From Histomonas meleagridis (taxonomy: Eukaryota > Parabasalia > Tritrichomonadida > Dientamoebidae): DNA of 64,000 nt. The translations under genes were made by a program, and so were the position numbers. This document shows positions 1 through 64,000 of this stretch, piece after piece. The notes below the pieces were generated by a model. It saw only the letters and a list, made by a program, of their open reading frames with translations, did no database searches and was not told the DNA's origin. Numbering within the stretch: position 1 is the first letter of the stretch; each line of letters opens with the position of its first letter. Location of the stretch: contig WSYJ01000164.1 in NCBI GenBank assembly GCA_020186115.1, positions 124,001 to 188,000 on the forward strand, in the 5' to 3' direction.

Positions 1-142
1 CTAATAGACACAATATCCCTTTTCAAGAGCCAAACCATTAGTCGTAATGCAAGCAGGTTTCTCTTTCACTCATATTAATTTTTCGACTTGCATCAGATTT
101 CTTCCTAAGATCATTTTTCAATTTCCTAATTTTTGAAACCAT
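1..142 (-). other. Possible small frame-split ORF at the left edge
   Basis: An ATG at 142 (minus strand) opens a 34-codon lysine/arginine-rich frame starting MVSKIRKLKND that stops at 38-40. Another frame stays open from about base 66 to a TAG at bases 1-3 and encodes ...KPACITTNGLALEKGYCVY. The two halves could be one small basic protein split by a one-base shift, or chance open frames. I do not recognise the product. There is no good splice-site pair between the halves. Weakly supported. Confidence 0.2.
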
Positions 143-322
143 AAAAACACTTTTCTCAAAACAATGTTTACGCGCATCTTTATTTTAAGAAATTAGTCAA
201 GAAAACCCATTTTTGAAATTTTTCTTCCAAAACGAACAAAGATTCACAAAATTGAATGCAAGACGATTGAAATCGACGGTTTGAATAAAAGCATCGAATA
301 CTCATTTTATGAATTCATAGGA

Positions 323-1228
323 TTAGATCACTGCAATGCACGTTACACCCTTTTGGTGCCTTTCTATCTGGCGCAACAATGCGCCTGTCTGCGCGTTCCA
401 CACCCTACACACTTTATCAGTGCCTCCAGTGCACACAAATTGAGAGTTTGGCGTAAACGCAACGTCCCAAACCCAACGCGTCTGGCTTTGGTCCTCGAGT
501 TTGTGCGCTAACTCGCATGTCTCAGTCCACCACAACTTAGCGGTGGAATCAGATGAAGCAGTCGCAAAGAGTTTACCGTCAGGTGAGGCAGCAACGCGCG
601 TGATGAACGCATCGTGAGCTTGAACACGTCGAAGCTCAGTGACAGCAGTGGGAGTAACACTGGCTATCACTACAGTACCATCTTGACAACCAATGATGGC
701 GTCATTCTCATGGTTGGAAGGAACAATGGATCTGATCGCTTTTTGAGAAAAACGAGTGGATGAAAGAAGTTTGCCGTTTTGTGAGTTCCAGACTTCCACT
801 TTGCCATTGTCATTGCCTGTAAGAACAAGTTTGTTTTCGCACATAAGACATATGGTATTAAGACAACAACCTGTCATAAAGGAGGCAATTGGACGAGATT
901 GAGAGGGATCCCAGATCTTCCAAGTTTCATCTTCGCTGCAGGAATAGAGACGATTGCCATCAAAGAATAAATCAGTGACATTAGTTTGATGGCCTTGAAG
1001 ATTTTGATATGGTTTGTTGGTTTTGGCAGTCCTATTGTAAATAAAAATGTACGGATTGCTTGCAACAGCAAAGCGATCTTCTGCAAATTTAATGATCCTA
1101 TTTGCTTGAGCATTTTGAAGGATAAACTTAAGTGGGGCGGCAGAACTGGAAGATTCTGAGCTTAAATCAGTAACTGAAATTGTTAAATCATATGATGCAG
1201 ATACGAGAAAAAGAGGCTTTTGTGCCAT
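323..1228 (-). CDS. WD40-repeat beta-propeller protein (301 aa)
   Basis: The start is a clear ATG at 1228. The protein is made almost entirely of WD40-type repeats: segments such as 'HQTNVTDLFFDGNRLYSCSEDETWKIWD', seen here as GH/H..D..SCSED..KIWD, 'SPDGKLFATASSDSTAKLW' and 'CTGGTDKVCRVWN' mark successive blades, and about seven blades fit in 301 residues. It has no signal peptide or membrane segment, so it is probably a cytosolic or nuclear scaffold. The nearest known class would be Lst8-like or other short seven-blade proteins, and the final repeat ending in H..GVTCIAVI fits that layout, but I cannot assign an orthologue. A CCCCTTAAAAGGG palindrome lies about 20 nt upstream of the start. 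Confidence 0.85.
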   Translation of the reverse strand: MAQKPLFLVSASYDLTISVTDLSSESSSSAAPLKFILQNAQANRIIKFAEDRFAVASNPYIFIYNRTAKTNKPYQNLQGHQTNVTDLFFDGNRLYSCSEDETWKIWDPSQSRPIASFMTGCCLNTICLMCENKLVLTGNDNGKVEVWNSQNGKLLSSTRFSQKAIRSIVPSNHENDAIIGCQDGTVVIASVTPTAVTELRRVQAHDAFITRVAASPDGKLFATASSDSTAKLWWTETCELAHKLEDQSQTRWVWDVAFTPNSQFVCTGGTDKVCRVWNAQTGALLRQIERHQKGVTCIAVI

Positions 1229-1963
1229 TTCAGCCTATGCAAAATTGCCCCTTAAAAGGGTAAAAAATTAGCCCAATCCTTCTATCGGTGGTGTTTTTAA
1301 CGTATTTTTGTGTATCACCTCACTTCAAACAAATTCTTCCAAAAGTTGAATAGTATTTAGAAATAGCATGAATTATTGTTTATAATGGTCATTTAAGTAT
1401 CTAAAAATGTTCATTTCACAGTTGTCAAATAATTATTTTATAATTATTTTATGATCAATAAAAAATTAAATTTTTAGATTGGAAAAGCACAAAAAATTTT
1501 ACATTTATTTATGCATTTTGTAAATGTGCTTTAGTAATATGCCTAATAATTTGCAAAAGAAAACATCTATTTTTTACAAATTCAAAAAAAAATTTCAATA
1601 AAATAAATATTTTAATGAATACAAAAAAATACTTTATGAAACCAGAACATAATTCATTTTTTAAAAATCTTTTTTGAACCATTTTTTACCTGAAAGCTTT
1701 AGCTCCATATCATCCTTTAATCAAATATTTCTCCGGGCTTCTCTTTTGCACATATTTGTTTCTTCTTTCTCTATCTCATATGCATTGGCTCATTGTGAGA
1801 AAGTAATCTACAACTTGTGTTAGATATTTCATCATTGTGGTATATAACGATTAAATGTTTCACAAAATTTCCAAAAAGTGACAATGTCAAACATTCTTTT
1901 TTATCATTGTTAGTAATTTGTTATATACAAATATAATTAATTAATTAATCCATTAATAATGTA
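1229..1963. other. AT-rich intergenic region
   Basis: This lies upstream of the WD40 gene and downstream of the helical-repeat gene. It is dominated by A/T runs, with an AACGTA box at 1299-1304 in reverse orientation to the WD40 gene and a CCCCTTAAAAGGG palindrome at 1248-1260. I see no credible coding or RNA gene. Confidence 0.6.
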
Positions 1964-3307
1964 TTATTCATTTTCTAATTTCATTGAAGATGAAATTTCT
2001 TCTATAAGTGATTGCAATGGCAAAACGAAATCTCTATTCGAAACACTTAACAATGTATCTTGCAAATATATATAAAAGTCATCAAACATGGAGCTTTGGA
2101 ACAGCATATTTAATTCAACTAATTGGAAAATGTGTCTAATTCCATAAATACAATCTTCATCGTTAAGGTAATCATTTGATATTATAATATCGAAAAAGTT
2201 ATCTAATGCCTCATCCTTCGGCATAAACATTTCGAAGTTACCTTTTTCGTTTTTATAATACAGAGATAAGTTTATCAAACAATAGATGGCGAATTTCTTT
2301 TGCGTGAAAGTTCCGTTGATAAAAATTCGCGAAATTATATTCGGTAAATCGATTTGTAAATAAACGTCAATTGGATAAAACTTTTCAGCAATGATATCCG
2401 ATGTTAAAATGATCGCCGTTTTAGATATTTCATCATTATCCGAAAATATAAATGGAATAATTAATGAAATATGAACTTTTCGTAGAAATTTATTTATTAA
2501 AATTTCTTCTGACGAATTTATAAATACTCTAAAAAATGAAAGAGTTGCTTTTAATATTTGCATTGGTTTCGGGTTTTGAAGGATAAAAATAAAATTATTA
2601 AATGTTGGGTCATCAAGAATTAATGCGCCGACGCATTGATTCGCTGAGACAATATGTGTTAATGAATTTATTCGTTGTTGGAAATGTTGTTCATCGTCAA
2701 TTAAATGAATGTCTTGAATAATGAATGAAATAGATGTTGTGATTGCTGTGATATCATTAGGATCGCATGTGTACAGATATCTGGAATAAAAAAGTGGCGT
2801 TTCAATTGGATCAACCATTTTTTGACATAGTTCAAATTGATCAACTAGGATTTTGGAGAAACTTTGATCATGAGAAATAAGCAAAACAAATAATTGTTGA
2901 ATTGCCTTTTTTGGATAATTATTTTCTGATAGAATAAATTGAAATACTGAATCTGAAATTAAACAATGCGCAAAATCAAAGTTGTTTTGAATTAAAACTA
3001 TAAAAACATCTGCGAGAAATTCAATTAAATCAATATTGCTTTGAACTAATTTGAATAATCCTGGAAATAATGAAATTTGTCGTATAAAATCAACGCTGAT
3101 ACAAGTGCATAATTGAATTGTTTCCATTATTTCAATATAACAATTAACTGCATCTTGGAAAAGACTATTTTCAATTTTTTCATTTGCCAAAATGCTTAGT
3201 TGCCCTATTATATGAAGACATTCTTCTTGGGATTTTTGTGGTACTTGATCAGAATTAACAAACAATTTTGGTCTAATTCTGCGTTTATATTTCAGATACA
3301 TTGTCAT
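1964..3307 (-). CDS. Hypothetical alpha-helical-repeat protein (447 aa)
   Basis: The open frame extends two bases of context upstream to a TTG, but the first ATG is at 3307 and gives MTMYLKYKRRIRPKLF. The protein is rich in Leu/Ile/Phe/Asn with regularly spaced amphipathic helices (for example 'KKAIQQLFVLLISHD', 'KFAIYCLINLSLYYK'), as in ARM/HEAT-type folds. No catalytic motif, signal peptide or membrane segment is seen. It is transcribed divergently from the NPL4-like gene with only 46 bases between the two ATGs. A box reading GAACGA on the coding strand lies about 10 nt before the ATG (CGTT at 3317-3320 on the plus strand). Confidence 0.7.
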   Translation of the reverse strand: MTMYLKYKRRIRPKLFVNSDQVPQKSQEECLHIIGQLSILANEKIENSLFQDAVNCYIEIMETIQLCTCISVDFIRQISLFPGLFKLVQSNIDLIEFLADVFIVLIQNNFDFAHCLISDSVFQFILSENNYPKKAIQQLFVLLISHDQSFSKILVDQFELCQKMVDPIETPLFYSRYLYTCDPNDITAITTSISFIIQDIHLIDDEQHFQQRINSLTHIVSANQCVGALILDDPTFNNFIFILQNPKPMQILKATLSFFRVFINSSEEILINKFLRKVHISLIIPFIFSDNDEISKTAIILTSDIIAEKFYPIDVYLQIDLPNIISRIFINGTFTQKKFAIYCLINLSLYYKNEKGNFEMFMPKDEALDNFFDIIISNDYLNDEDCIYGIRHIFQLVELNMLFQSSMFDDFYIYLQDTLLSVSNRDFVLPLQSLIEEISSSMKLENE

Positions 3308-3353
3308 CAATTTTTTCGTTCAAATTATTTGTCATTTTCCAAACATTTGAAAA

Positions 3354-4547
3354 ATGGAAAAGGTAAAAGTTGTAAGAATTCGTTGGAAGAATGGTATAGA
3401 AAGATTAGATGTAAAGCCCAATGAAACTATTGGATCTTTGATTGATCGCATGGCAAATAAATATGGGTTTTTGACAAAGAATTTAACATTGTTACAAGAA
3501 TCAACAAAAACAAATATTGTACGTTCAGCAAAACTTTCACAACTGAAAATTGAAAATGGTGAGTTATTTAGATTGGATTTACCCACTGATAGTACAAAAA
3601 AAGATATAAAGATTAATTATCCAAAAGCAACAAATTTAAGTGAATGGTCTTCAAACGTTATTTCTGTTGATCAAGTAGTTCAAAAACAAATTACAATTGA
3701 ACAACAACAAGAGAGTTATGTCAAAAAGATTTTATTTCCATACACAGATTTTTTTCAAGCTTCACAAATTATTCTTCAAATGCATTTTAAAACTCCTCGT
3801 GTATTTCTCTTGTATGGTACTGTTATTGAAAAAACAACGTCTGCTTCTGTTCGAGTTCATGCAATTACTTTTCCAACACAAACTTATAAAAACAATGAAT
3901 TTCACATTAACGAAAGCCAAATGAAAGTGTCTGATTCAGTAGCACACCAAATGGGCTTGCAGCTTGTTGGTCTTGTTGTTGTTTCAGAATTTAAAGATCC
4001 GCCGATCATTTCATATCACATGTCTTACTTAGCGAAACTTCAAAAGAAAATTGGAAAACATTTTATTATAATTTCAGCGCATCCTGATATGGGAAAATGT
4101 TCACTTGAAGGATACCAATTCTCGTCACAGTTTCTTGATCTTGTCGAAAGCAACTTTTTTGTCCAATCAAATGATTATTCTCATCTCAAATCAGATAAAT
4201 CGGCTTTTCTTTACACAAAGCTCACAAATGAATTCGATGTCTATTATTTCCTGGTAAACGTTGCAATTGTATCTCGCGATTCATGGTTTCCAAGATCTTG
4301 GTTCCCATATCAGTCATTATTTCCAACAATTGCTGATTTCTCAGATGTAATGAGAAGAGGGTATAATATTGCTTCACCAAACTACGTAAGACTTCTTGAT
4401 TTTAATCTTTTGATGTTTCTCGATGCAATCTTCGATCAAAGTTTGCCTGTTATCATTGACTGCTGTATAAAAAAGAAGAAACTTCCAATTGAAATTGAGA
4501 CAAAAATTGAAGAAATGATTTATGAATCAATTCCAATGTTTGTTTGA
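3354..4547 (+). CDS. NPL4: NPL4-like Cdc48/p97 adaptor (397 aa)
   Basis: NPL4 pairs with Ufd1 to deliver ubiquitylated clients to the Cdc48/p97 segregase, in ER-associated degradation and related pathways. The N-terminal ~75 residues look like a ubiquitin-like fold (VVRIRWKNGIERLDVKPNET). From about residue 120 an NPL4-type MPN domain follows, including RVFLLYGTV, an 'MGLQLVGLVVVSEF' segment and 'CSLEGYQFSSQFLDLV', which align by eye with the NPL4 family. The JAMM metal ligands are absent, as in other NPL4 proteins. Unlike animal and fungal NPL4, I see no CxxC zinc finger between the two domains; about 40 residues link them. The start is an ATG 20 nt after a TCATT Inr-like site (3332-3336). 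Confidence 0.78.
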   Translation: MEKVKVVRIRWKNGIERLDVKPNETIGSLIDRMANKYGFLTKNLTLLQESTKTNIVRSAKLSQLKIENGELFRLDLPTDSTKKDIKINYPKATNLSEWSSNVISVDQVVQKQITIEQQQESYVKKILFPYTDFFQASQIILQMHFKTPRVFLLYGTVIEKTTSASVRVHAITFPTQTYKNNEFHINESQMKVSDSVAHQMGLQLVGLVVVSEFKDPPIISYHMSYLAKLQKKIGKHFIIISAHPDMGKCSLEGYQFSSQFLDLVESNFFVQSNDYSHLKSDKSAFLYTKLTNEFDVYYFLVNVAIVSRDSWFPRSWFPYQSLFPTIADFSDVMRRGYNIASPNYVRLLDFNLLMFLDAIFDQSLPVIIDCCIKKKKLPIEIETKIEEMIYESIPMFV

Positions 4548-5187
4548 ACTAAAAAATGTTTTTTGATTTTACAAATCCATTTGAATATAAATTTATATAT
4601 ATCATTGTGAATAATTAATAGCATCACTACAAAAATTATTATCATCTTCGTAATAGAATAAAATAGAAATTATAAAGATAAATTGTACATTTGCTGGAAC
4701 AACCAGTTCATTTGTAGCAAGTGATTTTGATATTGTATTTTACGCAATGGAATTAAGATTAAAATGCATTTGGCCTCGTTCTTTATGATTTTCTATAAAT
4801 TTTTCTATATAAGAGCAGTATCCAAATAAAATGGAGACTTTTTCTGTATAATATTTAGAATAACGATATTATGAAGTAACCTTAAAAGAAAATCGTAACC
4901 TATAATGACATTACCTTTGTAAGAAAACAAAATACAAAATTTTATTCATTATCCTATAAATAATGAAAAAAGCATTTATTCTTCAATTGTCGCAATAGTT
5001 TTTTATGATTTAAACTATGCTTCATGCTTTCCAAATATAGAGATTCTTCCAAATATAAGCAACCACATATATATTATTGCACTTATTTAATGAATTTTAT
5101 AGGAACTATAAGAAAAAAATAAGAATTTTTTTAAATATTCAAGAAATTGCAATGCTTGATTTATTAATAAAGATGATAATTCTTTAT
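4548..5187. other. AT-rich intergenic region between convergent genes
   Basis: This is the 640-base gap between the 3' ends of the NPL4-like gene and the frame-split gene. Poly-A/T rich. One stretch near 4690-4790 is open for about 40 codons without a start and is probably chance. Nothing else is supported. Confidence 0.55.
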
Positions 5188-5768
5188 TCAGATAGATTGT
5201 ATTTCATTTAATAACGAAGAAACACTTAGATCATTAAAGCATGAATCACATTTTTTTTGATGTGGCAAAGTAGGGACACTAAAATGTACATGTTCAATAG
5301 TTGTATTTCCAAATGGGAGTACAGGTGTAAAATTAATATGATTTATGAAAGGTCTGAAATTTGAGAATGGGAATGAAAAAAGTGATGGTTCCAAAGAGAG
5401 GTGTTGTTCTTTCACTTGTGCTTTGTTAGTGTTATCTGTTGGAAAATGATTTTCAATTTCATTCAAAATTTCTAATGCTTTTGGAGTAAATTTGCCTCCA
5501 ATAAATTCTAGAACGTATGACGATCCATTTGGTGTGAATATTATTCTATGATTTTGTTTAAACCCTGATGGTCTTCGACCCATTCGGAAAAAATGCTTTC
5601 GAAGGACAGACCCTGGCATAAATTTTTTGAATTTGAAAGTTTTTACATCGTAAGTAAACAATTCAATTTTTCGTGAATCATTTGAAATTCTTATCAAAAG
5701 TTAGGGAACAGATAAGGTTTTGTTGGCAAATTTCCCCTCGCAATTTTATCGATCGTCTCTTTTTTCAT
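5188..5768 (-). pseudogene. Frame-split hypothetical gene (two overlapping frames)
   Basis: The main open frame (5188-5697) has no ATG at its start: it begins at TTG, and an in-frame TAA lies directly upstream. One frame over, an ATG at 5768 opens MKKETIDKIARGNLPTKPYL and runs 24 codons to a TGA that overlaps the beginning of the main frame. The switch falls in a run of four T on the coding strand (5696-5699). A one-base length change in that run would join the halves into a ~193-residue protein. This could be a homopolymer sequencing or assembly error, or a real frameshift mutation. The product is unknown: basic N-terminal half (KFKKFMPGSVLRKHFFRMGRR), a region resembling a small DNA- or RNA-binding fold, and a Pro/Phe-rich C-terminus. 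The ATG is preceded by AACCTTTTC. Confidence 0.6.
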
Positions 5769-6111
5769 GAAAAGGTTTAAACACAATTTAAGCTTATGAT
5801 TTCTGGAAATTACTATAATTTTTTTAAATTATTTTTTAATTTAAGAAAATGTTTGTGAGATATCAGCTGTGTTAAATTCAAAAATCATTTTCATTCATTG
5901 AAATATTTTTCAACTTCTAGACAAATCACAATAAGGAAATCTTTAACTTGTAACACAAATTCGAAGTAAGATTCAATTCACTAATTCCTTTTATCATATA
6001 TGATGGTTGAAGCACATAAATACGAAAAAAAAATAGTTACCTTTATAAAAACCACAAATACCACAAAAGATTATTAACTAGTTTTATGAATATTACCTGA
6101 TACTTGGGGTT
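5769..6111. other. Intergenic region
   Basis: AT-rich gap of about 340 bases between two minus-strand genes, holding the promoter of the frame-split gene and the 3' end of the HhH gene. No coding or RNA gene is seen. Confidence 0.5.
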
Positions 6112-6735
6112 TTATCGAAGAGCATATCCGCCATTACAACACTCAAGCTCGTCACCTTTGTTGTGAGATAGCCAAACCCAAAGAGCAAAGTCTACACCAC
6201 CTTGTTTCCTTCCGACTTTGTTTGCAATTGCATTAATAATTTTTGAAACAGATTCTTCATCGCCTTTTCCACATATTTTTTCAGCCCAACGACAAAGGTG
6301 GAGATCAGGTTTTGCACATGATATAAGACCAATATTTCTTGCAAGGTGATACTTGGTAACATCACCAATATATGGAAGAGAAGTGAGATCATTAACTGTG
6401 TGAAATGAAGATCTTAGTTTATCCCATTGGTCTTTCATATTCCATATTTTATTGATTGCATTAAGTTTGGATTTATTTTTAAATATTTTCCCCATTTTGT
6501 CCATATCTCCTTTACAATCAACAAGCAATGGCGTCAGTTTTGCTGCAATCCTTCCCTTGAATCCAGAAGCAAGGACAACATAAACAAATTCATAGAAGAA
6601 ATCATCAAAGTTTTCCATTAAACCATTTAATGAATCAATCCGATTTAAATCTGATTCGTGTGTTTTCTTTGTGAATTCGTATGCAAGATTATAATCAGAA
6701 AGTGCTTTTTCTAATTGTTTTTCATTCAGCTCCAT
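6112..6735 (-). CDS. HhH-GPD-like DNA glycosylase-related protein (207 aa)
   Basis: The open frame continues upstream to a TTG, but a stop closes it without another ATG. The first ATG is at 6735, giving MELNEKQLEKALSDYN, with TAACGTTC about 10 nt before it. The centre carries a helix-hairpin-helix signature, 'LTSLPYIGDVTKYHLARNIG', followed by 'KPDLHLCRWAEKI'. That is the arrangement of the HhH-GPD base-excision glycosylases (EndoIII/MutY/OGG-like), where the Asp of the KPD..H segment is catalytic. There is no C-terminal Fe-S cysteine cluster. The likely role is removal of damaged bases in the nucleus, but the exact substrate cannot be told. A non-enzymatic HhH protein is the main alternative. 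Confidence 0.6.
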   Translation of the reverse strand: MELNEKQLEKALSDYNLAYEFTKKTHESDLNRIDSLNGLMENFDDFFYEFVYVVLASGFKGRIAAKLTPLLVDCKGDMDKMGKIFKNKSKLNAINKIWNMKDQWDKLRSSFHTVNDLTSLPYIGDVTKYHLARNIGLISCAKPDLHLCRWAEKICGKGDEESVSKIINAIANKVGRKQGGVDFALWVWLSHNKGDELECCNGGYALR

Positions 6736-6960
6736 TTTGAACGTTACCACAGTACGTTTATTTTTAATCTCTTCACTATTTGTGGTCAAATGATGATAAA
6801 TTGAGTCAATAACTTAATAATTCATAAAAAATTTTTCAAACTTAGGTAAACATTTTATAATAGAATTAAAGATACCAATTGTTTTAATGTAATTTTATTT
6901 ATTGACCAAAATATTTTGATTTTTATTTAAAAAAGTGACGGCTGAACAAGAAAGATACAG

Positions 6961-8295
6961 ATGATTCCTGGAGTCAAAGTTCAGAAGCCATCATCTAGTA
7001 GATCAACAGAAAAATACTTCCCAATATACAAAGATATACCTCAATATGAACTAGGAATTGAAGAAATTGTATCACTTGCATATCATCGATATAGATTCCA
7101 TGAAAGTTTGTCATCTCTTGAAAAAGGAGATCCTGGACCAACCTTTACACGTTATTGTATCCCAACTGGCATATTACTTAAAACACTTCCAATTAACGGA
7201 ATTTTTCCAGAAAATCTTGAAGGAGATTTTGATCAAGCTTATATTGATCAAATTGGATTTTATTCATTAATGATTATATCGCTTCATTCTATCGATTCTC
7301 AACATGATTTCATTGAAAATGAAACCAAAATCTTTCAATATCGTCTTAAAAGCCAACGTTTTACACTCGATGACATTGATCCATTGCTATTTGAAGATGC
7401 TAATTTTAATCTTAATCGTTATTACAAAATGAATACAAATACATTTGAAGTTCCATTTGCAATTGTGTTACCATATATAGATGTTTCTAGTGCACGTATT
7501 GAAGGCGGCATTATTCATATGAATTTATCTGATTTTGTATTATTTATTGGATCACTTTATCGAGTATATCTTACAAAACGTATGGCAAAACTTCGCCAAC
7601 AACATATACATGAAAGTAATTTATTTAATATTATGTTAAAATTATTCGAAGAAAAGACATTTGTTGCATCAGTAAACAAACAAAGAACTAATTATACAAC
7701 ACTTTCACTGAACGACATTGAAACTGTTGCGGCACGTTCATTTCCTCCTTGTATGTTTCGAATGTATCAAAAGCTTCGACAAAATCATAAATTATTCCAT
7801 CTCGGTCGACTCCAGTTTGGCTTATTTCTGAAAGGTATTGGCTTATCTCTAAATGACTCGCTTAAGCTTTGGTGTGATGAATTGTCAAAAGTTGTTGGAA
7901 TTGATGGATTCGAAAAACAATATGCTTATAACATTAGACATATTTATGGCAAAGAAGGTTCAAACAAAGATCTCTCACCATATTCTTGTAGAGGTATAAT
8001 TATGGGTCCTGCTTCTTCTGCTGATCAAACTCATGGGTGTCCTTTCAAAGCATTAAGACCCGATGTAACGAAACCGTTAATTCGAACGATGATTAATGCT
8101 TCAAAGGTTTACAAAGGAAGCGAAAGTGCCAAAGACGATACGATCGAGGCACTTGTGGAGAAGGGGAGAACACATCCACAAATTGTTTGTACTGAACTGT
8201 TCAATTTGATTCATGAAAAAGAGTTCGGTGATAGTGTGTTGGAATCACCATGTGATTATTTCAATGAAAGTGAATCACAATTTGAAAATCAATAA
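6961..8295 (+). CDS. PRIM2: DNA primase large subunit (444 aa)
   Basis: This is the non-catalytic, Fe-S-containing subunit of the eukaryotic primase-polymerase alpha complex, which directs RNA primer synthesis at replication forks. The C-terminal half holds the family signature: 'FPPCMFRMYQKLRQNHKL', 'GRLQFGLFLKGIGLS', 'YAYNIRHIYGKEG' and 'HGCPFKAL'. The four expected 4Fe-4S ligands are visible at about Cys264, Cys343, Cys360 and Cys410. The N-terminal helical domain spans residues 1-240 and the length is normal to slightly short. The start is the ATG at 6961, 15 codons before the recognisable YFPIYKDIPQYELG segment. It is flanked by intergenic DNA on both sides, with no overlap. Confidence 0.95.
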   Translation: MIPGVKVQKPSSSRSTEKYFPIYKDIPQYELGIEEIVSLAYHRYRFHESLSSLEKGDPGPTFTRYCIPTGILLKTLPINGIFPENLEGDFDQAYIDQIGFYSLMIISLHSIDSQHDFIENETKIFQYRLKSQRFTLDDIDPLLFEDANFNLNRYYKMNTNTFEVPFAIVLPYIDVSSARIEGGIIHMNLSDFVLFIGSLYRVYLTKRMAKLRQQHIHESNLFNIMLKLFEEKTFVASVNKQRTNYTTLSLNDIETVAARSFPPCMFRMYQKLRQNHKLFHLGRLQFGLFLKGIGLSLNDSLKLWCDELSKVVGIDGFEKQYAYNIRHIYGKEGSNKDLSPYSCRGIIMGPASSADQTHGCPFKALRPDVTKPLIRTMINASKVYKGSESAKDDTIEALVEKGRTHPQIVCTELFNLIHEKEFGDSVLESPCDYFNESESQFENQ

Positions 8296-8936
8296 AATTG
8301 AAATAAATGATCTAAATATAAAAATAGTTTATGAATTTGTACTTACAAAATATGTAATAATTAATTAGTTATAAAGTTATATTAATATCTGATAATCTAA
8401 ACAATTGTTGGTGGAATTTATTAGGATTTGGTAAAGGCTCACACAAACAATTCATATAAATTTTAGCTTGTCATTGGTCAATGCTTTCATTTTATTGTTG
8501 GAAAATTTATATATATTCAGTTAAAATCAAAGAGAATCCAAATTATCACAATAACTAATTTAAAGCAGCAAGGAATGGTGTAATATTTTTGAGGGTTTAT
8601 AATGGAAGATAAATGGAAATAATAATTTTTAGCAAATTTACTTACGGAAAATTTTTTTATAGCAATTGCACATTTTAAACGAGTATTTAATACAAATGTT
8701 TTTTTGTATAAATTATCGATAGTGTTATACAAAAATGGATCTTTGAACTATGAATTTACATTTTCTTGAATTAAATAATTCAACAGAATTGAAACAAAAA
8801 ACATTTGATGCAAATTAAAACGCATACAAATAAAAAAGATTCAAAATAAAATTATCTACAAATGATCATACAAAAGTTAGAGTTAACAAAAAAGAATATA
8901 AACTATAATTATTATATTTATTTTCTTTTCTGGAAA
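8296..8936. other. AT-rich intergenic region upstream of tRNA
   Basis: About 640 bases without a supported gene, between the primase subunit gene and tRNA-Gln. Short open frames here have no recognisable content. Confidence 0.6.
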
Positions 8937-9008
8937 GGTTCCATAGTGTAACGGCTATCACTTGGGACTCTGAATCCCGAGACCCAGGTTCGACTCCTGG
9001 TGGAACCA
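8937..9008 (+). tRNA. tRNA-Gln (CUG anticodon)
   Basis: A complete 72-base cloverleaf. Acceptor arm GGTTCCA (8937-8943) pairs with TGGAACC (9001-9007), with discriminator A at 9008. The anticodon stem TGGGA/TCCCG encloses the loop CTCTGAA with anticodon CTG at 8970-8972, which reads CAG (Gln). The T-arm is CCAGG TTCGACT CCTGG. Internal pol III promoters are visible: A box TAGTGTAACGG and B box GGTTCGACTCC. There is no intron and no encoded CCA. A T-run just downstream (9012-9017, then 9019-9023) fits a pol III terminator. Confidence 0.95.
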
Positions 9009-9023
9009 AAATTTTTTCTTTTT
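9009..9023 (+). terminator. Pol III T-run terminator of tRNA-Gln
   Basis: AAATTTTTTCTTTTT follows the tRNA directly; a run of six T is a standard eukaryotic RNA polymerase III stop. Confidence 0.7.
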
Positions 9024-9109
9024 AATTAAATATTTACAGTTTATATAAATTTGATTTTTTTGGTCATTATAAAATCTTGTTTAGCTTCTGTACATACCAA
9101 AGAACCAGG

Positions 9110-9547
9110 TTATTCAATGTATCTTGAATCGTTTGATGCGTAGTTGATAATTGATTTCACAAGTCCATCTCCTCTTGTAACAGTTCTATAAATTAATTCG
9201 CAAATGTCAATAAATTCCTGCTTCGTCTTCATAAGGAAGTTCATTTTATAGTTATCTCCTGTTCCGAAATCGACTTGAACAAGTTTATTTCTGAAGAAAA
9301 ACATGGTTGAACATGGGTCATTAAGTTCGTACATTGTATTAAAATAAGGTACTTCAGTAATATCTACTACATAAATTACGACAAAATTTTTGAGATATTC
9401 AGCAACAGAAGCTAACATCTCGTCCATCTTCATGCAAGTTGAATCTGTATCATGGCCAAATCTAATGACCACAAGCTTTTCTTTTTCCCATAGAATTGCT
9501 TGGTCAACATCCCATCCTGTGTGAAGATGAGTTAGCAAAAAAGACAT
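9110..9547 (-). CDS. DIM1: U5 snRNP 15-kDa protein Dim1/TXNL4A (145 aa)
   Basis: A small thioredoxin-fold protein of the spliceosomal U4/U6.U5 tri-snRNP, highly conserved in eukaryotes. Diagnostic segments are 'LTHLHTGWDVDQAI', 'VVIRFGHDTDSTCMKMDEML', 'VDITEVPYFNTMYEL' and 'DPCSTMFFFRNK'. The open frame runs 12 codons further upstream, but the family N-terminus (MSxLLxHLHxGWxVDQAI) begins at the ATG at 9547, so that start is used. The C-terminus is divergent after GTGDNYKMNF. The shortened frame leaves about 100 bases to the ATG of the divergent gene at 9652. It implies a working spliceosome although no gene in this window shows a classical intron. Confidence 0.95.
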   Translation of the reverse strand: MSFLLTHLHTGWDVDQAILWEKEKLVVIRFGHDTDSTCMKMDEMLASVAEYLKNFVVIYVVDITEVPYFNTMYELNDPCSTMFFFRNKLVQVDFGTGDNYKMNFLMKTKQEFIDICELIYRTVTRGDGLVKSIINYASNDSRYIE

Positions 9548-9610
9548 TTTGGGAAATTTCACATCAAATGTCGGTAACCACACAATTGCACAACTTTTTG
9601 AATAGTCTCA

Positions 9611-9638
9611 AACGTTGCCTCAAACAACCGTATTCATA
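9611..9638 (+). promoter_or_regulatory. AACGTT box plus TCATA Inr-like site
   Basis: AACGTT at 9611-9616 is followed by TCATA at 9634-9638, matching the trichomonad Initiator consensus TCA(+1)YW, 16 nt before the ATG at 9652. AACGTT is palindromic and lies between two divergent genes, so it could also serve the Dim1 gene. Confidence 0.4.
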
Positions 9639-9651
9639 TCGATTATTCAAG

Positions 9652-12225
9652 ATGAACTTCGAATTCCTGATGGATCCTTCCAAAATTGTAACAAGAGAAA
9701 ACGAGCAATCTATTCAACAACCAGTTCAACAACTTCAAATTAAAACTGAATATATTGATAATAAAGATACTAATGATACAAATTCTAAGCCGCTCGATGA
9801 ATCTGACACAGACATTCTTACATTCGCAAAATTATGTGACATGTCAAATCAAGCGAATAATCTTTTTCCTCATCTTGATAAACAAACAACTCCTATAAAC
9901 AAACAAGCCAACGCCAACAAACCCAAAGATACTCAAAAACAATCTCCAAATACAAGCTCAACTGAAAATAAGAAAAAGTTAACCATTAAACAAATACCAA
10001 CCAATGAGCCAATTAATAACAAACAGAAACCAACTCAAAAGCAAACATCAAACTCTAACGATGCAAAGGGTAAGAACAAACAAACTCCATCCAAAGATCA
10101 ATCAACGAATACCAAACAGAAATCATCACAAAAATCATCGCAAAACGAAAGCAAAAACAAGGCATCTAATAAACAGCCTTCGCCCAACGAGCAAGCGAGC
10201 AATTCTAAATCCAAATCTCCCCAAAAACAAATTCCAAATCAAAATGATAACAAAGGCAAAACTTCTAACAAGCAAACTAAAGAACAACAAAACACACCCA
10301 AATCCAAAGGATCGCCAAAAGCAAATCCAAATCCATCTGAAGCTAAACCCAAGCCAACCAATAATCAGCAAAGCGCAAAAGAACAAAACAGCAACAAATC
10401 CAAATCACCACAAAAACAGACACAAAACGCAAATCAAAATGAGTCTAAACCAAACAATCAACAACAAATCGCAAAAGATCAAATCAATAATAAATCCAAA
10501 TCACAAAACGCAAACCAAAATGAGCCTAAGCCAACCAATCAACAAAACGCAAAAGAACAAAACAGCAACAAATCCAAATCGCCACAAAAACAATCACAAA
10601 ATGCAAACCAAAATGAGCCCAAACCAACCAATCAGCAACAAATCGCAAAAGATCAAATCAGTAACAAATCCAAATCACCACAAAACCAGACACAAGATGT
10701 ACTTCCAAATGATCAACAAACTGAACAACAAAACAACACCCCACCCGAAATCACCAACGATAACATGGTAACGCAAGAGCAGCCGCCAACGCAAACGCGC
10801 GAGCCTCCAAACACATTCAACAACATCCAGTACATATTTAACGGCTTCCTCGAAGCTTCGTTTGATGTCACCTCATCACTCTTAACGGTCAACTGCATTC
10901 AATACCAAATTCCTGCCGAATATCAAATGACGACGTTTACAGCTCTTGGCCCAGGCACGTTATTGTTTGGTAATTATGAAGGCATTTATTCCTTTAATTA
11001 TGAAAACATGATTTTAACCTTTGTTTATTCGATAAGTAATGTCAGAAGTATTATATGTGATCAATTATCATCATCACGTTTCTTTATATTAGCATCAGAT
11101 ACATTATATGCAATGCAAATATCGACAACAGGACAAATATATATTCGATCACTTTATGATTCCGTAGATAACTATGATATCTCAAATGAATATAAGTTAA
11201 TCATATCGAAAGGAGTTGTGTCATGTTACACACGTCATGACTTTGCATTCACTCCAATTTTCTCGAAAGAAATTGATGAATATACCAAAGTTTATTGTGA
11301 TGACAATTATTATTATGAATTTTCGAAAGGAGTTTTATCACAATATATAATTTCAAAACGAAATCGGAACATTACATTAATTAAAAAGTTGGAAAACATT
11401 GATTTAGTATTTAGTAGTGAAGAAATTGTCGCTTTTTCAGGTAACAAAATTTATATTAATGATTCAGAGTTTATGTACCATGTAAACAATGGAAATTATG
11501 AGTCACAATTCATCTCAAAATTTGCTATCGTCAACAATGGGATTCTATGCATTTGGGATGTTTACAATAACGTCACTTTGCATGATGTAAACAAGTCAAA
11601 CCAAGCTGTGACATGTGATATGATACGGGACATCCTAAAAACCGCCGAGGATTCAATTAACCAATCATTACAAATCTTACGAAATAATAATAATTCTAAT
11701 TCTAATGCAATTGGGTATATTAATTCATTCACTAAAAAGATGGAAGAACAAGTTTCTTTGTTAGAAAATAAAGTGTCGATGATGATCAAAAGATCGAAAA
11801 ATGTCGAAGTATTAATATGTGATTTACCACAAAAATATGTGAACATGTTTAATGAAGGGAAAGTCGAAAATAGTTTTCGATTCGCATGTCAAAAATCGAT
11901 TGAACATCTTTTGTATCTATGTAAAGATAATCGATTCGAAAGATCATTAAGTACATTATCGACACAAACATTACTTGAAATCGCTGAAGTTTTCATCGAT
12001 AACATGACGAATTATAGCGATGAAATAATTCCGTTTTTGTTGAATCTTTTGACGAAATTCGACCCGAAAAATATAATCGTGAACAAGAAAATGAACGAAA
12101 TGTCAGAGGAGCTGCTCAGCGCAACTTTGGAATTGTTCCAGAAGACGCCGACGTCGTCGCCAATGTACATGAACCTGAGAAGGCTGTCGCACATCGCGAT
12201 ATCTTATAATTCGCTGTCGAGTTAA
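9652..12225 (+). CDS. Large protein with Q/N/K/S/P-rich repeat half and folded C-terminal half (857 aa)
   Basis: The frame is open from 9496, but that part is antisense to Dim1 and begins at TTG. The ATG at 9652 follows an AACGTT box and a TCATA Inr-like site and is the best start. Residues ~20-370 are of low complexity (Gln, Asn, Lys, Ser, Pro), with imperfect tandem repeats centred on NKSKSPQKQ..QNANQNE.KP. Residues ~380-720 look like beta-propeller strands (YEGIYSFNYENMILTFVY, 'RFFILASDTLYAM'). The last ~200 residues look alpha-helical (LLENKVSMMIKRSKNVEVLI; 'FRFACQKSIEHLLYLC'). This N-terminal-propeller-plus-helices layout resembles decapping or coat scaffolds such as EDC4, but I cannot assign it. 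It may form condensates because of the prion-like N-terminus. Confidence 0.75.
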   Translation: MNFEFLMDPSKIVTRENEQSIQQPVQQLQIKTEYIDNKDTNDTNSKPLDESDTDILTFAKLCDMSNQANNLFPHLDKQTTPINKQANANKPKDTQKQSPNTSSTENKKKLTIKQIPTNEPINNKQKPTQKQTSNSNDAKGKNKQTPSKDQSTNTKQKSSQKSSQNESKNKASNKQPSPNEQASNSKSKSPQKQIPNQNDNKGKTSNKQTKEQQNTPKSKGSPKANPNPSEAKPKPTNNQQSAKEQNSNKSKSPQKQTQNANQNESKPNNQQQIAKDQINNKSKSQNANQNEPKPTNQQNAKEQNSNKSKSPQKQSQNANQNEPKPTNQQQIAKDQISNKSKSPQNQTQDVLPNDQQTEQQNNTPPEITNDNMVTQEQPPTQTREPPNTFNNIQYIFNGFLEASFDVTSSLLTVNCIQYQIPAEYQMTTFTALGPGTLLFGNYEGIYSFNYENMILTFVYSISNVRSIICDQLSSSRFFILASDTLYAMQISTTGQIYIRSLYDSVDNYDISNEYKLIISKGVVSCYTRHDFAFTPIFSKEIDEYTKVYCDDNYYYEFSKGVLSQYIISKRNRNITLIKKLENIDLVFSSEEIVAFSGNKIYINDSEFMYHVNNGNYESQFISKFAIVNNGILCIWDVYNNVTLHDVNKSNQAVTCDMIRDILKTAEDSINQSLQILRNNNNSNSNAIGYINSFTKKMEEQVSLLENKVSMMIKRSKNVEVLICDLPQKYVNMFNEGKVENSFRFACQKSIEHLLYLCKDNRFERSLSTLSTQTLLEIAEVFIDNMTNYSDEIIPFLLNLLTKFDPKNIIVNKKMNEMSEELLSATLELFQKTPTSSPMYMNLRRLSHIAISYNSLSS
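10363..10698 (+). repeat. Coding tandem repeat, ~80-90 bp units, Q/N/K/S-rich
   Basis: Four imperfect copies encode roughly NQQ-(Q/S)-(I)AK(E/D)Q-(N/I)-(S/N)NKSKS(PQKQ)-QNANQNE-KP(T). Copies differ by in-frame gain or loss of short blocks such as SPQKQTQ. The coding strand is strikingly A-rich and almost free of T, unlike flanking genes. Confidence 0.8.
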
Positions 12226-12760
12226 AATGTAACAAATTGTTTCGATGTTAAGTTAACTCAATAAATAATTTTTGAAATTGTTTTCGTTTATTTCGGTATC
12301 GATGTACTTAAAAAATTTCTTATTTGGTGATTACATTTAATAAAAAAAAACATTTAAAGTGATTACAATTTTGAAAATATTATTAATATGTTACATTTTG
12401 TCTGCCAAATATTTTTTTTTAATTAATCCTTCCAATGCAGAGTAACTCTTTATCTATATGAAATGCTTCTGTATCCTAAGTAATGCGTCCTCGAGTAAAA
12501 AGCTACAGAACCTTTCTTGTTAGCTAATGGATAAAGTTTTCATATTATCAATTTACATAAGAAACAGTTTGGTATTTATAAAAGTTAAATATGTTTTCTT
12601 TATTTCATTTTATTAATTAAAAAACACAAAAGTAAATAACAGATTGAAACAAAAATATTAAGCATAAAATTTCTGAATAAAGATACAAAATGTTTATACA
12701 ATCAAATTAGTGTCCTGATGTGTCAACAAAAAATGGCTCAATTAAGATGTCCTTCATTTC
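12226..12760. other. AT-rich intergenic region between convergent genes
   Basis: About 535 bases separating two 3' ends. No open frame with recognisable content, no tRNA-like fold seen. Confidence 0.55.
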
Positions 12761-13171
12761 TTAGTGGAGAGAAATTTTCATCGCAAACAAAAAAGATATC
12801 AACATAGACAATATGAATATGAGCCACCACAAAGATGTCCGAGGGAATCCGTAAAAAAACCATGCGAAAAGTAAATAAGAGAAATATGTTGTACTGATGA
12901 AATCAAATGCTCTTCGATGCCGACCTTCAACTACAGAAAATAAAGCAGCACTTAAAATTCCACCAACAGCTTCACCTATTGCCGAAATTATTGTTTCTTT
13001 GCTAAAAACAAAAAGTCTGTAATCAAATATTTGGTTGAAAGAAAATTGAATTTTAAAAATCGCATCAATCAACATTATAATTGCTATAAAGCCGATATAA
13101 AATGCAAATAACATTATTAAAATATGTGAACATACGACAACAGCACTAAAATCTTTTTTAGGGCGAAACAT
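12761..13171 (-). CDS. SYS1: SYS1-like Golgi membrane protein (136 aa)
   Basis: SYS1 is a four-pass Golgi protein that recruits Arl3/ARFRP1 in Golgi-endosome trafficking. Four hydrophobic segments are visible at about residues 10-37, 60-82, 90-108 and 112-132. Family-like features include 'FDYRLFVFS' after the first helix, then 'RRAFDFISTTYFSYLLFAWFFYGFPRTSLWWL', seen in blocks of under 20 residues as RRAFDFISTTYFSYLL and FYGFPRTSLWWL, which match the SYS1 pattern of a charged loop, DF..T..F.HL..W and FP.S..WW. Length is normal. A GGGGCGCCCC palindrome lies about 10-20 nt upstream of the ATG. Confidence 0.8.
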   Translation of the reverse strand: MFRPKKDFSAVVVCSHILIMLFAFYIGFIAIIMLIDAIFKIQFSFNQIFDYRLFVFSKETIISAIGEAVGGILSAALFSVVEGRHRRAFDFISTTYFSYLLFAWFFYGFPRTSLWWLIFILSMLISFLFAMKISLH

Positions 13172-13181
13172 TTGAAAATTT

Positions 13182-13191
13182 GGGGCGCCCC
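13182..13191. promoter_or_regulatory. GC palindrome GGGGCGCCCC in a divergent promoter
   Basis: A perfect 10-bp GC palindrome stands out in AT-rich DNA, 11 bases upstream of the SYS1 start and 65 bases upstream of the next gene. Similar GC blocks sit just before two other genes (GGGGGGCCCC at 39386-39395; CCCCTTAAAAGGG at 1248-1260). Function unknown. Confidence 0.3.
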
Positions 13192-13255
13192 AAAAAATCC
13201 AAAACTTTGATTTTGTTGTAAAGTTTTCAAATCAGTTTTTTGATGTTGTGATTAG

Positions 13256-13810
13256 ATGCTGAATCCTGACGGAGGATTTGGGCAACGACAAAGCCCATCG
13301 ATTGCTAATGTGATGCTTAATTCTTCTCCTTTGTTTTTACAAAATGAGTGGAGTCCAATGTTTCCTTCTGTTGGATTTAGCCGACAAAATGTTAGCTCAT
13401 CTCAACAAACAATTGGACCTTACATAAGATTTACACCACCACAGAGAGAAGAACTAAGTAGTTCCCAACCAATGCCAAGAGAATTTGAAATGATCACAAA
13501 TATTGAAAAAAAGATTTATAGTCAACTGGATGCTTCACTTAAGAAACACTACAAAAGAATGAAATCAAAATTGAAATCTGTACAAAAACGAGTAATAGAA
13601 AATGAAAGATCACTTTCTCAACTTCAAGAAATAATTGACTCATCTATTGAAGAAACAATTAGAAATGAACAGCAATATTTATATCACACCAACAATACAA
13701 AGAAAAAGAAATTTACATGGAGAAGAGAAAAATCTGAATTTGATACACAAAATAACAATGAACCTAATAACACTTCTACTGAACTTTTTCAAGAAAATCC
13801 ATTTTTCTGA
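13256..13810 (+). CDS. Hypothetical coiled-coil protein (184 aa)
   Basis: ATG at 13256; divergent from SYS1. Residues 1-70 are Ser/Pro/Gln-rich and probably disordered, with a QTIGPYIRFTPP segment. Residues ~80-140 form a strongly charged helix with heptad spacing ('LKKHYKRMKSKLKSVQKRV', 'LSQLQEIIDSSIEETIRN'), a likely coiled coil. The tail is Asn-rich. No family recognised. The 3' end lies 67 bases before the next start on the same strand. Confidence 0.7.
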   Translation: MLNPDGGFGQRQSPSIANVMLNSSPLFLQNEWSPMFPSVGFSRQNVSSSQQTIGPYIRFTPPQREELSSSQPMPREFEMITNIEKKIYSQLDASLKKHYKRMKSKLKSVQKRVIENERSLSQLQEIIDSSIEETIRNEQQYLYHTNNTKKKKFTWRREKSEFDTQNNNEPNNTSTELFQENPFF

Positions 13811-13877
13811 ACAATTTATTTTGATTTATTTCTTCTAAATAAAAATGTTTTTCTTTTTTTGTTGAACGTTAAAGGAA

Positions 13878-15587
13878 ATGTCGAAAGCGATTTCGGGCCT
13901 TTACGAATCAGAAGGGTCAAAACTCATTGAGGAACGTCACAAGAAACTCGAAAACAATAATTTTGGGCTTGGGCCCGATGATCTCATAAGTATTGGAAAA
14001 GTCCAATCTTCTTTATTTCATTATTCAAACACGCCAAATGCATATACTCATTCTCTTTGTGGACTTCCACTTGATTCGCAAGCACAGTTTTCAGCTTATT
14101 TTTATAGTTTACTTGGTCGTCAAGAATCTGCAAGATGGTTTCCAGGTTCTTCAACTTTTAAAATTGTTAAAGGATCAATTTATTCATGGAATTCATTTTC
14201 TAATAAAGAAGTTATTATAACTGTTACAACTTCTGGTAATTGTACATGTACCCAAAAATCATTTAAAGATGATTCTTTAACAAAAGATAATATTAGTGAA
14301 GAAGATTGGAAACAAATTATGCTGTCTTCTAAGCTAAGATATTACAGAGCAGGTCAACCATTATTATTTGGACTCTTATCAACAAATTATATTAATACAC
14401 CCTTTTATTACGTTTGGTATCCTCCTAAACTTACACGTTCTGAGATTGAATATTGTGTAAATAATCATGTTTCTACTGATGATTTACAACTTGCGATTAC
14501 ATTTGCATTAATCATCAATACCGATAAAGATTATATTATTAATTTCTTAGCGAAATATGATTCTAAACTACCTAAAATTCTTCTTTTTATTATTCGTAAT
14601 ATATCATTTAACTCTAATTTTGCCGAAAGTTTAATTCCATCCATTGAAAATCATCTTCAAATTTTTCCCGATGATTTAGAGGTTTCATGTTTTTATGCAT
14701 TTACACTTATTGCGAATGACAAACATGAACAATGTAAGAAAGTATTTCCATTAATTATGAATTCACTTTGGTCAACACCACTTTCATCACTTGTATGTTC
14801 TATGTATTGTTTTGCTATTGGTAATTATCAAGATTGTATATCATTTCTAAATCTTTCGTATCTAATTTCTAATTCACCCAAATTACTTGAAGAATCTGAT
14901 TATTTATTACAATGTACAACACCAAATAATGCACTTTCACAAAATCTTTCACATTATGAACATCATATTATAATGAATCCAATTTCAGGAATTAAATATA
15001 TGCAAGCGAAATTTCTTTTTCATATAATTAAAACAATTGGAACTACTGCATATGTAACATTAACTCAACCATTTGTTAAACAAAGACGTGCAATAAAGTA
15101 TACTGGTGAAATAAACTTAAAAAGTCAATTATTCTTTGAACCTGAAGATTTAAACAATGAACAATTTAAAGGTTTATATGATCCTGGTTTAGAAATGCAA
15201 TGCTCATTTCCAACTGAATTAAAGTGTCTTCCAATATCAGACGAGTTCTCTGATATGATCGAAATGACAAAAACTAATTTTGAAGATAGCAAATTATTAG
15301 AAAATCGGAAGATACCTTTACAAGCTCTTACAAAAATACTTTTATGCGCTTTACAATGTGGTAATAGTGAATTACTTCAATTAATAGTTTCGTCTTTAAA
15401 TGAGAAATGCGAAATGAGCGCTTTTAATAAGTTATTACTACTAAAAGCTTGCGCTGAAAACTTAACAGGAAAATTAAGCAAAATACTTAATATGAAGGTG
15501 TGTGATATGACTGAACCTGAGAAAAACGCAATAAATTTCATGGAATTATTTACAGTTGGTATAAAAAATTTGGAACAAAAGGAATAG
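13878..15587 (+). CDS. ChAP-like (exomer-type) helical protein, tentative (569 aa)
   Basis: ATG at 13878 with GAACGTTAAAGGAA directly in front (AACGTT at 13865-13870). The N-terminal 120 residues contain 'GPDDLISIGKVQSSLFHY', 'AQFSAYFYSLLG' and 'GSIYSWNSFSNKEVIITV', which recall the N-terminal region of Chs5-Arf1-binding proteins (ChAPs), the cargo-binding subunits of exomer. The rest is an alpha-solenoid of paired helices (TPR-like), as in ChAPs. No membrane segment. If right, it acts in cargo export from the trans-Golgi network with Arf1. The match is by pattern only, and any other TPR-type coat protein is possible. Confidence 0.5.
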   Translation: MSKAISGLYESEGSKLIEERHKKLENNNFGLGPDDLISIGKVQSSLFHYSNTPNAYTHSLCGLPLDSQAQFSAYFYSLLGRQESARWFPGSSTFKIVKGSIYSWNSFSNKEVIITVTTSGNCTCTQKSFKDDSLTKDNISEEDWKQIMLSSKLRYYRAGQPLLFGLLSTNYINTPFYYVWYPPKLTRSEIEYCVNNHVSTDDLQLAITFALIINTDKDYIINFLAKYDSKLPKILLFIIRNISFNSNFAESLIPSIENHLQIFPDDLEVSCFYAFTLIANDKHEQCKKVFPLIMNSLWSTPLSSLVCSMYCFAIGNYQDCISFLNLSYLISNSPKLLEESDYLLQCTTPNNALSQNLSHYEHHIIMNPISGIKYMQAKFLFHIIKTIGTTAYVTLTQPFVKQRRAIKYTGEINLKSQLFFEPEDLNNEQFKGLYDPGLEMQCSFPTELKCLPISDEFSDMIEMTKTNFEDSKLLENRKIPLQALTKILLCALQCGNSELLQLIVSSLNEKCEMSAFNKLLLLKACAENLTGKLSKILNMKVCDMTEPEKNAINFMELFTVGIKNLEQKE

Positions 15588-15670
15588 CTATCGTTCATTG
15601 AATAACTCTATCGTATGGGGTGCCTCAAAAATGAGAGATAACGGTTTAATTTACAGTAACAAAATTGAGC

Positions 15671-16282
15671 TTAATAGACACGATCAACAGAGCTAACTAT
15701 GAAATTGTTGGTTCCGAATTTCTTGTATAGTTGAATGTCTAAAAGCATTCGTTCGGTATCAGTTTCAGCATCAATGACCATTTGTGCATGTGTATCTCTG
15801 CTCATAACTGTTTTGAATACTGCTACGTTTCGAAGACGGACATTATTTCCGTATTTTCCTCTGACTGAAATCATAGCAATTTCGATTGTAGATTCATCAG
15901 GATGTGACCAACGAGCTCCAGCATCAGTTTCGCTGTTCAATATTTGAACAGAATGAATGTATTTCTCTTCTGGTTTATTATTTGATGGAATATGAACTGT
16001 GATCAAATATCTAAGTTTCATTCTTAGAACTTCACATGAAATAAAAGAACTGTTGTTATCTACCTTTTTCCATGCATGTATCATCACAATTGGATGAGGT
16101 CCTTTGAAGTCATCAAGGAACTTTTGTAATTGTGTCTTCCCATATTCAAATGATTCTACAATAAGTTTCTCTTTGATATCTGCTTCAACGAACCCATCAG
16201 GGATAGAAAAATATTCACGAGTAGAAATACTTGATGCGATTTGAAGAGATGGAAAAACTATATATAAGAAGAAAGAAAACAT
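15671..16282 (-). CDS. Hypothetical secreted protein with signal peptide (203 aa)
   Basis: ATG at 16282. Residues 1-18 (MFSFFLYIVFPSLQIASS) form a signal peptide with likely cleavage after the SS. The mature part alternates charged helices and beta strands ('FVEADIKEKLIVESFEYGK', 'YLITVHIPS', 'VAVFKTVMSRDTHAQMVI'), with a layout that could be cystatin-like, but no signature residues convince me. One N-glycosylation sequon is visible (NNSS). A TAAACGG box lies about 30 nt upstream of the ATG. It is convergent with the ChAP-like gene; only 83 bases separate their stops. Confidence 0.65.
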   Translation of the reverse strand: MFSFFLYIVFPSLQIASSISTREYFSIPDGFVEADIKEKLIVESFEYGKTQLQKFLDDFKGPHPIVMIHAWKKVDNNSSFISCEVLRMKLRYLITVHIPSNNKPEEKYIHSVQILNSETDAGARWSHPDESTIEIAMISVRGKYGNNVRLRNVAVFKTVMSRDTHAQMVIDAETDTERMLLDIQLYKKFGTNNFIVSSVDRVY

Positions 16283-16369
16283 TTAAAAGCCGCCCAACCA
16301 AGCATAACAACCGTTTATTTCAAAACAGTTAACGATCAAAATATGTTCAAATGAATAACGTCCAAAACA

Positions 16370-16588
16370 ATGGAAGAGTTACAAGCTCTTTGTAGAGAAA
16401 AACCAGAATTAAAACCATATTTACGAGAAAAAGTTTTCCCTACGCTATCAAATGCATTTGAAGCTCTTCTTAGAGAGATAGAAAATAGACAAATAAGAGT
16501 TAATGAAGGTGAAAATCTTCCTGAAATCAAACCATTACTTTTTCTTGCACAATATCTTATGCGTAATAACCCAAATGAATGTCAATAA
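16370..16588 (+). CDS. DPY-30-domain small protein (72 aa)
   Basis: Residues 15-66 ('YLREKVFPTLSNAFEALLRE' followed by 'EIKPLLFLAQYLMRNNP') match the DPY-30 dimerisation motif, whose consensus ends in NP..FLA.YL...NP. Such proteins act as docking dimers in SET1/COMPASS complexes and in radial-spoke and other flagellar complexes. The neighbourhood of flagellar genes hints at an axonemal role (inference). The ATG at 16370 has AACGTCC 13 nt upstream and a second AACG at 16331. It is convergent with the DNAI7-like gene, only 13 bases between stops. Confidence 0.75.
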   Translation: MEELQALCREKPELKPYLREKVFPTLSNAFEALLREIENRQIRVNEGENLPEIKPLLFLAQYLMRNNPNECQ

Positions 16589-16601
16589 ACATATTATTTT
16601 T

Positions 16602-18461
16602 TTATTCTGTAATTGAAAACAATCTTAATTTTTTCATCATTATCAATGTCGAATCTACCAACAAACTTGGCGCATTTCTGACTCTTGTTTTCACCTCTTC
16701 TGATGCCTTTTCGAAGAAAGTTGGCAATAAACTTTGATGCATTTGAGAATCTTCAAGTGGCTTTGTAATAGCTTCTTCTTCTTCCTCAGTATTTTGTACC
16801 TCCACTACAATACTTTCTCTAATCAAAATGCATCTCATTTTTGAAATATCATTTTGTTGGTCATTATCAAATTTTATCTTTTCACTAACAAGAAGCATTG
16901 CTCGATCACAAGGAAGTAGTGCATTCCATTTACTTGATGAAATATCGAATCCAGTAACTGTATCCGCTATTCCTTGATGTAAAATATTTTCCAAATCTTT
17001 TGTTTTAGGAACAATATCATCGATTTTATTGGGCGAAACAATATTTATCCCACGTTCCAATAAGAAATCAATAGCTTCCATAGGCTTTAAATTAGTAAAT
17101 GTAAATGGAGAGTCCATAGAACATAATCCATTTCCATCAATGCATATTGCAAGTTCTAAATCAAGCTTAGTTTTAACATATATCTCAATAGAAGACTCAG
17201 AAAGGCTTGTGATTTCCCAGAATTGATATGGAAAATGTTTATACCGAGGAACAGCTAATGCAAATGTACCGATTGACATTGAACAAAAACTAACTTCATT
17301 ATGTTCTAAGTCAATGTTAACTTTAGAAATATGTTGCTGACTTACATTATCATGATTTAACATCACAACAGTTGCATCTTTAGTATATTCATTAATTGAA
17401 TTTGATGAAATATGAACTTTAAAAACAAGAGGAGGTTGTGGTGCATTTATAGAACGAAGTGGGTACACAACGTTTACAAGTGCATTAGATTGTGATATTT
17501 GTCTTAAAGTCATATTTCCAATATGTTTTGGAGCATTTGGAAGTTGAAAAAAATCACATTGTACAATCTTATTAAGAAACAAATATTGCTCATTAAAAGG
17601 TTTCTCAGGAAAAATAAGAATACGAATTGCTAAACTCGTCATTGTAACGGATTTTGGGATTTCGACCGTTAACCATTTGAATGAAATTTCTCTGTTTCGC
17701 GGATTTTTCGACAAGTTTACCCAGATACCAAAGAAGATATCATCTGATTCACCTACGATATGAACCTCATTCCTTGAGCCAGCATATTTATCACTAAATG
17801 TGAGATGATGAATAGTTGCAATTTCAATCTTCCGTTCTGTTAATTCTTTAATCTTTTGGATTTGGTTTTTACAACGTTCATATTCAGCTGTGTTTTGTGT
17901 GGTTTCAGAATCATGCATAATTCGTGTAAGAGCAGATATGATTTTGTGTGATTGAAGAAAATGATCATCAAAGAAATCAGGGGATTCATAATCTTCCCAC
18001 ATTGAAATAAATGTGTTTACATCAGATTGAGAACGTGCATCAACAGATTGTCCACAATTACAAAAAATTTTCCAATCTTCTTCTTGTGACATTGAATTTC
18101 GAATTTCTTTGCTTTTTTGAAATCTAGCTTCTCTAAGTGAGTGAATAGATGATTCTTCTTCAAGAATTCTTTGTTGTTGTTCTTCACGTCTTTTTTGTTC
18201 AAATTCACGTTCTTTTTGTTCTCTTAATTCAGCTTCTAATCTTTCTTGTTCTAGTCGAGCTTGTTCAGCTTTTTCTCTCTTTAAGCGAGCAAGTGCCTTT
18301 TTAGAAAGCTTCTTTCTGGGTTTCTTTGTATTTGGAGATTTAGTTCTTTTTGTATTAGAAGTTTTTTTAGGAACTTCATTTTCTTTGTTTTCAGATGATC
18401 TTGTTTCAATTGTTGGACTTGATTTTCTTGGTGATTTAGCTTCCTTTTTTCTTTCGCTCAT
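16602..18461 (-). CDS. DNAI7: DNAI7/CASC1/IC97-like axonemal dynein-associated protein (619 aa)
   Basis: The N-terminal ~130 residues are a Lys/Arg/Glu-rich coiled coil (LSKKALARLKREKAEQARLE, 'LREQKEREFEQKRREEQQQ'), as in the CASC1 N-terminal domain. The rest is beta-rich and carries segments typical of the family such as 'FPYQFWEITSLSESSIEIYV' and 'FAVPRY'-like strands. IC97/CFAP94 (DNAI7) associates with inner-arm dynein in flagella. Length is close to family norm. The ATG at 18461 has AACGTA on the opposite strand 5 nt upstream. With IFT22 and the DPY-30 protein it forms a small flagellar cluster. Confidence 0.78.
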   Translation of the reverse strand: MSERKKEAKSPRKSSPTIETRSSENKENEVPKKTSNTKRTKSPNTKKPRKKLSKKALARLKREKAEQARLEQERLEAELREQKEREFEQKRREEQQQRILEEESSIHSLREARFQKSKEIRNSMSQEEDWKIFCNCGQSVDARSQSDVNTFISMWEDYESPDFFDDHFLQSHKIISALTRIMHDSETTQNTAEYERCKNQIQKIKELTERKIEIATIHHLTFSDKYAGSRNEVHIVGESDDIFFGIWVNLSKNPRNREISFKWLTVEIPKSVTMTSLAIRILIFPEKPFNEQYLFLNKIVQCDFFQLPNAPKHIGNMTLRQISQSNALVNVVYPLRSINAPQPPLVFKVHISSNSINEYTKDATVVMLNHDNVSQQHISKVNIDLEHNEVSFCSMSIGTFALAVPRYKHFPYQFWEITSLSESSIEIYVKTKLDLELAICIDGNGLCSMDSPFTFTNLKPMEAIDFLLERGINIVSPNKIDDIVPKTKDLENILHQGIADTVTGFDISSSKWNALLPCDRAMLLVSEKIKFDNDQQNDISKMRCILIRESIVVEVQNTEEEEEAITKPLEDSQMHQSLLPTFFEKASEEVKTRVRNAPSLLVDSTLIMMKKLRLFSITE

Positions 18462-18522
18462 AAATAACGTACATTTAAAAAAAGAGAAAATTCAGAAACT
18501 TTTGATCGTCAAACTAAAAAAA

Positions 18523-19254
18523 TCAATTTTCTTTATTTTCATCTGCTGATGGATTTGCAACATGTATTTCTGCATCTTCCATTTGGCGTCTGTCATCTTT
18601 TTCTGGCCATGGCTCATTTCCCAATTCGATATCTTCACTTTCTTGTGGCTTTGGTGTTTTCTTTCTCTTTACCTCTTTCTTTTTCTGAACGACTGGCTCG
18701 CCAATAAGTTTTCTTTCTCTTTCTTCAATTGCCTTCATCTTGGCTTGATATACTTTTCCCAAGAAAACTGAAAATTGTTCAACGAATGGATCCATGTCTT
18801 CTTGCGCATTGAGCATTGTTATTGTGGCTTCTTCGAAACCTTTCGGAAGTTTAGGACGTGGTGGCTTTCCTTCAATTTGACCAATTCTATTTGCAGCAAC
18901 CATACAAAGAGATGGATCCAAATCTTTAGAAAATGCTTTTATGTAATTTTCTACTGCCCTAGATTGTCCTTTATCATGTGCATTGTAAACAAATATACAT
19001 CCATCTGAGTCTTTTGCAATAGCTGGCCAAGCAGGACTATACTTGTCATCTCCACTTGTATCCCAAAGCTGAACAGAGATATTTGTTTGAAGTCCAGAAA
19101 CTTCAATTGTTGTTGTAAACTCCAAAATACGAACACATACAGTTGGTTTGTAATTTCCTTGGAAACCTTTGCTTGCTGCAGAAAGGATATCTGAAATTTC
19201 TGTTTTGCCTGATTTTGGCGGTCCTGCAACAACAATCTTTATGTCGTTTTGCAT
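18523..19254 (-). CDS. IFT22: IFT22/RABL5-like small GTPase (243 aa)
   Basis: A Ras-like GTPase subunit of the IFT-B intraflagellar transport complex. The P-loop is GPPKSGKTEI at residues 11-20, followed by 'VRILEFTTTIEV' (the RABL5-type VRILEFE segment) and WDTSGDDKY at about 64-72. The guanine-specificity motif is replaced by AANRIGQ, as expected for the divergent IFT22 branch. A Lys/Glu-rich C-terminal extension of ~60 residues follows, longer than in animals. The open frame reaches a GTG upstream, but the ATG at 19254 gives the family's N-terminus. A GTACGT..CTTCAG pair upstream looks intron-like but would break the frame, so I do not use it. Confidence 0.85.
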   Translation of the reverse strand: MQNDIKIVVAGPPKSGKTEISDILSAASKGFQGNYKPTVCVRILEFTTTIEVSGLQTNISVQLWDTSGDDKYSPAWPAIAKDSDGCIFVYNAHDKGQSRAVENYIKAFSKDLDPSLCMVAANRIGQIEGKPPRPKLPKGFEEATITMLNAQEDMDPFVEQFSVFLGKVYQAKMKAIEERERKLIGEPVVQKKKEVKRKKTPKPQESEDIELGNEPWPEKDDRRQMEDAEIHVANPSADENKEN

Positions 19255-19597
19255 CTGAAGTGTAACTCCCACTAACGGACTTGAGTAAAGTATTCAAAAG
19301 CAAATAACAAACGTACTTTGCCTCATTCATTTTCTTCTTTGATCTTTCACGACTATATATTGAAGATATTTAAATATATACACAGCCTTTAACCGGCTTA
19401 AAATTGTATATAGAAAATTACCCCAAATACAATGCAATTTCAATGATTTTTATATCTTTTATATATATTTCTACATAATAATATAATTTGGTATATAAAT
19501 TTGTCTCAGTATATAAAACAATAGCATTCGAAATTCCAAATCGTCGACAAGTTTTACTTTTTAAATCAAAAAAATGTGTTCATTATCAATTATTTAT
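19255..19597. other. Intergenic region with IFT22 promoter
   Basis: Contains CTAACGGAC at 19272-19280 and AAACGTAC at 19309-19316 (both on the plus strand, reverse to IFT22), then AT-rich DNA to the 3' end of the protease gene. No further gene. Confidence 0.5.
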
Positions 19598-21697
19598 TTA
19601 ACCCAAATATTGATTGAAATAATTTACAATTCTTTGATACAAATGTTCATTATTCTCGAGCCCCACTCCGTGTTTATCATTTGGGTATATGAAGAGATCG
19701 ATTTGTTTTCCACAACTAATGCAACTTGATATGAATTGCATTGTATGTTGAGGCACGCAAATGTCATCTTTACCACCGATAATTATTTGTAGTTTCCCAT
19801 TCAAATTTGATACTTTCCGACATAAATTTGATTCATTGTAACCTTCTTCGTTATTTTGCGGTGTTCCCATATATCTTTCTCCGTACATAACTTCGTAATA
19901 CTTCCAATCTATCACCGGTCCTCCTGCTACACCAACTTTAAATGCATTTGGATAACTTAACATCATATTAATTGTCATAAATCCTCCGTAACTCCATCCA
20001 TAAATACCTATTCGATTTTCATCAATGAAATCTAATGTCTTAAGGAACTCGATTCCTTTATATTGATCTTTCACTTCTTCGACACCTAAATGATGAAATG
20101 TAACACTTTCGAATTCGAATCCTCTTTTAGATGTACCGCGATTATCGACCGTGAATATGATATAGTTTTGTAATGATAAATATAATTGGATATCAGTTGC
20201 ATTATAATCTCGTCGATTTCGAACGAGTTGTGAATGTGGTCCTCCATATACATAAACTATCACAGGATATTTCTTTGTAGGATCAAATTGAAATGGTTTA
20301 ATAAGTCGATAATATAAATCTGTTTTATCATCCGCTGCTTTAATTGTGCCGATTTCGATATCAAACTTTAACTTATATAAAGAAATGTTCGAATTTAAGT
20401 GAAGATTGACGTCGTCATTTAATGTCGATATTAATTGGACTTCATACGGAAAGTCATATGATGAAAATAAATCAATTAAATATTCGCCGCTTTGTGATAA
20501 GTTTACTTTATGTGTTCCATTGTTTTTGTTGATTCTTCTTTTGGTATAATTCTCTAAGCTAATCGCAAATATATCATCTTGAATTGGCGATATCTCATTA
20601 CTAATGATAATAATTTCTTTGGTACTCTCGATAAAGCCAACGAATTCAGTTACTTCGTATTCGCCTTTTGTTATTTGTTTCATTTTATAAAAATCGTTTG
20701 GCTTCATATTTGTATCACATAAATATATGTGATTAAACCCATCAATTCGACTTTGATATAAAAACTTTTCATCGTCCCATGGTAAGAAGACAATCGGATG
20801 TAATGGTTCGACATATTTGGGATTAATTTCTTCAATAAGGATATCATCAAATTTCCCATCTTCAACATTAAAACGCATAAGCTTCGAATGGTTTTGGTCA
20901 CGATTTAATTCTATGAGATAAATTTGCTTTTCGTTAGGACTCCATGAAATATTGGTGAAATATCGATCTGTTGGATCACCAAGATCTAAATAAATGGTTT
21001 TGTCGGTCGCCGGATCGTAAATGCCAATGGTGACTTTGTGGCTCGTCATTCCGGCCATTGGATATTTAAAGGGATGATTTGTAGATACGCGAGGGTTCGT
21101 ATCTATTTGTGGATAATCAGTGACCATGGTCTCGTCCATACGATAAAAGGCTAAAAGCGTTCCCTTAGGACTCCAAAATGTGCCTTTTTCAATACCAAAT
21201 TCATTTCGATGAACAGATTTCCCACATACAATTCCTGCTGGTTCATTGGTTACTTGATGCGTGACTCCATCTGATGTTATAACATATAAGTTATTGTCTT
21301 TCGTATAAGCTAAATTACGAGTTACTTTACACCAATCTTCATTTTCTGCATCGCTTGGAATAGATTGACTCCAAATAATTTCGTTTTTGGTAAAGTCAAT
21401 TAGAGTCATATGAGTTTGAGATGTAATTAGTACTTGAGATTCTGTATATGGAAATGAAAAAGTATCAATGGTCTTTATTTTTGATAAACATTTGGCTTGT
21501 AGCAAATTATTTATATCATTAATGTCTATAAGGTTTGCTGTATTACCAGTTGTTGGATCGACTTCAATAAAATTGAATTTATTAAACATATTGCAAATAC
21601 ATTTGTTACCCCACCACATAAAAAGTTTATTATTACTTGATTCAACCAAAACTTTACTTTTTTCAGCAAATAGGAACTGATGAAGCAATGAATCCAT
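19598..21697 (-). CDS. Dipeptidyl-peptidase IV-like serine protease, S9 family (699 aa)
   Basis: Prolyl oligopeptidase-clan enzymes of the S9B type remove N-terminal X-Pro/X-Ala dipeptides. Residues 1-440 form the beta-propeller; the alpha/beta-hydrolase domain follows (NVIVYVYGGPHSQ-like 'PVIVYVYGGPHSQ'). The catalytic triad is visible: Ser569 in GWSYGGF, Asp644 in GGKDD and His676 in NDKHG. There is no N-terminal membrane anchor with this start, suggesting a cytosolic or unconventionally placed enzyme. The frame runs upstream to a TTG; the ATG at 21697 is used. A six-codon upstream ORF (21740-21723) and an AACGTT/Inr-like promoter lie in front. A substrate role in host-peptide breakdown is plausible but inferred. 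Confidence 0.9.
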   Translation of the reverse strand: MDSLLHQFLFAEKSKVLVESSNNKLFMWWGNKCICNMFNKFNFIEVDPTTGNTANLIDINDINNLLQAKCLSKIKTIDTFSFPYTESQVLITSQTHMTLIDFTKNEIIWSQSIPSDAENEDWCKVTRNLAYTKDNNLYVITSDGVTHQVTNEPAGIVCGKSVHRNEFGIEKGTFWSPKGTLLAFYRMDETMVTDYPQIDTNPRVSTNHPFKYPMAGMTSHKVTIGIYDPATDKTIYLDLGDPTDRYFTNISWSPNEKQIYLIELNRDQNHSKLMRFNVEDGKFDDILIEEINPKYVEPLHPIVFLPWDDEKFLYQSRIDGFNHIYLCDTNMKPNDFYKMKQITKGEYEVTEFVGFIESTKEIIIISNEISPIQDDIFAISLENYTKRRINKNNGTHKVNLSQSGEYLIDLFSSYDFPYEVQLISTLNDDVNLHLNSNISLYKLKFDIEIGTIKAADDKTDLYYRLIKPFQFDPTKKYPVIVYVYGGPHSQLVRNRRDYNATDIQLYLSLQNYIIFTVDNRGTSKRGFEFESVTFHHLGVEEVKDQYKGIEFLKTLDFIDENRIGIYGWSYGGFMTINMMLSYPNAFKVGVAGGPVIDWKYYEVMYGERYMGTPQNNEEGYNESNLCRKVSNLNGKLQIIIGGKDDICVPQHTMQFISSCISCGKQIDLFIYPNDKHGVGLENNEHLYQRIVNYFNQYLG

Positions 21698-21744
21698 CTG
21701 TAAAATTTGCCAGAACAAAAAGTCAAAATTTTTGGCACATTCAA

Positions 21745-21760
21745 GAAGTGACTTAACGTT
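21745..21760 (-). promoter_or_regulatory. Shared 16-bp promoter block (AACGTT + TCACT)
   Basis: The coding-strand sequence AACGTTAAGTCACTTC is identical to one upstream of the TMEM19-like gene (31942-31957). It combines an AACGTT box with a TCACT Inr-like site, about 48-63 nt before the protease ATG. Confidence 0.5.
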
Positions 21761-22070
21761 CTCCTATTTATAACAAATTTATAAAATATACACAATAAAT
21801 GTATTATGTTAATAAAACAAAATACTGTCTAGAAAAATTATCTCTAATGAAAAATGGAATTTTAATAAAATATTTTTTTCTCAATTATTTTGTGAAATTT
21901 TTCTAAATTATACATTATGCATATGTATAAATATCATATCTTCATTATTAGATTAAAATTAATTTCCCATAACGAACATATTGGTAATTTGTGTTATTTA
22001 ATCGCAAAACATGAGATATTTGTTTCATATTTTTTACGGTTAGAGTCTGAATTTGATATTACCAAAGCAC

Positions 22071-24112
22071 ATGTTTCCTACCACAAACACTCGACGTAAA
22101 AATTTGAACAATTTATCGATCTGCTTTAAATTACTAGTTGAGCTTGAGAAAACTATATTTAGTTTAACTGAAGAAAACTTCCAGGCGTCAGTTAAAAAAT
22201 TATTGGGATTTTTTGATCTATATTTTCCCTACACATTTAATACCATTATAAGTAACATCGTTTATAATGCATTTTCATCACTAAAACAAGTATTTGATAT
22301 TTACATAAGTTTTTTAAAAGAACTTCAATCTAAAGAAGAAGAAATTAATCAAAATATCTTTAAACTAATTTCAATTTTTATCAAACGTATATCTACAAAG
22401 AACACACAAGAATCATATTATTTAATAGAGAAACTAATTGAACAAAATTTAATTGATAAAAATATTACTAAAAATATTACTAAAAATATTAATTCAAAAT
22501 ATTTTGCTCATTATAAAGCAAAAGAAGAAAACCAAAACATGGCATTTGGGTCTAATAGAAATGATCCAATAGAAAAATTCTTTAGAGATCATTATGAAGA
22601 ACTTTCAAAGAATGATTGGGAGCTCCATAAGAAGTATATTAAAGAAGGACATAATCCAAATGAAATTGCGCAAATAATTCAAAATGATGAAATAGAAAAA
22701 CTTCAAGAAATATCATCGCAAAATAATTTTGATTAGAATCAAACAATTGAACCAGCACTTTATGAAATGTATTCATTTATTAATCAAAGAAATGTTACAC
22801 TAATTGATTATGCAGCTTTTTTTTCTTCAGTTAAATGTTTTAAATTTTTACTGATAAATGGTGCTAAAGTAAAGGAAAGTAAATATGCAATTGCAGGTGG
22901 AAATTTAGAGATAATTCATTTATGTGAGCAAAATCATTCATCATTTAAAGGTGCATATGAAACAGCAATTGAATTCCATCAAAATGATATCTTTAAATAT
23001 ATTTATGAAAACAAATTAGGGAAAATACAATCAATGCCAAAAATGTCAGAAGATAAAGCAAATTATTTTGTAAGTTTTTGTATAAAAAAAGATAATTATG
23101 AAATTTTAGCATTTTTGGAAGAAAAAGGAATTAATGTTAATGCTGATAATATAAATGAATCAGCAATAAATGGAAATTTATATCTCGTTAAATATTTCCT
23201 TCAAAATAATCAAATTCCAAAAAATATTTTGCCATTTGCTTCAGAATCAGGAAATGTTGAACTTGTGAAATATATTTTAGATAAAGAAGGAATTGATATT
23301 AATGCAAAAAATATTCATTTGAATAATTTGGAATATGTTTTAATAATTTGGAATATGTTTTAATAATTTTATATATGTTTTAATAATTTGGAATATGTTT
23401 TAATAATTTGGAATATGTTTTAATAATTTGAAACAGCACTTCATATAGCAGTTAGAAATAATAATATAGAAATAGTAAAATTACTTTTAGATAAAGGAAT
23501 TGATGTTAATGCAAAAAACATTCATTTGAATAATTTTATATATGTTTTAATAATTTGAAATATGTTTTAATAATTTGGAATATGTTTTAATAATTTGAAA
23601 CAGCACTTTATGAAGCAGTTAGAAAAAATAATATAGAAATAGTGAAATTACTTTTAGATAAAGAAGAAATTGATGTTAATGAAAAAAATATTCATTTGAA
23701 TAATTTATAATATGTTTTAATAATTTGATATATTTTTTAATAATTTTATATATGTTTTAATAATTTGAAACAGCACTTCATATAGCAGTTGAAAATAATA
23801 ATATCGAAATAGTAAAATTAATTTTAGATAAAGTAATTGACGCTAATACAAAAACTATTCATTTGAATAATTTGGAATATGTTTTAATCATTTGAAACAG
23901 CACTTCATATAGCAGTTAGAAATAATAATATCGAAATAGTAAAATTACTTTTAGATAAAGGAATTGATGTTAATGCAAAATATATTAATTTGAATAACTT
24001 GGAATATGTTTTAATAGTTTTGGATTTATTTTAATAATATTTTGCTGCAATTCGAATTGCACAACAAAAAGGTTACACAGAAATAGTAAATTTAATTCGC
24101 AAAAAATTATAA
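22071..24112 (+). pseudogene. DUF3447-type ankyrin-repeat gene, interrupted
   Basis: The ATG at 22071 (MFPTTNTRRKNLNN) starts a 221-codon frame typical of the trichomonad DUF3447/ankyrin family N-terminus. It ends at TAG 22734-22736, directly after SSQNNFD. The same frame continues at once with NQTIEPALYEMYSFIN and runs to 23363 through further ankyrin helices (LIDYAAFFSSVKCFKFLL; 'AIAGGNLEIIHLCEQN'). So a single in-frame TAG cuts the gene. From 23316 on, each ankyrin unit is separated by AT-rich spacers with stops. The last unit, FAAIRIAQQKGYTEIVNLIR, ends with TAA at 24110-24112. As it stands only the first 221 codons would be translated. Whether the spacers are removed from RNA is unknown. 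Confidence 0.7.
23316..24040 (+). repeat. Ankyrin units alternating with quantised AT-rich spacers (14 + 20n nt)
   Basis: Spacers lie at 23316-23429 (114 nt), 23523-23596 (74), 23693-23766 (74), 23860-23893 (34) and 23987-24040 (54). Each is a 14-nt leader CATTTGAATAATTT (last copy AATTTGAATAACTT) followed by n copies of a 20-nt unit, consensus GGAATATGTTTTAATAATTT, with n = 5, 3, 3, 1, 2. Between them are intact ankyrin units of 31-32 codons at 23430-23522, 23597-23692, 23767-23859 and 23894-23986, each reading ETAL...IEIVKL(L/I)LDK..D.N.K.I. The unit boundaries are the same each time: after the codon ATT and before GAA. Confidence 0.92.
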
Positions 24113-24587
24113 TTCAGAGTCTACTTCTTTAAACAGCAAATCTTGTATATCGTAATTATTATCGAAAAATATGAAATTTGTTTAATATTCATATATACAT
24201 ATATAAAAACAGCGATTTTTAAAAAATGAGCAATACAGCTAAAATTTCAATACGCGTCGAATTGATAATCAAAATTGATTTCATACCCATAAAAATTTAA
24301 ATAGAAATTTAGAGAAATTCCACAGATAAATCCTGTGGAAAATAAATGATAAAAAATATTAAGAAAATTGTAAATTTATAAATATTAATTATTGAAATGT
24401 AAATTTTCATTAATTTAAAAAAAATAGTGATATATCGATTTTTATACAATACAATATGCTGACCTTGGGAAACACAGATTTTATCTATTATAACATATTA
24501 ATATCTGAATGAGAAAAAAGTTCGATTAACGTGCAAAAAAGACGTTAAATAACTTCCACAAAAAATTGTTTTGACCGTTTATTAAGA
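24113..24587. other. AT-rich intergenic region
   Basis: Between the ankyrin relic and the MINDY-like gene. Contains GATTAACGTGC near 24526 and GACGTTA near 24541, possible promoter boxes for the next gene, 40-60 nt before its ATG. Nothing else supported. Confidence 0.5.
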
Positions 24588-25475
24588 ATGGATAAAGACT
24601 CTTTTGCCGATCAAGGTGTACTGAGGGGAAAAGCAGTTGATTACATTTTAAAATTTATGCTTCCTCGTAACTATATAAATAATGCACAAATTCCTGAAAA
24701 TTGGAATCAACCAATCCTTTTTTATGAAGGTACGATTCGACTTTGTCAAATCAGTGCAGGTCCATGCGGTGTTTTTGCTGCTCTCCAATCTCATGTTATT
24801 CTACAACACCAATCCAATCGTGAAAATGAGCCTATTATTCTTTTGATTTTTTCAATAATTGACATAATGAATAAATTAAATCCAGGTGTTTTCAGCCTAG
24901 TTACTTATGTTGATTTAGGAGAGAAAAGAATAGATATTTTTACAACCACAAGTCAAGAAATTTTTACACAATACATACTACGAACCGATTTTTTTAATCA
25001 GCCATTTGCCATATTTCTTCTTTCTCTCTCATTTGTGTACACAGCAGGGCCTGAAAAGTTAAGTTCATATGCTTTTCCAGAAACGTTTATTGATGATGAT
25101 GGAAATACAGACATTCATTTTGTAACACTTCTTATACGAGGCGAAGCCATTGATAGCGTATCAGATGAATACACTATATATAGTGGGTCACTTAATAGTT
25201 GCGCAACATCCAAAATGTCAATTGGCATTATTCAACTTTATGAAAATGAGCGAAGTCTTCTTCCCGCAGGGGCAAATGTTTCTGATTCCTTACTTAGAAA
25301 TTGGGTTGTTTATAATGGAGAGCATTTTTATTCAGTTGTTTTGGAAAGAGGCAATTTTTATGTGTTCGATCCATTCATTAAAGACATCGCCCCAAGTAAA
25401 GTACTTGAACAAGATCACCCAATATATGTTAAATTAATGGAACTGGCTCAGAAGTTTGGAATTGATTTTAGTTAA
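24588..25475 (+). CDS. MINDY-3/4 (FAM188)-like deubiquitinase (295 aa)
   Basis: MINDY proteins are cysteine deubiquitinases that prefer K48-linked chains. The active-site signature is visible: Gln54 and Cys60 in QISAGPCGVFAALQ, and His246 in 'RNWVVYNGEHFYSVVL', followed by FYVFDPF. This arrangement (GGPCGxxAAxQ...W.V...HFSVLF) is that of the FAM188/MINDY-3/4 branch. At 295 residues it is a compact catalytic domain without the extra N-terminal region or EF-hand insertion of animal forms. All three expected catalytic residues are present, so activity is plausible. ATG at 24588; GACCGTTTATT lies just upstream. Confidence 0.85.
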   Translation: MDKDSFADQGVLRGKAVDYILKFMLPRNYINNAQIPENWNQPILFYEGTIRLCQISAGPCGVFAALQSHVILQHQSNRENEPIILLIFSIIDIMNKLNPGVFSLVTYVDLGEKRIDIFTTTSQEIFTQYILRTDFFNQPFAIFLLSLSFVYTAGPEKLSSYAFPETFIDDDGNTDIHFVTLLIRGEAIDSVSDEYTIYSGSLNSCATSKMSIGIIQLYENERSLLPAGANVSDSLLRNWVVYNGEHFYSVVLERGNFYVFDPFIKDIAPSKVLEQDHPIYVKLMELAQKFGIDFS

Positions 25476-26217
25476 ATGTGTTTGTGGATAAAAGAAACTA
25501 TGTTTTATTTGATTGAATGTTTGACTTGTTGTTAAATTTGTAATTTTTATAAAAATTAGTTGAATATTTTTTTTTTGTTTTATTTCTTACTTTATTTAAA
25601 TATAATTTGTTTAGATGATTAAATAATGAAAGATTCTCACTTGCAAATCCTTAGCTTCTTGTTTTATTATAAGTTGCCTCAATTATAATTGAATATTTAA
25701 AATATTTAGTACAGAAAAAAAGTTCCATCAATTGATGAAAATTTTCACATTTTTTATTAAAAAAAAATATACCATCTTTTATAAAGTGATGATTCAATTC
25801 TTTGATTGATTAAAATTAAATTTATTTTCAACGGCATTTTTTGGAGCTTTACAATTTCATCTTTTAGATTTTTTTTTTTTTTTTTTTTTTTTGCAATTTA
25901 ATTATTTGATATTCATTCTAAAATTCTTAATTTATTTTAAAAGTTTTTGAATTTTTATTAAGATATTGGAAAATCTTAACTACCACTGAAATTTTATGAC
26001 AATTCCTCACTTTTTAAATTTAATATGATCATTCATAAAAAATGCCAGGCCTTTCGCCCGTTATGATCTTTTTCTATCATCATCGATGACATTCCCCACC
26101 TTTTGAATTGTTTTTGATCGTTATAAAATGAGGAGGTTCATCCAGACCACAAGACCATGGGGTGCCCCTTGGCTGTAACCCATTCGAACTTAAAACTGAC
26201 CAATGTGAAATAAAAAA
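25476..26217. other. Intergenic region with 24-base T run
   Basis: AT-rich, with an uninterrupted T run at 25869-25892. From ~26040 to 26200 the base composition becomes more mixed (for example GGGGTGCCCC at about 26160), perhaps a remnant of older inserted DNA, but no frame or RNA is recognisable. It ends at the left TA of the transposon. Confidence 0.5.
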
Positions 26218-26219
26218 TA

Positions 26220-28237
26220 CAGTCCCGTACAGCAAAAAATGTTCATTGTCCATAAAAAATGTCCACGAAGTTAACGTGCGAAAAAATTAACGTTCGTCGG
26301 CCAGTAATTTTGGCCATCGGACATAAAAAGCTGGCCAACGTATTTTTCCACTTTTACGGTTTTGTCACGAGACAGAAAAAAATATCCATCGGACATAAAA
26401 CTGTCCATTGGCCAGAAAAATTGTCCATTTCCTAAAAAGTGCTAAATCGAAATGTAAAGATTTGTCGTGAAATAACTGATTGAAATAGAATTTTATAAAT
26501 TCAATGCATGATTTCTCAAAGGAATATAAAAATAACAATGAATATTAATTTTATAATCATTTTTGCATTTATAAAAAACATTCTTTGCAAAGGAATGAAT
26601 TCAATGTATATTTGGCCATCGAAATCATTACAACTTTCTATTTTATTCCTTAGCATAGATAAGCTTTTAATATGTAAAATAATTATATGCATACGTTTTA
26701 TTTAATATGTATTTTATATTATATATGATTTTCAATGATAATATTATAATGATTAAACAAATTTATATCAAAAAACGAAAAATACAGCATTGTAATATTT
26801 TATTTAAACAAAAATATTACAGGAGAAAAAAATAAGTATTACAGTGCCGGCCACAAAAATTTGATCATTGGAAGCTAAAAATTGTCCACTTTTTCACACA
26901 AAAATATCTGATCGTCTTTTTGGCATTAAAGCTGTCCGTTGGACATTTAAAATTGTCCACTTTTTAACGTTTTATAAACGTTTTCTGCCAGGACATTAAT
27001 TTTTATCCATCGGTCATCAAAAATTGTCCACTTTTAACCGTCGGAGACCAAAAAAATGTCATATTACTCCAACAAAAATTAAGTACAAAAAATTAATGTA
27101 TTTTAGGTATTGAGAGCCACCCTTGCTGAGCAGAATTGCAAAAAGGTCTGTTTTTAAAATTACAAGAATCTTTTTTAGCAAACAAAATTTTAATGTAATA
27201 AAATATGATATAAAATATAAATTTCAGCATTATTAATGATCTTATTTGAGATTCAATGTGATTAGATGTCAATCATAAAAATTCGAAAGAAAGAGAGGAA
27301 AAAGCAAAAAATTAATTAGGAGAGAGACAAAAGTAGATTTTCAAGCAAAATTTAAAGCTTATACTAATGTATAAAATATATATAATAAATCAACTGTTTT
27401 AATTTTTTCGCACTTAATTTTTATTGGAGTAATATGACATTTTTTTGGTCTCCGACGGTTAAAAGTGGACAATTTTTAATGACCGATGGATAAAAATTAA
27501 TGTCCTGGCAGAAAACGTTTATAAAACGTTAAAAAGTGGACAATTTTAAATGTCCAACGGACAGCTTTAACGCCTAAAAGACGATCAAAAATTTTTGCCA
27601 AAAAAGTGGACAATTTCTTAATGTCCAATGGACGGTTTTAATGCCAAAAAGACGATCAGATATTTTTGTGTGAAAAAGTGGACAATTTTTAGCTTCCAAT
27701 GGTCAAATTTTTGTGGCCGGCACTGTAGCTGTACCGACAAAACTTTAAATGAATTTATAGAGTAAAAAATTGATTACACAAATGTAAAATCTGATTTTAG
27801 AATAAAGACGATCATAAATATCACAAATTTATGAAATTGACTGTTAAAACAAAAGAATCGATTCCATTTTGTAAGACAAATTTTAAATAAAAAACATACT
27901 GTTTTCACAATGAAAAATAATATGTAAAATGCTTCAAATTAAACACTTTTTTGGCTTTGAACATTTTTTCTGGCCAATGGACAGTTTTATGTCCGATGGA
28001 TATTTTTTTCTGTCTCGTGACAAAACCGTAAAAGTGGAAAAATACGTTGGCCAGCTTTTTATGTCCGATGGCCAAAATTACTGGCCGACGAACGTTAATT
28101 TTTTCGCACGTTAACTTTGTGGACATTTTTTATGGCCGATGGCCAAAATTACTGGCCGACGAACGTTTACTTATTATGGCGGTTTTTTCTGTGGACATTT
28201 TTTATGGACAATGGACATTTTTTCCTGTCCGGGACTG
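26220..28237. mobile_element. Outer Tc1/mariner-like non-autonomous element with long TIRs (2018 bp)
   Basis: Begins CAGTCCCGTACAGC and ends with the complement (...CCTGTCCGGGACTG), flanked on both sides by TA (26218-26219 and 28238-28239), the target duplication of Tc1/mariner elements. The inverted arms are about 220 bp (left) and 280 bp (right). The right arm is longer because of a duplicated segment (28067-28096 repeated at 28138-28167, offset 71 bp). Motifs such as GGCCATCGGACATAAAA recur inside. No transposase frame is present. Another element (26842-27725) is inserted within it. Its right end lies 37 bp before the ATG of the fucosyltransferase-like gene. Confidence 0.88.
26842..27725. 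mobile_element. Inner Tc1-like non-autonomous element nested in the outer one (884 bp)
   Basis: Starts CAGTGCCGGCCACAAAAATT and ends with its inverted copy; TA flanks at 26840-26841 and 27726-27727. The start resembles the classic Tc1 end (CAGTGCTGGCC). The arms are ~265 bp (left) and ~335 bp (right). Again the right arm is longer through a diverged duplication with a 71-bp offset (AAAAGACGATCA at 27576 and 27647). TTGTCCACTTTTT recurs in both arms. The ~280-bp centre has no open frame. It must have inserted after the outer element. Confidence 0.88.
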
Positions 28238-28274
28238 TATCTACAGAAAGTATAATCCGTGTTTAACCCCCCAA

Positions 28275-29591
28275 ATGGATTCACAAAACGGAAGCCAACT
28301 TTTGATTCTTCCATTTATGCTAATAATAATTCATTTTTTTATTTGCTTAAATTTATTTTTTAACAATCAATCAACAATTGTATATAAGAAAGATGGATCA
28401 AATCTATATGTCGATTTTACTAAGTGTTGTAAGCCACACTACAAGATGTGGGAATGGATACTAAGCAAGAACATGACAAAAGGAGAAATTATTAATGTAT
28501 TAAATCAAATATACCCATATGACTTCATGCGACAAAAAGTCTTCTTTTTCGACCATCAACTTGACAAACCATATCCCAAAAAAGAAAAACATGGAATTTA
28601 TGGGACGGAAGAAATCCAGCGAATCATTTACGAGAATCAATATCCCGCGGATTGTAGCCAACGTAACTTCCTTATTATTCCAAATTATATGGCTAATGGC
28701 ATTGGTTCAATGATTCATGTATTCGGAGCTTATATTGCAGATGGTATAATATTCAATCGGACAGTAGTTTATGATCCCAGAGAACAAAACAGATACACCA
28801 ATTTTTCCCATTGCAAAGGGACTCAAGGCTTTGATTGTTTTTTCCGTCCTTTATCAAAATGTCAACTTACATCCGATGAAATTAATTATTCGAATCCTAA
28901 ATACCTCAAAGCGCCACCAGTTAATCGCTTCAGTATTCCTGAGTCAGTAATAAAAGTATTTTCACAAACAGCATCTCCACCCGAAGTATATTATTTCTTA
29001 TGGCGGATTCAAACAGCATATTATATCACACATCCGAATGATAATCTCAAGAAATGGCTGAAAGAGTTCAAAGAGAAATACATTGTTAATGCAAAAGATC
29101 ATTATGACGTATCAATATTCATTCGGCGCGGCTCTAAATATCTTGAAATGAACTTAGTTCCATCCGATAAATATCGTTATCCATTAGAAATAATCCGAAA
29201 ACTTGAGTCATATGACAACAAAAAGTTATCAGTGTTTGTAAATAGTGATGACTCAAATGCATTAAATGAGTTCCTCCAATACAAAGACTTTTATGACTTC
29301 TCTTACTACAATTGCACAAGACCTAAAGGCGGACACGACCATAGTAATGCACACGACGCAAAGACGGCGCTGTGGGAGTCAATAAGTTCATTGGCCAATT
29401 TGCAAGAGCTCATTAAGGCTGACTACATGATCGGAACAGTAGGAAGTAACTGGGGAAGGCTCATCATCGAGCTGAACATGCAGTACTTCAACAAAAGCGT
29501 GCGATTCCCGTTCTTTGAGGTGGGAGACAGCGTGTGCGTGACACCTTCGCATTGTAGAGTATGCAACAAGAAATTATCTTTCATTTGGTAA
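28275..29591 (+). CDS. Type II membrane fucosyltransferase-like protein (438 aa)
   Basis: The frame is open back into the transposon, but the ATG at 28275 gives MDSQNGSQLLILPFML, an N-terminal signal anchor (residues ~9-33, LLILPFMLIIIHFFICLNLF), the expected topology of a Golgi glycosyltransferase. The luminal domain includes 'NYMANGIGSMIHVFGAYIAD' near residue 145 and 'DYMIGTVGSNWGRLIIELNM' near 395. The latter is the nucleotide-sugar-binding pattern of alpha-1,6-fucosyltransferase/NodZ-like GT23-type enzymes (GS..SR...EL). Several Cys and N-x-S/T sequons are present. The acceptor is unknown; surface glycoconjugates are likely. A transposon end lies only 37 bp upstream. Confidence 0.7.
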   Translation: MDSQNGSQLLILPFMLIIIHFFICLNLFFNNQSTIVYKKDGSNLYVDFTKCCKPHYKMWEWILSKNMTKGEIINVLNQIYPYDFMRQKVFFFDHQLDKPYPKKEKHGIYGTEEIQRIIYENQYPADCSQRNFLIIPNYMANGIGSMIHVFGAYIADGIIFNRTVVYDPREQNRYTNFSHCKGTQGFDCFFRPLSKCQLTSDEINYSNPKYLKAPPVNRFSIPESVIKVFSQTASPPEVYYFLWRIQTAYYITHPNDNLKKWLKEFKEKYIVNAKDHYDVSIFIRRGSKYLEMNLVPSDKYRYPLEIIRKLESYDNKKLSVFVNSDDSNALNEFLQYKDFYDFSYYNCTRPKGGHDHSNAHDAKTALWESISSLANLQELIKADYMIGTVGSNWGRLIIELNMQYFNKSVRFPFFEVGDSVCVTPSHCRVCNKKLSFIW

Positions 29592-30062
29592 TAATAATAA
29601 TTAATAAATTTGAATGCATTTTCGATAATTCGTAACTCAAAGAAACTAAAAAACATCGGAACCATTAAAAGTAAAGCAAAGACATAGAAATTATTATTAC
29701 AATCATCAGATGGATTCAAAACGATTGGGAATGGAGTTTTCCTTTAAATTGAATTGCAGATCAATAATAGCAATTGTTTATGATAAAAATTATATCACAA
29801 ATATATAAAACACAAAGTTTTTGATTGAAGAATCATTTGAATTTTATTAAAAAAAGGTAAAGAATCTGTGTGTTAAGGGAATAGTTTTGCACTACAGGAT
29901 TACCATTGTTAGATAAAAACTTGTCCTATTCAGCAAAGCTCCTGCTTTCTCTAATCTATATTCTTTGTATAAACTTGATTAATACTCAGAATTATATCAC
30001 AAATATCTTAAATGTACATATTATGTTTACGAAAATGAAAAATCATGAAGACAATGTCACTT
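29592..30062. other. AT-rich intergenic region between convergent genes
   Basis: About 470 bases; short open frames have no recognisable content. No RNA gene seen. Confidence 0.55.
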
Positions 30063-30812
30063 TTATTGATGCGAGGGTGAGCAATGAGAAATAATTTCAT
30101 CAAGTTCAGTAAAATCAATCGCAATGTTTTCAAATGGGATTTGCTCTCTTTGTGGAAAGGCTTTTCTTAATGCTGTTATGTATTGCTTTTGATAGAATAT
30201 GAGCGCATCAAGAGATTTCCTTTTGTTTTTCTCATAAAGTTCTGTTGCGTTATCTACCTTTTGGACATAAATTGGGAGTAATCCATCAATTTTTTCATTT
30301 AGTTTGGTAAGTTGAGTATTAGATCCCATTGCAACTAAATCATTTAACTCATTTGTAAGCTTCTCCTTTTGGAAACAAAGACGTGTGATTTGTCTTTTGG
30401 TTCGTTTAATAGAAGTTAACACTTCAAGAATTTCACGATAATTGGCTTCAATTTGAGTTGGGATGATTACATCTGATAATTCAATACTGAACTTGTGGAA
30501 ATTCATCGATGATAAGAGGAAAGCTTGAGATGGTTGGAATTGTGATTGACTTGGAAGAAAATAATCAGAAAATTTAATTGTAGTTGAACGTAAACATTTA
30601 GAAAAATTGACAATTGCAAGCTTCAAATCTTTGATTGCAAGCAAAGCTTGTTTTGTGTTTTTAAGCATTTTTTTCATTTGTTCATTTTTGGATTTTATCA
30701 CAGGATCATTGATTGAAAAAAAAGAAGCTGTAGCTCCAATCACCATATCAATTCCGTCAGAAAACATTTGCTTAGTTTTGTCCCAAACTGATTCAATCTG
30801 AGATGAGTCCAT
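30063..30812 (-). CDS. BAR-domain-like helical protein (249 aa)
   Basis: The frame extends to a TTG; the ATG at 30812 (MDSSQIESVWDKTKQ) is used. Three long amphipathic helices are predicted by eye, at residues ~30-75, ~100-185 and ~185-225, with patterns 'EILEVLTSIKRTKRQITRL', 'KLTNELNDLVAMG' and 'ALIFYQKQYITALRKAF'. This arrangement, with clustered Lys/Arg, is that of classical BAR domains that bend or sense membranes in endocytosis. Absence of SH3 or PX domains makes it a minimal BAR protein. Not a certain assignment. Plus-strand AACCG and AACGA boxes lie around 30862-30874 in its promoter. Confidence 0.6.
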   Translation of the reverse strand: MDSSQIESVWDKTKQMFSDGIDMVIGATASFFSINDPVIKSKNEQMKKMLKNTKQALLAIKDLKLAIVNFSKCLRSTTIKFSDYFLPSQSQFQPSQAFLLSSMNFHKFSIELSDVIIPTQIEANYREILEVLTSIKRTKRQITRLCFQKEKLTNELNDLVAMGSNTQLTKLNEKIDGLLPIYVQKVDNATELYEKNKRKSLDALIFYQKQYITALRKAFPQREQIPFENIAIDFTELDEIISHCSPSHQ

Positions 30813-31011
30813 TTTTAGCAAAAAATTATTTGAACTGAAAAGTGTGACTTTTTGTGAGTTTAACCGTCTAACGATCGCAAAAATCTTTTACATAAAAATT
30901 GTTATTTATCGATATCCTGTTATTGCATTGACTCGATGAGTGAATGTTTGTGTTTCCCAAAAATATAAGAAAAAACTCTTTTACACAAAGTTTGAATTTT
31001 GAGGATCCTGA

Positions 31012-31866
31012 TTAAAAGATGAACTTTAGAACTAAAAAACAGGCGCAGGATGACAAGTTGCTCAAGAAGTTGACCATATCATTGTTCATCCATGTCACTC
31101 CTTTAAAGTACTGGTTCTGAACGCCGTTTGTAAATTCATGTTCAGTTATTTGATTTGTACCATGAACAAGATAATGCACTTGGAACAAATCCCCAAAAAT
31201 AGAATCAACTAAACAGCCAATAAAACCAGAAATTGAAATAAAAAGTGTGTCTTTGAACCAATGTGAACAAAGGTTGTAGTAGAAAAAGCACCAAATTATG
31301 GATATAAGGAAAGATCCAACGAATGCAGCAATAGTTCCAAGCTTAGAAATACCACCAGAAAGACCTTTTTGAACGGATTTCAAAGTAATAATCGAAATTG
31401 GTAGACCAGGACTCATAATACCAATTTCACCAGCCCATGTATCTGCTGTAGACTCTGCTATGGAAGCACCGAATAAAGCTATAAAAATTGGGTTTCCAGT
31501 AAATCTATAAAATATCGCTAAAAAGGCTGCTATCCCACCATTTGCAAGAACTTGGAAATGATCACGGCAACCACCTTTTTTCTGAATTCCAGAAGCAATA
31601 TTTTGTGTTTGCTTTTTTGAGATTTTAGTGAATATTGTTGAAGTAAAAAAGAATACGAGTAATATAAGATATCCACCAAACCCAAAATTCCAAAAGACAG
31701 AAACACCAACAAACATTGTTGCAACACAACCTGAAAATGTAAGTGATTTTCTTAAGTATACAAAGCGACATAAAATAAGTGTAGTAACAATCGTAATTAT
31801 TGGGTAGTAAGTTGGTCCAACTGTATCAAGAATTTTATCACCAACAATTGCTCTGTGGAATTTCAT
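31012..31866 (-). CDS. TMEM19/DUF92-family membrane protein (284 aa)
   Basis: The ATG at 31866 (MKFHRAIVGDKIL) is the first in frame; the longer open frame begins at TTG and covers the promoter. About six hydrophobic segments span the protein. Conserved DUF92 pieces are present: 'KKGGCRDHFQVLANGGIAAF', 'AESTADTWAGEIGI' and 'SGGISKLGTIAAFVGSFLI', and 'GCLVDSIFGDLFQ'. The family includes TMEM19 and the plant phytyl-phosphate kinase VTE6, so a role in phosphorylating isoprenoid phosphates is possible but unproven here. Length is normal. Confidence 0.85.
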   Translation of the reverse strand: MKFHRAIVGDKILDTVGPTYYPIITIVTTLILCRFVYLRKSLTFSGCVATMFVGVSVFWNFGFGGYLILLVFFFTSTIFTKISKKQTQNIASGIQKKGGCRDHFQVLANGGIAAFLAIFYRFTGNPIFIALFGASIAESTADTWAGEIGIMSPGLPISIITLKSVQKGLSGGISKLGTIAAFVGSFLISIIWCFFYYNLCSHWFKDTLFISISGFIGCLVDSIFGDLFQVHYLVHGTNQITEHEFTNGVQNQYFKGVTWMNNDMVNFLSNLSSCACFLVLKFIF

Positions 31867-31941
31867 GTTCAATTTCCTGGCCAGAATATTGCGGTTTTTT
31901 GAAAGGATTACGTTATTTGAAATACCCACAGCAGTCAGAGT

Positions 31942-31957
31942 GAAGTGACTTAACGTT
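31942..31957 (-). promoter_or_regulatory. Shared 16-bp promoter block (AACGTT + TCACT)
   Basis: Identical on the coding strand (AACGTTAAGTCACTTC) to the block upstream of the S9 protease gene. It lies about 76-91 nt before the TMEM19-like ATG. Confidence 0.5.
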
Positions 31958-32353
31958 TCTGGTTTTTCAAAATTTGAAAAATTAAGAAAATGCAAAACCT
32001 TTTGCTGAGTTCAACACTTTGAGATATGCTCAAATTCCATTTTGTACGAAGGGAAATGAACATGTTTTGAAAAAAAACAAAAGTTTTATATGAATGAATC
32101 TTTTTGATAATTTTAAATTATCATTCTAAAGCATAAAAAAATGATTATGACTTTATTATAGAAAATGTATAATCATTGTGAAATAATAAATGCTCATTTT
32201 TTGTAAATGAACTCTTTTTTACATCGACTAGTAATATTAATTTTAAATTTGGGAACAAGTGTTTAACTTGTTTTTTGAAATTCTTTTGGTATTAAAGTGC
32301 TTTTTCTTTAGTAAAAAATGATTACCATGAACGGAAATGCCATGTGAAATGAA
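31958..32353. other. AT-rich divergent intergenic region
   Basis: Between the TMEM19-like promoter and the next plus-strand gene. GAACGG at 32329-32334 lies 20 nt before the next ATG. No other feature. Confidence 0.45.
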
Positions 32354-33829
32354 ATGGAAAACAGCTCGCTTTTCGTCTTCGATAACCAAATTGAAATACC
32401 TAATGGCGAGCGATTCATTAGCCAAAGCAAGTTCATCGTTATTTCAAAAGATTTTAAAACAATGTATATATTCAAAAAAGATAATTTTGTGAAAGTTTAT
32501 ACATCAGGTTTAAATCTTGATCCTATTAAAGATACAATCAAAAATGTGGGATTCATAGATAGAGAAATACATGTATTCTTTTTTCTGATCCATGATTCAA
32601 TCCCAATACTAATAATTTATAACATTGAAAAAAATCAATATGAAAAGATTGATTTATCTTCTCTTTATTTTCATTGCAATGTTTTATCAGCGTTTTCTCC
32701 ATACTCTAACACATTTTGTGTAATATCAGAAGAAGGCTTTGGACTTTATTCACTTGACATAGAACCTATTCTTTACCGGAAGGAAAACATCAGTGGCGCG
32801 CGATTTTATAAAAATATTTTATTGATTCTTTCATCCAATGGATTTACATTTTATAAATTCAGACCTAATTCTCCAGAAGAAGTTATTTTCTCATCTTCAG
32901 AACCTCTTCGCATAAATTCTTTTTTTTATACTCGAAGTGAACTTTTTTTAGTTCTCACTGATTATAAAATTCGAAAAATAGATATTAAGCACAAGCGACT
33001 TTTTTCAAACAAGTACACACTTCCAACTGTTTTATCTTCTGATAATATCTTCTTCTCTCTCTATGATAATTGTCTTTTTGCTTCATCTTCAAGCAAGTCA
33101 CTTTTGTTTGATTTAGAATTGAAAGCTATCGTTTCTATCGGCGAACCTCAAACGATAGAGCAAGGAACCATTTTTCGGAACAAATATTATATAACAACAA
33201 CAAAGATATACAATTTTACACTTGATTATTCTTCGATAACAAGTGATACTGATTTTACCAAAAACTTAAATTTAATTGGAGCATTATTTAGAAGAAATGG
33301 AGGCGAAAATTGTGCATTAAGACTTTTGAATGCTGTTTTAAAAAAGACCGAAAAAGCTTCGCGTATGAATGAAATAATACGTGAAGTTGGTCCTTATACG
33401 ATTTCTAATTCATTGCAAATATTATTTTCACGTTCTATTCAGTTTAGTTCGAATAATCCGCATTTAGTATTAATTGGTTTTGTAAATTATATTCAAATTT
33501 TAGGATCGAAAATTACTGACGAAGCTAAAGTTCCATTTTATGAAGTGTTAATGAATCCTGAAACTAAATATTTGATGAATAACTTGTTCACGTCTTTAAA
33601 TATAATTAAATTGAATAAATTTGTTCTGAAATTAATTATGGATAAAGTCAACGAAATTAATTTGAATTTTGTGGAAAATTTAATCGATTTCGCAGATGTG
33701 GCAATCGATTTTAATAAAAAGGAATTAGCGAAAAAGGCAATAATCATTGCAAAATTGGAATACGAAGAAGAAACAATTGAACTAAAAAATGTAATAACAA
33801 AATTTAATGAACATTTTGGAAAACTATAA
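32354..33829 (+). CDS. Propeller-plus-helical protein, unknown family (491 aa)
   Basis: ATG at 32354, with GAACGG 20 nt upstream. The first ~300 residues are beta-rich with repeated strand pairs ('KFIVISKDFKTMYIFKKD', 'NTFCVISEEGFGLYSLDI', 'NILLILSSNGFTFYKF'), as in a seven-blade propeller with weak WD motifs. The remaining ~190 residues are helical (CALRLLNAVLKKTEKAS; 'ELAKKAIIIAKLEYEEETI'). The architecture resembles RMC1/C18orf8 of the Mon1-Ccz1 Rab7 GEF, or other vesicle-coat subunits, but I cannot assign it. No membrane segment. Confidence 0.6.
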   Translation: MENSSLFVFDNQIEIPNGERFISQSKFIVISKDFKTMYIFKKDNFVKVYTSGLNLDPIKDTIKNVGFIDREIHVFFFLIHDSIPILIIYNIEKNQYEKIDLSSLYFHCNVLSAFSPYSNTFCVISEEGFGLYSLDIEPILYRKENISGARFYKNILLILSSNGFTFYKFRPNSPEEVIFSSSEPLRINSFFYTRSELFLVLTDYKIRKIDIKHKRLFSNKYTLPTVLSSDNIFFSLYDNCLFASSSSKSLLFDLELKAIVSIGEPQTIEQGTIFRNKYYITTTKIYNFTLDYSSITSDTDFTKNLNLIGALFRRNGGENCALRLLNAVLKKTEKASRMNEIIREVGPYTISNSLQILFSRSIQFSSNNPHLVLIGFVNYIQILGSKITDEAKVPFYEVLMNPETKYLMNNLFTSLNIIKLNKFVLKLIMDKVNEINLNFVENLIDFADVAIDFNKKELAKKAIIIAKLEYEEETIELKNVITKFNEHFGKL

Positions 33830-34078
33830 AATATATCAATAAAATGGTTTTGTTAGTGTAAATTTTAAGTTTTATAAATATTAAATTTAAAATGGTTCAT
33901 TGGTAAAAAACGAATTAAAAAAAATAGACAATTAAAATATAAAAACATATTTTTCTTAGAAAATGTAATTACATTTATTAACCTATGGGATTTTTGAAAT
34001 AATTCCAACTTTTGTAATAGAAACTTTCTTAAAAAAACCATTTTCTCAAAAAAGTATGGAATTGTTTTATTAATAGAA

Positions 34079-35149
34079 ATGAACGAATCATTCCCAGATG
34101 ATTTTCATCAATATCAGATTATGCATAAAATTGGACAAGGAGAAACAAGTTCAACTTATGTTGCTCTTTGCATTACCAATAACCAACATGTATGTATTAA
34201 AATGATTGATTTAGATTTGCCTTCAATTAAAATAGATAAATTATTGAAAGAAATTTCTTTTTTAACAACTTCTTCACATAAAAACATGATATCTTACTAT
34301 ACTTCATTTCAAGTCGATACAAAGATTTGGCTTGTTACTGAATTTATGGATGGAGGTTCATGTGCTGATATTCTTAATTATGGATTTAAAAATGGAATAA
34401 AAGATGAAAAACTAATAGCTACCATTTTAAAAAATGTTTTGGAATTTTTAATATATTTTCATGCTAAAAGTCAAATACATCGTAATATTAGAGCAAATAG
34501 TATCTTTCTTTCTAATTTCGGCGATGTGAAAGTTGGTAATTTTGGTTTTGCTGCATGTCTTATTCAAGAAGGACAAATGATTGAAGCGAGACATACAAAA
34601 ATTCAATGTTCTCCTTTTTCTGCTCCTGAATTAATTAATGGAAGTATAGATGGTCATACAACAAGTGTAGATATTTGGGAAGTTGGAATAACAGCAATAG
34701 AATTAGCAACAGGGAAAGCACCATTTTGTGATCTTCCTCCATTAAAACAAGTTCAAATGATTATTGAAGGCAAAATACTTGAATTGGTATATGAAAGTTC
34801 ATTATCTTTTACATTAAAGGATTTCATATTTTCATGTCTTCAATTTGACCCAAAAAAAAGGTTAACTGCTGAAGAATTATTTCAACATAAATTTATGAAA
34901 AAAGCACAAGATAGATCATATATATCAAATACTTTATTATCTCATCTTCTACCATTAGACCAAAGATATCAGATTCTTCACAATGAATTTTCTCAAGATA
35001 TATCTACAAAAAGTCATTTGCGCAACTATTCGTTTGATTTTCCTAATGAAACAAAAGAAACATCAAATCAGCAGCAATTAAAAGCTCGTAAAAGGATCAA
35101 AAGTACTGTTCAATGCGGAAGATTTACAGTTTCCACATTATTAGATTAA
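34079..35149 (+). CDS. OSR1/SPAK-like STE20-family pseudokinase (356 aa)
   Basis: The kinase fold is complete and close to OSR1/SPAK: 'YQIMHKIGQGETSSTYVAL', Lys41 (VCIKMIDLD), Glu58 in the C-helix, 'ISYYTSFQVDTKIWLVTEFM', 'SAPELINGSIDGHTTSVDIW' and 'ATGKAPFCDLPPLKQVQM'. The key catalytic residues are changed: HRD is HRN (Asn126), the metal-binding Asn position 131 is Ser, and DFG is NFG (Asn144). ATP or substrate binding may persist, but phosphotransfer is unlikely. The C-terminal tail ends GRFTVSTLLD (Arg348-Val351), an RFxV peptide. In animals RFxV motifs of WNKs and transporters bind the CCT domain of OSR1/SPAK. Likely a scaffold or allosteric partner. Confidence 0.85.
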   Translation: MNESFPDDFHQYQIMHKIGQGETSSTYVALCITNNQHVCIKMIDLDLPSIKIDKLLKEISFLTTSSHKNMISYYTSFQVDTKIWLVTEFMDGGSCADILNYGFKNGIKDEKLIATILKNVLEFLIYFHAKSQIHRNIRANSIFLSNFGDVKVGNFGFAACLIQEGQMIEARHTKIQCSPFSAPELINGSIDGHTTSVDIWEVGITAIELATGKAPFCDLPPLKQVQMIIEGKILELVYESSLSFTLKDFIFSCLQFDPKKRLTAEELFQHKFMKKAQDRSYISNTLLSHLLPLDQRYQILHNEFSQDISTKSHLRNYSFDFPNETKETSNQQQLKARKRIKSTVQCGRFTVSTLLD

Positions 35150-35402
35150 TAAATTTTACATATATAATTTTTTCATTGTATTATCAAATTTGAAAAACAC
35201 TATGATATAAAATTCTCTTTGATATTTTCAAGCTTCTAATAGTATACTTATAAAAGAAATTTTTTGGAAGAACTTCATAAATAACTAATGAAGGATTGTT
35301 TTAATAAAAATATTTTAAATAAAAAATCTATTTCATCATAAAAATTCGAATTTACAAAAGTATTTATTCTCAAATTCATACAAATATTCATTTTTATAAA
35401 TT

Positions 35403-36617
35403 TCATAACATCCATTTTGGCGTAGCACGATGCGGTATATCAAACACAGAATTCACAGGACCTTTTTGTTCATTTTCATCTTTTTTCTGTTTTGCCAACA
35501 TTGCTGTTGTTGGTCTCATTAATCTTTCAGGATCTCTTTTTGCATGTCTAAATTTTCTGTTATTTGCTTCTATGAATTTTCTTGTTTTTTCTTCTCTTTC
35601 TATTTTTTCTGCTTCTTTTGCATGAAGTATCATTTTTCTTCTTTCTGTTGCTTCGTTATCTCTTTTTCTAATTCTATCCCAATCAGCTTTTAATATTTTG
35701 ACTTGTTTAGGTGTATCATTTTGTGATATTTCTTCTTTTTCAATAACTTTTTCTTGATTCTTTCTTTGGAATTCTTTTTGAAGTTCGTTGTATTTCTTTC
35801 GACGTAATTCTTCTTCTTTTTGTTTCGCTTTATTCGCTTGATCAATTGCATCTTGTAGTTTTTGATTTTTAATTCGTTCACGTTCTTCAAGTCTTTGTTT
35901 AAGTGCATTTGAATCAATTTTTCTCTTTGGTTTTGGATTATAATTTTGTTCATTTTGTTCATTTTGAGATTTTTGTTGGTTGATGGCTAATTTCATTTTA
36001 TGTTTTAGTTCACAAAACTCATTATACCATTCAATATGCGCAAGAACGGATTCTTTTGGAATGTCGGGAAGATATAAAAAAAGATCTGTTTCACCATGGC
36101 GCTGTAATTGACGAAGAAATTCGGAATGTGAATCACTATCCCATCCACCAGTACGACCGCCATTACGAATAAGATAATCTTGGAATTCACTTATTGGTGA
36201 TTCATTGTTGGATTTATGTGGCTTGGGTCGGAGCGCAGGTGTCTGGAGAGAATTATTACGTTTTTCTTTTTTGTCAATATCATCAGTGATTTTTTTGATT
36301 TTACCATTAATAAGTTCAAAATCAGAAACACTCTCAACTCTTAATGTTTTAATATCTTTTTCAATTTTGTCTAATCGGATTTTGAATCCACGATCATGTG
36401 GTCTAATATTTGAAATTTGGTTGCTTGTTTGACGAAATTGCTGGATAAGTATTATATTGTTGTCTTTAAAAACATTGGCATATGACATCAAAATATCTTT
36501 TTCTTCCCTGGAAAGTGAATCAGTTAGTTTGTTTAATGAGTTTGAAAGCTGGCGAAGCAAGTCATGTTCTGTTTGCGCTAGACTGTGAATTCTTGCGCTC
36601 CATTCTCTTTCAGACAT
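35403..36617 (-). CDS. CCDC112-like coiled-coil protein (404 aa)
   Basis: ATG at 36617. Residues 1-110 are helical coiled coil (LREQ..SLNKLTDSLSREEKD). A conserved central module around residues 143-195 reads 'EFQDYLIRNGGRTGGWDSDS', then HSEFLRQL and 'IEWYNEFCELKHKMK', the signature of CCDC112, a centriolar-satellite/ciliary protein. A long charged coiled coil follows (RLEERERIKNQKLQDAIDQA..., KEAEKIEREEKTRKFIEANN), with a short Pro-containing tail. A role at basal bodies is likely by homology. AACGTA (reverse) lies 6 nt and AACGG (forward) about 28 nt before the ATG. Confidence 0.75.
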   Translation of the reverse strand: MSEREWSARIHSLAQTEHDLLRQLSNSLNKLTDSLSREEKDILMSYANVFKDNNIILIQQFRQTSNQISNIRPHDRGFKIRLDKIEKDIKTLRVESVSDFELINGKIKKITDDIDKKEKRNNSLQTPALRPKPHKSNNESPISEFQDYLIRNGGRTGGWDSDSHSEFLRQLQRHGETDLFLYLPDIPKESVLAHIEWYNEFCELKHKMKLAINQQKSQNEQNEQNYNPKPKRKIDSNALKQRLEERERIKNQKLQDAIDQANKAKQKEEELRRKKYNELQKEFQRKNQEKVIEKEEISQNDTPKQVKILKADWDRIRKRDNEATERRKMILHAKEAEKIEREEKTRKFIEANNRKFRHAKRDPERLMRPTTAMLAKQKKDENEQKGPVNSVFDIPHRATPKWML

Positions 36618-37255
36618 TTTCTTAACGTATTTTAAAATTAGAAACCGTTATTTCTGCAAGCAAAGTAAAAATTATGATTAGTAAATGATCACCAATATGT
36701 TATTTTTTACATTTAAAACTTTCTTAATAACGTTTTATAGACATGATATTTTATACATTTATATTTTTATTATAATTAAAAATGCATTAAATAATCTTCT
36801 AAATGTTATGATAATGTCATTAAATATTTAATAAACAAGAATAATGGCAATTGTAATAAATAAAGAATTAATGAATTATGAAAAATAAAGTGTAATTATT
36901 AAATTAAATGAAGGGGAAAAAAATAAAGAAAATAAAACTTTGTATTTAATATACAAAAAATATTATTCCATATACCACAACAACCCAGTGCGAGCCGAAA
37001 GTTTTTAAAAATTTTATACTGTTATATCTTATTAATACTAGTACAATTGTATCACTTTCGGAATTTTTGATGAAAAACAAAATCATCTTGAAACAAAGTT
37101 AATTAAAATCTTCGATAATTAAAACATCTTCATTATGTTCAAAATCATTTTTTCTAAATATAATTGTCATATTTATAGTTATCAAACGTGTTTAAAAAAA
37201 AGCGATTAAAATGCATCAATAACAAATTATTATAAAATTTCATGTTTATTCTTTA
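36618..37255. other. AT-rich intergenic region
   Basis: About 640 bases between two minus-strand genes; the promoter of the CCDC112-like gene is at its left end. No coding sequence recognised. Confidence 0.55.
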
Positions 37256-39355
37256 TTATATTGTTTGTAGCCATTCCTGATTAAACGCCTCGAATCGTGG
37301 CCTTTTAATTTTCTCACCCACATTCTGATCGAATATCATCAAAGTATCCAACACCGAATTTGCCATAGAGTTCAGCACCTTATTTTTAGCGGACGAATGT
37401 TGAATAATTTTATTTATCACTTCGGAATGTTCCAATAATTCATTTCGTGACTCCTTATGAATCACCAATCGATAGAATGCGAACAAACATTGCGTTTGGA
37501 TATCCAAATCTTCTGGATACCATTTGAACACGTCAATGATTTTCGCGACTATTCCTTCGTTCACTAAAACCTTTGCAGGTTCTGAGAACAAAACGACTGA
37601 CGAAACGAATATAACACATTCCAAATGTAATTGTGGCAACAAATTTCGTTTGGACAAAATCTGCATCAATATTTTAATGAAGTTTTTATCCGAAGTGAAC
37701 AACTTTGCTCGTGATGAATTCATTTTACCTCGTGAAGATATTGCGAATATATCGCATAACATATCCATATTTTTATAATTATTAATAATCGCTTTAATTA
37801 TTTCATTATCAAAACCAGTCACAAGATTCGGCTGATTATCAGATATGTTACGTATTAATTTCAAGAGAATATTATTTTCTTGTGATTGAGTTTTCGTTGC
37901 TTGGATAAATATCTTTTTAATATTATCGGAAGTAAATGTCGAAGACTTCGATATAATTAATGAACAATCTTTGTCTTGAGCTAAGTTCATTATCATTATA
38001 AGTGATATCATTCGTTCATCACATTCAGTTGTAGCAGCTGAAATTATTGTGTTAATAATCGTTTCATTCTTTAATAATGAAAATGAGCCTTCGAATTGTG
38101 AACAATTATATAGGAATTTAATTAATGAACTTCGGATTTCGACATATGAACAAATCTTTTCGATGTTTTCGAAGACTTTTTTCTCTTTGAATTCTTCAAA
38201 CGTTTCGGAATGGAATGAAAACACAAAAAGTAATTCTAACGCTTCATTTAAAGCAGAGATTATATGAACTTTTCGTTCGGAATCAGTTAATGTCCATTTA
38301 AAGACATATTTGGAAATAGAATCAATGACTTGATCATATGGGAAATCAGACCAATTGACATTAACATTCGCAATCTTCCGTAAAAATAATAACGACTTGG
38401 TGACAAGTTCCGCATTTTTACGTTGGAGTAATAATATTAATGGCTCGACAACATTTTTGTTGACCATTTTCCGCATAACATTTGGATTAGACGCTAAATT
38501 ATATAAAAGCGATGTTATTAAGATAAATAATTGATTCTGTAATGAAATGTATTGTTGCATCTTTTCTTTGTTAAGGTTTTTGTCTGCAACATTAGTCAAC
38601 ACAACTTGTGCATGTAATAATGATAACGAAATTGAGCCAATTTTGAACTTACCAAGAATGTCTTGAAAGTTGGCAAAATAAGACATCTTCTCAAAAATCG
38701 TCATGATGTAAATACACGCATTAAGTGATGAAGCTGCAAATTTCTTGAGACCGTTTATGAGGGTATTCATCAAAGGCTCGTGTTGAATGATAAGTGTGAG
38801 GTTACGATCATATTGGGCAATGTCAACAAGGGTTTGAAGGGTTTGGATGCATTCATTTTCTTTCCCCCAATGAATCTTTTGTAATGCATCATGAAGAAGA
38901 TTATCAACTTCGGCTTTGGAGAGCTTAAGAGCTAAGCCTGCACTCTCAGGTCGTGAAAGATTGGAACAACTGGAGCTTTTGGATCGATTTGGTTTAGATG
39001 CTTCATCTTGTAATGACTGATATGAAAACCTTCGTGCTATTGGTGTATTGCCAGTTTGCATTTGGAGTTCTCGTAAGGCAGTCATAAGATCATTTCTTTT
39101 CTTTTCAGATAATAAATCAGATTGACCTATCAATGAATCTGCGACTTCTTCGAGATCAGTGTATCTACTAAGACCATTAAAAGAAATTTGAATCTCTTTG
39201 GGCTTCGTTCTACTTGCTACAAGATTATATTGTGAATCTAAAACATCAACTTGGACTGTATAATGAACTATAATAGAAGAAGTGCTTGGAACAGCTTCGA
39301 ATTCACCTGGGATTTTTTGTCTAGTAATATTAAAATACCCTCCATTTCCTTGCAT
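37256..39355 (-). CDS. Armadillo/HEAT-type helical-repeat protein (699 aa)
   Basis: ATG at 39355; TTTAACGTATACTTCAAT lies 20-35 nt upstream, and a GC block GGGGGGCCCC sits at 39386-39395. The N-terminal ~130 residues contain a beta-rich piece (SIIVHYTVQVDVLDS) and a Ser-rich linker (RSKSSSCSNLSRPES) that could be phosphorylated. From ~150 to the end, repeated helix pairs ('LTNVADKNLNKEKMQQYISL', 'VVEPLILLLQRKNAELVTK', 'KVLVNEGIVAKIIDVFKWY') form an ARM-type solenoid of perhaps ten units. Resembles flagellar or kinesin-associated ARM proteins in general layout, but no family is assigned. Confidence 0.7.
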   Translation of the reverse strand: MQGNGGYFNITRQKIPGEFEAVPSTSSIIVHYTVQVDVLDSQYNLVASRTKPKEIQISFNGLSRYTDLEEVADSLIGQSDLLSEKKRNDLMTALRELQMQTGNTPIARRFSYQSLQDEASKPNRSKSSSCSNLSRPESAGLALKLSKAEVDNLLHDALQKIHWGKENECIQTLQTLVDIAQYDRNLTLIIQHEPLMNTLINGLKKFAASSLNACIYIMTIFEKMSYFANFQDILGKFKIGSISLSLLHAQVVLTNVADKNLNKEKMQQYISLQNQLFILITSLLYNLASNPNVMRKMVNKNVVEPLILLLQRKNAELVTKSLLFLRKIANVNVNWSDFPYDQVIDSISKYVFKWTLTDSERKVHIISALNEALELLFVFSFHSETFEEFKEKKVFENIEKICSYVEIRSSLIKFLYNCSQFEGSFSLLKNETIINTIISAATTECDERMISLIMIMNLAQDKDCSLIISKSSTFTSDNIKKIFIQATKTQSQENNILLKLIRNISDNQPNLVTGFDNEIIKAIINNYKNMDMLCDIFAISSRGKMNSSRAKLFTSDKNFIKILMQILSKRNLLPQLHLECVIFVSSVVLFSEPAKVLVNEGIVAKIIDVFKWYPEDLDIQTQCLFAFYRLVIHKESRNELLEHSEVINKIIQHSSAKNKVLNSMANSVLDTLMIFDQNVGEKIKRPRFEAFNQEWLQTI

Positions 39356-39510
39356 TTGGTGGATTGAAGTATACGTTAAATTAATGGGGGGCCCCGAATT
39401 CGTAAATTTTGAGAAAATTTTAAACGTTCATTATCATCACACTCGAAAAAAAAAATAAATTTTAAAACAATTTATTAAAACATTTCATGAACGCAAAAAC
39501 AAATCATAAT

Positions 39511-40065
39511 TCATTGTTCATTATTTGTAGGTTTGCTAAGCCTTGAACAAAAAACTGACAGCACAAATATAACAATAGAAAAAATGATATGAATTAATAT
39601 ATATACTGGCATCCTCCGAAAGAACATGATGGCACCAAGGAGTAGTGAAATAATTCCGGATATTATCAAAATGTTGAACCTAATAAAAATCATTTTATAA
39701 ATAAAATTCACTATAGAGTAAACTTTGTTTATCTTTTGAACCAACAAAGCTAAGATATTTTGATCAACTTCATTTAAATAGTTTTCAGATAATGGAGGGA
39801 AAAGAATACGAACAATTCCTTCTGGTAGTATTTTAAACAATATTATCAAAAAATAAATGGCAATAAAATATAAAAGCGTATCTACTGGTTCAATAAATTT
39901 GTTTTTGAAATTAAAAAAGATTTGAAATGTCAAAATCAAAAATATAAGAATGATTCCTTTTTTAGAATTTGGATGAAAAAAGCGGATAAAGTTCATCAAC
40001 GTTTGCTTATTTTTGCGAATAAATTCTTTTTCCCAAAGGCTTTGAGCCTCATCACTCCCCACCAT
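39511..40065 (-). CDS. Reticulon-homology-like membrane protein (184 aa)
   Basis: The frame extends upstream to an alternative codon, but the ATG at 40065 (MVGSDEAQSLWEKEF) is the best start. Two hydrophobic hairpins are visible, about residues 37-85 (GIILIFLILTFQIFF, 'TLLYFIAIYFLIILF') and 130-175 ('FNILIISGIISLLLGAIMFF', 'YILIHIIFSIVIFVLSVF'). That paired-hairpin layout is typical of reticulon/ARL6IP1-type ER-shaping proteins. The protein encoded at 41133-41744 has the same design. Its start is 172 bases from that of a divergent Rab-like gene. Confidence 0.5.
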   Translation of the reverse strand: MVGSDEAQSLWEKEFIRKNKQTLMNFIRFFHPNSKKGIILIFLILTFQIFFNFKNKFIEPVDTLLYFIAIYFLIILFKILPEGIVRILFPPLSENYLNEVDQNILALLVQKINKVYSIVNFIYKMIFIRFNILIISGIISLLLGAIMFFRRMPVYILIHIIFSIVIFVLSVFCSRLSKPTNNEQ

Positions 40066-40236
40066 TTTGGTCCGGGGGTTATTATTCAAAATAGAATTTT
40101 TTTTGAAAAAAAAAGCCAATTCAATTGTCCGATAGTAGTAGATCAATCAAAATTGAATGCATTTTTTACAAATTGAAGGAACCAGTAAGCAACCCACAAA
40201 GGCCAATTTCGGGGTGGTCTGTTCGGCTGAACGAGC

Positions 40237-40806
40237 ATGGAGCTAAACGCAAAAGTTGTATTCATTGGCCCTCCAAATTCAGGTAAATCAAGTATTTTCA
40301 ACAGATATTCTTCTAATGTGTTTGTTCAAGATTTGCCATCAAGTACACAGCCCGCATTATTTAAAAAGCAATATCAATGTAAAAACGGAAAAAAATTAGG
40401 TGTTGAGTACTGGGACACCGCTGGACAAGAACGGTATCGTGCGTTATCGCCATTGTTTTATCAAAAAGCAAATATAGCTTTAATAATTTTTGATTTAACA
40501 GATAGAGATAGTTTTGAACAAGCGCTTGAATGGAGTGAACAAGCATGTGATCAAAGCAGTGATGCTCCACTTCAACAAATTCTTGTTGGAAACAAATGTG
40601 ATTTGGACAATAAAAAAATTTCTATTGAAGAAATGCAAGAATGTGGAGAAAAAATGCACGCACCTGTTTTCCAAACAAGCGCAAAAACCGGTGAAGGAAT
40701 TAATTTATTGTTTGAATCTGTTGTTGAACTTTTATCGCTTGATAACCAAATTAAATTTGAATCTTCATTACCAGAACCGAAGGCTGGTTCCAGATGTTGT
40801 TCATAA
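40237..40806 (+). CDS. Rab-family small GTPase (189 aa)
   Basis: All G motifs are present: P-loop GPPNSGKSS (residues 11-19), Thr37 region of switch I, WDTAGQERYRAL (59-70), NKCD (119-122) and TSAK (147-150). The C-terminus is RCCS, a geranylgeranylation-type double Cys, so it is a membrane-anchored trafficking GTPase. The P-loop is unusual in having GPPNSGKS in place of the common GDSxVGKS/T, and switch I lacks the standard TIGxxF motif. Both suggest a lineage-specific Rab whose specificity cannot be named. The ATG has AACG (40230-40233) 4 nt upstream. Confidence 0.88.
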   Translation: MELNAKVVFIGPPNSGKSSIFNRYSSNVFVQDLPSSTQPALFKKQYQCKNGKKLGVEYWDTAGQERYRALSPLFYQKANIALIIFDLTDRDSFEQALEWSEQACDQSSDAPLQQILVGNKCDLDNKKISIEEMQECGEKMHAPVFQTSAKTGEGINLLFESVVELLSLDNQIKFESSLPEPKAGSRCCS

Positions 40807-41132
40807 TTAATATCATGTAAATTTAAATTTTAATCATGCATACTCAAATCTTTTTTTGTTCATAAAATTTCATTAAAATTTTCTTTTTGGCCGTTCTCTT
40901 TGATTTAGGTTAGCAAAAGCAATTAACCCTTAAGGTTGTTACCCAAACTAAAAAAAAAAAAAAAAAAACAATTTTTTACTACAAAGCACTTAACAACCAT
41001 CCACTTTTTGTATGGGCCAAGGTTGCTGAAACGATCATTTCAATTCAATTTTTTGAGTGCTTCAAATTAGATGGTTGTATGTAGCCGCTTATTTTTGAGT
41101 TAATAGTGACGGTTTATTTATTCACAAAGCCT
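40807..41132. other. Intergenic region with 19-base A run
   Basis: Contains A-run 40950-40968. Short inverted matches (GGTTGTTA at about 40934; TAACAACC at about 40988) could form a weak stem. TCACA at 41121-41125 fits the Inr consensus about 10 nt before the next ATG. No gene. Confidence 0.4.
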
Positions 41133-41744
41133 ATGTCTGAGGAAGCACCAAAGTGCGAACAATGCGGCGGATGCCCATGTAAGGACCCTAAGAAACTTGA
41201 AAATATGCTCAAGCCATATGAAAAGCATGTTGATCAAATCCAAGCAATGTTATTCTGGAGGAATCCAATTCCAATGGCAATTCTTCTTGTTCTTGTCAAC
41301 CTTCTTTTCTTTATCATCTACAAATTGAACTTGTCTTTTGTCCCAACAATGTTGTTACTCGGTACTATTTATGTTCTTTTCAAAGTTGTTAAGAAAATTG
41401 CTGGAGAAAAGATCGCACCAATCTTATTCAAACCAATTGAAAATAAGGAAGGAACATACAAAATTTATCCACTTGAAAAGGTTTGTGAAACAATTTCATG
41501 CCTTGTCGGAAAGATTTCATGTCTCACAGGCCGTGTTAAAGCAGGTGACAAGCCAACAATTGGAACAGCTTTAATCCCACTTGCTGTTTTATCTGGTCTC
41601 TTCTTATTTTTCTTGATCACAGGAACATTCTGGTTAAACTTTGTTCTTGTTAACCTTATTCTCCTTCTTCCAGCCGTCATTTTCCATCCAAAGGTTTTGG
41701 AAAAGATCCAACCATATTTTGCAAAATGCCAAAAGAAAGACTAA
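41133..41744 (+). CDS. Reticulon-homology-like membrane protein with Cys-rich N-terminus (203 aa)
   Basis: The frame opens at a GTG (41106); the ATG at 41133 (MSEEAPKCEQCGGCPCKDPK) is used. The N-terminus holds a CxxCxxCxC cluster at residues 8-16 that might bind metal or be lipidated. Two hydrophobic hairpins follow, residues ~47-87 ('PIPMAILLVLVNLLFFIIYK', 'VPTMLLLGTIYVLFKVV') and ~147-187 ('ALIPLAVLSGLFLFFLI', 'LNFVLVNLILLLPAVIF'), spaced by a ~60-residue loop, the topology of reticulon/ARL6IP1 proteins. It has less biased codon use than its neighbours, as expected of a well-expressed gene. Confidence 0.6.
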   Translation: MSEEAPKCEQCGGCPCKDPKKLENMLKPYEKHVDQIQAMLFWRNPIPMAILLVLVNLLFFIIYKLNLSFVPTMLLLGTIYVLFKVVKKIAGEKIAPILFKPIENKEGTYKIYPLEKVCETISCLVGKISCLTGRVKAGDKPTIGTALIPLAVLSGLFLFFLITGTFWLNFVLVNLILLLPAVIFHPKVLEKIQPYFAKCQKKD

Positions 41745-41859
41745 AAACATCATTGATTTACACTTTTTGCTTAAACTTTTCAATTCTTAAATCATAACTT
41801 TGTTTTGAGCCAAATGTCAAGACTAAATCTGTTTTCTTATTGAGTTTAATGTTTAACTA

Positions 41860-42182
41860 CAGTCCAGGACAAGTAAAAATTTAACCATTGGTTCCCAATG
41901 GATTTATTATTATAGGACTTTATATAGAGATGAATGGAAAATACCCATCAGAAAGCGGTTTACGGTTATAAACGTGCGAAAGCCGAAAGACATATGTTTT
42001 ACACATAAATTACTTTCTTTGTTTGAATAAAAATTTTAATTTAATGAATCTTTTTTTCTGCCAACGGGTATCTCCTGTCGTCCAATGATTAATTTCAATC
42101 GGCTCGCTTCAAAACCGCAACAGCTTAAAAGTGCCGTGGGTATTTTCTTCGGCCAATGGGGATTTTTAGTTGTCTGGAACTG
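41860..42182. mobile_element. Degraded Tc1-like TIR element (about 323 bp)
   Basis: Left end TA-CAGTCCAGGACAAGTAAAAA and right end (inverted) CAGTTCCAGACAACTAAAAA are imperfect inverted copies, both followed inward by CCATTGG. The left flank is TA; the right flank has decayed to TT. The start is close to the outer element at 26220 (CAGTCC...GACA). No coding capacity: a MITE-like relic. Confidence 0.7.
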
Positions 42183-42397
42183 TTCATTCGGAATTTTATT
42201 TGATTATTTTATACAACTTATAAGTATTAATGCATTGATCACAGAATATCAAATTTAACATTTTCTAGAAAATTCTGGAAGAATAGGAATAATGATTTGA
42301 TTTTAAACAATGATAAAAATATCCATAAACCAATCGAATATTTTTTATTTATAGTTTTCATAAAAAATCAGTTTCAAAATATCTTTATATGTATGTT

Positions 42398-43105
42398 CTA
42401 AATGAAATCAAAATCACCGCAATCAAAATAATATATAATATTATCAGGAAATAATTTTTCAATAGTTTCATCATATTTAATTGGACTATTGACATTATTA
42501 TTTATTTTATCATTATTAGTATATACGTTTTTTGGTGTATCTGAAACAGTAATTGTTGATAATGAAGAATTTGAAGAAGAAGCTGAAATACAAGGGGAAC
42601 TAGAGCATGAAGAATTAAATGCGTTTTGATAAATTATAGGAGAACAATGTGATATTTTGTTCTTATTATCTTCATTATTAATTTCATGTACAACGTTTAT
42701 AATATAATCTTTGATTTGAGTCCAATGCATACAAAACCATGCTTTTGCACCTGTTTTTGTTCTCCATGCAGCTCTATCCGTATGAAGATTAAATTTTTCA
42801 CAAGTCATTCTTTGAATTTTTCGTATGGTATTCATTTTTTGGGTACATTTAGATATTGAAAATGCATCAGTAACTTCTGGTAAGTACTTTCCATATAAAA
42901 ACAATCTTTCTTTAACTAATGTTTTTTCTCGTTCTCCACCTGACATGTATAATTGGTGAACTTCTTTTTTATCTTGTTGTTCCTTTGCATATTTTATAAT
43001 TTTGGTTGTTGTTTCATCTGTCTTTTCATGTTCAACTAAATCTAGTTGCTGTGTGTTTTCATTGATTGAACCATCTTGATATAGTGAGTTTGCAAGATCG
43101 AACAT
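42398..43105 (-). CDS. Hypothetical protein, Ser/Asn-rich C-terminus (235 aa)
   Basis: The frame extends to a TTG at 43141. The ATG at 43105 (MFDLANSLYQDGS) is preceded by a TCATT Inr-like site and an AACGTT box, so it is preferred. Residues ~75-145 form a basic helical region ('LFLYGKYLPEVTDAFSISK', 'MNTIRKIQRMTCEKFNLHTD', 'AWFCMHWTQIKDYIINVV') that could bind nucleic acid; the rest is low complexity (SSCSSSPCISASSSNSSLS). I do not recognise a family. It lies just beyond the small TIR relic. Confidence 0.6.
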   Translation of the reverse strand: MFDLANSLYQDGSINENTQQLDLVEHEKTDETTTKIIKYAKEQQDKKEVHQLYMSGGEREKTLVKERLFLYGKYLPEVTDAFSISKCTQKMNTIRKIQRMTCEKFNLHTDRAAWRTKTGAKAWFCMHWTQIKDYIINVVHEINNEDNKNKISHCSPIIYQNAFNSSCSSSPCISASSSNSSLSTITVSDTPKNVYTNNDKINNNVNSPIKYDETIEKLFPDNIIYYFDCGDFDFI

Positions 43106-43111
43106 CTTAGA

Positions 43112-43145
43112 AATGAATGGTGTAAATGCTATTCTTTTCAACGTT
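43112..43145 (-). promoter_or_regulatory. AACGTT box plus TCATT Inr-like site
   Basis: AACGTT at 43140-43145 and TCATT (coding strand) at 43112-43116, the latter about 9 nt before the ATG at 43105; the same spacing pattern as at 9611-9638. Confidence 0.4.
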
Positions 43146-43819
43146 GTGGCTATTCCATAAATTCAATTTTTTACAGTGTGTTCTATTTTGACATAGATTA
43201 ATTTTATGTATTCAATTTATTTAAATTCTGTCTTCATAAAATTCTAGCATAAAATGTCGTAAATTTTACGATGAATGTAACCAATTACATTTTATCTTAT
43301 GAAATATAATGACACCATTAAAACCGACTGAATGCGATAATTTTTTTAGATTAGTTATGAAAATTAAAAATAATTGCAATTCATAAATTTTAAGGGTTAC
43401 TTTTTAGATATTTTTATGTAACATGAATACAATACAATGTAATAGACACATTTTCACTTTATATTTTTAAATATTTATTCTAAATGAATCGAAATCAAAT
43501 TTCAAAATCAAAAAGTCATAACAATATTCCTTTTTCATTTAGTCATTTCTCATTGTAGTTAGAGTGTTTCATAGTGATTTTCATATGTACGAGTTTTTAA
43601 AATAATTTAGAAATGATTAATTTGGAAATAATATAAAATTGCTCAAAATAATTGCTAACTCTTTAGTTCAAGCAAATTTATTTCAACAATAGATTGTGGT
43701 TAAATGATTAGTTTTCATTAAAATTTGCTCATTGAGAAAGAAGCAAAACAATTAGTAAAAGGCCATTGAGCAAACGTGCACGTTTATAAATTACAATAAA
43801 CTTATTGTAATAAAAAGAA
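43146..43819. other. AT-rich divergent intergenic region
   Basis: About 670 bases between divergent genes; AAACGTGCACG near 43772 is the only notable box, about 45 nt before the next ATG. No gene seen. Confidence 0.5.
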
Positions 43820-45145
43820 ATGGAAAACGAAGATAAAACAGGAAACAAGAATAATAATCCATCAGGTGAAGGACCGTCAACATTTTTAACAGATTCAAGT
43901 GACGAAAATTCTTCTGATAATGAAATCATTTCTTTTATTCAAGAAAAATCTCAACATTTAGTTCAAGAAATCCCACAGAACATAGAAGATTCAGAGCAAA
44001 TTGAAAATGTTGAAGTAAATGAATTAGAAAAAACAGGAATTGAACATGAAGAACCTCCAGCTCCTCCACCAATAACATTGAATCCAGCAAAGTTATTAGC
44101 AGAGAAGTTACGAGAGCGAGGGAAAAATGCTAAAGCTCAAACACAAACGCTTATTCTTTCTGGAAGTAATGACAAATGTGAGGATGAAAGACTCAAAGTA
44201 ATTATCAGCAAAAAGCAAGCGCGTGAAGTTCATCGAAAGAAACTTTTTTATGCGCATTCTAAATCTATTCTTAAAGAGATCAAAGAGGAGCCTAATCAAG
44301 CCATCCAAGACGAAGAGTTTGAAGAAGAAGAAGAGGAAGAAGACATAAACAGTGAAGACAATGACCCATCGACCAAAGAAGTTCTTCAAACAGACATTGC
44401 AAAAGCCGCAATTGAAGAATTGAAAAAAGAGGAAACAACAAAAGAAGAACTTTCTCCTGAAGAAATGGAGCGTCGTCTCTATGAACGTGTTGTAGAGATG
44501 CGACTTTCGGAAGATCTTGAAGAGATCAAACAAATCATCAGAATCATCACTGGTCAATGGCGAAGTGGTCGACTACGTTTTGGTGGCGGCACTGAGGAAG
44601 GCTTAAATAAAGCCTTTGAAGGCAGCGAGAAAGAGAAGAAAGATCTCGAAGAGAAGCGACAAATATACAAACAAAGGAAACAAAGAAAAGGCGAAGCGCG
44701 CAAAATAACTGCGGAAAAAATATCACAGATCATTGAGAAGGCTATGTGGGTACAAGCCGGAAATTCCGAAGATGCATCCACAAGTGATGTATTAAGAGGT
44801 GAACTTGCAAAAGTTGGTGATAATGACCCACGAAAAGAAATCCTTGAAAGACTTGAGTTAAATGCTTTTCTACAGGAAAAAAGAGCACAAGATGCACTTA
44901 ATGAAAGAAGAAAATCGAAATCAAAAATGGTCAGAGTCGAAAGGTCATCTTCAAATGATCACTTTGGTCCTTCGGGAATTAAGTTAAAGGCTTCGGATAT
45001 TTCAAAGAAACAAAGTAACTTCTCTTTCGTGATTAGAGATAAAATTCAGGACGAAAAACCGAAGAAAAAAATGCCTTCGAGAAAAAATGTATCAGAAGCA
45101 AATAAGGAGTTGGAAGCATTTATTAATCATTTAAATAACCAATAA
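43820..45145 (+). CDS. Acidic/charged, mostly disordered protein (441 aa)
   Basis: ATG at 43820. Residues 1-100 are acidic and Ser-rich; a run of eight Glu (EEFEEEEEEEDINSED) lies near 170; residues 185-330 are charged helix ('EELKKEETTKEELSPEEMER', 'KKDLEEKRQIYKQRKQRKGE'); a basic C-terminus follows (KKKMPSRKNVSEANKELE). The overall pattern (acidic patches, KLLAEKLRERGKNAK, long charged helices) suggests a nuclear chromatin or replication-fork factor such as a claspin/Mrc1-type protein, but no diagnostic motif is seen. Not assigned. Confidence 0.65.
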   Translation: MENEDKTGNKNNNPSGEGPSTFLTDSSDENSSDNEIISFIQEKSQHLVQEIPQNIEDSEQIENVEVNELEKTGIEHEEPPAPPPITLNPAKLLAEKLRERGKNAKAQTQTLILSGSNDKCEDERLKVIISKKQAREVHRKKLFYAHSKSILKEIKEEPNQAIQDEEFEEEEEEEDINSEDNDPSTKEVLQTDIAKAAIEELKKEETTKEELSPEEMERRLYERVVEMRLSEDLEEIKQIIRIITGQWRSGRLRFGGGTEEGLNKAFEGSEKEKKDLEEKRQIYKQRKQRKGEARKITAEKISQIIEKAMWVQAGNSEDASTSDVLRGELAKVGDNDPRKEILERLELNAFLQEKRAQDALNERRKSKSKMVRVERSSSNDHFGPSGIKLKASDISKKQSNFSFVIRDKIQDEKPKKKMPSRKNVSEANKELEAFINHLNNQ

Positions 45146-45535
45146 AATATAAATATTTATTAAAAACAAATCGTATTTATATTTATATATTCCTTACTTT
45201 TGATTATTTAATTTTTCCAATATTACTTAATAGAAAATATTATTCAATATTTAATATTTCTCCAATCATTTCCTTACTGCAATTACTAATAATTTCTGAT
45301 GATAGATTATAGTGCATCAAAAAAAGTTGAAACTTTGAAATGTTTTTAATTAATGCTCATTCTATTTTGAGTTTTATGGTTATTTATAGATTGCAAACAA
45401 AACAGATCGTCATCACATTATTTCAGCAATTCATTAGTATTATTCATAAAATTTTATTTCATTGTTGAATGAGTAAAACATTATAATTTTTTCTTCTTTC
45501 AAAAACATTTTTCGTATAATAAAAACATTTATTCA
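45146..45535. other. AT-rich intergenic region between convergent genes
   Basis: About 390 bases; nothing recognisable. Confidence 0.55.
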
Positions 45536-46546
45536 TTACTCAAAGCTAAACTCAAATGCCTGATCGAAGAACGAATTTGGGTCGAACTCGTCTTCATCTG
45601 TTGGGAACTTTGGCGGCATCAAGTCGGGGATTGGCAATGGGTCCTGGAACGTCACGTGGTTTTGCAGGTGCGGAACAGGGAAAACGTTCGGCCGCGACGC
45701 TTTTGGCTTAAATTCGCCCGACTGAAGGTCGAGTGGCTGCATCACAGAAGGGTTACTACCAATTGGCGATGTCGGAGATGGGAACGATATCTGATCTTGA
45801 GATGGATGAAGCTTGAAACCGGTGGAGAGGGAACGCGGTCGGCGATTGATAGCTTGCGGCATAAGAATGTATCTTGCCCTGGAAAGGTGCATGAAAAGAT
45901 CTGTTCGACGTGATAATTCGCGTGATACGCTCCGACGAGATATTGGTTTATTACCGCCAACTGTGGATAAACAAAGGTTCCAATGAAGCTCTTCGACAGA
46001 GGCACCTTGTGGGAAGTTAGAAAAGGCACTGATTAAGGCTTGGGAAATATTATCGAAATTCTTGGGAACTGGAGGCTTTTGCCCGGTAAACCAATATTTC
46101 CCATCTTCAAGTTGACTAAATTCATTACTGTGCTCATGAAGGAAATTTTCAAACAATTTGATATCAGCACCATTTAATTCAGTAAATTCAACAAATTGTT
46201 CAAGTGTCATTGGACCATTGGTGGTAAGCATTTGTTCAATTGAGGTAGATATTGTCGCGTCACTAAGGAATAAAGGATTGTTGGGTCGTATTGCCCACAA
46301 ACATGTTCTTGGTGGGCCTGCTCGAACAAAAAAATCCGAACTAGAGAGAACACTTGAGATTCTCCTTCTGGAAATTGTTGAACATGGGACAGTTCCGTTC
46401 GATTTTGTATTTAAAAAGAAATTAGGATTTTGCATTGCTTCGAAAATTCTGTCCAGGCTGAGCATTGAAGTTTGCTCTTGTCTGTAGATATGTGTAATAA
46501 GGTCAATCAATGAATCGAATACCATGGATTGGTCGTTCGACGACAT
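45536..46546 (-). CDS. Winged-helix-like DNA-binding protein (336 aa)
   Basis: ATG at 46546. Two similar ~80-residue modules are visible at about residues 10-75 and 165-230. Both end in a pattern of 'SRRRISSVLSSSDFFVRAG' or 'SRRSVSRELSRRTDLFMHLS' followed by a hydrophobic strand (CLWAIRP; YILMPQ). This is the helix3-wing layout of winged-helix/HARE-HTH folds. A third, weaker unit (MTLEQFVEFTE...KYWFTG) lies between. The C-terminus is Pro/Phe-rich. Probably a transcriptional regulator; trichomonad Initiator-binding proteins are also winged-helix, but I cannot show relation. GC content is higher than in neighbours in the 3' third. Confidence 0.6.
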   Translation of the reverse strand: MSSNDQSMVFDSLIDLITHIYRQEQTSMLSLDRIFEAMQNPNFFLNTKSNGTVPCSTISRRRISSVLSSSDFFVRAGPPRTCLWAIRPNNPLFLSDATISTSIEQMLTTNGPMTLEQFVEFTELNGADIKLFENFLHEHSNEFSQLEDGKYWFTGQKPPVPKNFDNISQALISAFSNFPQGASVEELHWNLCLSTVGGNKPISRRSVSRELSRRTDLFMHLSRARYILMPQAINRRPRSLSTGFKLHPSQDQISFPSPTSPIGSNPSVMQPLDLQSGEFKPKASRPNVFPVPHLQNHVTFQDPLPIPDLMPPKFPTDEDEFDPNSFFDQAFEFSFE

Positions 46547-46656
46547 TTTTCCTCTGGTGCACTGACCTTTTAAAAATTCAAAAATTAAATGATTTACGTC
46601 ATTGTAAAAAATGTTAGCTTGATTTCAATTGTTTACATATAGGTGATTTTGTTTGA

Positions 46657-47136
46657 TCACTGATTATTTTCCTGTGGTTGCTCTTGTACAGAACTTTCTT
46701 CTTTTACTGGTTGTTCTATGACAATGGATTCAGTTGGTACTGGAGGTTGAATTGGAATTAAGTTTGGATTCCCATACAGTTTTTGTGACCTTCTCATAAA
46801 TTGTTTGATGTGATTCTTAACATTATTTGGCGTTCTATTAGGAAAGTTCTTTGCAATAACAGACCATTTAGGTCCAGTAGTTTGATAAATTTTTAGAAGT
46901 TGAATTTCTTCGTTATGAGTCCATGGAGTATTATTAACATCTGGTGAAAGATAAAGATTCCATCTTTCTCGACATTGACGAGCAGTTCTGTTTGGCATGA
47001 GCTCTTGAATTTCATGCCAAGCATGAGAACCTTTTTCTTCAACAAGTTGCCTAAGTTTTTGATCCTCCTCTTGAGTAAATAATATTTTCTGCTTTCTTTG
47101 AGGCTTTGTCTGTGCTGGTATTTGGTTGGTTTCCAT
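46657..47136 (-). CDS. R2R3-Myb transcription factor (159 aa)
   Basis: The frame runs 23 codons further upstream, but the ATG at 47136 (METNQIPAQTKPQRK) is the natural start. Two Myb repeats occupy residues ~20-120: R2 'FTQEEDQKLRQLVEEKG...W..I......R...QCRERW' and R3 'WTHNEEIQLLKIYQTTGPKW' with 'FPNRTPNNVKNHIKQF'. The recognition-helix residues of canonical Mybs (NRTARQCRERWNLYL; TPNNVKNHI) bind AAC-core sites. Small two-repeat Mybs regulate many trichomonad genes. The C-terminal ~35 residues are Pro/Glu/Gln-rich. It lies 110 bases upstream of the winged-helix gene on the same strand. Confidence 0.9.
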   Translation of the reverse strand: METNQIPAQTKPQRKQKILFTQEEDQKLRQLVEEKGSHAWHEIQELMPNRTARQCRERWNLYLSPDVNNTPWTHNEEIQLLKIYQTTGPKWSVIAKNFPNRTPNNVKNHIKQFMRRSQKLYGNPNLIPIQPPVPTESIVIEQPVKEESSVQEQPQENNQ

Positions 47137-47794
47137 TTTCCTCACTGGTAACCGATCGAAAGTAAGAACACCCCGGAAAGCAATCACTTTTTCAAATAAA
47201 AACAATGGAATTGACTGGTTGCGATCATACTGAATTGAAAATAAGGCGGTACCGCCAAGAGATGTAAATCGGCTTATTATTGGTCAAAATTTATGGACTC
47301 GTTAGATATGTCTATCTATTATATAATAAATAGATATATAACCCAATTTATTAAAAAAAATGATTATTGGAAACTAAATGTGTGTGTTCATAAATCCTGT
47401 TTGGCTATCTAATATAATATTATTGTTTTAAACTCTAACAAAAATCTATAAGCTCAGATATACTTGTTCTTATATTAATGGAAATTAGTTTTTTACACGA
47501 TTATTTTAATCTTAAGACTCGGAATTCTGGGAATTTATTTAAGAGGATGTAGATACCCTTTGTGCAATATAGAGAAGTTTGGTAAAGAAGATTGAAGGCT
47601 TTCTACCAAGGCCACTGAAATTTTGTAATCGGAAAGATGTTTCTTTAAATGACAAAAGCAAGCTTAACCTCGTTCTAACAGCGGTTTTTTGAATGCATTA
47701 ATAATAGGAGATCATTTTTCACAGAATTTCATTAACCCGTTGTTGTGGGTTATATTCAAAAAGTCAAACTTGTTTATATCAATACAATTTTGCC
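47137..47794. other. Divergent intergenic region
   Basis: About 660 bases between the Myb and hexosaminidase genes. A small hairpin AACCCGTTGTTGTGGGTT occurs near 47732, 63 nt before the next ATG. No RNA gene recognised. Confidence 0.45.
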
Positions 47795-49759
47795 ATGCTT
47801 GCTTTCATTGCGCTTGCAAGCTCCAAAATGATTCCAAATATAATACCGGCCCCAGTTAGCATGGAAATTGGAAGTGGCGAATGGGTACTCACAACTAGTT
47901 CTGTAATTATGTATGATCCTTCACAAGAAGGATTATTCTTTATTTCAAACTATCTTGCTGATTTTATTAGGAAATCAACATTCATTCCCATAAAAGTTTC
48001 TAATGTCACTAATACCACTGGTATTATATTCAAAAAAGTTACAGGACTTGAAAAGGAAGAGTATACTTTGAATGTTGATGCAAGTGGAGTCACAATATCT
48101 GCTTCCGAGTACAATGGCTTCTTTTATGGCGTACAAACATTACTTCAACTTTTCCCAGTTGAAATTTTCAGTCGCGCATATACACCAGGCATTACTTGGT
48201 CAGTCCCATTTATAAAGATCTCAGACAAACCAAGACTCCAATGGCGTGGTTTTATGCTTGATTGCAGTCGTCATTTCTTTGATGTTACAACCATCAAACA
48301 TGTTCTTGATACTATGGCTCTTCACAAGATAAACACATTTCATTGGCATTTAGTTGATGATCAAGGCTGGAGGATTGAAATCAAAAAGTATCCTTTATTA
48401 ACACAGAAGGGAGTTATTAATGATCAACAACCAATTCCATGGCATCGTCTTGAATATGATGGCAAACCATATGGACCATATTTCTATACACAAGAAGAAA
48501 TCAAAGAAGTCATCGCATATGCCAAAAAATTATGTATAACCATTGTACCCGAAATTGAAATGCCGGGTCACGCTATCGGCGCCCTTTCGGGGTACCCCGA
48601 ATTCTGTTGCAGAGGTGAAGGCGATTTTCGACCGTTAACTTATTGGGGTGGTTCGTACGATGTGTTTTGTCCAGGCAATGATGGGACCATCAAATTCCTT
48701 GAAGATATATTAGATGAAGTTATCGAATTGTTCGACTCAGAATACATTCATTGTGGTGGTGATGAATGTCGTAAGTTACGTTGGGAAGAATGTCCTAAAT
48801 GTCAAAAACGTATTCAAGATCATGGACTTAAAGATGTTAATGAACTTCAGTCATGGTTTGTTAACGAGATTGCAAATTACGTCGAATCGAAAGGAAGACA
48901 TATGATTGGATGGGATGAAATTATGCAAGGTGGATTACCTAAAGCAGCTTCTGTAATGAGTTGGCAAGGAGTTGAAGGAGGTACTAAAGCAGCGCAACAA
49001 GGTCATTACGTAGTTATGGCACCAAATCCAATCCTTTATGTCGACCATGGACAATTACCAGTTGCCGAACCATATGAATATATTGTTGACTATACCACAT
49101 CTAATCTTAACCATCTTTATAAGGTCTATACATTTGAGCCAACAGATGGAATACCAGATGAATATAAGAAATATATCATTGGTGCGCAATGTAACTTGTT
49201 TGCTGAATATGTATGGGGAGATCGAATGGATGTCGACTATAAGTACTTCCCTCGAATGAGTGCGTTATCCGAAGTTACATGGTCGAAATTAGAATATCGA
49301 AGTATGGAGAACTTTTTGGCTAAGTTAGCAAGAGTACACAATGAAAGACTTACTAGGTATGGCATTAACATTGGTCCTATTACAGGCCATCAAAAGATTC
49401 ACTGGACAAAAGATCAAATCAAAAGCAATGCTTTCACATCACATGTCTGGGACATTAACGGTGGCGTCGGTATAACAGGTCAATACCAGGCTGTGTTTAT
49501 TATGGAGTCTGGTAGTAATAACGTGGCTGTTAGGAATGTTAAGATTTTGTATGATGGAGAAGAAGTTGCTTGTGATGCAAGTCAGAAATTAGTAACTGAA
49601 AATAATACACCGTCATTCGATTTTATCATTAACGAAAACGCGGGAAATCATAGAGTTGAGTTAAGTGCTGAAATTTCTGGTTTGGATGGAAATGATTCAT
49701 TTGGAGAAATTATCGTTTATATCACAAATCCAAATCAGATAAAATCTGTTAACAATTGA
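47795..49759 (+). CDS. Secreted/lysosomal beta-N-acetylhexosaminidase, GH20 (654 aa)
   Basis: GH20 enzymes release terminal GlcNAc/GalNAc from glycoconjugates. A very short hydrophobic N-terminus (MLAFIALASS) looks like the end of a signal peptide. The GH20b domain (residues ~15-140) is followed by the TIM barrel: 'RGFMLDCSRHFFDVTTIKHV', 'HKINTFHWHLVDDQGWRIEI', 'PEIEMPGHAIGALSGYPEF' and the catalytic pair Asp323-Glu324 in IHCGGDECRKLRW. Trp residues of the substrate pocket are present (MSWQGVEGG; 'LFAEYVWGDRMDVDYK'). A C-terminal ~130-residue beta domain extends beyond the barrel. Probably degrades host mucin or glycoprotein sugars (inference). Confidence 0.93.
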   Translation: MLAFIALASSKMIPNIIPAPVSMEIGSGEWVLTTSSVIMYDPSQEGLFFISNYLADFIRKSTFIPIKVSNVTNTTGIIFKKVTGLEKEEYTLNVDASGVTISASEYNGFFYGVQTLLQLFPVEIFSRAYTPGITWSVPFIKISDKPRLQWRGFMLDCSRHFFDVTTIKHVLDTMALHKINTFHWHLVDDQGWRIEIKKYPLLTQKGVINDQQPIPWHRLEYDGKPYGPYFYTQEEIKEVIAYAKKLCITIVPEIEMPGHAIGALSGYPEFCCRGEGDFRPLTYWGGSYDVFCPGNDGTIKFLEDILDEVIELFDSEYIHCGGDECRKLRWEECPKCQKRIQDHGLKDVNELQSWFVNEIANYVESKGRHMIGWDEIMQGGLPKAASVMSWQGVEGGTKAAQQGHYVVMAPNPILYVDHGQLPVAEPYEYIVDYTTSNLNHLYKVYTFEPTDGIPDEYKKYIIGAQCNLFAEYVWGDRMDVDYKYFPRMSALSEVTWSKLEYRSMENFLAKLARVHNERLTRYGINIGPITGHQKIHWTKDQIKSNAFTSHVWDINGGVGITGQYQAVFIMESGSNNVAVRNVKILYDGEEVACDASQKLVTENNTPSFDFIINENAGNHRVELSAEISGLDGNDSFGEIIVYITNPNQIKSVNN

Positions 49760-50732
49760 TCAATTCGTGAAAAAGAATTGAATAAACATTTTATATCTTA
49801 ATTTATACTAAAAAAATGGAATTAATTTCTTGAAATTTAACATGAAAAAGGCAATGCATTGCTTTTATAGAGTAGTGTAAACGAAAAATTCCACAATGGG
49901 ATTTTTATATAACTCGAGAATATTAATAAAAATAGAGATTAAACCCTATATTACATGTCTTTAAGTGAATTCATTCCTATATTTTTTGGATATTTTTGTT
50001 TTTTGATTTCAAATATTTGCTTACAAAAAGTTAATATTATACACAAAAAGTCAACTCAAAAACCGCATTATCACAAAGAAACATGTTGCCACAAACTTTT
50101 GTTCATTTTTGTTGATATAATATAATTGTTTGATGTAAAAATCATTCATTATATGTTTATGAATTGGAGTTGCTGGTGTAATAACATTAAATCCAATTTA
50201 TTTTCTATTTTTATCAAAATTTACAATAATTGCATTTCTTTATTAAAACGCATTATTTTAATGAATAACTTTTTTCAATGATCAGAATTCTTCTTATTTT
50301 TATTATTCAGAGTATACATTAATTTCATTTAAATCTTTTTTTCATGTTTTTGTGATATTTAAAAATGTTTTCAGTTCACATGTCGCATAATTATATTGAA
50401 ATTTGTTGATACTTAAACGGGAAATTTCTCTAAAATGTACAGAAGAATTTTGATAAAACCTATATGAATACAAAATATTGATTATATTCTATTCAATGGT
50501 ACTTCAAATTTTAAAATACCATTGTGAAGTTTTCTGTAACAAATCGAAATAATATCATATGAAAAAAAAAATTAAACATGGAGTAAAATTTTATATAAAA
50601 ACAATTTAATTCTAACTTTTATATTATTTGATAATAAATTAACCAAAATATTCAATTATAATAATAATATTTCAATATTTTAAGAATTTCGAAAAAATCA
50701 ATGAATTACGTTTTCAAATTTTTTTTAATATA
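49760..50732. other. AT-rich intergenic region left of transposase relic
   Basis: Nearly 1 kb of A/T-rich DNA, including a GGCAATGCATTGC palindrome near 49849. No open frame with recognisable content. Confidence 0.55.
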
Positions 50733-52218
50733 CCATTTTCACATCATGTTGGCCATTTTCTGTTCCATTATGGCCATTTTCCGTTTCAAGATGGCCAACC
50801 GTTTTCTATCATAAATCTTAAAATTCAAGATTTAAGAAACCGAATTTTTTTTTGAGTGAAGCATCTTTTAAATTCTATGTTGTAAAATGTTGTATTTGTT
50901 TATTATTTTAAGATGTGTATGCCTATATATATACCTTGTGTCAAAGATTTAGAGGCTTTAACAAAAACATTTTTGAATGGTGAAGATCCTAATGTAGTAG
51001 GATCAGCTCTTGGAATGTCTTCAAGGACAATTAGAAGAAGAACTCACCAAATTATGGAGAATAATAATAATTTTCCACCAATTTTGAATAGAGGTCCTCA
51101 TCATCAAATCGTTACTCCTGAGATGGAAGAATTTATTATAAATTATGTGGAAGAAAACAGCGCATCAACACTTCTCGAAATTAAAAATGCTTTATTAGAA
51201 CACTTTGAAATACCAAATGATCAGATATCTTTATCTACAATTCACTGTCATTTAGATGAAAATTTTGTTTCTTATAAAAAGCTTCGCTATGTTTCTGCAA
51301 ATGCAAATACACCAGAAATAATTCAACAGCGAGTAAATTATTTAAATCAATTGACAAATTTATCAGAGAGTATCCAACAAATTTACATTGATGAATCAAA
51401 TTTTACAATTTTGACAAGAAGAAATATGGGAAGATCTAAATTTGGAAAAAGAGCAGTTCAATCATCATTAATCGATGGATGTATAAAAATCAATATTTTA
51501 GCAGTCGTTGATCCAAATTATGGTTGGGTATACCATTAAACTGAAACAAATATTGTTGATGCAATTCGATTTGAAGAATATTTTAAAAATTTCTTAATGA
51601 TTTAAAGACAAAATATCCAATTCATCGACAATATGAACTACTTAAATTATGCCAAGAAGCTCAGTTTGTACTTTTATTTTTACCACCATATTACCCATAT
51701 CTTAATTTAATTGAAAGATGTTTTAGTCAAATTATAGCATATGTAAGAAGATATTTACAAGAAAAAAATCAAATTCTTCTAGGTACAATTAATCTTCCTA
51801 TCGGGAAAAAAGGAGTTGTTCGGTTTCAGGTTCTCGAAAAAGCAATAAATGATGCAATTCAAAATGTTACAAGGGAAAATGTACAAAATTATTTGAATTA
51901 TTCATACAAATTTTATCCTATGATATTTCAAATGATACCAATCATAATTGAATAAATACTCTTTTTTATTATTTATATTATTATATATTATAAAAATTAG
52001 AATGTACATATAAAAAATATCGATATTTTTTGGAATACAACATTTTACAACATAGAATTTAAAAGATGCTTCACTCAAAAAAAAATTCGGTTTCTTAAAT
52101 CTTGAATTTTAAGATTTATGATAGAAAACGGTTGGCCATCTTGAAACGGAAAATGGCCATAATGAAACAGAAAATGGCCATATTGAAACGGAAAATGGCC
52201 AACATGATGTGAAAATGG
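50733..52218. mobile_element. IS630/Tc1-type transposon relic with ~150-170 bp TIRs (1486 bp)
   Basis: Left arm from CCATTTTCACATCATG... and right arm ending in its inverted copy enclose a broken transposase gene. Arms carry direct sub-repeats ATGGCCATTTTC(T/C)GTT, about 20 bp each; the right arm has one extra copy. Inner arm segments (AAGATTTAAGAAACCG; 'GAGTGAAGCATCTTTTAAA') match almost exactly between the arms. Left flank TA, right flank AA. The ends differ from the CAG-starting elements in this window, so it is a separate family. Confidence 0.85.
50913..51955 (+). pseudogene. IS630/Tc1-type transposase, inactivated
   Basis: An N-terminal HTH (ALTKTFLNGEDPNVVGSALG..SSRTIRRR) precedes the catalytic region 'QQIYIDESNFTI', with the first catalytic Asp. 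The frame stops at TAA 51537-51539 directly after DPNYGWVYH, continues in the same frame to a second stop near 51603, then shifts frame. The C-terminal part, read in the new frame, has 'LLFLPPYYPYLNLIERCFSQ' with the catalytic Glu. The segment that should carry the second Asp (DNA.IH in relatives) is collapsed to YPIHRQYE, an internal deletion. It is therefore dead by at least three lesions. Confidence 0.85.
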
Positions 52219-52744
52219 AATAAATTTCTTGGAAAAAAATAAATTTTCGGGGAGACCGTTTAGACCGCACCCTTAATGTACTTCTGTAATATAGAAAAAA
52301 ATTGGATTGATTTTATTAAGGATAAGGTTCATTTTTTGGGAGTTTTTTTTCGCTTACACTACTCTGCTTTGATTTGAAAAGTGATGTTCGAAATAACAAT
52401 AAAAGAATGTTTTGCTTTGAAAGCATTCGAATGCATGCATTCGAAAATGAACTCATTTGGCATTTTTATCTTCACTTAACTTGCTCAAGTTCCCTGATTT
52501 GATTGAGTTGCATCTGATCGTATTTTTTATTTTTTTCTGAGAATTTATTCATGCCAAATTGTAATTTAATTGAAATACAGTTTTTGTCACCTACTTTCAT
52601 TCAAATGATACCAGGTTTTTGATAACTTATAAGTTGTGTTTATAACAAGAAATTTTTGTGAAATAAATATGAACAAAACCACAAATATTAAACATAAGTA
52701 TGTAAAATGACTTTACCCTTTTTTGAAAGCGTAATTGGTCGAAA
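52219..52744. other. Intergenic region
   Basis: About 525 bases between the transposon and the GT31-like gene; short inverted ATGCATGCAT-type repeats near 52430. No gene recognised. Confidence 0.5.
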
Positions 52745-53809
52745 ATGTCTCCATCCCAGACAAAAACTTCTGAAACGGAATCAAAAAATTATGACATCAA
52801 ATATGTTATATTAGAAATATTATTTTTCATTCCATATTTTATTGTATTTTGGAATATCAACTATGCGCCCAAAGAAATTCATCATATGTTCAATTATATT
52901 GAAGTAAATAAGACATTATTTATTATTATCACAATGCCAAATAGCCCAATACCTGTAAATATGTCTCGCTACTTCGTTAGTGATTTAAATCGAATGTCTG
53001 GTTACAAAGCTATATATCTTGATTGGAAAGATGTCAATAAAACAAATCCAGAAAACTCTGAAGACATACTAAATCTTAAGGTTCCTGAATATTACAGAAT
53101 TATCACATCTAAAATCACACCAAATTGGTCATATAATAAGAAAAGTATTGATATTTTTCGAAAGACGTATTTTGGTCTTTCTTATTTTTACTACGAAACA
53201 AACTATCGATGGCTTCATAGAGGTACGGATGACAATGCCATTAATTTAAAGCTTTTAGATTCGTATTTTGATTCATTAGAAGAAAAATATAATCCACTTA
53301 AAGACCCATTGATATTTGGATCTTGTGTTAAAATTCCTGATTTCCGTATTCCAGGTTTTCTACAAGGTGGAGTTGGATATCTTTATTCACGGCGAGCTGT
53401 TGAATTAATGCTTCCTATTTACAAACAAGTTATATACAACTGTAAATGGGCCGAAGACATATGTCATGATGAGTTTTTAACAAGATTAAACATTACTTTG
53501 TTGGAAGCAACATCATTTAACTTCTTGGGGCACCCTTTGCCTGATGATGACTTAGAAAGACTTGATAAAAATGATTTTAGTGATTTAAATCCTTGTCCTC
53601 AAGCACAGCTTCCGAAAAAGCCGGACCAATGCGCATTGTTTAGCGCTCCTCTGAATAAAATTGTTTTCCTACATCATCATGATAAAAAAGGAATCGAAGG
53701 AGTGATCAAAAGATGTAAACAGATATTCGCCGTAAAAAACGAAACTGTTCATTTCTATTTCCCCGATTTGTTGTGGCCGCGGCTTTGTAGAGATAACCCT
53801 TACACTTAA
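52745..53809 (+). CDS. Fringe/C1GALT1-like glycosyltransferase (GT31 type, 354 aa)
   Basis: ATG at 52745. A signal-anchor segment lies at residues ~18-40 (IKYVILEILFFIPYFIVFW), giving a type II Golgi topology. The luminal domain shows 'YYETNYRWLHRGTDDNAINL', where TDDN supplies the DxD-type metal site after the fringe-family YxWxxxxDDD pattern, then 'FGSCVKIPDFRIPGFLQGGV', 'GYLYSRRAVELML' and 'EDICHDEFLTRLN', the order typical of beta-1,3-galactosyl/GlcNAc transferases of GT31. The likely role is O-glycan or lipoglycan extension on the cell surface. Together with the fucosyltransferase-like gene at 28 kb it points to elaborate surface glycans. Confidence 0.8.
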   Translation: MSPSQTKTSETESKNYDIKYVILEILFFIPYFIVFWNINYAPKEIHHMFNYIEVNKTLFIIITMPNSPIPVNMSRYFVSDLNRMSGYKAIYLDWKDVNKTNPENSEDILNLKVPEYYRIITSKITPNWSYNKKSIDIFRKTYFGLSYFYYETNYRWLHRGTDDNAINLKLLDSYFDSLEEKYNPLKDPLIFGSCVKIPDFRIPGFLQGGVGYLYSRRAVELMLPIYKQVIYNCKWAEDICHDEFLTRLNITLLEATSFNFLGHPLPDDDLERLDKNDFSDLNPCPQAQLPKKPDQCALFSAPLNKIVFLHHHDKKGIEGVIKRCKQIFAVKNETVHFYFPDLLWPRLCRDNPYT

Positions 53810-54150
53810 GTATGAAATAGACATTTTTGACATATATTGCTCATGCAAATTATATTAACTTTCAGTGAAGAAAGCCTTAATTTTCAAAACATAATGAAAT
53901 ATAATTTAAACAAATTTTTCTTATTCAAATAATCTAATTATCAATATTTTAGTTTATTATCCACTATATCAAAGTTTAATGTTTTTGATATTTATTATTT
54001 TAATAATCTGTTGTTAACGAATATAAGCCATTGGTGTACTTTCATAATTTATATAATTTTCAGAAATATATTTACAAAAGGAATTATCGGGATTTATTAT
54101 TTGAAACATCCATACTTAGTAAAAAATAAAATAAATTGTTTGTTAGTTAT
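53810..54150. other. AT-rich intergenic region between convergent genes
   Basis: About 340 bases; nothing recognisable. Confidence 0.5.
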
Positions 54151-54795
54151 TTAGTAACCAACTGTGAAGCGTTTTCCAATGTAATTACCATTGGCTATTT
54201 CATCGATCATTGCAACAGCATAATCAGAATTTGATATTTTGCTTTCTCCTTTTTCGTTGAATATTGTTTCGTCACCACTTAACCTAAACTTACCTTGTTT
54301 TTCACCTGGATAAATTTCCATCGATGGGCATAACACTGTTCCTGGCACATCCTTTTGCTCCAAAACAAGTGCAAGTAGTTTAGAAGTAGCATTAGCTAAT
54401 GGCAAGTAAGCTGGTGGGAATCCTGGTGAATCCATATTTCGCGCGCCATTAGTTATGAGTGTACCTGCCCCTCCAACAGCAAGAAGACGACGTGCTCCAA
54501 CTTTTTTAGCTGCTTCGATTATATTCTTTGTCGCATTCACCTGAAGTTCTTCCATTTTTTCAAATGTCGAATCTTTCGGTGGACAATAAGCGTGAATAAT
54601 AATTTCTGCTCCTTTTAATGCATTTTCAAGTTCTTGTAAATCAAAAATATCTACTGAAACATGTACACATTTTCCTTTTGGTAATTCTTTTGGAGGATTC
54701 CTGCTAATAGCTATTGTATCATAGCCTCTTGCGACAGCCTCTTCGGATATCTTAGCACCAATAAAACCAGTAGCACCAATAACAGCAACTTTCAT
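54151..54795 (-). CDS. NAD(P)-binding Rossmann protein, NmrA/atypical SDR type (214 aa)
   Basis: The dinucleotide-binding motif GATGFIG at residues 7-13 follows the strand MKVAVI. Further conserved pieces are 'DIFDLQELENALKGAEIIIH', 'NIIEAAKKVGARRLLAVGGA' and 'PGTVLCPSMEIYPGEKQGKF'. This is the compact atypical-SDR family common in bacteria (NmrA/YwnB-like NAD(P)H-binding proteins), usually ~210 residues, matching here. The substrate is unknown; quinone or stress-related oxidoreductase roles are typical. The bacterial-type architecture makes lateral transfer from bacteria plausible but unproven. ATG at 54795. Confidence 0.85.
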   Translation of the reverse strand: MKVAVIGATGFIGAKISEEAVARGYDTIAISRNPPKELPKGKCVHVSVDIFDLQELENALKGAEIIIHAYCPPKDSTFEKMEELQVNATKNIIEAAKKVGARRLLAVGGAGTLITNGARNMDSPGFPPAYLPLANATSKLLALVLEQKDVPGTVLCPSMEIYPGEKQGKFRLSGDETIFNEKGESKISNSDYAVAMIDEIANGNYIGKRFTVGY

Positions 54796-56493
54796 TATTA
54801 AGAAATGAAGTGATTATTTCTGTGAGCAGTTACTTTTCAATGGCTTTTCTTTCAATTTTTTGAATCAATTTTATTCAAAATTGTTCATTAATAGAAAATT
54901 GAATGAACGAAAGTTGCTCGGCTAATCGTGTTGAGTGCTCGACGACGAGCTGGACGCTGATTGCAATTTGTCAAAACCTAGTGAATATTGCCCAAAATTA
55001 AATTTTCTAAAATATCTCCAATACAAATTTATCGAGATGTTATTATATTTATATTTAAATATTGATTAAAACTAAATTCGATTCTCATATATTCAATTTC
55101 ATTTCAATTTATAATTTATATTTTTATATTATATAAATATAAATATATTTATATAACACTTATAATAAATTTACTTAAAAATATATTAGATGAATTTTTT
55201 TTTTACTATAAGAAGATTAAAAATTATCAATAAATATCACATATTTATGTATATCAATCATTACTTAAATTTTTAAATAAGGAATCATGAATTGGTGTGC
55301 AATTTTGTCCAACGTTTTTGATTTTCAAAAACAATATAAAAATGAAAATACATTTTTTATAAATATTATTTGGAAATCATCAGAATTTTATACATTAATA
55401 ATAAAGAAATTTCTGCTCAATATTAATCTCTTGTAAAATTATAGATCAAATTTAATGGAAACAAGACGAATAATTGCGAAACTGATTTTTAAAAATTATC
55501 GGTAACAATTACAAATATATTCAAATGGTTTAAAACCATATCAAAGAACATATTATCCTAACGAGTATCCTCTTTCCCATCATTTAAAATGTAAGTTGTA
55601 GCTTCGAGGTCCCTTTCCCCTGTTTTCGCTCTGTATGTTGACTCTATGTCAGCTCTTTTGGAAGTCTTCACAACTATCAATTGGCAATTTGAGAAGAATA
55701 TCAAGTCCATTAAATATGAGACGACAAAATGATCGATATGTAAACCGCCTTCATGTAGCGTCTAGAGAACAACTTGACGACAAATGGAATATCATTATTA
55801 GCAATCAAAGAGTCCAAATCGCGTTAAGACAAACCTTTGTAGAAAGACTTACGAAATCAAACTTTATGTTCATCATTAAATAAAACGGGGTTATTAGCTA
55901 ATTCATATGTTAAATTTTCTGTCTATTGTCCACTTATAAATTGTTTCTCATGAAAAAGATATAACAGGTATCATATATGCTCTGAAAATGAGCTATTGTT
56001 TTTGATACAAATCTCCAAAAATTTTTGTGAATGATCAAGAAATATAGATATTTATAAATTAAAATAAAATATTTTAAACATGTTGATTTTATTGATTATA
56101 ACATATAGAACGATTTATATTAATTATAAAGAAATTAGATTCGAAGGGGATTGAAATAGAATAAAATCGACTTTTTTTGATTTGAGACGACCCCTCTGAG
56201 ATAACATATTAGAAAGAATATTTATACGCTTAATACAACATAGAGATAAATTATCAAATGAGTTTTTATAGATGATTATCGCAATAAATAACATATGATA
56301 TCGAAAAATAATGATAATAATGAATATAACAGCAAGGAATTAAAAAAATTAAAAAAATTCTGACATTGACACTTTCCCCATAAACATACAATATTATGGT
56401 AATTCATTCAAAATTAAAAGTGACGTATTCATCGTTTAATAAAATTAAACGGTTTCTTGTTCTAGATCGTTTCGGTTAGTACAACCGCGTCAG
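54796..56493. other. Long intergenic region with one doubtful ORF
   Basis: 1.7 kb, mostly extreme A/T. An 82-codon plus-strand ORF at 55635-55883 lies in a stretch of more balanced composition (about 55560-55880); it is listed separately. Near 56450-56490, AAACGGTTTC and GATCGTTTCGGTTAG precede the protease gene and may be promoter boxes. Confidence 0.5.
55635..55883 (+). CDS. Doubtful small ORF (82 aa)
   Basis: An ATG-initiated frame encoding an Arg/Gln/Asn-rich peptide (MRRQNDRYVNRLHVASREQL; 'RVQIALRQTFVERLTKS'). The surrounding ~320 bases are less AT-rich than the flanks, which is why I list it. It matches no family I know, has no clear Inr-like site, and could be a fragment of an inserted element or a structured RNA locus. 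Confidence 0.25.
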   Translation: MLTLCQLFWKSSQLSIGNLRRISSPLNMRRQNDRYVNRLHVASREQLDDKWNIIISNQRVQIALRQTFVERLTKSNFMFIIK

Positions 56494-58011
56494 ATGATCT
56501 TCTCATTGATTGCATTAGGAGCATCTGCGCCTGCTATGTTTAGCTGGCCTGCGAAGTACACAATCCGTGGCACGTGGAAAGTTCCATATACAAATCTTTC
56601 TAATCCAATTACGATTGTTCATGAACCTTCTCGTCAATACACAAATCAACTCAATGGAGTAGAACAAATTTGGACAACCACCAAAGAAGAACATCTTCAC
56701 CGTAAAATTGTTGGTGCAGGTGATAAAATGATATGTTATGGATATTCTAAATCTGCAGCTGATTGGGATCTTGAATTAACACAGTTCCTTCCAGATCCTG
56801 CTGGTTATGTAGCACAAGAAGGACTTTATCCATATAACGGAAAGTTATGCAATCTTTATGTTAAAACTGAAGTTGATGGTAAAACATCCACTTGGAAAAT
56901 GTACACAGATAGTGAAACTGGTTATCCAGTTGCTTATGTTGCTCAAGCCATCTCCCTTTTCTATTCCCATTATGATGTCTACATATTAGAAATCAATGAA
57001 TTCATTCCTGATGCTCTTTACGGTGTATGGAGCTTCCCATCTATTTGCAATGAACCAGATCTTCTTGATGATCCATATGCAGGCAATCAATTTAATCTCT
57101 TTTTCCCAAGCAGCAACGACAACTCTATCCACAAGAACAATGAGCTTCTCAAGTCACGTGGTGTTCGCCACACTCCCAAATTCGATCATATTGACAGTAA
57201 GCGTTGGTATGACACAATCATTGGATCTCGCAAACTTAAGAATCTTAAAGCCCGTCCATTTAATGACGTTTGCCTTAGCACTGAAGAGACTGGTAAGCTT
57301 CTTAACTTCACTCTCCCATCACTTCCAAACGGTTTCTCATGGCGCGACCATAAGCCGACGGTTGTTGGGGCACCCCGCGATCAAGTTGCATGTGGATCAT
57401 GTTGGGCATTTGGCACGGCCGAATTGCTTGAATCGCAATTTGCTATGCTTACCGGTGAATTCCATGAAATCTCAGTTAATCAATTTATGGATTGCACATG
57501 GGATGCCGAAAACTATGGCTGTCAAGGCGGCGAAGTTAATTGGGCATTATCATCATATGTTAACAAGAGATTACCCATTGTTTATGAAAAAGATTATCCA
57601 TACATTGGCGTCTCTGGATTTTGTGGCGGAAACTTTAGCGACGAACAAATTGCCGGCTATGTTGACAAATGTTATCATATTCCACGTACAACGGAAGCAG
57701 TTAAGAAGGCATTATATAAGTTCGGGCCATTATCCATTGCAATTAATGTTGTCGAAAGTATGTCATTGTATACTGGCGGTGTTGTAGATGATGAAACATG
57801 TGTTGGTACTTCGAATGATCTCGTGCACGCCGTCATTTTAACTGGATGGAAGACAATCGATGGTAAGGAGGCATGGGAAGTAAAGAACTCGTGGAGCACA
57901 TATTGGGGAGACGAAGGATACGTCTATATACAAGCTGAAAACCAGGAATGGAACTGCGGAGTGACAACTGACGCTGTTGCAGTGAGTGTGACTAAGAGAA
58001 GACCCGAATAA
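56494..58011 (+). CDS. Papain-family (C1A) cysteine protease with large N-terminal domain (505 aa)
   Basis: A signal peptide at residues 1-13 (MIFSLIALGASAP) targets it to the secretory or lysosomal route. The catalytic domain begins near 275 (LPSLPNGFSWRDHK) with Gln297, Cys303 (ACGSCWAFG), His445 (DLVHAVIL) and Asn465 (WEVKNSWSTYWG): the full papain set. The ~250-residue N-terminal part is not a standard I29 inhibitor prodomain; it is beta-rich with several Cys and resembles the long N-terminal region of some protist C1A enzymes. A GCxGG motif (YGCQGGEVNWAL) is present. Secreted C1A proteases are known virulence factors in trichomonads; this role is inference. Confidence 0.92.
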   Translation: MIFSLIALGASAPAMFSWPAKYTIRGTWKVPYTNLSNPITIVHEPSRQYTNQLNGVEQIWTTTKEEHLHRKIVGAGDKMICYGYSKSAADWDLELTQFLPDPAGYVAQEGLYPYNGKLCNLYVKTEVDGKTSTWKMYTDSETGYPVAYVAQAISLFYSHYDVYILEINEFIPDALYGVWSFPSICNEPDLLDDPYAGNQFNLFFPSSNDNSIHKNNELLKSRGVRHTPKFDHIDSKRWYDTIIGSRKLKNLKARPFNDVCLSTEETGKLLNFTLPSLPNGFSWRDHKPTVVGAPRDQVACGSCWAFGTAELLESQFAMLTGEFHEISVNQFMDCTWDAENYGCQGGEVNWALSSYVNKRLPIVYEKDYPYIGVSGFCGGNFSDEQIAGYVDKCYHIPRTTEAVKKALYKFGPLSIAINVVESMSLYTGGVVDDETCVGTSNDLVHAVILTGWKTIDGKEAWEVKNSWSTYWGDEGYVYIQAENQEWNCGVTTDAVAVSVTKRRPE

Positions 58012-58488
58012 ACAATAAACAAATGAATGTTAACATATTTGTGGTCGAGCCGATAGGGAAATTGACTGCTTTGATGTGTTTTAAAATGAGAATGTTTGTT
58101 CGAATACAGCTTGTGAATTATTACAATATCCTGGAATCGTATAATATTGTGAGTTGTAAAATTGTTCATTCAGAATCTATTTTGAATTATAACTCAACAA
58201 ATATTGTTAAACAAATTTATTTTCGGATATTAAGTTGTTCAATATAACTGATGATAAAATAAATATGATAATAATATCATAAATGATATCTTTAAGTAAA
58301 GCGAGAGATTTATTTTCATTTTGTCAAGAGTGCAAAAAGATAAACGTGGTTGCCATAATTATTTGAACAGCAGAATTCTCATTAAAGTTAAAATTACGCA
58401 TTTTTATGAAGAATACAATGATGATAATTGAAGAATTATAGAACTTGAAAAAATTTTAAACGTCTAATTTCACTTAACAATTCAAAAC
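58012..58488. other. AT-rich intergenic region
   Basis: About 475 bases; the right end carries the promoter of the APC8 gene. No gene. Confidence 0.5.
58459..58474 (+). promoter_or_regulatory. AACG box plus TCACT Inr-like site
   Basis: AACGTC at 58459-58464 and TCACT at 58470-58474, the latter about 17 nt before the APC8 ATG at 58489. Same composition as the shared 16-bp block (AACG followed by TCACTT). Confidence 0.45.
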
Positions 58489-60075
58489 ATGTCCTTTCTC
58501 CAACAAAATAAAGAAGCAATATTAAATTCTTACATCGAATTATCTTCCAGATGCCTCAATCAAAGTGCATCCTGGATTTTTGATTTTATTTTTGAAGAAG
58601 ATAATAAAGACATAATTACTTTTCCTTCATTTCATACGAGATATTTACTTGCACAAAATCAATTCCGCAATGGAGAGTTTAAAAAGGCTTCCTTTACTCT
58701 TAAAGGAATGAATGATCAAAGATCAATTAGTCTTTCTTTATTAGCACAATTGCTTGACGTACAAAGAGAAAATGACCAAAATATAACAGACAATGAATTT
58801 TCCAACTCATTGGGTATTCTACCAATTTCAAACTCATCAAAGTTTGATACTTTTGCACCTTTAATTAAAACAGCGCAAGCAATATCAGCTGATTTCGATT
58901 CAATCAACAAATATATCTTTTCCGCAATACTATTTAAAGGAGGTCGTTATAAAGAATGCATTCCATACTTAATCGAATCATTATCATCATTTCCTCTTAA
59001 TAGAAGCGCATGGAAACTTCTTTTACAAGTTCTTATTCGATTTGATGATGCTACAGTTACAAATACTTTAGTCTCATTACCAGATCATTGGATGAAAACT
59101 TTTTTCCAAATTGAATTATTATCAGAACTCCAGCAAACAGAAGCAGCAATTCAAATGTTACCAAAAATTTCAGATATCCCAAGGAGTGCATCAGTTATCG
59201 CATTAGAAGCAACCGTTTATTACCATAACCGTGATTTTGATCGTTCTTTGTCACTTTTTGAAGAACTTCGTACAAAATTCCCTTTTTACCTAGAATCTTT
59301 AGAGTTATATTCAAATCTTCTTTTTGTAAAAGAAGATGTTGCTGGTCTTTCTGCTTTATCTCAGTCTTTAACAAATATTGATAAATTCCGACCTGAAACA
59401 CTTACTGCTACAGCAAACTTCTTTTCTATAAATGGAAAACACGAAGAAGCCATTTCTCTTTTTGCTATGGCACTTCGTTTTGATTCATCATTCACATTTG
59501 CTTGGACATTAATTGGCCATGAATATGTTGAGCTTGACAACATCACTGCAGCTATAACAGCATATACCAAAGCCATTGAGTATAACCCACGCGATTTCCG
59601 TGCCCTATATGGCCTTGGCCGTGCATATGAAATTGCCAAAATGCCATATCACTCGATTATATACTATCGTAAGGCCGTCATTATTAATCCCTTCGATTCT
59701 CGAATGTGGTTGGCTCTTGGAGAATGCTATGAAGAGCTAATGGAGAACGAAAATGCAATCAGATGTTACCAAAGAGCTGTATGTAATGTCGACAGTGAAG
59801 GCTTGGCTATCTATAAACTTGCACAACTGTATAAAGAGGAAGGAGATGAAGATAAAACAGCATTTTGTTTTGAATCATATCTCGATAAGTTTGACAATGA
59901 AGGTGAAATGAGAAATGAAGAGCAGAAAGAAGCAATAATGTTTTTAGCACAGTATTACAGAAATAAGGATAAGTCCGAAAAAGCAAATTTATATGCTCAA
60001 AAATTATTATTTGATCCAAATACAGTCGCAGAGGGAAATGCACTTATGAGAGATATAAGAAGTGATAATAAATAA
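58489..60075 (+). CDS. CDC23: Anaphase-promoting complex subunit APC8/CDC23 (528 aa)
   Basis: A TPR-scaffold subunit of the anaphase-promoting complex (E3 ubiquitin ligase for cyclin and securin). Residues 1-100 carry the APC8 N-terminal pattern (RCLNQSASWIFDF, 'LLAQNQFRNGEFKKASFTLK'). From about 260, seven or more TPRs follow: 'AISLFAMALRFDSSFTFAWT', 'AITAYTKAIEYNPRDFRALY', 'SIIYYRKAVIINPFDSRMWL' and 'AIRCYQRAVCNVDSEGLAIY', the last matching the APC8-typical A..C..RA. Length is close to the family's. ATG at 58489 after an AACG/Inr-like promoter. Confidence 0.92.
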   Translation: MSFLQQNKEAILNSYIELSSRCLNQSASWIFDFIFEEDNKDIITFPSFHTRYLLAQNQFRNGEFKKASFTLKGMNDQRSISLSLLAQLLDVQRENDQNITDNEFSNSLGILPISNSSKFDTFAPLIKTAQAISADFDSINKYIFSAILFKGGRYKECIPYLIESLSSFPLNRSAWKLLLQVLIRFDDATVTNTLVSLPDHWMKTFFQIELLSELQQTEAAIQMLPKISDIPRSASVIALEATVYYHNRDFDRSLSLFEELRTKFPFYLESLELYSNLLFVKEDVAGLSALSQSLTNIDKFRPETLTATANFFSINGKHEEAISLFAMALRFDSSFTFAWTLIGHEYVELDNITAAITAYTKAIEYNPRDFRALYGLGRAYEIAKMPYHSIIYYRKAVIINPFDSRMWLALGECYEELMENENAIRCYQRAVCNVDSEGLAIYKLAQLYKEEGDEDKTAFCFESYLDKFDNEGEMRNEEQKEAIMFLAQYYRNKDKSEKANLYAQKLLFDPNTVAEGNALMRDIRSDNK

Positions 60076-60331
60076 AAAATATCTGCATCAAACATTTCAT
60101 TTAATTTATTTTTAAAACTATTTGGAAAAGTATGATAATGATCTCAAATCAAAAATTTAATATTTTTTAATGTATAATAAAACACAAACGTATAACATAC
60201 TCATGTTGTCATATAATTTCATTTTAAATGGAAAAAAAATGAAATAATTTTTTGATGAAAAATATTTGTGTGTTATTTTTTTTGATTCTTTGAGGATTCT
60301 TTAATGAATATATATCAAAAATACAATTTTT

Positions 60332-60610
60332 TTATTGGTTATGACGACGCGTTGCATCATGGAGAAGATTAAGATCAACATCATCTTTTTTGAGTTGAAT
60401 GTAACGAACCGATGAACCACGAATAAAAATGCTGTCTATGATATAAAGTGGATAGAATTGGAAAGGATCTTGTAATACTTTTACATTTTTCAATCTAAAG
60501 TTATAAAATTGATCAGTAGACGAAAGCACGCCGCTTATAATTATATCGTTTCTTAATTCTACAACAACTTCTTTTCCTTCAAGGCTTCTGAATAGTTGCA
60601 AAAACAACAT
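60332..60610 (-). CDS. LSM2: U6 snRNA-associated Sm-like protein LSm2 (92 aa)
   Basis: A core subunit of the Lsm1-7 (mRNA decay) and Lsm2-8 (U6 snRNP) rings. The Sm1 motif 'GKEVVVELRNDIIISGVLSS' with 'DQFYNFRLKNVKV' and the Sm2 motif 'FIRGSSVRYIQL' are all present. LSm2-specific features are the MLFxxxFxSLxGKxVVVEL start and the C-terminal VD..LL.DA.RR. Length is normal. With Dim1 it supports a functional spliceosome in this organism. ATG at 60610. Confidence 0.95.
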   Translation of the reverse strand: MLFLQLFRSLEGKEVVVELRNDIIISGVLSSTDQFYNFRLKNVKVLQDPFQFYPLYIIDSIFIRGSSVRYIQLKKDDVDLNLLHDATRRHNQ

Positions 60611-61059
60611 CGTAAAATTAGGAAATGTTATGTGAAATAGGCCATTCTTTTGATGAAAAAATTTTTAGAATGAAATGGAAATTATATTACATATGTTAAA
60701 ACAACAGCCCAGATATTATTCGTTCCAAACAATATTTCAAGCATGTAATATTATATTTTTAAATATGTAATACTTTTAACTTTTGGGTTATGCCACAACT
60801 ATCTACCTTTATTACAAGGTCAACACAAACTGTTTTTAATTTGGTACGAGTGAAACAAAATTCTTCAGTGAAAAAAAATGCAAAAATCATTCTATCTTAA
60901 CTTCCCAAATGAAATACTAGCTTCTGTTGAGCTTAGTTGAAGGCCCAAATAGTGTAAATGCATGTATTAGGATATGAACATATTTGAAAACAAATGAGAA
61001 AAAAATAAACAGTTTAGATACAATGTTTCACATGAAACACACAACTCTGAAAATATGTT
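60611..61059. other. Intergenic region
   Basis: About 450 bases, AT-rich, upstream of LSm2 and downstream of the SFT2-like gene. A GTTTCACATGAAAC palindrome lies near 61025. No gene seen. Confidence 0.5.
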
Positions 61060-61488
61060 TCAAGTGAATATTTTGTTAAAAATTTCTTTTCCAAATGGAA
61101 GATATGATAATGCATAATATGCAAAAGAAATACCTTCGACTAAAAAACCTATCACAACACCAACTACTGATCTCCACTTTAAAGCAAATATCATTGTAAT
61201 TATCATCCCAACAAACATGCCAATTGTTGCGTAAATTCTTTTCTGACTAAATAAAGATTTAAATTGCTTTTTAAAACCAATAAGAAATCCGGTTGAACAT
61301 ATTATCATTAGATTAAATATAGCAAAAAGAATTGAGAATTTTCTGATTCTTAAAAGTCCAATTGCAAAAATTGACAAAATTCCTGAAAACAACCCAATCA
61401 CAGCGGTTCCTGCAAATCCCATAATTCTTTGTGTAAGTGTCAATTCGAGAAAATTCGTATCCTCTTCCGCGTCCAGTAAGCTCGACAT
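61060..61488 (-). CDS. SFT2: SFT2-domain vesicle transport protein (142 aa)
   Basis: SFT2/GOT1-type proteins are four-pass membrane proteins of Golgi and endosome-Golgi vesicle fusion. Four hydrophobic segments are visible: ~25-45 (GFAGTAVIGLFSGILSIFAI), ~54-73, ~85-105 (ATIGMFVGMIITMIFAL) and ~111-130. Family-like residues are 'FAIFNLMIICSTGFLIGFKK' (N...STGFL.G...Q), 'KRIYATIGMF' and the terminal 'YYALSYLPFGKEIF', matching SFT2's W/YY.LS.IPF. Length is normal. It is divergent from the small gene at 61531; only 42 bases lie between the ATGs. Confidence 0.88.
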   Translation of the reverse strand: MSSLLDAEEDTNFLELTLTQRIMGFAGTAVIGLFSGILSIFAIGLLRIRKFSILFAIFNLMIICSTGFLIGFKKQFKSLFSQKRIYATIGMFVGMIITMIFALKWRSVVGVVIGFLVEGISFAYYALSYLPFGKEIFNKIFT

Positions 61489-61530
61489 AAAGTATTTCGA
61501 TCGTTTTCAATTCAAAAAGTTTATTCTTGA

Positions 61531-61857
61531 ATGACCAATAATTTAGCTGAAATTCGCGACGAATCAATTGAAGCTGTCCTTACAGCTTATCCAGAATTAG
61601 AAGAACCAATTGTATCTTGTATAAATGATTGTGATTTTAAAGTTGAAACTCCACCAAAGGCAAATTTAAATCAATTCCTGATGTCAAAAGTCAATAATGA
61701 CTGCCAAGATGATATCATGAAAATGCGTAATGATACTAGTGATTCCAAAGTTTCAGATGCAACTGGTTTGCAAGTAGCTTCTTTAGTTGCAATTTTAATG
61801 GATGGAAATCAATTATTTGATGAACATGAAAAAGCATTGATTGGAATGCAAATTTAA
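61531..61857 (+). CDS. Hypothetical acidic protein (108 aa)
   Basis: ATG at 61531, sharing a 42-bp bidirectional promoter with the SFT2-like gene. The protein is acidic and helical ('NLAEIRDESIEAVLTAYPEL', 'LQVASLVAILMDGNQLFDEH') without membrane segments or catalytic motifs. A small subunit or regulatory protein is possible; no family recognised. Its stop is 38 bases from the convergent V-ATPase E stop. Confidence 0.6.
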   Translation: MTNNLAEIRDESIEAVLTAYPELEEPIVSCINDCDFKVETPPKANLNQFLMSKVNNDCQDDIMKMRNDTSDSKVSDATGLQVASLVAILMDGNQLFDEHEKALIGMQI

Positions 61858-61895
61858 CGAGGGGTTGTGAAAATAAAAGATAGAGTCTTGTAATT

Positions 61896-62513
61896 TTACT
61901 TAGTTTTCAAAAGTTTGGATATCTGTGGAAGTCTTCCATCAACGGCAAGTTGGAGGCGTCCCTCAAATGAATTGTTACAGCTGATTGTTTTGTTGCTATT
62001 TGTAATGATTGCACCTCCTATCATTGAATCAGATAAAACATCATCTTCACTAACGATAGCCTCAAGACCTTTTTCTCTTAACTTTTGGAGGCATTCATTT
62101 GCAAGTGAAATATCCGCTTTGATAACTCGTACAATTGATTCCTTTTCGCTCAATGTTTTAATTCCTTGTTCAATTAAATCGCAAAGAACATCCTTATATT
62201 CGCTTGTGTTGCGAAATACTTTGAGCTTTTTACGCGTTTCGTTCATTGCTTTTTCAATGATTTCTTGTTGACATTTGAGAATATTAATTCTTTGCTCATT
62301 TTTCGAAACTGAATATGAAATTTTTGCATTTCTTGTGATTTCATTTCTTTGCAATTCGAAATCATTATTGAGCTTTGAATATGACTTATTAATAAGCTTT
62401 TGGAGATCTGAATTATATGTTTCTCGTGAAACAAAGTCAATTTCTTCAGCACGAAGCCTGACTTGATAAAGAGCAAATTGTTCATTGCGTTGTGCAGCAG
62501 TAGTTGCTGACAT
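61896..62513 (-). CDS. VMA4: V-type ATPase subunit E (205 aa)
   Basis: Subunit E is a peripheral-stalk component linking V1 and V0 of the vacuolar proton pump. The N-terminal ~110 residues form the long stalk helix ('AEEIDFVSRETYNSDLQKLI', 'KLNNDFELQRNEITRNAKIS', 'EKAMNETRKKLKVF'). The C-terminal domain ends with the family's conserved 'FEGRLQLAVDGRLPQISKLL', matching TLxxRLxL......P.IR..L. Length is slightly shorter than the usual 220-230. The start is the ATG at 62513. Confidence 0.88.
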   Translation of the reverse strand: MSATTAAQRNEQFALYQVRLRAEEIDFVSRETYNSDLQKLINKSYSKLNNDFELQRNEITRNAKISYSVSKNEQRINILKCQQEIIEKAMNETRKKLKVFRNTSEYKDVLCDLIEQGIKTLSEKESIVRVIKADISLANECLQKLREKGLEAIVSEDDVLSDSMIGGAIITNSNKTISCNNSFEGRLQLAVDGRLPQISKLLKTK

Positions 62514-63443
62514 TACTTATTGTGGATTTTGGTTTATGGGGTAAAAATTACGGTTATTAAGGGTAATTCAAGGGATGATAACAACCATAAGAAAGAAAAA
62601 TAATTTTAACATTAATTTATGGAATAAAACAAAATTTGAGATGTTATTATGAGGTAACGAACTTAAAGAAATTACAAAGATAAACTAAGTTAATCATGAG
62701 AAATTTTAAAATTTGAAAAAAAAAAGCATTTTTCAAGCGATATTTTATGAATCTCATAAACTTTTGTTCTATATGTAAAACCTTGTGTACACTTTAGAAA
62801 GTTAAAAATAAATGAAATTGATGCTATTTTTACTAATGAAAAGGAATACATTACATAAATAGAGAATTACTAATGTACAAAAATATAGAAAATCTTCAAT
62901 GACATTAGATATTTCTTTGGGTTAAAGTGTTAAAATTGATAAAAAACGCCGATGTTAAAAGTAACATAACAGATAAGTATTAAAACTAGTGTAATCAACT
63001 TGTGTTATGTTTGAAGAATTTTCTTTATAAATAAAACATTAACAAAATAATTTTTTTTTCTGCCCAAACTCCTTGCGATTTATTCCATAATAGCGAATAA
63101 TTTATGTGCATTTTCGGGAGATTGAGGTGGTTTTCTCTTTTAGCTAAAAATATATTAATATTTTACGCCATTTTTAGAATATATTAAAAAAACTTCAGTG
63201 TTGAAAATAAAAGGAAATTTAACAGTATTAACAAAAAAATTTCGTAACTTCAACAATTTTAACCTTTCTGAAATGCATTTTTCCATATTATTTATGATGT
63301 AATGTTTGAATTTACACGTACTTAATATTATAAAATATGTTCCATATTACTTTAGCTTTGTTGTGCTTTGCTTTCAACTTTGTTTACTTGTGTACTTATG
63401 TTGATGTAATTTGTTTTGTTTCTTGGAAACTTGGCTTTGGAAT
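62514..63443. other. AT-rich intergenic region
   Basis: About 930 bases upstream of V-ATPase E and downstream of the minus-strand ankyrin array. No open frame with recognisable content; an ATTTTTAGC-type A/T sequence throughout. Confidence 0.5.
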
Positions 63444-64000
63444 TCAAATTGTCATCTTTTTATGAAATAGTTTAACTATTTCTGTATAACCTTTTGAAGA
63501 TGCCATCATAAGTGCTGTTTGAAATAATTTAAATCATTTCCAAATATTATTATGAAATATCAAATTTTTGAAACAAATTTTAAATAAAACAAATAAATAT
63601 TTTTAGCATTAATATCAATTCCTTCTTGTTCAAGAAGTAATTTAACGATTTCTATGTTACCATTTTCAGATGCTAATATAAGTGCTGCATAGAATAATTT
63701 AAATAATTTCCAAATATTATTTTGAATTTTCAAATTATTAAAATAAATTTGAAATAAAACAAATAAATATCTTTAGCATTAATATCAATTCCTTTTTGTT
63801 CAAGAAGTAATTTAACTATTTCTATATTACCTTTTGAAGATGCAATCATAAGTGCTGTTTGAAATAATATAAATAATTTCCAAATATTATTTTAAAATGC
63901 CAAATTATTAAAACATGCTTTAAATAAAACAAATAAATACCTTTAGCATTAACATCAATTCCTTCTTGTTCAAGAAGTAATTTAACGATTTCTATTTTAC
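63444..64000 (-). pseudogene. 3' end of a second ankyrin-repeat array with spacers; runs off the window
   Basis: Reading leftward: a partial unit (64000-63936, IEIVKLLLEQEGIDVNAKGI), unit 63861-63766 (QTALMIASSKGNIEIVKLLL...), unit 63691-63596 (YAALILASENGNIEIVKLLL...) and the last unit, QTALMMASSKGYTEIVKLFH, ending in TGA at 63446-63444. The units are intact, but each is followed by a 74-nt AT-rich spacer with stops. The end of the array matches the end of the left locus (KGYTEIV..L..KK), so they are family members. I call it a pseudogene only provisionally: if the spacers are removed from RNA, it would be a working gene. The 5' part lies beyond the window. Confidence 0.7.
63522..63935 (-). 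repeat. Ankyrin/spacer composite array, period 170 bp
   Basis: Three spacers at 63522-63595, 63692-63765 and 63862-63935 are each exactly 74 nt. Each reads (coding strand) TATTTGTTTTATTT, the same 14-nt leader in all three, followed by three 20-nt blocks; the last block is GGAAATTATTTAAATTATTT with small changes. With 96-nt ankyrin units the composite period is exactly 170 bp. The first 20-nt block of the spacer at 63862-63935 contains ATGTTTTAATAATTT, identical to the 20-nt unit of the left locus. Confidence 0.92.

Follow-up and report, generated by a model that had tools for sequence, protein, structure and literature searches.

Rows of 17-nt A/T-rich elements alternating with codon-like triplets in ankyrin genes of Histomonas meleagridis: candidates for a new class of intervening sequence

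The spacers that interrupt the ankyrin repeats of a gene family in Histomonas meleagridis consist of A/T-rich elements of 17 nt with one codon between each two, and on the evidence of their sequence these elements are probably removed from the pre-mRNA in the manner of introns, with the single codons joined. A broader proposal seems to us possible rather than probable, namely that they are eukaryotic intervening sequences of a new class, A/T-rich, 17 nt in length and devoid of GT..AG. They would be recognised through the sequence and length of the element itself, would number about ten thousand in a genome called intron-poor and would isolate single codons, so that a 20-bp minisatellite would have become a frame-safe device by which the ankyrin loop gains and loses one residue at a time. 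The window is the whole stretch of 64,000 nt that was analysed (positions 124,001 to 188,000 of contig WSYJ01000164.1; C99:124001-188000), and genome searches covered 43,276,120 bases in 121 contigs. The window holds two ankyrin arrays, the first of type A and the second of type B, with the following features.

22071..23312, plus strand: 5' coding part of the ankyrin gene, with the N-terminal domain of the PF11929/DUF3447-ankyrin family and the first ankyrin repeats, element-free; open reading at 22071-22736 and 22767-23363, in one frame
23313..23429, plus strand: six 17-nt elements and five single codons, GGA GGA TAT GGA GGA
23313-23329, 23333-23349, 23353-23369, 23373-23389, 23393-23409 and 23413-23429, plus strand: the six elements of this first spacer
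23430..23519, plus strand: ankyrin unit ETALHIAVRNNNIEIVKLLLDKGIDVNAKN
23520..23596, plus strand: four 17-nt elements and three single codons, TAT GAA GGA
23597..23689, plus strand: ankyrin unit ETALYEAVRKNNIEIVKLLLDKEEIDVNEKN
23690..23766, plus strand: four 17-nt elements and three single codons, ATA GAT TAT
23767..23856, plus strand: ankyrin unit ETALHIAVENNNIEIVKLILDKVIDANTKT
23857..23893, plus strand: two 17-nt elements and one single codon, GGA
23894..23983, plus strand: ankyrin unit ETALHIAVRNNNIEIVKLLLDKGIDVNAKY
23984..24040, plus strand: three 17-nt elements and two single codons, GGA TGG
24041..24112, plus strand: C-terminal ankyrin unit FAAIRIAQQKGYTEIVNLIRKKL, then a stop; other arrays close with similar C-terminal units
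63444-64000, minus strand: type B array as a whole, the window's second ankyrin array
63862..63938, minus strand: four 17-nt elements, single codons AAA GGC GGA
63769..63861, minus strand: ankyrin unit
63692..63768, minus strand: four 17-nt elements, single codons CAA GAA GGA
63599..63691, minus strand: ankyrin unit
63522..63598, minus strand: four 17-nt elements, single codons AAA GAT GGA
63444..63521, minus strand: final ankyrin unit, 25 open codons up to the stop

The window also carries other repeats: at 10360-10720 there is a 174-bp coding tandem repeat inside an open frame of 885 residues rich in Q, N, K and P, and at 27531-27702 and 28056-28214 there are two 71-bp tandem repeats of related sequence (TGGACA/TGGCCA runs), which lie upstream of and inside an open frame of 507 residues.

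A preliminary description of this DNA had noted five spacers of 114, 74, 74, 34 and 54 nt, and these are borne out, with starts at 23316, 23523, 23693, 23860 and 23987. Each had been taken as a 14-mer followed by five, three, three, one and two copies of GGAATATGTTTTAATAATTT; the lengths agree, but the 20-mers are not all of this sequence, and most of the differences fall in the first three bases, which in the window read GGA, TAT, GAA, ATA, GAT or TGG. The ATT that had been assigned to each unit as its last codon fits better as the start of an element, with ATT and the 14-mer together making the first 17-mer. Each 20-mer is one codon and one 17-mer, and the spacer runs element, codon, element, codon to a last element and the next unit. 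ATT plus 14+20n nt thus comprises 17(n+1) nt of elements and 3n nt of codons, and this layout accounts for both the 20-nt length step and the tolerance of any n; with the 17(n+1) nt skipped and the 3n nt kept, the frame would stay intact whatever the value of n. What had been offered as a single intervening sequence is better described as n+1 elements with n single codons between them, and among the explanations put forward for it the evidence favours removal at the RNA level. Other parsings were tried and rejected. One intron per spacer, with borders ATT^ and ^GAA, leaves two ankyrin residues missing and the 20-nt step and the codon-like triplets unexplained, and no shift of GT..AG borders inside or beside the spacer yields a frame-keeping pair, nor is any element itself GT..AG. 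A translated frameshift region does not fit gap lengths that take all three values modulo 3, a variety of phase that the preliminary description had rightly pointed out.

Across the genome the exact 20-mer has 492 matches (357 forward, 135 reverse), and its reversed control has none. A first sample comprised the window and 20 stretches around the first of these matches, and the later addition of 15 stretches with type B arrays brought the total to 36. Between neighbouring units (8 < gap < 600) the gap was 14 mod 20 in 100 of 112 cases in the first sample and in 253 of 308 in all 36 stretches, both samples having been chosen by matches to the repeat and not at random. In type A arrays, the kind found in the host gene here, n ranges from 1 to 22, and the last 17 bases of the 20-mer are near-constant while the first three are strongly variable. 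Type B arrays have mostly gaps of 74 nt (14+20x3) with four different 17-mers, and their triplets at positions 15-17 (x1) and 35-37 (x2) are hypervariable, while in 93 of 103 repeats positions 55-57 are a Gly codon, GGA or a synonym.

The triplets supply what the ankyrin units lack. Translated alone, the units are ankyrin repeats short of x-x-G in the motif D-x-x-G-x-T-A-L. With the elements skipped, the triplets of type B land by position count on D-x1-x2-G-x-T-A-L, the 103 repeats behind the Gly count being non-redundant; x1 is mostly K, N or D, and x2 is often Y, D or N. Once the triplets are counted as codons, the repeats have the 33-34 residues and the D-x-x-G-x-T-A-L motif of an ankyrin repeat, again by position count. 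The genome also has an element-free ankyrin gene (an open frame of 984 codons), in which the matching positions read, for example, NAKNKRGSTPL and NLKDDNGFTAL.

We judged the codon nature of the triplets by counts of stops, frameshifts and codon usage, and the genome-wide counts required exact element flanks on both sides. Genome-wide there are 3 stops in 3948 triplets (type A, type B x2 and the type B Gly site combined), and the 23 triplets of the window (14 on the plus strand, 9 on the minus strand) include none. Among the 1992 type A triplets (reversed control, 3), the T-purine-purine class numbers 65 and is made up of 62 TGG, 2 TGA, 1 TAA and no TAG. The type A triplets with G or C in third position are likewise 65 of 1992, and they are exclusively TGG (62) and ATG (3), which are the only codons for Trp and Met and have no synonym ending in A or T; of the 32 triplets that end in G or C, precisely these two are present, a pick that chance would make once in 496. 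At the type B x2 site all 55 T-purine-purine triplets among 1044 are TGG and there are no stops, and at the Gly site none of the 37 triplets without initial G (of 912) begins with T, hence stops are again absent. In the 458 sampled type A triplets there are 0 stops as against 62 expected under independence of positions, and TGG is the one triplet among them that does not end in A or T. Since copies produced by duplication are not independent, columns were shuffled among distinct or non-redundant rows: the 84 distinct type A 20-mers have 0 stops where 11.8 are expected (0 of 20000 column shuffles), and type B has 0 where 4.7 are expected at x1 (P 0.0012) and 0 where 7.4 are expected at x2 (0 of 5000), the Gly site, with 0 as against 0.9, being too poor in expected stops to inform. 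That many triplets are such copies nevertheless counts against RNA removal. So does the absence of GGG, AAG and GAG from the 1992 type A triplets, which indicates that the variety among them comes from a limited set of alleles and not from free mutation. Third bases are G or C in 1.3% of type A units and 3.4% of type B units, as against 21% in 13 window genes, so that triplets ending only in A or T fit the codon habits of this ankyrin family, but equally a recent small allele pool. The triplets of type B sit between two different elements, and their variety therefore arose with the elements already in place. Taken together, these sequence patterns indicate that reading of the triplets as codons, with the 17-mers skipped, goes on or did so until recently.

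The words "until recently" point to a rival reading, in which the arrays form a decaying satellite or pseudogene family whose expression has ceased, with the codon-like triplets left as the relic of an earlier reading. Some copies are indeed broken, which also counts against RNA removal. The N-terminal part of the host gene has an in-frame TAG at 22734-22736, where an element-free paralogue (L029/L035), in whose homologues PF11929 was found, reads FDFNQ; this copy of the gene may be dead, even if the family is alive. Stops occur inside 3 of 85 type A units and in 4 type B units, although 85 of 86 type A units and 219 of 233 type B units have a length divisible by three, unit matches are 93 or 96 nt long in 338 of 357 cases, and arrays often close with a short C-terminal unit that bears a stop. 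In addition, third positions of conserved codons in type B units vary no more than first and second positions, which argues that homogenisation, and not only purifying selection, keeps the units alike, and the recency of this homogenisation would suit a relic. Set against these points are the rarity of stops genome-wide, the position of x1 and x2 between two different elements, so that their diversity was not copied from a selected neighbouring codon by tandem duplication, and a second organism with the same layout, described below. We consider loss of expression unlikely, and the decaying satellite envisaged in the preliminary description is not favoured as a general explanation, the triplets avoiding stops across the genome.

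Variants in spacer length are largely of kinds that keep the frame. Gaps of 57 nt (74-17) parse in 12 of 13 cases, from six loci with several near-identical copies, as a spacer from which one entire 17-mer is missing while the codons on its two sides are intact; gap variants of 54, 57 and 60 nt also keep a frame, and some 77-nt gaps contain a six-base exon of two codons, such as TGG ACT. Only 26 of 308 gaps fit neither 14+20n nor these compatible lengths, and 12 of the 26 are in L047 (C72:129000-135600), a type B array of 37 units with many 18-nt elements and several 97-nt units, each arising by one extra A in an A run. These extra bases represent decay or sequencing error; the frameshifting of this array adds to the case for a relic, and its 18-nt elements and 97-nt units to the broken copies that weigh against RNA removal. 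If the elements are skipped, slippage by 20 bp would add or remove exactly one residue of the ankyrin loop without a frameshift, and a unit length not divisible by three would become harmless. Precise loss of 17 nt between copies is also what excision at the DNA level in another life stage would leave behind. The assembly itself contains the elements, and we know of no parabasalid stage with a second, processed genome, and this possibility appears extremely slight.

The elements themselves carry no known splice signal pair, which counts against RNA removal. The 1181 parsed elements, taken from 14+20n gaps with very G+C-rich ones excluded, have an initial A in 1138 cases, a terminal TTT in 1093 and A at position 14 in 1137, at 6.3% G+C. 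The preliminary description had found no shared GT..AG pair and no trichomonad-type branch motif, and both statements hold in this set: GT stands at the start of 21 elements, AG at the end of 3 and both in 0 of 1181, while CTAAC occurs in 0 of 1181 and CTAA in 5. A genome search for the trichomonad-intron motif ACTAACACAYAG gave 53 matches as against 14 for the reversed pattern. The 3' motif of trichomonad introns, as ACTAACACATAG, occurs in tandem rows of about 825 bp on contigs C9, C53, C55 and C84; the rows form a repeated gene family that may or may not have a canonical intron. In the window and L009-L028, 484 of 518 type A-like 17-mers (at most 2 mismatches) have recognised units on both sides; the other 34 lack a unit on one side or on both, the latter in 4 cases. 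As far as sampled, then, the elements are confined to ankyrin arrays. A frame-handoff scan for such elements outside these arrays, covering the window and 26 loci, did not single out 17 nt: this length had 35 cases, several of them in the known arrays, while 14 nt and 20 nt, which share its frame, had 36 and 39. This result, too, counts against RNA removal. The element pattern had 0 matches in viral_contigs and 0 in genome_contigs. The genome perhaps contains some ten thousand elements, a figure extrapolated as 1044/(71/152) x 4 + 1992/(285/458) from a sample picked by similarity. The annotation of the same strain has 573 introns, and introns are described as scarce in that report (PMC8529796). 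A literature search of open-licence papers, with most subscription papers outside its reach, returned no description of such elements, and a term search of PMC6679479 gave no match.

All parsed elements fall exactly between codons, and their length of 17 is kept more strictly than their sequence. Together with the lack of splice signals, these properties would equally suit a translational bypass in which the mRNA retains the elements and the ribosome passes over each 17-mer to land on the next codon, and the position between codons therefore weighs against RNA removal. In the cases of ribosomal bypass known to us, the same tRNA re-pairs on a matched landing codon. Here the codons before and after the elements vary freely and independently of each other in kind, so that such re-pairing is not a requirement and recognition would have to reside in the element. 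Up to 23 consecutive hops would be needed, the elements appear from their sequence to have no evident structure, and a uniform phase 0 would also result if a single ancestral element had given rise to all others by 20-nt duplication. A bypass is in our estimation an improbable explanation. Removal at the RNA level, which we favour, would require no matched codons and would be consistent with the precise loss of single elements.

The same kind of layout may be present in a second organism. A read-through query from L030 led to proteins from ENA contigs with EIVKILVEQ-type repeats and linkers such as K-VYFNNLIFQNNIWNLFKLF-E-TAL. Proteins P0121-P0180 and P0241-P0257 of this organism appear to bear the same kind of elements, and P0139 and P0153 look like further variants. 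The related protein P0012 is at best 51% identical over its length to this genome (other listed matches reach 57% over partial length), and so does not come from this H. meleagridis strain. In the linkers of ILVEQ type, the stretch after x1 is 19 residues long in 54 of 55 parsed cases (the pattern allowed 18-20), and with a looser pattern 20 residues (x1+19) are found in 63 of 97 segments, a length spectrum that is biased, as such databases take in only open frames from ORF callers. Back-translated by analogy with the H. meleagridis elements, 19 residues may correspond to 17+3+17+3+17 nt; element 1 would be missing, a situation also seen in the 57-nt gaps. Read in this way, W, which requires GG at the Gly site, is present in 52 of 55 linkers, and of 54 residue pairs at x2 there are 7 FG (TGG or CGG), 0 FE (TGA or CGA), 0 FR and 1 FK (CAA or TAA). 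The test at x2 is free of the bias, since the read-through frame would stay open even with a stop triplet at that site. No element-free form of these repeats was among the 307 proteins returned, and thus no spliced product was found by this route.

These linkers could instead mean that translation runs through the elements and yields a hydrophobic loop, at least wherever the elements add up to a multiple of three nucleotides, the three elements of the relative (51 nt) being open and giving a conserved stretch of 19 residues, and the 54-, 57- and 60-nt variants of H. meleagridis keeping a frame. Yet 178 of 308 gaps in H. meleagridis are 74 nt (2 mod 3), type A elements contain TAA TAA in one frame, the variable triplet of the relative straddles two read-through codons in a way that fits codons of the skipped frame, and the openness of the relative's proteins reflects a list limited by ORF callers to open frames. 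Translation of the elements is thus a poor prospect.

In the explanation that we prefer, removal from RNA, each spacer would be a row of 17-nt A/T-rich intervening elements with one codon between each two; the elements would be excised from the pre-mRNA by a machinery that recognises the element itself, through its 5' A, 3' ATTT and length of 17, and the single codons, once joined, would become part of the loop in each ankyrin repeat. The precise loss of single elements would be expected from recombination with cDNA. A row of 23 elements with 3-nt exons between them (n=22) would be hard for a spliceosome, which counts against this model. If it is correct, a parabasalid cell can recognise 17-nt sequences that lack GT..AG, excise them and join single-codon exons, for which we know of no splicing model. 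It would be a new form of gene interruption that shows the lower size limits of intron and exon and raises the question of which machinery is responsible, and gene predictions for H. meleagridis, with their 573 annotated introns, would miss a large ankyrin family. If it is the ribosome that skips the elements, no larger set of bypass sites would be known.

Several known systems share part of these features. Ciliate internal eliminated sequences have TA at both ends, while the elements here end in A and TTT. The repeat is not a coding minisatellite with a unit that is a multiple of three, its unit being 20 nt. Programmed ribosomal bypassing, in phage T4 gene 60 and the byps of Magnusiomyces mitochondria, skips non-coding stretches of the reading frame between codons; here, in contrast, there are no matched take-off and landing codons, the genes are nuclear and many skips would follow in a row. 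The DUF3447/ankyrin homologues of Tritrichomonas foetus and T. musculus share the N-terminal domain and the ankyrin repeats, and are listed as long open proteins in which this search saw no elements. In the tunicate Fritillaria most introns of one lineage are outside GT/AG, according to PMC13326754, and the present elements are far shorter, of fixed length and restricted, as far as sampled, to ankyrin genes. Microexons of 3-15 nt are flanked by introns with preserved splice signals, according to PMC13149111. By length and apparent codon nature the triplets would resemble them, with in-frame exons of 3 nt and 6 nt, but here up to 22 would stand in a row between signal-free 17-mers. At 17 nt the elements lie within the range of ultrashort introns (about 15-25 nt), which include those of Stentor coeruleus at 15 nt and Bigelowiella natans at 18 nt, as cited in PMC12316389; they differ from these in lacking GT..AG, in their fixed length and in forming rows split by one codon. 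PMC12316389 also describes spliceosomal introns of Trichomonas vaginalis and T. stableri that are T-rich and as short as 23 nt, with GT..AG and a fused ACTAAC-type branch and 3' motif, 63 of them in a genome. The elements depart from these introns in their 17-nt length, in the complete absence of GT..AG and CTAAC, in their thousands of copies and in their single-codon exons, but resemble them in being very short, T-rich and hosted by a parabasalid, and by our own comparison the 5' ATATGT of the type A element resembles the GTATGT of the Trichomonas introns with the first G changed.
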